NCBI GenBank assembly: GCA_002403175.1
Contig: DHHG01000322.1
Coordinates: 1-22,006 of the forward strand
Source of the DNA: Syntrophaceae bacterium UBA4778
GTDB lineage: Bacteria; Desulfobacterota; Syntrophia; Syntrophales; UBA4778
DNA length: 22,006 bases
Direction: 5' to 3'
The position numbers were made by a program, and so were the translations under genes. The notes beneath the pieces are model-generated. The model was given only the letters and a program-made list of their open reading frames with translations, ran no database searches and was not told the origin of the DNA. Positions within the stretch are counted from its first letter, which is position 1. Each line of letters begins with the position of its first letter. This document shows positions 1-22,006 of the stretch, piece by piece.

Positions 1-492
1 TGTCCACTATTGACGACCGATCTCACCTAACAAGGTTTATATGGATCTGTATAAAACTCAAATACCGCAATTATTTGCGGCATAACACCCCTTGAATTCA
101 CTTTTTATTTAAGGTCAATCGACTGTTCCAAAGAGATTCGCTTTATTTCGAACATAACAAAGCCGCCTCTGCTGCCGGACCTTTGTTCAATACGTGCGTA
201 GTAAGATTAACGTCGTCCTAAATCTTACATCTTTGTACTGTAATCGTGAGTTCTAATTATGAGGATAGGGACATGATGTCAAGCTGAATCTTTGTAGGAC
301 AATAGTTTTTCTGCATGGCTGGTTTCACGGCCTTGGAAAAACAATTTTCTGCCTCAACCTTATAGATTCCCTTGCTGACCTGTATAAATTTACCAATGTC
401 GGCAATTCCTTTTAATGTATATCCGAAGTTCATATGACCCTTGAGAGACGACACAGATCTTTAACCTTTAACAAATTCATGTTAAAAAATTA
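1..492. other. Gene-free upstream region with small inverted repeats
   Basis: This AT-rich stretch before the trp promoter contains no coding region I can support on either strand. Two short dyads are visible: CCGCAA/TTGCGG at 65-70 and 75-80 around a 4-base loop, and GTAAGATT/AATCTTAC at 201-208 and 221-228 around a 12-base spacer. Neither is followed by a T-run, so neither looks like an intrinsic terminator. A 57-65 codon reading frame on the minus strand (257-454) has no recognisable domain. Confidence 0.5.
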
Positions 493-521
493 TTGACACT
501 TTACTTGTACACTGCTAAGAA
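493..521 (+). promoter_or_regulatory. Predicted trp operon promoter
   Basis: There is a perfect -35 hexamer TTGACA at 493-498, a 17-base spacer, and a -10 like TAAGAA at 516-521 preceded by TGC, which resembles an extended -10. Transcription would start near 528, about 20 bases before the leader peptide ATG. The -10 matches consensus poorly, so the promoter is supported mainly by the -35 box and by its position just upstream of the attenuator. Confidence 0.6.
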
Positions 522-549
522 ATAACCAAATTCAATTTGAAGAAGATCT

Positions 550-624
550 ATGAAGTCAACCTTAATAATAAATTTAAATTGGTGGTGGTGGAGCAATTCT
601 GAGGAGAGGTCTGCCCACCGCTGA
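550..624 (+). CDS. trpL: trp operon leader peptide (WWWW)
   Basis: This 24-codon reading frame (ATG at 550, TGA at 622-624) begins MKSTLIINLN and has four tandem Trp codons at 580-591 (residues 11-14), then ends SEERSAHR. A purine-rich stretch GAAGAAG at 539-545 could serve as a weak ribosome binding site. It lies between a predicted promoter and an intrinsic terminator, directly upstream of trpE, which is the classic arrangement of a Trp attenuation leader. Ribosome stalling at the Trp codons when charged tRNA-Trp is scarce would leave arm 2 of the RNA (615-622) free. The peptide itself is expected to have no function beyond being translated. Confidence is high because a run of four Trp codons exactly here is very unlikely by chance. 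Confidence 0.93.
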   Translation: MKSTLIINLNWWWWSNSEERSAHR

Positions 625-679
625 AATTGAAAATTAAATCTAAGCCGTGGAAGCCTTCTCCGGGTTCCACGGCTTTTTT
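580..679 (+). promoter_or_regulatory. trp attenuator (arms 1-4 and terminator)
   Basis: Arm 1 is the Trp-codon run; GGTGG at 587-591 can pair with CCACC at 615-619 (arm 2). Arm 2 (615-622) can instead pair with arm 3 (643-650), giving seven of eight base pairs with one C-C mismatch, which would act as antiterminator. Arm 3 (642-652) also pairs perfectly over 11 bp with arm 4 (665-675), and six T residues (674-679) follow, giving an intrinsic terminator. The leader stop codon overlaps the end of arm 2, so a ribosome finishing the peptide would mask arm 2 and allow termination. All pairings are read from the sequence; the mechanism is that of known Trp attenuators. Confidence 0.9.
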
Positions 680-690
680 GTTTATAAACC

Positions 691-723
691 AAAAGGCCGT
701 GATCGAAAGTCACGGCCTTTTTT
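691..723 (+). terminator. Second tandem terminator hairpin in trp leader
   Basis: A perfect 12-bp stem (691-702 with 710-721) with a 7-base loop TCGAAAG runs into a T-stretch (718-723), so it has the form of an intrinsic terminator. It lies 12 bases after the T-run of the first terminator and about 50 bases before trpE. Its 5' arm resembles arm 3 and its 3' arm resembles arm 4 of the attenuator, so the arms can cross-pair. In particular 668-678 can pair with 691-701 over 11 bp with one G-U. It could be a backup terminator controlled indirectly by the first switch. Confidence 0.8.
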
Positions 724-772
724 AATTTTCGGGTGATCATATTATTAATTAATCCTCTCAAAGGAGTTAAAC

Positions 773-2257
773 ATGCACTATCCGACCTTTGAAATGTTTG
801 AATCACTGGCATCCCGCGGCAATCTGATTCCCGTCTACCGGGAAATCCTGGCCGATACGGAAACTCCGTTGTCCGTCCTCATGAAATTGAGCGGCCGTCC
901 TTATGCCTTTCTCCTCGAAAGCGTTGAAGGAGGAGAAAAATGGGGGCGATACACATTTATCGGAGCGGACCCGCGTATCATCTTCCAGGTCGAAGGAGAG
1001 GATGTGCTGATCACGGAAAACAGTGTACCCCGGAGGATTCAGCATCAGGGAGATCCGATGCGAATACTGAAGGAGTTGCTCGACGACTGCAAACCCGTGC
1101 CCGTACCCGGACTGCCCCGCTTTTACGGAGGAGCAGTCGGCTTTCTTGGATACGATATGGTGCGTTATTTCGAGCGCCTTCCCAGCGGCTCCAAAGAAGA
1201 GCTCGGAACGCCTGATGCCGTATTCATGATTACGGATACGTTCATGATCTTCGATAATGCCCGCCATACAATGAAGATCGTGGCCTGCGCCAAAGTCGAT
1301 GAAGGCGGAGACCTCCGGAAGGTCTATGATTCCTGTATCGATAAAATCAACCAGTTGCATCAGATTGTGAAGGCGCCTCTTTCCCAGAACAAATCCAAGG
1401 TATCGGGAAACCATGTATCTCTCCGGTCGAACATGTCAGAGGACGATTTTCATTCCATGGTCGTCCGGGCGAAGGAATATATAGCAGCAGGGGATATTAT
1501 TCAGGCCGTCTTATCCCAACGCTTCGAGATTGAAAACAATCTGGACCCGGTTGATCTCTACCGGGCCCTTCGTTTTGTGAATCCATCGCCTTATCTGTTT
1601 TTTCTTAAAATGGAGGACTTTTATCTGATCGGTTCCTCGCCGGAGGTTATGGTCCGGCTTGAAGAGGGGGTTGTTGAACTCAGGCCCATTGCCGGCACGA
1701 GAAGGCGGGGCAAGGATGAGCAGGAGGACCGAAAATTGGCGGATGAACTTCTGGAGGACCCCAAAGAGAGGGCGGAGCACGTCATGCTGGTCGACCTGGG
1801 GAGGAATGACCTGGGAAGAATCGCCGAGATCGGCACCGTACAGGTCAATCAACTCATGACCGTCGAGCGTTATTCACACGTGATGCATCTCGTATCCAAT
1901 GTTCAGGCGCAGCTGCTTCCTGGCAAGAGTGCCTTTGATGTCCTGAGGGCGACCCTGCCCGCCGGAACTCTGTCCGGGGCGCCAAAAGTACGGGCCATGG
2001 AAATCATCGAGGAGCTTGAACCCGCACACCGAGGTCCATACGGCGGGGCGGTCGGATATTTCAGTTTCACAGGAAATATGGATTTCGGCATAACGATCCG
2101 GACGCTGATGATTAAAGACGGCAGAACCTTCATTCAAGCCGGGGCTGGTATTGTCGCCGACTCAGATCCGAAACTGGAATATCAGGAAACCCTGAACAAG
2201 GCCGAAGGAATGTTAAAGGCAGTCCGGATTGCTGCTGCCGATTTTGAACTGATGTAA
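773..2257 (+). CDS. trpE: Anthranilate synthase component I
   Basis: TrpE converts chorismate to anthranilate using ammonia delivered by TrpG, the first committed step of tryptophan synthesis, in the cytoplasm. The 494-residue length is normal. The N-terminal LLES motif at residues 47-50 matches the tryptophan feedback-binding element of TrpE. The chorismate-binding domain shows AGDIIQAVLSQR (239-250), ELRPIAGTRRRG (302-313), DLGRNDLGR (341-349), and PAGTLSGAPKVRAMEII near 396-412. These features favour TrpE over the para-aminobenzoate paralogue PabB, as does the operon context. The ATG at 773 follows AAAGGAG at about 8 bases. It is the first gene after the attenuator and probably also subject to enzyme-level Trp inhibition. 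Confidence 0.97.
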   Translation: MHYPTFEMFESLASRGNLIPVYREILADTETPLSVLMKLSGRPYAFLLESVEGGEKWGRYTFIGADPRIIFQVEGEDVLITENSVPRRIQHQGDPMRILKELLDDCKPVPVPGLPRFYGGAVGFLGYDMVRYFERLPSGSKEELGTPDAVFMITDTFMIFDNARHTMKIVACAKVDEGGDLRKVYDSCIDKINQLHQIVKAPLSQNKSKVSGNHVSLRSNMSEDDFHSMVVRAKEYIAAGDIIQAVLSQRFEIENNLDPVDLYRALRFVNPSPYLFFLKMEDFYLIGSSPEVMVRLEEGVVELRPIAGTRRRGKDEQEDRKLADELLEDPKERAEHVMLVDLGRNDLGRIAEIGTVQVNQLMTVERYSHVMHLVSNVQAQLLPGKSAFDVLRATLPAGTLSGAPKVRAMEIIEELEPAHRGPYGGAVGYFSFTGNMDFGITIRTLMIKDGRTFIQAGAGIVADSDPKLEYQETLNKAEGMLKAVRIAAADFELM

Positions 2258-2336
2258 AATGAGCAGGGTTTCACCTGAAGAGAAATTTTTGATAGCACCC
2301 GCAATTTTTTATGGGCCTTTCTAAAAGGAGGGAAAG

Positions 2337-2939
2337 ATGATTTTGATGATCGACAATTACGATTCCTTTACCTACAACCTGGTCCAGTACCTGGGTCAGC
2401 TCGGAGCTGAGGTGGAGGTTCGCAGAAACGATGAGGTCTCTCTGGATGAGATTAGAGAAATGAACCCGGAGGCAATTTTCCTATCCCCCGGTCCCTGCAC
2501 GCCTCGCGAGGCGGGCATCACCGTCGATGTGATCAAGGCCTTTTATAAAACCAAGCCGCTGATGGGGGTTTGCCTTGGTCATCAGGCGATCGGATATGCC
2601 TTCGGCGCTGATGTGGTGCGGGCAACCAGACTCATGCACGGAAAAACATCCAGCATCAAAAATGACGGCCGCACGATATTCAAAGGCATCCCCAATCCCT
2701 TCACCGCCGGACGGTATCATTCACTCATTATAGATAGAAATTCGCTACCACCCTTTCTCGAAATCAGCGCCGAAACGGAGGAGGGAGAGATTATGGGAAT
2801 CCGGCATCGGGAGTTTCTGGTTGAGGGCATTCAGTTCCATCCGGAATCGATCCTGACCCCGAACGGCAAACGCATGATGAAAAACTTTTTGGATATGATC
2901 AAATCCGATAAACAGGAGAAAGGAGATTCCTTGTCATGA
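2337..2939 (+). CDS. trpG: Anthranilate synthase component II (glutamine amidotransferase)
   Basis: TrpG hydrolyses glutamine and channels ammonia to TrpE. The 200-residue protein is a class I glutamine amidotransferase: nucleophile Cys79 in GVCLGHQ, and His168 with Glu170 in QFHPES complete the triad. LSPGPCTP (49-56) is the oxyanion-strand motif. The length shows a stand-alone subunit, with no fusion to trpD or trpE. A strong ribosome binding site AAAAGGAGGG (2323-2332) precedes the ATG after a 79-base gap from trpE. Its stop overlaps the trpD start by four bases (ATGA), which suggests translational coupling. The same subunit could also serve PabB, as in some bacteria, but nothing here tests that. 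Confidence 0.96.
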
Positions 2940-3946
2940 TCAAAGAATTAATTGCAAAAGTTGTCGGCGGCAACAATCTAATCGAAACGGAAATGATGCA
3001 GGGGATGACGGAAATCATGGAGGGCGAAGCCACCCCCGCCCAAATCGGGGCCTTCATAACCGCTTTGAGAATCAAAGGGGAAACAGTGGACGAGGTAACC
3101 GGAGCCGCGCGGATAATGCGTCGCAAGGCAACCCGAATCGATGCCTGCTCGTCGGTTATCGTCGATACCTGCGGAACGGGCGGAGATGGGATGAACACCT
3201 TTAATATTTCCACAACAGCGGCATTCGTTGTCGCCGCCGCAGGCATTACGGTCGCCAAGCACGGAAACCGGGCGGTCTCCAGCGGATGCGGCAGTGCCGA
3301 TGTCCTGGAGGCCTTGGGCATCAACATTGATGTCGGACCGGAGATCGTGGAGGAGTGCATTCAGCAGATCGGGATAGGCTTTCTCTTTGCTCCCAAACTC
3401 CATGGGGCGATGAAATATGCGATCGGTCCCCGCCGGGAAATCGGTATCCGGACTGTATTCAATATGCTTGGTCCGCTGACCAATCCCGCCGGTGCCACGG
3501 CCCAGTTAATCGGAGTTTACAGTCCTCAATTGACGGAGATGTTTGCCGGGGTTCTGAAAAATCTTGGAACGAAACGGGCTTTCATTGTTCACGGCTCGGA
3601 TGGCCTGGACGAAGCCACTGTTACGGGGCCGACCCGGGTCTCGGAGCTCCAGGGGGGACTGATTACAACATACAATATCGATCCCATCAGCCTTTTCGGA
3701 GAAGCCTATGAAGGACAGGAGATTAAAGGAGCAGACGCTGCCCGGAATGCCCAGATTACCAAAGACATTCTGTCCGGCAGAAATGGAGCACCGCGAAAAA
3801 TCGTTCTCCTCAATGCGGGCTTGGCCATTATGGCAGCCGAAAAAGCGGACAATATCAAAGAAGGTATTCGCATTGCAGCGGATTGTATCGACACTGGATG
3901 CGCTTTGAAGAAACTCCAGGCGCTTATTGAAATGACGAACAACTGA
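2936..3946 (+). CDS. trpD: Anthranilate phosphoribosyltransferase
   Basis: TrpD transfers the phosphoribosyl group of PRPP to anthranilate. The 336-residue length is typical. Visible family motifs are the PRPP/Mg-binding glycine loop GTGGDG (80-85), [15 protein letters not shown] (108-122), and [14 protein letters not shown] (172-185). The start overlaps the trpG stop in ATGA, with AGGAGAAAGGAG just upstream inside trpG. It is a stand-alone enzyme, unlike the enterobacterial TrpGD fusion. A 168-base gap with inverted repeats follows before trpC, the largest break inside the operon. Confidence 0.97.
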
Positions 3947-4114
3947 AGCAAATGGATCGAAAGGAAATATCGATCCTTAATTTCTGATGAAAAGAGCAAA
4001 AAAGGTTAGAAATTTTGATTAGGAACTGATAGCAATAAAGTTTGCAACCTTTTCGAACCCCAAATGGGATGAAAACATTTGATAAACAAACCAAATGCAA
4101 TCCGAGGAACAAAG
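3947..4114 (+). promoter_or_regulatory. trpD-trpC intergenic region with inverted repeats
   Basis: This gap holds GGATCGA/TCGATCC (3954-3960 with 3970-3976, 9-base loop) just after the trpD stop, and AAAAGGTT/AACCTTTT (4000-4007 with 4046-4053). The first hairpin has no proper T-run behind it, so it is not an obvious terminator. It could be an mRNA processing or stability element, but function is unknown. I see no convincing internal promoter. Confidence 0.35.
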
Positions 4115-4888
4115 ATGATTCTCGACCGAATCGTTGAGAAAAAAAAGGAGGAGCTGGAACAACAGAAAATTAGCCAGCCCCTGTCTGAGATAAAAAGGTA
4201 TCTTGCCGATCAAAAAATGCCCCGCGACTTTAAAGGGGCACTGATGGCAAAGCCGCGCGCAATCATTGCCGAAGTGAAGCGGAGTTCTCCTTCCAAGGGT
4301 AGACTGGTAAACGATTTCCATCCCGTTGAGATTGCGTCTCTTTACGAGGGAAACGGAGCAGCAGCAATTTCCGTTCTAACGGAAAAACATTTTTTCGAAG
4401 GAGACGGAACCTATCTCTCGGAAATCAAAAACTCCGTTCATATTCCGGTACTGAGAAAGGATTTCATCATCGACCCTTACCAGATCTATGAAACGAAAAT
4501 TCTGGGAGGAGATGCGCTTCTGCTGATCGCGTGTTTACTCGATCAGGGGCAACTAAACGGCTACATCGGCCTTGCTGCGGAACTCGGATTGGCAGCGCTC
4601 GTTGAAGTGCATGATCGAAGCGATCTGGAGAAGGCTGTTTACGCGAAAGCGGATCTGATCGGGATCAATAATCGCAATCTAAAGACATTTACGATCGATC
4701 TTCAGACAACCATTGATCTGGTTCAAGAGATTCCCGACGGCAGCATTGTAGTCAGTGAAAGCGGCATTCAGTCGCGCCAGGATATAGAGCGGCTGGAGTC
4801 ATTCGGAGTCCATGCTTTTCTCATCGGTGAAGTTTTGATGCGTTCCGGAAATATCCCTAAAAAGCTCTCGGAGTTGCTCCATGATTGA
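4115..4888 (+). CDS. trpC: Indole-3-glycerol-phosphate synthase
   Basis: TrpC decarboxylates and cyclises CdRP to indole-3-glycerol phosphate. I chose the ATG at 4115 (protein MILDRIVEKKKEEL, 257 residues) because it follows GAGG at 4104-4107 with good spacing and matches the usual family N-terminus; an in-frame TTG at 4079 would add 12 residues. It is a TIM barrel with IIAEVKRSSPSKG (50-62, catalytic Lys55), PVLRKDFI (111-118, catalytic Lys115), ALVEVHD (161-167, Glu164), GINNRNL (183-189) and VVSESGI (212-218). It is a single-domain enzyme not fused to TrpF. Its 3' end overlaps trpF by 8 bases. Confidence 0.96.
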   Translation: MILDRIVEKKKEELEQQKISQPLSEIKRYLADQKMPRDFKGALMAKPRAIIAEVKRSSPSKGRLVNDFHPVEIASLYEGNGAAAISVLTEKHFFEGDGTYLSEIKNSVHIPVLRKDFIIDPYQIYETKILGGDALLLIACLLDQGQLNGYIGLAAELGLAALVEVHDRSDLEKAVYAKADLIGINNRNLKTFTIDLQTTIDLVQEIPDGSIVVSESGIQSRQDIERLESFGVHAFLIGEVLMRSGNIPKKLSELLHD

Positions 4889-5594
4889 AATCAAGATTTG
4901 CGGAATAACCAATAAGGAAGATGCCCTTACCGCTTGCGAGGCCGGGGCAGACGCAGTCGGGTTCATATTCTATCCTCAGAGTCCCCGTTATATTCTTCCC
5001 GAACAGGCAAAAAAAATTATCCAGGCATTGCCCCCTGAAATTTGCAGAGTCGGAGTATTCGTCAATCTCGATTTGCTCAATTTAAACGAAATTTCTACCT
5101 TCTGTAATCTTGACCTGATTCAACTCCATGGAGATGAATCTACTGATTACTGTCGTAAGCTCCCGGCTTCCCGGCTAATCAAATCCCTTTCCCCCGTAAA
5201 CGAACAGGATGTCGATCGTGCGGAAGACTATCCAACGAAGGCGATCCTGGTAGATTCCCGAACGCACTCGAAGTATGGCGGGACCGGACAAACTGTAGAC
5301 TGGAATCTGGCCGCAAAGATGAAATCCAAGCGCCCGTTGATCCTGGCCGGAGGCCTGAAGGCGGAGAATGTCGCCGTAGCGATTGCGGCAGTCGGTCCAG
5401 ACGCACTGGACTTCTGCAGCGGTGTCGAATCGATGCCGAGGCAAAAAGATCCGGAAAAAATCAGGAGCGTTATCGAAATCGTCCGGAGATCATCTCCGGC
5501 AAGCGGGGGGGAACAGATAAAAATCTTCACCCGTACCGAAATTGCAGTTGAAAAGGATGAGCAGAAAACGATTGGTGCTGCTGAAAGGAAATAA
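4881..5594 (+). CDS. trpF: Phosphoribosylanthranilate isomerase
   Basis: TrpF performs the Amadori rearrangement of phosphoribosylanthranilate to CdRP, the step before TrpC. The barrel shows KICGIT with catalytic Cys7, QLHGDE (81-86), the catalytic Asp125 in ILVDS, GGTG (133-136) for phosphate binding, and FCSGVE (178-183). At 237 residues it is longer than the usual 200-215: roughly the last 30 residues (205-237, charged, low similarity to the fold) look like an unstructured tail. The start overlaps trpC by 8 bases and its stop shares one base with the trpB start (TAATG), so it is embedded in a coupled trpC-F-B block. Confidence 0.95.
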
Positions 5595-6784
5595 TGAAAA
5601 AATCATTACCTGATAAAAAGGGGCACTTTGGCGAATTTGGTGGGCGGTATGCCGCGGAGACCCTGATGCCCGCTCTGATAGAACTGGAAAGGGCTTACCG
5701 GGACGCAAAAAAAGATCCCCTCTTCCGCCGGGAATTTTTCCGATATCTCCGCGAATATGCCGGTCGGGAGACTCCCCTCTTTTTTGCCGAAAGGCTGACC
5801 AAAAAACTCGGAGGAGCAAAAATCTATCTCAAGCGGGAGGATCTGAATCACACCGGTTCCCACAAAATAAACAATACCCTCGGGCAAGCCCTGCTTGCCA
5901 GGCGCATGGGAAAGAAACGGGTCATTGCTGAAACAGGCGCCGGCCAGCATGGAGTGGCAACCGCCACAGTCGCTGCCCTTTTCGGGATGGAATGCAGCAT
6001 TTTTATGGGAGAGGAAGATATCGAAAGGCAGGCTCCCAACGTCTTCCGGATGAAGGTCCTTGGGGCCGAGGTTGTCCCGGTTGCGTCGGGAACGGCAACC
6101 CTCAAGGATGCCATGAACGAAGCCATGCGCCACTGGGTGTCTCGGGTGCGGGATACGTTTTACATGATCGGAACCACCGCAGGCCCGCATCCCTATCCGA
6201 TGATGGTGCGTGATTTTCAATGCGTAATCGGTGAAGAGGCGAAAAAACAGATCATCAAAGCCGAAGGCAGATTTCCGGATATGATCGTTGCCTGTGTCGG
6301 AGGCGGAAGCAATGCAATGGGAATCTTTTATCCATTCCGGGACATAGAAGAGGTCCGTCTTTTCGGAGTGGAAGCCGCCGGAAAAGGCATAAAGACGGGA
6401 ATGCACTCCGCCAGCATCAGCGCGGGACAGATCGGAGTTCTTCACGGCAACAAGACGTATCTCCTTCAGGACAGCAACGGCCAGATTCGGGATGCCTACT
6501 CGATCGCCGCCGGACTGGATTACCCGGGAGTCGGTCCGGAGCACGGATATTTCAACGAAACAGGAAGAGCCGCTTACGTGACAGTCACAGACACGGAGGC
6601 GATTGAAGCATTTATTCTCCTTTCCAAAACGGAGGGCATCATCCCGGCGATGGAAAGTTCACATGCCCTGGCCTATGCCATGAAGATCGCCCCGACGCTT
6701 GACAAGAAGAAGATAATTATCGTCAATCTGTCCGGCAGAGGAGATAAGGATGCTGCTTCCATTGCCGAATACTTAGGGAAATAA
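5594..6784 (+). CDS. trpB: Tryptophan synthase beta chain
   Basis: TrpB condenses indole with serine using pyridoxal phosphate. The 396-residue protein is a classical TrpB1 type. The PLP Schiff-base lysine is Lys91 in HTGSHKINN, the catalytic glutamate lies in AETGAGQHG (Glu113), and GGGSN (236-240) binds the PLP phosphate. The ribosome binding site AAAGGA lies inside the end of trpF, and the ATG overlaps the trpF stop by one base. It would form an alpha2-beta2 complex with TrpA encoded two bases downstream. Confidence 0.97.
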
Positions 6785-6786
6785 TC

Positions 6787-7578
6787 ATGGGAAGAATCGA
6801 ACAAAAATTTCTGAAGCTGAAAGAAACAGGCGACAAGGCGCTGATTGCTTATCTGATCGCAGGCGATCCCGATTTGCAAACAACCAGCGAATTGATTCAC
6901 GAGCTGGAGCGATCCGGAATCGATATCATCGAGATCGGAGTCCCTTTCTCCGATCCCACAGCAGACGGGCCTGTCATTCAGGCCGCCTCCCAGAGGGCGC
7001 TGAAAAGCGGAACCAACCTTTCCGGCATTCTCAAAATGATTACCTCCCTGCGGAGGACGTCTGATATTCCCCTTGTGCTGTTCGGTTATTTTAATCCCAT
7101 TCTCCATTACGGGTGTGAGCGCTTTGCTGCGGATACAAAGGCAGCAGGTGTGGATGCCATCCTGATCGTTGACCTCCCTCCGGAGGAATCAAACGAACTA
7201 AGGCGCTTCACCGATCCCCTTGGAATCGATCTCATCTCGCTCATTGCACCGACTACAGACTCTGCTCGAGCTGCGGCCATTTGTAAGACCGCCTCGGGAT
7301 TTATCTATTACATTTCCATAACAGGGGTAACCGGAACGGCAAAGCCCCAAGTCGATCTTATTCGGCGTGATATTCAAAACATAAAAAAAACAACAAACCT
7401 TCCTATAGCTGTGGGATTTGGCATCTCAACGCCGGAAGATGCAGCCAAAATTGCCCCGCATGCCGATGGGATTGTCGTCGGAAGCGCCTTCGTTCGCCTG
7501 ATAGAGCAATACGGAGCGAATAAGCAATTGTTCGGGAAAGTAGGTGCATTCGCGAAAAGCCTCCGAAAGGCAATATAG
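6787..7578 (+). CDS. trpA: Tryptophan synthase alpha chain
   Basis: TrpA cleaves indole-3-glycerol phosphate to indole and glyceraldehyde-3-phosphate, passing indole to TrpB. The 263-residue TIM barrel has both catalytic acids in the classical numbering: Glu49 in [12 protein letters not shown] and Asp60 in TADGP. The active-site loop region is [12 protein letters not shown], and the phosphate-binding end is VGFGIS and GIVVGSAFV. It is the last gene of the operon, starting two bases after the trpB stop. No strong intrinsic terminator follows; the only nearby candidate is a 6-bp stem (ATTCTG/CAGAAT, 7621-7640). Confidence 0.97.
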
Positions 7579-7652
7579 GAAAACCTTTATACCTGTTTTC
7601 AACCATTCCATTTTCTTCCGATTCTGCATCAAATCAGAATTCTGTCTTTATG

Positions 7653-7729
7653 TGTCAATAGAGCAGACCCGACCTTTTCGATCCGCCTTCCTGGATGGAT
7701 TTGTCAAGAGTGTAGACCTGACCCTTTTC
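7653..7729 (+). repeat. Two diverged direct repeats (TGTCAA...AGACCnGACC)
   Basis: Copy 1 (7653-7679) and copy 2 (7702-7729) share TGTCAA, then AGACC, GACC and TTTTC in the same order and spacing, with one 1-base indel. Copy 2 ends just before the -35 box of the downstream kinase gene. From memory, sequences with a TGTCAAT...AGACCTGACCC pattern recur in many deltaproteobacterial genomes near short mobile elements, but I cannot verify this here. Confidence 0.55.
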
Positions 7730-7732
7730 AGC

Positions 7733-7760
7733 TTGAATTATTAATTATTTAAATTATAAT
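7733..7760 (+). promoter_or_regulatory. Predicted promoter of the sensor kinase gene
   Basis: TTGAAT at 7733-7738 and a perfect TATAAT at 7755-7760 are separated by 16 bases in an AT-rich context. Transcription would start near 7767, only about 20 bases before the ATG at 7786, with GAGGG (7777-7781) as ribosome binding site between them. Confidence 0.65.
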
Positions 7761-7785
7761 AAGGTCGATTCTTTTTGAGGGCAGT

Positions 7786-10700
7786 ATGACGAAGCACACA
7801 GATTCGCATGAAGGTATTCGGATCTTGATCCTTGAAGACAATCCGGTTGATTCGGAGCTTCTGGAAAACGAGCTCAGGGAAGCAGGGTTTGTTTTTCATT
7901 CAAAACTGGTTACCGACAGTAACAATTATATCAAAGCCCTCCGAGAATTTTGCCCCGACATCATCATTTCCGATTATGATCTTCCCTCATTCACGGGAGC
8001 CAAAGCCTTAGACGTAAAAAAGGAGCATGCATCCGAAGTACCTTTTATTCTCGTAACGGGTGCTGTCGGCGAGGAACGGGCAATTGACATGCTCACCCGA
8101 GGCGCTACCGATTACGTTTTGAAAAGAAATCTCTCCCGAATCGTACCGGCTGTCCGCCGTGCTCTAGAAGAATTATACGAGCATAGAAAGCGAAAAGAGG
8201 CGGAAGCGCAACGGGATAGTCTTCTGAAAGAGCTTGAATCCCGAGTCGAGGAAAGAACGGAAGCTCTTCGAAAAAGTGAGCATTTACTGAAGACCGCCCT
8301 TGAGAGAACCAGTACCGGTGTATGGATTCTCTCCCCTCAAGGAGAATTGAAAGTTTCACCGCAGATCAAAATTCTGTTTGGTCATCCGGCCGATTCCCCG
8401 GAAAAGGACTTCTTGGATTTTTACAACCAGATTCATCCAGACGATCGATCCCGTGTAGAGCAGGCCTGGAAGAAAGCTATCGACAGCGGTGAAATCTATT
8501 CTGAGGAATACCGTATCGTTTGGCCGGACGGGAGCATTCATTGGCTCTCTTCCAAGGGACAGGTCTCAACCGAAATGGATGGTACGCAGTTCATCGGTAT
8601 CATCCACGAAATCACCGAGCACAAGCAGGTGGAGGAGGCCTTACGTAAGACCGAGTTGAGGCAATCTTTCCTCCTCAAACTGGGAGATGCCTTGCGGCCG
8701 GTAATCGATCCGGTAGAGGTTCAGGCCGAAACTTGCCGGATGTTGGGAGAGTACCTGAAAGCGGATCGCGCTTGTTACAGTGAAGTTCATCAAGATGAGG
8801 ATATCGCATTTATTCGAACCGATTACTTTCGGAACGGTCTGACCAGCGCTGTTGGGCGGTATCGTCTTTCTGATTTTGATGAATTACTCTCCGCGTTGCA
8901 AAATGGCCGGCCATTTTCAATTCCGGATGCGGAATGTTCAGCTTTCATTTCTGCAAAGGCACGCTCTACTCTTCTGGAGAGGAATGTACGCGCGTATGTT
9001 ACGGTGCCGATCGTCAGAAATGGAAAGCTCACCTGGACACTAAACATTGCTTTCAGCACGAAACGGGACTGGAGCACAGATGAAATAGCCCTTATCCAGG
9101 AGGTTGCCGATCGGACATGGGCCATTACCGAAAAGCTGCGTTCCGAGGAAGAACTGCGTGAGAGCGAAGAACTTTTTCACGCTCTGGTGAAAGCCAGTTC
9201 GGAATATTTATACCGTATGAGCCCGGATTGGAGCGAGTTGAAAGAGCTCTATGGCGGCGGATTGCGTATGAGCAGAGGTCCAATCCGTAGCTGGATTAAA
9301 AGATTTATTTATCCGGACGATGTGCCCATTGTTATGGCTGCTGTAAAAAAAGCTATCCGGGAGAAGAGCTTTCTTGAATTGGAAAACCGGGTCTGGCGAC
9401 CAGACGGCAGTTTGGGATGGGCATTCTCGCGAGCCGTTCCAATGATGGATGAAAAGGGTGAGATTAAAGAATGGTTCGGCGCCATTAACGATATCACCGA
9501 ACGCAAGGAAGCGGAAGAAAACCTCAGAGAAAGTGAGGAAAAGTATCGCCTCATATTCCAAAGCAGTATCAGCGGGATCCTGATTACCACACCGGACGGT
9601 TCGGTTATTGCGGCCAATCCCTCTGCCCAAAAAATTCTGGACATGACAGAAGAGGAAATTATCCGGAATGGCATTGATGGAATAGTCGACACGTCAGACA
9701 CCCGGTTTCAAATGGCCATGGAGAAGCGCGCCCGCACCGGAAAATTCTTTGGAGAGCTCAACTGGAAAAGGAAAAACGGCAGAACCTTCCCCGGCGAAGT
9801 ATCCTCTGTGATCTATTGGAGCGAGAGAGGGCAAGCATTCGCTTCAGTCATTTTCATCGACATCAGCTGGTGGAAAGAAGCTGAACAAATACTAAAAGAT
9901 AACGAACAGCGGTTCCGTCAGATGGCGGATGCCATGCCCGGGATTGTCTTCACGGGAACGCCGGATGGCCACATGGATTATATTAATAAACGCTATGAGG
10001 AAGTTCCCGGTATCAAGAGAGGTCCTGACGGGTTCTGGGAATGGAGGCTTGCCATTCACCCCGATGATCTTCCGGCAGTCGTTGAGATCTTCAGCCAATC
10101 TATCGCGTCGCAAACGGATTTTCAGGCGGAATATCGAATGAAAGAAAAGAGCGGAATCTATCGATGGTATCTTAGCCGGTGCTTAACTTTACGCAATAAA
10201 GAAGGACATTTAATTAAATGGGTCGGAACGACTATTGATATACACGATCTGAAAGAGGCCGAGACGGCATTGAAAGAAAGGACAAAGCTCCTGGAAGAGG
10301 CGAACAAAGAGCTGGAGAGCTTCAGCTACTCCGTATCGCACGATTTGCGAGCGCCTCTTAGGGCCATAGATGGTTTCTCCCGAATGTTTCTGAGCAAGGA
10401 GCACGAGTTCGACCAGGAAACGAATCGGAAAATTCACATTATCCGGAAGAATGCAGAAAAGATGGATAGGCTCATCAACGATCTTTTATATTTCTCAAAA
10501 TCCGGTCGGGCCGCGATATCTCGCAGTAAAATCAGCATGGAACTGCTTGTAACCGAAATATGGCAAGACCAGCTCTCTGCCAATCCTGATCGCATGCTGG
10601 AACTTAAAAAGGAACCGCTCCCCAATGCAGTTGGAGATGAAAACCTTATCCGCCAGGTACTCTCGAACTTAATATCCAATGCAGTAAAATTTTCCAAACG

Positions 10701-10974
10701 GAAAGAAACAGCAATGATTGAGATCGGGAGCAATTCGAATGCAAAGGAAAACGTATATTATGTGAAAGACAACGGGGCCGGATTTGATATGGAGTATTCC
10801 AATAAGCTTTTCGGCGTTTTCCAGAGGCTTCATTCCGAAAGTGATTACGAGGGAACCGGTATCGGCCTTGCAATTGTCCAGCGTATCGTTCATCGCCACG
10901 GCGGCCGGGTCTGGGCGGAAGGAGCGGTCGGAAAGGGCGCTATTTTTTACTTTGCGCTACCCAACCGAGAATAA
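7786..10974 (+). CDS. REC-PAS-GAF-PAS3 sensor histidine kinase
   Basis: This 1062-residue protein is a cytoplasmic, multi-sensor histidine kinase; I see no membrane segments. Order: receiver domain (about 11-128, acceptor Asp63 in IISDYDLP, Thr91, Lys113); a coiled coil (about 130-165); PAS (about 165-283); GAF (about 298-450); three more PAS repeats (about 460-577, 583-703, 706-826), each followed by the usual acidic linker such as TERKEAEENL; HisKA with phospho-acceptor His852 in SHDLRAPLRAIDGF; and an ATPase domain with N-box Asn965, DNGAGFD (995-1001) and GTGIGLAI (1023-1030). The HisKA type resembles bacteriophytochrome-class kinases. No chromophore cysteine or ligand site is evident, and no partner regulator is adjacent, so the signal is unknown. 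Confidence 0.93.
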   Translation: MTKHTDSHEGIRILILEDNPVDSELLENELREAGFVFHSKLVTDSNNYIKALREFCPDIIISDYDLPSFTGAKALDVKKEHASEVPFILVTGAVGEERAIDMLTRGATDYVLKRNLSRIVPAVRRALEELYEHRKRKEAEAQRDSLLKELESRVEERTEALRKSEHLLKTALERTSTGVWILSPQGELKVSPQIKILFGHPADSPEKDFLDFYNQIHPDDRSRVEQAWKKAIDSGEIYSEEYRIVWPDGSIHWLSSKGQVSTEMDGTQFIGIIHEITEHKQVEEALRKTELRQSFLLKLGDALRPVIDPVEVQAETCRMLGEYLKADRACYSEVHQDEDIAFIRTDYFRNGLTSAVGRYRLSDFDELLSALQNGRPFSIPDAECSAFISAKARSTLLERNVRAYVTVPIVRNGKLTWTLNIAFSTKRDWSTDEIALIQEVADRTWAITEKLRSEEELRESEELFHALVKASSEYLYRMSPDWSELKELYGGGLRMSRGPIRSWIKRFIYPDDVPIVMAAVKKAIREKSFLELENRVWRPDGSLGWAFSRAVPMMDEKGEIKEWFGAINDITERKEAEENLRESEEKYRLIFQSSISGILITTPDGSVIAANPSAQKILDMTEEEIIRNGIDGIVDTSDTRFQMAMEKRARTGKFFGELNWKRKNGRTFPGEVSSVIYWSERGQAFASVIFIDISWWKEAEQILKDNEQRFRQMADAMPGIVFTGTPDGHMDYINKRYEEVPGIKRGPDGFWEWRLAIHPDDLPAVVEIFSQSIASQTDFQAEYRMKEKSGIYRWYLSRCLTLRNKEGHLIKWVGTTIDIHDLKEAETALKERTKLLEEANKELESFSYSVSHDLRAPLRAIDGFSRMFLSKEHEFDQETNRKIHIIRKNAEKMDRLINDLLYFSKSGRAAISRSKISMELLVTEIWQDQLSANPDRMLELKKEPLPNAVGDENLIRQVLSNLISNAVKFSKRKETAMIEIGSNSNAKENVYYVKDNGAGFDMEYSNKLFGVFQRLHSESDYEGTGIGLAIVQRIVHRHGGRVWAEGAVGKGAIFYFALPNRE

Positions 10975-11029
10975 TCCAATATCTCTGGTGCAGCTACGAC
11001 TCACGGCCTCGGAGAAAGTAGTTTTCCTT
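10975..11029. other. Short gap downstream of the kinase gene
   Basis: I see no gene, promoter or terminator here. It is the first part of a 559-base gene-free stretch (10975-11533) that also holds a palindromic repeat. Confidence 0.4.
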
Positions 11030-11130
11030 GTCATTGCGAGAAACGCAGTGACGAAGCAATCTTATAAATTCATTAGCTTAGACTGCTTCGCTTCGCTCTC
11101 CGACAAAGACCTCGGGACAAGCGCAATGAC
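11030..11130. repeat. MITE-like palindromic repeat (GTCATTGCGAG family)
   Basis: The element is bounded by GTCATTGCG (11030-11038) and its exact inverse CGCAATGAC (11122-11130). An inner pair, GAAGCAATCT (11053-11062) and AGACTGCTTC (11080-11089), is inverted with one mismatch, so about 100 bp can fold into one long hairpin. It encodes nothing. The sequence is of the GTCATTGCGAGnnnCGAAGCAATC kind that I recall as a dispersed intergenic repeat in many bacteria. The right arm looks partly degraded or carries extra bases (about 11098-11120). Confidence 0.75.
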
Positions 11131-11380
11131 CCGTTTCAGGACTTTTTACGAAATCATCACAACTGACGATCTCGCACCGATCATTATTTTCCAGAGTACT
11201 CCTGATAAGGTTGCCTCGCAGGAGGTGACCATCTCAAGCACATCGAGATACGCAACTCCCAATGGAATACCACCTGAAAGTTCAGCGGGATTCCAAATTC
11301 TCCAAGACTCTTATCTTTATCCCTATTATAAATTCAGGCTTTTTAACCGGGAATATCGGGGATAATTCAATAGTTCATAA
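11131..11380. other. Unassigned intergenic sequence
   Basis: The 250 bases after the palindromic repeat show no recognisable gene on either strand. An open frame runs through on the plus strand to 11365, but it begins as an out-of-frame shadow within the kinase gene and has no start signal or domain. This may be eroded sequence. Confidence 0.4.
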
Positions 11381-11445
11381 ACTTACCTGTGGTAAATTAA
11401 ACACGTACTTTCGAGAATAAGCTTGAGAAGAGAGATCGGGCGCAC

Positions 11446-11477
11446 GTGCATCGGATGAGAATACCCATCCTGCGCAC
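11446..11477 (+). promoter_or_regulatory. Possible leader hairpin before the BON lipoprotein
   Basis: GGATG/CATCC (11453-11457 with 11466-11470) is flanked by GTGC/GCAC (11446-11449 with 11474-11477), giving a two-part stem with a small internal loop. It lies about 55 bases before the lipoprotein start and would fall in its 5' UTR. The function is unknown. Confidence 0.35.
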
Positions 11478-11533
11478 ATTCGGTTCCGGAAGCTTTTGGA
11501 AAACAAATAAAAAAAATTTTAAAGGAGGAGTAT

Positions 11534-11914
11534 ATGAAAAAGCTGGCTATCATATTGGCACTCTTTGCATTTGTAATGATTGGATGCAAGTCCATGACGG
11601 GGGAAACGACCAAAGAAGCTACTAATGACGCGGCTATAGTTTCCAACGTGAACGGCAAAATCCTCGCAGATCCCGATCTGAAATTCCTTCAAATTAATGT
11701 CAACAGCTATGAAGGAAATGTTACCCTGACCGGAAGAGTCCCCAGCGAAGCTGCCCAAACAAAATTGATCGATATGGCAAAGTCAACCAAAGGAGTTAAA
11801 AGCGTAACCCCCAATCTCGTTGTAGGGTCAACAGAACCAGCACCTTCTGCTTCCGTTCCAAGCAATGCGCCTCAAAGTTCGGTTCCGTCCTCTTCAGAAC
11901 CGGTAGTTCGATAA
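11534..11914 (+). CDS. BON-domain lipoprotein
   Basis: The 126-residue protein starts with a lipoprotein signal (MKKLAIILALFAFVMIGC, lipobox Cys18), so it is expected to be lipidated and anchored facing the periplasm. Residues about 34-98 form a single BON domain, with the typical sequence VNSYEGNVTLTGRVPSEA and the closing GVKSVTPNLVV; BON domains bind phospholipid or act in envelope maintenance, as in the OsmY/DolP group. The tail (about 100-126) is Ser/Pro-rich and probably disordered. An excellent ribosome binding site AAAGGAGGAG lies about 5 bases before the ATG. It appears monocistronic, followed by a GC-rich hairpin. The exact role is not deducible. Confidence 0.9.
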   Translation: MKKLAIILALFAFVMIGCKSMTGETTKEATNDAAIVSNVNGKILADPDLKFLQINVNSYEGNVTLTGRVPSEAAQTKLIDMAKSTKGVKSVTPNLVVGSTEPAPSASVPSNAPQSSVPSSSEPVVR

Positions 11915-11925
11915 CTCAGTATGAT

Positions 11926-11948
11926 GCGGGGCTTCGGCCCCGCTATTT
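11926..11948 (+). terminator. UUCG-capped terminator after the BON lipoprotein
   Basis: A 7-bp stem GCGGGGC/GCCCCGC (11926-11932 with 11937-11943) is closed by a TTCG tetraloop and followed by TATTTCT. It lies 12 bases after the lipoprotein stop and directly before the 3' end of the convergent minus-strand gene. The T-run is imperfect, but the stem is very stable. Confidence 0.8.
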
Positions 11949-12692
11949 CTAAATTGTCTTTTTGATCTTGCCCTCAACCGATAGGGTTACTTGTTCCAAA
12001 GGGATAGATCTTTGCGCCTGTTCCATTGCTTTTTGGACAATGACGGAAAGGCCACGGCAGCAAGGTACTTCCATCATGAGCACCGTAACACGGCGGATGT
12101 CGGCTGTTTCAAAGACGGCTTTCAATTTTTGGATGTAGCCCTGGACATCATCGAATTTCGGGCAACCGATCAAGACCGCCCTGCCCTTCAGGAAATCCCG
12201 ATGGAAATCGGGATAGGCAACAGGAGTACAATCCGCTGCGATCAATAAATCAGCCCCTTTCAGAAAAGGCGCTGACGGAGAGATTAGCCTGATCTGAACA
12301 GGCCAATGGGTCAATTCGGATGGGTTTTTCCGTTCTTTCACAGCTCCTTCTTCGGATCGCGATGGTTTTTCCTTTTTCAATGCACGCATGAGCGTTGACG
12401 GACAGCCACACGGCATCACAGTGGCATCCCCTTCCTTTTTCTGATTTCGGTCTTGCAGATGTATCTCAACGGCATACGGATCGAAAGCTTCAGCTTCCTT
12501 CTCGATTACCTTCAAAGCCCCTTTCGGACATTCTCCCAGGCATGCGCCCAAACCGTCGCAAAGGCTTTCCGATATCAATTTAGCTTTTCCGTTTACAATC
12601 CGGATTGCTCCTTCCGCGCAATTTGGTATGCATAAACCGCAGCCATCACATTTTTCTTCATCAATGGTGATAATCTTTCTGCCTGTCTTCAT
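11949..12692 (-). CDS. Ferredoxin-type Fe-S protein
   Basis: The 247-residue protein has an N-terminal ferredoxin module. Cluster 1 is canonical, CxxCxxCxxxC at Cys15, 18, 21 and 25 followed by A. Cluster 2 has Cys45, Leu48, Cys51 and Cys55 (CDGLGACLGECPKGA), so the second cysteine of the motif is missing and a 3Fe-4S or altered cluster is possible. The C-terminal half (about 130-247) is a separate alpha/beta-looking domain with more conserved-looking cysteines: MPCGCP (95, 97), AADC (155), IGCPKFDD (177) and EVPCCRG (211-212). This composition is common among uncharacterised Fe-S proteins of anaerobes. A cytoplasmic electron-transfer or redox-sensing role is likely, but partners are unknown. 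A G-rich ribosome binding site (12699-12710) precedes the ATG. Confidence 0.8.
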   Translation of the reverse strand: MKTGRKIITIDEEKCDGCGLCIPNCAEGAIRIVNGKAKLISESLCDGLGACLGECPKGALKVIEKEAEAFDPYAVEIHLQDRNQKKEGDATVMPCGCPSTLMRALKKEKPSRSEEGAVKERKNPSELTHWPVQIRLISPSAPFLKGADLLIAADCTPVAYPDFHRDFLKGRAVLIGCPKFDDVQGYIQKLKAVFETADIRRVTVLMMEVPCCRGLSVIVQKAMEQAQRSIPLEQVTLSVEGKIKKTI

Positions 12693-12721
12693 GGCGATCC
12701 CCCCTCTTCCTTTTTGATTTT

Positions 12722-12762
12722 TTTATACCCGATTATACAGGAACCGCCTTGATCTAAGTCAA
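12722..12762 (-). promoter_or_regulatory. Fnr-type operator and promoter of the Fe-S gene
   Basis: TTGATCTAAGTCAA (12749-12762) matches the Fnr palindrome TTGATnnnnATCAA at 9 of 10 defined positions. On the minus strand it lies upstream of two possible -10 boxes, TATAAT (12732-12737) and TATAAA (12722-12727). With TATAAA as -10 the site is centred near -40.5, close to the -41.5 used for Fnr activation. With TATAAT it sits near -30.5 and would more likely repress. Confidence 0.6.
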
Positions 12763-12789
12763 AATTTCATATGGTTGCATAAAAAATGA

Positions 12790-13830
12790 TCACGGACCGG
12801 AAATACATCTTTCCATTAAATGTAAATACCTCTCCGTCACCTGTTCGCGTGGAGCAGCCAGCAATTCATCGAAACAGGATATCCCATCCCAGGCCCCCCT
12901 GATTCTGCTTCTGCCGTCCTGAGAGGCAATCCGCAACAGATAAATCAAAAACCTGTAAAGGCTGTAACGGCGCAAGCAGTTCCTGGCAGGCGATCCCGGG
13001 GACGCGTGCTTGCAAACCACATAAGCCCGATTCAGCATATTGATCAATCCCCACTCGTAATCGTCCGTCCTTTTTCCGGGCATTTTAAAATGATATACGA
13101 GGGCCTTTTCGCAACAGACGATCAGGCGCTCCTGCAGAACGTACAGAGATGCATCCCGGTCTTCCATGAGTGAATAACGGCCGAGATTTTCATCAAAACC
13201 GGTTCTTCGGATCATATCCGTTCTAAATGACATTTGAAACCCGGTCATCGGCCCGAAAGGGACAGCGCTTTCTTCTCCCAGCCAGGGCGGAACGGTCCTA
13301 TTTTTAAGTCTCGAAAAGCCTTCCACATAGATGGGGTCCATGAAAAAGGTTCTTTCAAACATATTAATGAAGCGGCTCATAACCTCACGCAAATAGAAAC
13401 GGCTCTTGCGATCTGATTTTTCCTTTGACTGCGATCCGAATTGGGGAGGAGGTTCGGAAGTTTCGCAGGGACAAGCGGCTCCGATCATTTCCTCACGGTC
13501 CCGTTCGTAAACCCGCATGACCCTTTCGGTCAAACCCGGATACCACAAGGCGTCATCATCCGGGAAAAAGACAACCGGCGATTTTACGGAACGGAGCCCG
13601 AAGTTCCTTTGGTATGAAGAGCCTGCTTTTGACAGGAGGATCTGGAGGCTGATATCCTTTCCGGCCTGGTTAATGATCCGCTCGATTTCCACTTTGGTTT
13701 CCGCATGGTTATCGCTTGCGTCGACTATGATCAGATTCCGGGGCAGCTTTTCCTGGGACAGCATCAAGGGAAGTGATACCCTGAGAGCAGGGAGCCGATT
13801 TCGCGTGGCAATGACAATATCGAATTCCAT
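12790..13830 (-). CDS. Family 2 glycosyltransferase
   Basis: The predicted product is a GT-A fold, family 2-like glycosyltransferase of 346 residues. It begins MEFDIVIATRNRLPAL, the typical first strand, continues with LIIVDASDN (33-41), and has a DDD metal/nucleotide motif in FFPDDDALW (88-96). A later MEDRDASLYV supplies the catalytic-type acid. I chose the ATG at 13828-13830 because GAGGTGA lies about 7 bases upstream and the protein then starts at the family N-terminus; a further 32 in-frame upstream residues are possible but unlike the family. No membrane segment is obvious, so it is probably cytoplasmic or membrane-associated. Donor and acceptor are unknown. It is transcribed toward the Fe-S gene, 97 bases away from that start. 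Confidence 0.8.
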   Translation of the reverse strand: MEFDIVIATRNRLPALRVSLPLMLSQEKLPRNLIIVDASDNHAETKVEIERIINQAGKDISLQILLSKAGSSYQRNFGLRSVKSPVVFFPDDDALWYPGLTERVMRVYERDREEMIGAACPCETSEPPPQFGSQSKEKSDRKSRFYLREVMSRFINMFERTFFMDPIYVEGFSRLKNRTVPPWLGEESAVPFGPMTGFQMSFRTDMIRRTGFDENLGRYSLMEDRDASLYVLQERLIVCCEKALVYHFKMPGKRTDDYEWGLINMLNRAYVVCKHASPGSPARNCLRRYSLYRFLIYLLRIASQDGRSRIRGAWDGISCFDELLAAPREQVTERYLHLMERCISGP

Positions 13831-13919
13831 CCCGTCACCTCGTAAAAGGTACGATAGCATTTCAATTTTATTTCGAAAGAGATCGGGACCTAAGTAAAAC
13901 GTAGTGGATTCATAAAAAT

Positions 13920-14666
13920 ATGTCAAAATGGAATAATTGCCTCTTGCTTGACTTGACTGCCGATGATATGAACGAAACTATGGACTCTCTAGAAATGATA
14001 TCCTCCATTCCTCTTTTTGAGGGGTTGCCTAAATCACAGTGTGAAGCGCTAAACAGAATTGCCATTCGGAAGCATTACCGGAAAGGCCAGAAAATCTTTT
14101 CCGAAGGCGATCCCGGAGCAGGCTTGTATTCAGTAGTTTCGGGTCGGGTTAAAATATTCAAGCTTTCTCCGGATGGGAAAGAGCAAATTTTTCACTTTTT
14201 CCATCGGGGAGAAATTTTCGGAGAGGTTGCCGTTTTCACAGGCAAGGGATATCCGGCCAATGCCGAGGCCCAGGAAGATGGCGATGTTCTCTTTTTCCCT
14301 CGCCTCGATTTTGTACAATTGATAAAGCAGGACCCCTCCCTGGCCCTGAATATGCTCGCAACCTTGTCGTGGAGATTGCATAAATTTTCAGATCTGGTTG
14401 AGGATCTTTCTCTAAAAGAGGTTCCAAGCCGTCTTTCAGCTCATCTGCTTTACCTGAGCAGCATTCAGGACGGTTCCAATGATTTGGAGCTTCAGATTTC
14501 AAAAGGGCAATTGGCAGCGCTGCTGGGGACCATCCCGGAGACGCTGTCCCGAATCCTTAACAAGATGAATCGACAGGGGCTGATTTCTACTGACAAATCT
14601 ATTATCCGGATAATTGATAGGAAGGCAGTTGAAGAACTGGCACGGGGGGACAGAAAGCTCGGTTGA
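13920..14666 (+). CDS. Crp/Fnr family transcriptional regulator
   Basis: The 248-residue protein has an N-terminal cyclic-nucleotide-binding-like beta roll (about 28-145) with GDPGAGLYSVVSGRVKIF and GEIFGEVAVF, a dimerisation helix (about 138-165), and a winged helix-turn-helix (about 170-235). The recognition helix is PETLSR (206-211). Glu207, Ser210 and Arg211 correspond to the Fnr residues that read TTGA half-sites, whereas Crp has R-E...R. It lacks the N-terminal cysteine cluster of true Fnr; only Cys7 and Cys41 are present, so it is probably not an Fe-S oxygen sensor of the E. coli kind. The start is uncertain: ATGs at 13968 and 13980 are also in frame and none has a strong ribosome binding site. 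It is divergent from the glycosyltransferase gene. Confidence 0.88.
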   Translation: MSKWNNCLLLDLTADDMNETMDSLEMISSIPLFEGLPKSQCEALNRIAIRKHYRKGQKIFSEGDPGAGLYSVVSGRVKIFKLSPDGKEQIFHFFHRGEIFGEVAVFTGKGYPANAEAQEDGDVLFFPRLDFVQLIKQDPSLALNMLATLSWRLHKFSDLVEDLSLKEVPSRLSAHLLYLSSIQDGSNDLELQISKGQLAALLGTIPETLSRILNKMNRQGLISTDKSIIRIIDRKAVEELARGDRKLG

Positions 14667-14746
14667 GGTTTACAAACAGTCGGGATTGACATCCCCTTTT
14701 CATTCATTTAAACTATAACAAAGTTCGATGTTGAAAGGGTTTTTAT

Positions 14747-14768
14747 CTTGAAGGAAGCTTTCCTCAAG
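14747..14768 (+). other. Hairpin in the 14667-14881 gap
   Basis: CTTG/CAAG outside and AGGAA/TTCCT inside make a 9-bp stem with one bulged A and a 3-base loop, followed by a pyrimidine-rich stretch to about 14815. It could be a weak terminator for the regulator gene or a leader structure of the next gene. A TTGACA at 14686-14691 is present, but no -10 sits at a usable distance (TATAAC is 22 bases away). Confidence 0.3.
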
Positions 14769-14881
14769 GATTATTCTTCCATCTTTCTTCAGTTTCGTTT
14801 TTTTTCTAATCGGTTTCTCAACCTTTTTCAATCCCATTTAATTCAATCAAAAATGATCATTTCCATTGGGAGGTGCCCTCC

Positions 14882-16045
14882 ATGATCGATGTAATTCCTA
14901 GGCAGGAAATCCTGACTCGAAACGAATTAGAAATTTTGGCAGAGACAACCGAGAAATTCTGCATTTCCATTTACATGCCGACCTCCTGGATCGGCGCAGA
15001 TATGCAGCAAAATCACATTCGCTTTAAAAACCTGTTGCGTAGCGCCCAGGATCAATTAGAGGATAACGGGATGCGTGCGCAGGATGTACAGGAAATGCTT
15101 GCGCCAGGATATGCTCTCCAGAAAAATTCTCCCTTCTGGAGAGAGCAGAACACCGGCCTTGCGACATTTATATCTAAAAATCTTTTCAGGTATTACCGCT
15201 TGCCCCTGGAACTTCCGGAAGTGATTTCGGTCAAGGATCGGTTTCACCTTCAGCCGCTCCTTCCCCTATTCAGCAGCAGCGGACGGTACTATTTGTTGTC
15301 CGTAAGCAAAAAAGCGGTTCACTTCTATCAGGGAATGCGTAATTGCATTATCGAGCTGGAACCCAAAAACCTCCCCAAAAAACTCGACGATACCATTAAA
15401 TTCGACGTAACCGAAAGGCAGAATCGAAACCGACCCGGTGCGAGGGCAGGTGCAACCTCCCTTTTCCACGGCCATGGGTCATGGCAGGATGAAACCAAAG
15501 ATCAGGTCGTAAGATATCTGAACGACATCGACCGTAGCATCCAAACCTTTCTGAAAGAGGAGCAGGCACCTATCGTATTTGCCGGAGTGGATTATATCTT
15601 CGCCTATTACCGTGACCTCACTTCCAATCCAAATTTGCTCAGCGAGGCAATCATAGGAAATCCCGATGCACAGCGTCCAGACGAACTCTCCAAGGCTGCT
15701 TGGGATATTGTGCAGCCCTACTATCATAAAACCCTGGATGCAGCCCTGGCGCAATATCGCCAATCAGCCGGTACAGGCCTCACATCAACGGATCTGAAAG
15801 AAATCGTCCCAGCCTGTTACCAGGGAAGAACGGGCATTCTGTTTGCCGCATCCGGCCAGAGAAAATGGGGAACTTTCGTTCCTGAGAGCAATGAAATCAC
15901 CCTGCATCAGCGTGAAGAAAAGGGAAGCGAAGACCTCTGCGATTTGGCCGCTATTTACACCTTTCTGAACAAAGGAGTTGTTTACGAGCTGCAGCCTCAG
16001 GAGATGCCCGATCGGGCTTTAGTGGCCGCTATCTTCAGATATTAA
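14882..16045 (+). CDS. baeRF-type protein (bacterial archaeo-eukaryotic release factor-like)
   Basis: The 387-residue protein resembles the bacterial archaeo-eukaryotic release factor (baeRF) families, probably family 3. The N-terminus has the typical strand and loop FCISIYMPTSWIGADMQQN, followed by a helical KNLLRSAQDQL region, a central RYYLLSVSKKAVHFYQG strand pair, a middle domain near IVFAGVDYIFAYYRDL, and a C-terminal eRF1-like domain with GRTGILFAASGQRKWGTF. These proteins are suspected to act at ribosomes, but most families are untested. I chose the ATG at 14882 because GGGAGGTG (14868-14875) is spaced correctly; the GTG at 14873 lies inside that site. It appears to be a single gene, followed by a perfect palindrome. 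Confidence 0.72.
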   Translation: MIDVIPRQEILTRNELEILAETTEKFCISIYMPTSWIGADMQQNHIRFKNLLRSAQDQLEDNGMRAQDVQEMLAPGYALQKNSPFWREQNTGLATFISKNLFRYYRLPLELPEVISVKDRFHLQPLLPLFSSSGRYYLLSVSKKAVHFYQGMRNCIIELEPKNLPKKLDDTIKFDVTERQNRNRPGARAGATSLFHGHGSWQDETKDQVVRYLNDIDRSIQTFLKEEQAPIVFAGVDYIFAYYRDLTSNPNLLSEAIIGNPDAQRPDELSKAAWDIVQPYYHKTLDAALAQYRQSAGTGLTSTDLKEIVPACYQGRTGILFAASGQRKWGTFVPESNEITLHQREEKGSEDLCDLAAIYTFLNKGVVYELQPQEMPDRALVAAIFRY

Positions 16046-16047
16046 AG

Positions 16048-16071
16048 GCCAAAAGAATATATTCTTTTGGC
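16048..16071. repeat. Perfect 24-bp palindrome after the baeRF gene
   Basis: GCCAAAAGAATA is followed immediately by its exact reverse complement, beginning two bases after the stop codon. As RNA it would form a hairpin of about 10 bp with a small AT loop. No T-run follows, so it is not a classic terminator, though it may protect or process the transcript end. Confidence 0.7.
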
Positions 16072-16082
16072 TGAAGAATAAA

Positions 16083-16316
16083 TCAGGTTTTTCGAAAGAT
16101 AAATTTCAGGTTTTTTGCCATAGCAGGATAGGCCAAAAACATGTAATGAATTGATTAGCTTGGAAAGCATATTTTACATTGCCTTCCCCCGGTCACCAGC
16201 ATATGGCAGTCAGGAATAAGCCGCCCTGGCCTGCCGAAGAGCGCATGGAAAAGGCTAGAACCCATACTCTTACGACTCCGCCGCGCTCGGGCTGGATGAC
16301 CGGATGATATTCCTTT
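16083..16316. other. Intergenic sequence between baeRF and MATE genes
   Basis: Part of a 351-base gap (16046-16396). TCAGGTTTTT occurs twice (16083-16092 and 16106-16115), 23 bases apart. A 34-codon frame at 16203-16307 starts MAVRNKPPWP, but it has no ribosome binding site or known relative. No other gene is seen. Confidence 0.4.
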
Positions 16317-16382
16317 CGACCTTTAAAAGGTCGTTCGTCCCCTCCTGCCCGCCGTATGATAAATATTGTTCTAATATTTATC
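16317..16382. promoter_or_regulatory. Two operator-like inverted repeats before the MATE gene
   Basis: CGACCTTT/AAAGGTCG (16317-16324 with 16326-16333) is a perfect 8-bp dyad with one central base. GATAAATATT/AATATTTATC (16358-16367 with 16373-16382) is a perfect 10-bp dyad with a 5-base centre. The second ends 14 bases before the likely MATE start. They could be repressor binding sites or leader hairpins; no regulator gene is adjacent. Confidence 0.5.
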
Positions 16383-16396
16383 CTCAACGTGAGACA

Positions 16397-17770
16397 ATGG
16401 CCCTAATTCATGATCAGAAGATTGATTTGACCTCCGGTGATACATGGACAGGTATCTGGAGACTTTCCTGGCCCATGTTGATCATGATGGTTTTCAATTT
16501 CTTTGTCGGATTCACCGATGTTTACGTGGCCGGGTTCATCAGCCCGAAGGTCCAGGCGGCGGTCGGCTATATCACCCAGATCTATTTCATTGTGGTGATT
16601 GTGGCTAACGCAATCAGCATTGGAGCGCTGGCCTTAATCGCCAGAGCGGTTGGAGCAGGAGATCAGGATAAGGCTATTTCCGCGGCGGGACAGTCGCTCA
16701 CTCTGGGTTTAATCGTCTCTATAGCTTTTACTGCAGCCTGCCTTCTGTTCTATCGCCCTATCATAGCCATTGCGGGATTTCCTTCGGAGATCAGGGACAT
16801 TGCGGAAACATTTCTCATCATTTTTTCCTTCGCACTCGGCCCCAATTACCTTCTGATCATCTCGAATGCTGTCTTCCGCGCCGGAGCAGAGGTAAAAAAA
16901 CCTCTCGTAAGCATGCTGGTTCTCAGTCTGGTTAATATCGCCCTGGATTTTTTTCTTGTCCTGGGGATTTCTCCTTTTCCGAAACTCGGTTACCCGGGTA
17001 TTGCCTGGTCCACTGTCTCGGCCACCCTTCTTGGAACGGTCCTGAATTTGATTTTTCTCGGAACAAGCCACAGGTGGAGATCGATATACTCAAGACGAGA
17101 ATCGATCTCCTGGAAAAGTGTAGTTTCCATCTTTAAAATAGCCTGGCCTGCCGCATTCCTCCAGATCGCCTGGAACCTGGCAAGTCTGACCCTTTATGGA
17201 ATTCTCGGAAGATTAAAGGAGTCAAGCATTGTCGCCCTCGCAGCCATTGCCAACGGGTTAAGGATAGAGGCCATCATCTATCTTCCTGCCTTTGCCCTCA
17301 ATATGGCCGCGTCGGTCGTTGTTGGTCAGAATCTCGGGGCGGGCAATCCGGACAGAGCTGAACAAATGGGCTGGAAAATCGCCTCCGTCGGTATAGCTGT
17401 TACCAGCCTGATTGCAGTGGTTATCTTTATCTGGGCCGAATATTTTGCATCCATACTGACCGGAGAGAGTCCTGTTCTGGCGGAAACCACTCTGTATCTC
17501 AGAATCAATATGCTTTCCGAACCTTTCATGGCCCTCAGCACAGTGATGGGCGGCGGTCTTCAGGGTGCAGGAGATACCCGCACGACCATGTGGGTAATTA
17601 TTTTCGCAATGTGGTTCATAAGAATTCCCCTTTCCTATTTTCTGGCGCTCACAATGGGATATGGCGCCGCCGGCGTTTGGAGCGCTATGGCATTTTCGAT
17701 GTCATGCCAGGGCCTCATCATGGCCTGGTGGTTTAAAAAAGGAAACTGGAAAAAATTGGAAATAAAATAA
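16397..17770 (+). CDS. MATE family multidrug/toxic-compound exporter
   Basis: This 457-residue integral membrane protein is of the MATE family (NorM/DinF-like), which expels cationic or toxic small molecules in exchange for Na+ or H+. The family has 12 membrane helices, and hydrophobic segments are spread along the whole length. First-half marks are LSWPMLIMMVFNFFVGFTDVYVAG (Pro26, Asp41) and IARAVGAGDQDKA (81-93); the second half repeats the pattern with GQNLGAGNPDRAEQMGW and GGLQGAGDTRTTM. I prefer ATG 16397 (MALIHDQ) because it gives a normal MATE N-terminus; an in-frame ATG at 16304 would add 31 residues crossing the inverted repeats. The ribosome binding site is weak. The CysRS-like gene follows after 71 bases. 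Confidence 0.92.
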   Translation: MALIHDQKIDLTSGDTWTGIWRLSWPMLIMMVFNFFVGFTDVYVAGFISPKVQAAVGYITQIYFIVVIVANAISIGALALIARAVGAGDQDKAISAAGQSLTLGLIVSIAFTAACLLFYRPIIAIAGFPSEIRDIAETFLIIFSFALGPNYLLIISNAVFRAGAEVKKPLVSMLVLSLVNIALDFFLVLGISPFPKLGYPGIAWSTVSATLLGTVLNLIFLGTSHRWRSIYSRRESISWKSVVSIFKIAWPAAFLQIAWNLASLTLYGILGRLKESSIVALAAIANGLRIEAIIYLPAFALNMAASVVVGQNLGAGNPDRAEQMGWKIASVGIAVTSLIAVVIFIWAEYFASILTGESPVLAETTLYLRINMLSEPFMALSTVMGGGLQGAGDTRTTMWVIIFAMWFIRIPLSYFLALTMGYGAAGVWSAMAFSMSCQGLIMAWWFKKGNWKKLEIK

Positions 17771-17841
17771 AGGATTCTGGTAATTACCTCGAATCTTTGA
17801 ACCCTCGATCCCTGTTCCCCTTTAACACTATAGGAGATAAC

Positions 17842-19059
17842 ATGCTACGCCTCTACAATTCTCTCGGGAAAAAAATCCAGCCATTTCATCCTGTCAATCC
17901 GAATGTAGTCAATATATTTACCTGCGGCCCTTCGGTCTATCAACGGGCTCACATCGGCAATTTCCGCACCTTCCTCTTTGAGGATATTCTCGTAAAATAT
18001 CTCCAGTTTTCCGGTTACAGAGTAAGACGAGGGATGAGCATAACGGATATCGAGGACAAGGCCATTGTGGAAGCCAGAAAAGAAAATACAAGCCTGAAAA
18101 TTCTGACCCAGAATAATATCCGTGAATTCTTTGAAGAAGCGGGCCTGCTGAAAATCAAAAAACCTGATATCCTGCCCCTCGCTTCCAGTCTTGTCAGGGA
18201 GGCGGTGTCCATTATCGAGGATCTGACACTTAAAAAAAATGCATATTGGCATCAGGGGGACGTGTTTTTCGATCCGTTGACCTTTCCGGGTTTCGGAAAA
18301 GTATACGGCCTGGACATGTCGAAATGGCCAAAAAATAGGAGAAGGTTCAGCCGCGACACCTATCCCGGAATGCGATGGAATCTGGGTGATTTCATCCTCT
18401 GGCATCGATGCAGCGGAGACGAAGCTTATTGCTGGAATACCCGCATCGGATTTGGAAGGCCCGCCTGGAATGTTCAGGATGCAAGCATGGTGAGCCGGTA
18501 TTTCGATGAGACACTTTCCATCTATTGCGGCGGAATCGATAACATCATCCGACATCATGATTATTCCGTCGCAGTTGTCGAATCGATAAAACCCTATCCG
18601 ATGTCCAGGTTCTGGCTGCACTGTCATCATTTGTATGCCGACGGACGCAAAATGTCCAAGAGCCTGGGAAATATCATTTACACGGAGAACCTGCTGAAGC
18701 TGGGATACTCTCCCGCCGAGATCAGGTTCTTTCTCGTAGACAATCACTATCGTGCAAAAATCAACTATTCGGAAAAGAATTTCCGAGCTAGCTCGGACCG
18801 GCTTGCAAAATTACGGGAGATGGTCCAAAAATTCAATGGTTTATCCGGAAGCTCTCCCCAAATGCACTCCGATAGAGGGGTTCACCTCAAAAAAATTTTC
18901 ATGCGGGAAATGGACAACGACCTGAATGTCTCCAAGGCCTGCGACGCCGTACTGAATTTTCTTTCCGGGATCCATTGCCAGAGACTCGCTCCCGGCGAGG
19001 TCAAGGATATTTTCAGCACACTGAAAGAAATCGACGGTGTACTGGGCGTGCTTTTCTGA
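17842..19059 (+). CDS. Divergent cysteinyl-tRNA synthetase-like protein
   Basis: The 405-residue protein is a class I aminoacyl-tRNA synthetase homologue closest to CysRS. It keeps FTCGPSVY (Cys28), the HIGN signature (37-40), FGRPAWNVQD (204-213), CGGIDNIIRHHD (229-240) and KMSKS (270-274), plus a DALR-like helical region (EMDNDLNVSKACDAVL). Against E. coli CysRS, zinc ligand Cys209 corresponds to Asp213 and Glu238 to Ser242, while Cys28 and a His (His238) remain. The C-terminal anticodon-binding tail is missing (E. coli CysRS is 461 residues). It probably activates an amino acid, but canonical Cys-tRNA formation is doubtful; ligase roles like MshC are an alternative. The ATG at 17842 has AGGAG 5 bases upstream; a frame start at 17797 is less likely. 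Confidence 0.82.
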   Translation: MLRLYNSLGKKIQPFHPVNPNVVNIFTCGPSVYQRAHIGNFRTFLFEDILVKYLQFSGYRVRRGMSITDIEDKAIVEARKENTSLKILTQNNIREFFEEAGLLKIKKPDILPLASSLVREAVSIIEDLTLKKNAYWHQGDVFFDPLTFPGFGKVYGLDMSKWPKNRRRFSRDTYPGMRWNLGDFILWHRCSGDEAYCWNTRIGFGRPAWNVQDASMVSRYFDETLSIYCGGIDNIIRHHDYSVAVVESIKPYPMSRFWLHCHHLYADGRKMSKSLGNIIYTENLLKLGYSPAEIRFFLVDNHYRAKINYSEKNFRASSDRLAKLREMVQKFNGLSGSSPQMHSDRGVHLKKIFMREMDNDLNVSKACDAVLNFLSGIHCQRLAPGEVKDIFSTLKEIDGVLGVLF

Positions 19060-19108
19060 TCAATTATCCCCAATGGAATAATTAGATAATTTAAATTCTC
19101 CAGGAGCC

Positions 19109-19138
19109 TTGACAGTTAAAGGATGGAGATGCTAAAAG
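19109..19138 (+). promoter_or_regulatory. Possible promoter of the small secreted protein
   Basis: A perfect TTGACA (19109-19114), 18 bases, then TAAAAG (19133-19138) preceded by TGC. The arrangement resembles the trp leader promoter, which also has TTGACA with TGC before a TAA-type -10. The putative start site lies about 15 bases before the downstream ATG. Confidence 0.45.
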
Positions 19139-19159
19139 ACTCAGTCACGGGGTATCAGA

Positions 19160-19474
19160 ATGAAAATCCAGATGACCAGAACATCCATCATTATTGCTGC
19201 GGTGCTATTTTTTGTATCATCTCTGGCATTGGCCGTGCACCATGACGATTACCCTTTTCAGACGGTCTCTTGTTCTATTTGCAAAGTCAAGAATTCCAAT
19301 TCCGGAACTCCCAATAAGTCACTACCGGACCACATCCTTTCAACTTTTAAAGCACCCCTTTTCGGGAACCACCTCCAAGAATGCTGGGGGATCCCCCTCA
19401 TGGATCACTTACCCGAATCCAAAATCCTTTTTTCTTCTTTTTTCAACAAGGCACCTCCAGTTTTTAACTTTTAA
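19160..19474 (+). CDS. Small secreted CxxC protein
   Basis: This is a 104-residue hypothetical protein with a clear Sec signal peptide (positively charged start, hydrophobic core about 8-24, cleavage likely after LALA near residue 25). The mature part begins VHHDDYPFQTVSCSICKVKN, so a His-His pair lies 12-16 residues before a CxxC motif (Cys38, Cys41). The remainder is Pro/Ser-rich without a known domain. Such short exported HH...CxxC proteins could bind metal, but the family is not one I can name. A GGGG stretch about 8 bases before the ATG could act as ribosome binding site. It sits 100 bases after the CysRS-like gene with its own possible promoter. Confidence 0.55.
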   Translation: MKIQMTRTSIIIAAVLFFVSSLALAVHHDDYPFQTVSCSICKVKNSNSGTPNKSLPDHILSTFKAPLFGNHLQECWGIPLMDHLPESKILFSSFFNKAPPVFNF

Positions 19475-19582
19475 ACCAGAAAAGCGCTGAATTTTTCTGC
19501 GACTCGGAAACCTGCTCATCATGCCTGTTCAGGATCCGGGAACCGCTTACTTCAAATTCAAAAAATAAAAAGGAGATTGAAT

Positions 19583-19849
19583 ATGAACTGTCCCATATGC
19601 AATGTAGCCCTGGTCATGTCGGAAAGACAGGGGATTGAGATTGACTATTGTCCTCAGTGCAGAGGCGTCTGGCTTGACAGAGGCGAACTGGACAAAATCA
19701 TCGAACGCTCGACAGGTGAAAACCGGCCCCAAGCGTCACCCGGCTCGTATAAGGAAGATTACAATAGACATCAGGGAAAAGATCATAGGGATCATGATAA
19801 TTATCATCACCACAAGAGGAAGGGATTCCTTCACGACTTGTTCGACTGA
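19583..19849 (+). CDS. Zinc-ribbon protein (TFIIB-type) with His-rich tail
   Basis: The 88-residue protein starts MNCPICN and has two CxxC pairs (Cys3/Cys6 and Cys23/Cys26) framing the zf-TFIIB-type sequence DYCPQCRGVWLDRGELDKII, which fits the small zinc-ribbon family common in bacteria. The C-terminal half (about 50-88) is polar and His-rich (HQGKDHRDHDNYHHHKRK), which may chelate zinc or other divalent metal. I chose the ATG at 19583 because AGGAG (19571-19575) is correctly placed; the preceding TTG would add two residues. It heads a tight cluster, 18 bases before a cation exporter gene. The molecular function of this family is not established. Confidence 0.85.
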   Translation: MNCPICNVALVMSERQGIEIDYCPQCRGVWLDRGELDKIIERSTGENRPQASPGSYKEDYNRHQGKDHRDHDNYHHHKRKGFLHDLFD

Positions 19850-19867
19850 TCGAAAAGAGGAAATTCT

Positions 19868-20854
19868 ATGAACGTGCAGGAAAGGAAGACCCGGGTTGCA
19901 CTCCTGTCGGTTGCCTCCAATGCGACACTTGTATTAATGAAGCTCATCGTGGGGTTAATGATCGGGTCGGTTTCCGTTATTTCTGAAGCCATTCACTCCG
20001 GAATGGACCTGGTGGCCTCGATCATCGCATTGTTTTCCGTGAAAACATCCAGCAGGCCCGCCGATGAAAGCCATGCGTTCGGACACGGCAAAATCGAGAA
20101 CATCTCCGGTACATTAGAAGCGCTGCTCATTTTTATAGCTGCAGGCTGGATCATTATTGAGGCCATTGATAAATTGCTTCACCCCAGGCCAGTCGAAACC
20201 GCACTTCTCGGAATCGGAATCATGCTGTTTTCAACCCTCACGAACCTTCTCGTGTCTCAACAATTATTTAAGGTAGGCAGAGAGACGGATTCCATAGCCC
20301 TGCAAGCCGATGGCTGGCACTTGAGGACGGATGTCTATACCTCTGCAGGTGTTATGGCGGGGTTGTGCGTGATCTGGACCGGCAGTTGGTATTTCCCGGA
20401 ATACGACATTGGATGGCTGGATCCGGCCTGCGCAATCGGAGTGGCTCTTTTGATCATTAAGGCCGCTTACGATCTGACCGTTCAATCTGCCCGGGACCTG
20501 CTTGACGCCAACCTCCCCTTGGATGAGCAGAACTGGATTCGGAGACTTATCGAGAATCAGCAGGATACGGTGCTTGGTTATCATCATCTCCGAACCCGCA
20601 AGGCGGGACATTTCCGTTTCGTCGAGTTCCATATTCAGGTGGACCGGAAGATGACAGTGGAGGAATCTCATTCTCTGTCGCAAAAACTGTCAAATAAAAT
20701 AAAGGAGCACCTGCCCCATACGACTGTGACAATTCATATAGAGCCCTGCACAGGCGAATGCTCGGACAAATGTCTGGCGGGTTGTCTGGTTTCAAGTTCC
20801 GAGCCAACCAAATTGCATAACTCCCAAAAAAGATTATTAACACCTCGATGCTAG
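19868..20854 (+). CDS. Cation diffusion facilitator (CDF) metal exporter with Cys-rich tail
   Basis: The 328-residue inner-membrane protein belongs to the CDF family, which exports Zn2+, Fe2+, Mn2+ or similar metals by proton antiport. The membrane metal site is complete: HxxxD in helix 2 (His43, Asp47 in SEAIHSGMDL) and HxxxD in helix 5 (His151, Asp155 in DGWHLRTD). The loop HAFGHGKIE (69-77) is typical. The C-terminal cytoplasmic domain (about 210-292) ends in HIEP. Beyond it lies an unusual tail with four cysteines every fourth residue (Cys294, 298, 302, 306) and a terminal Cys328. Metal specificity cannot be told from sequence. AGAGGAA precedes the ATG, and htpX follows after 10 bases. 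Confidence 0.93.
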   Translation: MNVQERKTRVALLSVASNATLVLMKLIVGLMIGSVSVISEAIHSGMDLVASIIALFSVKTSSRPADESHAFGHGKIENISGTLEALLIFIAAGWIIIEAIDKLLHPRPVETALLGIGIMLFSTLTNLLVSQQLFKVGRETDSIALQADGWHLRTDVYTSAGVMAGLCVIWTGSWYFPEYDIGWLDPACAIGVALLIIKAAYDLTVQSARDLLDANLPLDEQNWIRRLIENQQDTVLGYHHLRTRKAGHFRFVEFHIQVDRKMTVEESHSLSQKLSNKIKEHLPHTTVTIHIEPCTGECSDKCLAGCLVSSSEPTKLHNSQKRLLTPRC

Positions 20855-20864
20855 AGGATCGAAA

Positions 20865-21710
20865 ATGAATACATTCAAAGTCATTATATTGCTGGCATCC
20901 CTTTCAGGCGTCCTTATGATCGTGGGAGCCGTTGTTGCCGGCCGACTGGGTGTATTGACAGCCCTGGTCCTTTCCTGTCTCATGAATATAGGCGCTTACT
21001 GGTATTCTGATTCGCTCGTATTAAAGATGAACAACGCGCAGCCGGTTTCAGAATCCGCAGCACCCGCTCTTTACGATGCAGTTAAAGGTTTGTCTGAAAA
21101 AAACCATATTGCCATGCCCAAGCTTTATATCCTTTCCGAAAGCGCGCCAAATGCTTTTGCAACAGGGAGAAATGAGGACCATGCAGCCGTTGCCGTCACC
21201 CAGGGACTTTTAGAAACGCTTGATCGAAATGAACTCGAAGGGGTAATCGGTCATGAACTGGCACATATCCAAAACCAGGATATCCTGATCGGTTCCATGG
21301 CAGCCACCCTGTCCGGAGCGGTCGTAATCCTGGCCAATATGGCAAAGTGGGCGGCAATTTTTGGAGGTGGGCAGGACGGCGAGGGAGGCGTGATCGGTTC
21401 GGCTGTTGTTGCAATTGTCGCTCCCGTCGCAGCAACAGTAATCCAGATGGCAATTTCGCGCTCGCGGGAGTATGTGGCCGATGAGGGCGGTGCCCGAATA
21501 TCGGGGCATCCTGAATCACTGGCAAATGCCCTTAGAAAATTGAGTTCCGCTTCGAGAAAGACGAGAATGGATGCGAGTCCCGCAACGGCTCACATGTTTA
21601 TTGTGAACCCACTTCGGGCCGACTCTATCTCGAATCTTTTCAGTACGCATCCGCCTATTGAAAAGCGAATAGAGAGACTTATGAAGATGAAATCACACAA
21701 AGAGTCATAA
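20865..21710 (+). CDS. htpX: HtpX membrane zinc metalloprotease
   Basis: HtpX is an M48-family inner-membrane protease that degrades misfolded membrane proteins together with FtsH. The 281-residue length is normal. Two N-terminal membrane segments (about 5-28 and 31-48) are followed by the zinc motif HELAH (His130, Glu131, His134), two more hydrophobic stretches (about 141-163 and 175-198), and the third-ligand motif SREYVADEGGA (Glu202). The C-terminal FSTHPPIEKRIERL is typical of the family. The ATG has GAGGA upstream and lies 10 bases after the CDF gene, so the two are probably co-transcribed. In several bacteria htpX is stress-induced, but no specific operator is visible here. Confidence 0.94.
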   Translation: MNTFKVIILLASLSGVLMIVGAVVAGRLGVLTALVLSCLMNIGAYWYSDSLVLKMNNAQPVSESAAPALYDAVKGLSEKNHIAMPKLYILSESAPNAFATGRNEDHAAVAVTQGLLETLDRNELEGVIGHELAHIQNQDILIGSMAATLSGAVVILANMAKWAAIFGGGQDGEGGVIGSAVVAIVAPVAATVIQMAISRSREYVADEGGARISGHPESLANALRKLSSASRKTRMDASPATAHMFIVNPLRADSISNLFSTHPPIEKRIERLMKMKSHKES

Positions 21711-21716
21711 CCAGAA

Positions 21717-21740
21717 CGGATCATTTCGGGAACTGATCCG
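21717..21740. repeat. Inverted repeat between htpX and lipoprotein gene
   Basis: CGGATCA (21717-21723) and TGATCCG (21734-21740) form a 7-bp stem around a 10-base centre, just after the htpX stop. No T-run follows, so it may be a processing or stability hairpin. Confidence 0.4.
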
Positions 21741-21759
21741 AAATATAATAGGAGAAGTC

Positions 21760-22006
21760 ATGAAAAAATTTGTATTGATAATAAGCATACTATTACTACT
21801 CATCCTGTCGGGATGCGGAGATACATTCAAGGGAGTGGAATCGGATCTGGAAATCAAAATAAGCGGTACCCCCGATATGAAGATCAGTGGGCATTATGCT
21901 TTTGTTTCAACCGGGGAGGTCCCCAGGCCAAATAACGTGGAAGGAACTGTACCGGCTCAGTACAAAGGGAAAGGAATCACAGCGCTTTGCCTTTTCAGGA
22001 AGACAT
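21760..22006 (+). CDS. Putative lipoprotein, 3' end outside window
   Basis: An open frame begins at ATG 21760 with AGGAGA just upstream, and runs off the end of the window after 82 codons. It starts MKKFVLIISILLLLILSGC, a classic lipoprotein signal with lipobox Cys19, and continues with polar, beta-prone sequence (SDLEIKISGTPDMKISGHY, then an EGTVPAQYKGKG stretch). I do not recognise the family. It lies 49 bases after htpX and is likely part of the same transcript. The product would be anchored in the envelope, consistent with its protease neighbour. Confidence 0.75.
   Translation, partial: MKKFVLIISILLLLILSGCGDTFKGVESDLEIKISGTPDMKISGHYAFVSTGEVPRPNNVEGTVPAQYKGKGITALCLFRKT

What the first reader, a model, noticed from the sequence alone, without database searches (positions are those of the whole stretch)
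580..723. Domino attenuator: two tandem terminators with interchangeable arms in the trp leader
A standard Trp attenuator (arms 1-4) is followed 12 bases later by a second complete terminator hairpin (arms 5 and 6). Arm 4 (668-678) can pair with arm 5 (691-701) over 11 bp with one G-U. If a stalled ribosome lets arms 2:3 form, arm 4 is freed and could capture arm 5, leaving arm 6 unpaired, so one stall could disable both terminators. With Trp plentiful, 3:4 and 5:6 would both terminate, giving a tighter off state. Without such coupling the second terminator would block the operon constitutively. The pairings are read directly; the kinetic coupling is inference, and 5:6 (12 bp) may outcompete 4:5.
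Basis: partly seen in the sequence, partly recalled or inferred. Interest (0 to 1): 0.75.

Follow-up and report, generated by a model that had tools for sequence, protein, structure and literature searches.

The report
Two-terminator "domino" tryptophan attenuator
The switch in front of these tryptophan genes appears to carry two stop signals in a row, wired by RNA pairing so that one stalled ribosome can open both, and the same wiring recurs in many related bacteria.

Summary
A Trp leader peptide (550-624, WWWW) is followed by terminator T1 (arms 3:4) and a complete second terminator T2 (arms 5:6). Arm 4 pairs with arm 5 over 11 bp with one G-U.

Relatives carry it too. Of 107 trpE upstreams examined, 4 were cut off; 99 of the other 103 have both hairpins. 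The inner five 4:5 pairs are intact in 99/99; they are broken in 1/99 for 3:4, 3/99 for 5:6, and 13/99 for 3:6, which simple duplication of T1 would have kept.

In equilibrium folding with arm 4 free and polymerase on T2's U-run (9 nt protected), 4:5 dominates in 98/99 leaders; with arm 4 held in 3:4, T2 forms in 91/99. This depends on how much RNA the polymerase covers. Outside the order, 15 of 40 Trp leaders with a detected terminator are tandem, some with different arms that still pair. Similar leaders precede DAHP synthase, ADH synthase and transporter genes.

Best reading: ribosome stalling makes 2:3 then 4:5, disabling both terminators; otherwise 3:4 and 5:6 form. It is a variant of the six-arm his attenuator, with two terminators instead of one. 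The coupling is computed, not measured.

The parts
493..521 (+). likely promoter: TTGACA (493-498), 17 nt, TGC-TAAGAA (516-521)
   Evidence: read from the sequence; not listed by the consensus scan, whose rule demands T as last base of the -10
550..624 (+). trp leader peptide gene, 24 codons with four Trp codons (580-591), stop UGA 622-624
   Evidence: translation
579..592 (+). arm 1, overlapping the Trp codons; pairs with arm 2
   Evidence: fold of 579-625, -20.0 kcal/mol
611..624 (+). arm 2; pairs with arm 1, or 615-622 with arm 3 (643-650)
   Evidence: folds; consensus GTCCGCCGCTGA in alignment A1
642..655 (+). arm 3 (core GCCGTGG 644-650)
662..679 (+). arm 4 of T1 (core CCACGGC 667-673) and its U-run 674-679
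642..679 (+). terminator T1 (3:4)
   Evidence: -23.2 kcal/mol
691..703 (+). arm 5 (AAAAGGCCGUG complementary to arm 4 668-678)
709..723 (+). arm 6 and U-run of T2
691..723 (+). terminator T2 (5:6)
   Evidence: -19.3 kcal/mol; listed as terminator-like
668..701 (+). 4:5 relay hairpin (antiterminator of T2)
   Evidence: -16.8 kcal/mol with flanks; conserved
773..2257 (+). trpE, first gene of the controlled operon
   Evidence: TIGR00564 trpE_most over cut-off; Pfam PF00425 and PF04715

Best explanation
A ribosome-mediated transcription attenuator with six arms in one chain and two terminators. With Trp-tRNA scarce, the ribosome stalls on UGGUGGUGGUGG and covers arm 1. Then 2:3 forms, arm 4 is free, and arm 4 captures arm 5 as soon as it leaves the polymerase. 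Arm 6 finds no partner, so both T1 and T2 are passed. With Trp plentiful, the ribosome reaches the stop codon and covers arm 2; 3:4 terminates, and polymerases that leak past T1 meet 5:6, because arm 4 is locked in 3:4. With no translation, 1:2, 3:4 and 5:6 form and both terminators act. SHOWN: the arms, their complementarity, their conservation, and the computed preference. INFERRED: the in vivo timing, the termination efficiencies, and the purpose (a lower leak).
For: Conservation. Both hairpins in 99 of 103 evaluable trpE leaders. The inner five pairs are broken in 0/99 (4:5), 1/99 (3:4), 3/99 (5:6) and 13/99 (3:6). All six core 4:5 pairs are present in 92/99. Arm 5 is nearly as invariant as arm 3 (per-site entropy 0-0.55 against 0-0.56 bits), while the first bases of T2's loop are near random (1.4-2.0 bits) and its length varies from 3 to 13. 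The exact hairpin GGCCGTGA-N3-12-TCACGGCC is in 68 of 155 genomes: once in 63, twice in 5. In 57 of the 68 a match lies just upstream of the TrpE match, and in 3 more at the genome's best trp-type R1 hit. It is therefore not a stock terminator. Covariation. Arm 4 / arm 5 / arm 6 at one site are A/T/A 62, G/T/A 19, A/T/G 11, G/C/G 6, G/C/A 1, and never A with C. Given arm 6 = G, arm 5 follows arm 4 in 17/17 (Fisher p 8e-5 on sequences; by my reading only about 3 independent lineages). Arm 5 keeps matching arm 4 where arm 6 has diverged: L100, L138, L183; Phe-type L229, L237, L247. Across the phylum, own arm 4:5 duplexes average -17.5 against -14.8 for swapped species, p 2e-4, n 18. 13 of 18 beat shuffles at p<0.05. 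Energetics: at T2's U-run with 9 nt protected, P(4:5)>=0.9 in 98/99 with arm 4 free; P(5:6)>=0.5 in 4/99 with arm 4 free but 91/99 with it held. Relay cases: in L100, L131 and L167, T1 has lost or weakened its U-run while T2 keeps six U.
Against: Once fully transcribed, 5:6 beats 4:5, and 3:4 beats 2:3, so the scheme needs co-transcriptional control. 4:5 is at least as stable as T2's core in 78/99 but as the full T2 in only 23/99. The computed switch depends on the protected length: with arm 4 held, P(5:6)>=0.5 in 0, 9, 91 and 98 of 99 at 13, 11, 9 and 8 nt. Relay case L131 behaves poorly there, and L100 forms 5:6 only weakly (0.57 at 8 nt). 3:6 also shows own-species excess (p 0.0024; 11 of 18 shuffles), so shared origin of T1 and T2 explains part of the signal. 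Five of 18 4:5 pairs do not beat shuffles. Nine of 99 leaders keep the T2 hairpin without a U-run of 4 or more (L138 excluded; L102 only interrupted), which the model does not explain. The terminal C-G of 4:5 is lost in 7/99. Four evaluable upstreams lack the pair: L095 has T1 only, L179 an odd first hairpin, L086 and L116 no leader next to trpE (for L116's genome R1 finds one about 1.1 kb further up). 25 of 40 Trp leaders outside the order have one detected terminator, so T2 is not needed in general. No termination measurement exists.
Confidence: 0.73

Rival explanations
1. T2 is a plain back-up terminator born by duplication of T1; the 4:5 complementarity is a by-product of T1 and T2 sharing sequence, and T2 simply lowers expression in all states.
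For: T1 and T2 share GCCGTG/CACGGC. 3:6 is also enriched over swaps (p 0.0024) and shuffles (11 of 18). Tandem terminators are common in genomes in general (recalled).
Against: 4:5 is intact in 99/99 while 3:6 is broken in 13/99. Arm 5 tracks arm 4 where arm 6 diverged. An uncoupled strong T2 would block the operon in starvation too. The exact hairpin is rarely found elsewhere in these genomes.
Confidence: 0.17
2. The T2 palindrome is kept as a DNA or RNA binding site for a protein (operator or leader-binding factor), not for 4:5 pairing.
For: Strong sequence conservation of both half-sites. Naville and Gautheret (PMC2965389, passages seen) discuss palindromes acting as both terminator and factor site.
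Against: Half-site spacing varies from 3 to 13 nt and the distance to trpE from 19 to 246 nt. Loop bases are unconserved. TrpR-family proteins pass the cut-off in only 6 of 60 genomes of the order (MAGs may be incomplete). Arm 5 is conserved more than arm 6.
Confidence: 0.06
3. 4:5 acts mainly as a lock that keeps 2:3 from being displaced by 3:4, or as a pause or stability element, rather than as relief of T2.
For: In the stalled state the emergence of arm 5 shifts the computed balance back to the 4:5 form (0.53-0.60 at polymerase positions 718-723). Nine leaders keep hairpin 2 without a U-run.
Against: Polymerase has already passed T1 when arm 5 emerges, so the lock cannot change the T1 decision. 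Most leaders have a U-run at T2 (86/99 have runs of 4 or more at both).
Confidence: 0.04

Closest known systems
Enterobacterial his operon attenuator (arms A-F)
   Same: Leader peptide and a six-arm chain with alternating pairings: A:B, C:D, E:F against B:C, D:E. PMC4046918 passages give A-B, E:F as terminator, and B:C plus D:E as read-through form; C:D is recalled.
   Different: In his only E:F is a terminator. Here 3:4 and 5:6 are both terminators, so the same flip controls two.
E. coli trp attenuator (Rfam Trp_leader RF00513, number recalled)
   Same: Trp-codon leader peptide, arms 1-4, 2:3 antiterminator, 3:4 terminator (recalled).
   Different: No arms 5 and 6. No Rfam family reaches gathering in the window, and RF00513 is not among weak hits.
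Salmonella mgtCBR tandem attenuators
   Same: Two attenuation devices in one leader (PMC3641672, passages).
   Different: Two ORFs, two signals acting independently, and stem-loops that do not resemble intrinsic terminators.
rimP-leader tandem terminators in some Gammaproteobacteria
   Same: Two terminators in tandem; the upstream one has an antiterminator and an inverse CCCg/cGGG motif (PMC2965389, passages).
   Different: No leader peptide and no relay mentioned in the passages seen.

Membership tests
Ribosome-mediated (leader-peptide) transcription attenuator | short translated ORF rich in codons of the regulated amino acid | tested here: met
   MKSTLIINLNWWWWSNSEERSAHR*; Trp codons in the relatives. 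Translation itself not tested.
Ribosome-mediated (leader-peptide) transcription attenuator | mutually exclusive antiterminator 2:3 and terminator 3:4 before a biosynthetic gene of that amino acid | tested here: met
   folds; trpE
Ribosome-mediated (leader-peptide) transcription attenuator | read-through changes with charged tRNA | not testable with these tools
   needs experiment
Rfam Trp_leader RF00513 | covariance-model score over gathering | tested here: not met
   no Rfam match at gathering; not among 23 weak hits
his-type six-arm attenuator | arms alternate 1:2, 3:4, 5:6 against 2:3, 4:5 | tested here: met
   complementarity and folds on growing RNA
his-type six-arm attenuator | single terminator, formed by the last two arms only | tested here: not met
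   3:4 is also followed by a U-run; U-runs of 4 or more at both in 86 of 99 leaders
his-type six-arm attenuator | His-codon leader peptide, his operon | tested here: not met
   Trp codons, trpE

The most novel reading that the evidence does not exclude
A relay attenuator is a lineage-wide device of the aromatic amino-acid regulon in this phylum. One ribosome stall is passed down a chain of arms to a second terminator, the design has been reused for Trp, Phe and mixed Phe/Tyr/Trp leaders, and in some genomes (L100, L167) the first hairpin has stopped being a terminator and only relays the signal to the second.
Probability: 0.4. Interest if true: 0.8.

Novelty: new variant of a known kind. Interest (0 to 1): 0.68.

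Why it matters
Attenuation is a textbook mechanism with one terminator per decision. A chain in which one stall disables two terminators would show how bacteria in which TrpR-like proteins are rare (6 of 60 genomes searched pass the cut-off) could get a low leak and keep full induction. It also gives a natural series of leaders (both terminators, T1 weakened, T2 weakened) for testing co-transcriptional strand exchange, and a simple design rule for stacked RNA switches. If confirmed, it would add a class to leader annotation that Rfam does not detect in this window.

Tried and rejected
Generic-terminator explanation of T2's sequence: disfavoured by its rarity per genome. DNA operator: disfavoured by variable half-site spacing. 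Mere duplication: weakened but not excluded, since 3:6 also covaries. A 4:5 'core only' swap test failed because my trimming emptied some arms; its 4:5 numbers are meaningless and are not used. A looser two-arm pattern in the phylum (65 of 395 genomes) mixed real leaders with noise and was not used for counts. Lower-scoring R1 places were not all examined: 20 were fetched of about 42 in the capped list. Of 18 tandem pairs called automatically, L348, L364, L379 (first or second hairpin doubtful) and L328 (no Trp leader found) were dropped for the clean test; results with all are given too. In that test 4 rows are added representatives: window, L002, L136, L129. An earlier reading by eye gave 15 tandem of 38 Trp leaders; a fixed rule gives 15 of 40 and is used. 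That rule misses L296, L299 and L301, which by eye also show two hairpins, and includes the doubtful L379. No tree of TrpE was built, so counts are of sequences, not of events. Arm finding favoured similarity to the window's motifs, a mild bias. Base-pair-level kinetic simulation was not attempted.

Literature: the searches showed no title or abstract start describing a two-terminator leader-peptide attenuator (14, 36, 65 and 69 returned nothing); only passages of three papers were read, and most subscription journals are not in the library.

Full report
WHAT IS THERE. The window opens with a trp operon. A likely promoter (TTGACA 493-498, TAAGAA 516-521, read) precedes a 24-codon leader gene, 550-624, MKSTLIINLNWWWWSNSEERSAHR*, then T1 (642-679), T2 (691-723) and trpE at 773 (TIGR00564). 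The leader 528-773 folds at z -5.62 against shuffles. The isolated hairpins are 1:2 -20.0, 2:3 -9.7, 3:4 -23.2, 4:5 -16.8 (with flanks), 5:6 -19.3, and the T2 core without its A-U pairs -15.0 kcal/mol.

RELATIVES. No genome is held for the window. TrpE's nearest named records (L001-L003) are Syntrophaceae and Syntrophobacterales MAGs at 69% identity. In the order of one of them (155 genomes; the class search returned the same number), 112 have TrpE at E<=1e-80. I examined 107 upstreams: the window, L002 (a named relative not listed in that order), and 105 genomes of the order. Seven of the 112 were not fetched: in four the start of TrpE is missing, and three (G051, G102, G125) have a partial TrpE with its start and were left out; R1 hits all three over its full length just upstream. 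Four upstreams are cut by contig ends (L085, L135, L154, L180). Of the other 103, 99 have T1 and hairpin 2. L095 has T1 only, L179 has an aberrant first hairpin, and L086 and L116 have no leader next to trpE; in L116's genome (G135) R1 finds a leader about 1.1 kb further up, and in L086's (G005) it finds none. In 86 of 99 both hairpins carry a run of four or more U. Three have a weak T1 (L100, L131, L167), all with six U at T2. Ten have a weak T2 by this rule (L138's longer stem has its own U-run), and none is weak at both.

IS 4:5 SELECTED? (a) The exact hairpin GGCCGTGA-N3-12-TCACGGCC is found in 68 of 155 genomes, once in 63 and twice in 5; the reversed control pattern hits 4 genomes. Set against the TrpE places, 57 of the 68 have a match just upstream of TrpE; 3 (G067, G074, G153) have it at their best trp-type R1 hit; 4 (G090, G091, G092, G096) at lower-scoring R1 places; 4 (G095, G099, G145, G151) elsewhere, not examined. 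It is therefore not a stock terminator. (b) Over 99 leaders the inner five pairs of 4:5 are never broken; 3:4 is broken once, 5:6 three times, 3:6 thirteen times. Duplication alone would treat 4:5 and 3:6 alike. (c) At the one site where arms vary often, arm 5 = C occurs only with arm 4 = G (7 of 7). Given arm 6 = G, arm 4 predicts arm 5 in 17 of 17 (Fisher 8e-5), though these 7 come, by my reading, from about three lineages; given arm 6 = A the same test is not significant (p 0.24). (d) In L100, L138 and L183, arm 6 no longer fits arm 5 but arm 4 does. (e) Permuted arm-5 cores pair far worse with arm 4. Against: the last C-G of the core is lost in 7 of 99, and in 71 of 99 the next base of arm 5 does not pair with arm 4.

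BEYOND THE ORDER. The pattern CACGGCTTTT-N4-34-AAGGCCGTG hits 20 of 395 genomes of the phylum; the reversed control hits 3. Seven hits are trp leaders already seen in the order. The other 13 (L248-L257, L265-L267) all lie behind a leader peptide with clustered aromatic residues. Eight of these have Trp-type leaders, L251 and L267 on the opposite strand. Two precede ADH synthase-type aldolases (L252 TIGR01949 over cut-off; L253 by similarity) and three precede DAHP synthases (L265 by Pfam; L254 and L266 by similarity). A covariance model from the 99 leaders (R1) also finds second loci inside the order. Of 20 fetched, 18 have a computed leader with clustered Phe (FFSFFSFF-like); L228 and L231 were not matched by the script's rule, but their Phe codons can be read. 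The downstream gene of one example (L233) is Peripla_BP_6 and of L246 AMP-binding; the rest were judged by similarity. There all 11 positions of 4:5 pair in 13 of 20, with one or two gaps in the other 7; in L229, L237 and L247 arm 6 has lost one paired base while 4:5 stays whole.

LESS BIASED SAMPLE. TrpE occurs in 133 of 158 phylum genomes at E<=1e-60; 5 of the 133 belong to the order, and I examined 85 of the other 128 upstreams, chosen down the score ranking. By a fixed rule, 40 have a Trp-rich short ORF followed by a terminator: 15 tandem and 25 single; 15 more have a Trp-rich ORF without a placed terminator, and 30 have none. By eye L296, L299 and L301 also show two hairpins, and L379 is doubtful. 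Arm sequences differ among the tandem ones (for example L382 CCTGCGG with CCGCAGG, L334 CACGGT with ACCGTG, L327 CCACGGC with GTTGTGG), and arm 4 still pairs with its own arm 5. Own duplexes -17.5, swapped -14.8, permutation p 2e-4, n 18; with all 22 pairs -16.8 against -13.7, p 5e-5. Shuffled arm 5: 13 of 18 significant; L351, L353, L373, L136 and L322 are not. The 3:6 comparison is weaker but also significant (p 0.0024; 11 of 18), so common origin of T1 and T2 contributes.

CAN 4:5 WIN? With 2:3 held and 13 nt protected, 4:5 has probability 1.0 from polymerase position 714 to 728, 0.56 at 730 and 0.02 at 735; T2's U-run ends at 723. With 9 nt protected it is 1.0 to 723, 0.56 at 726 and 0.34 at 728. 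In all 99 leaders, with arm 4 free and polymerase at the sixth base after T2's core, P(4:5)>=0.9 in 98, 98, 98 and 93 at 13, 11, 9 and 8 nt protected. P(5:6)>=0.5 with arm 4 free in 1, 1, 4 and 5, and with arm 4 taken away in 0, 9, 91 and 98. So the switch is clear at 8-9 nt; at 11-13 nt T2 hardly forms in either state. L100 reaches only 0.57 for 5:6 at 8 nt, and L131 behaves poorly. 4:5 is at least as stable as T2's core in 78 of 99, but as full T2 in only 23 of 99. These are equilibrium values on truncated RNA, not kinetics. Without holding 2:3, 3:4 wins in equilibrium once arm 4 is out, apart from a near balance at 714-723, so 2:3 must act by forming first.

WHAT IT WORKS LIKE. The alternation of six arms is that of the Salmonella his leader (PMC4046918, passages). 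The difference is that two of the three terminating-state hairpins here are terminators. It is a member of leader-peptide attenuators by anatomy, not of Rfam's Trp_leader by score, and not of the his type by terminator number. TrpR-like proteins pass the cut-off in 6 of 60 genomes of the order, so this leader may be the main Trp control; that is inference.

OPEN. Why some leaders keep hairpin 2 without a U-run; why trp, Phe, DAHP and ADH-synthase leaders share the same GCCGTG core (common descent of the leader, or something acting in trans; the pattern and model searches also favour that core); and the real efficiencies. On checking, confidence was lowered slightly (0.74 to 0.73) because the energetic result depends on the protected length.

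Noticed in passing
L229-L245, L247 (and L228, L246): A second tandem attenuator in the same order, with a Phe-rich leader (FFSFFSFF-like), in front of Peripla_BP_6-type substrate-binding proteins or AMP-binding ligases (one of each tested by Pfam); it suggests Phe-controlled uptake or activation genes.
   Followed up: partly
L252, L253: Leader peptides mixing Phe, Tyr and Trp (FFYFNWYFYYWF; YFGFYWYFY) with tandem terminators before ADH-synthase-type aldolases, consistent with a leader sensing all three aromatic amino acids.
   Followed up: partly
L254, L265, L266: Aromatic-rich leaders (YYFWYFF; NWCWWWAW; FFWWRWWW) with tandem terminators before DAHP synthases.
   Followed up: partly
L100, L131, L167 (upstream of trpE); L299 by eye: First hairpin present but its U-run lost or interrupted while the second terminator keeps one: natural candidates for a pure relay.
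   Followed up: partly
L132, L143, L147, L152, L155, L162, L163, L186: Second hairpin keeps its conserved arms but has no U-run; function there unexplained.
   Followed up: no
G135 (L116) contig 285, 3009-3136: R1 places a trp-type leader about 1.1 kb upstream of trpE; the stretch between reads like the end of a DAHP synthase gene in L116, so the operon there may start with that gene.
   Followed up: no
window 773-7578: Seven consecutive ORFs read as trpE-G-D-C-F-B-A; only trpE and the trpG-type amidotransferase were tested by profile, the rest by recall.
   Followed up: no
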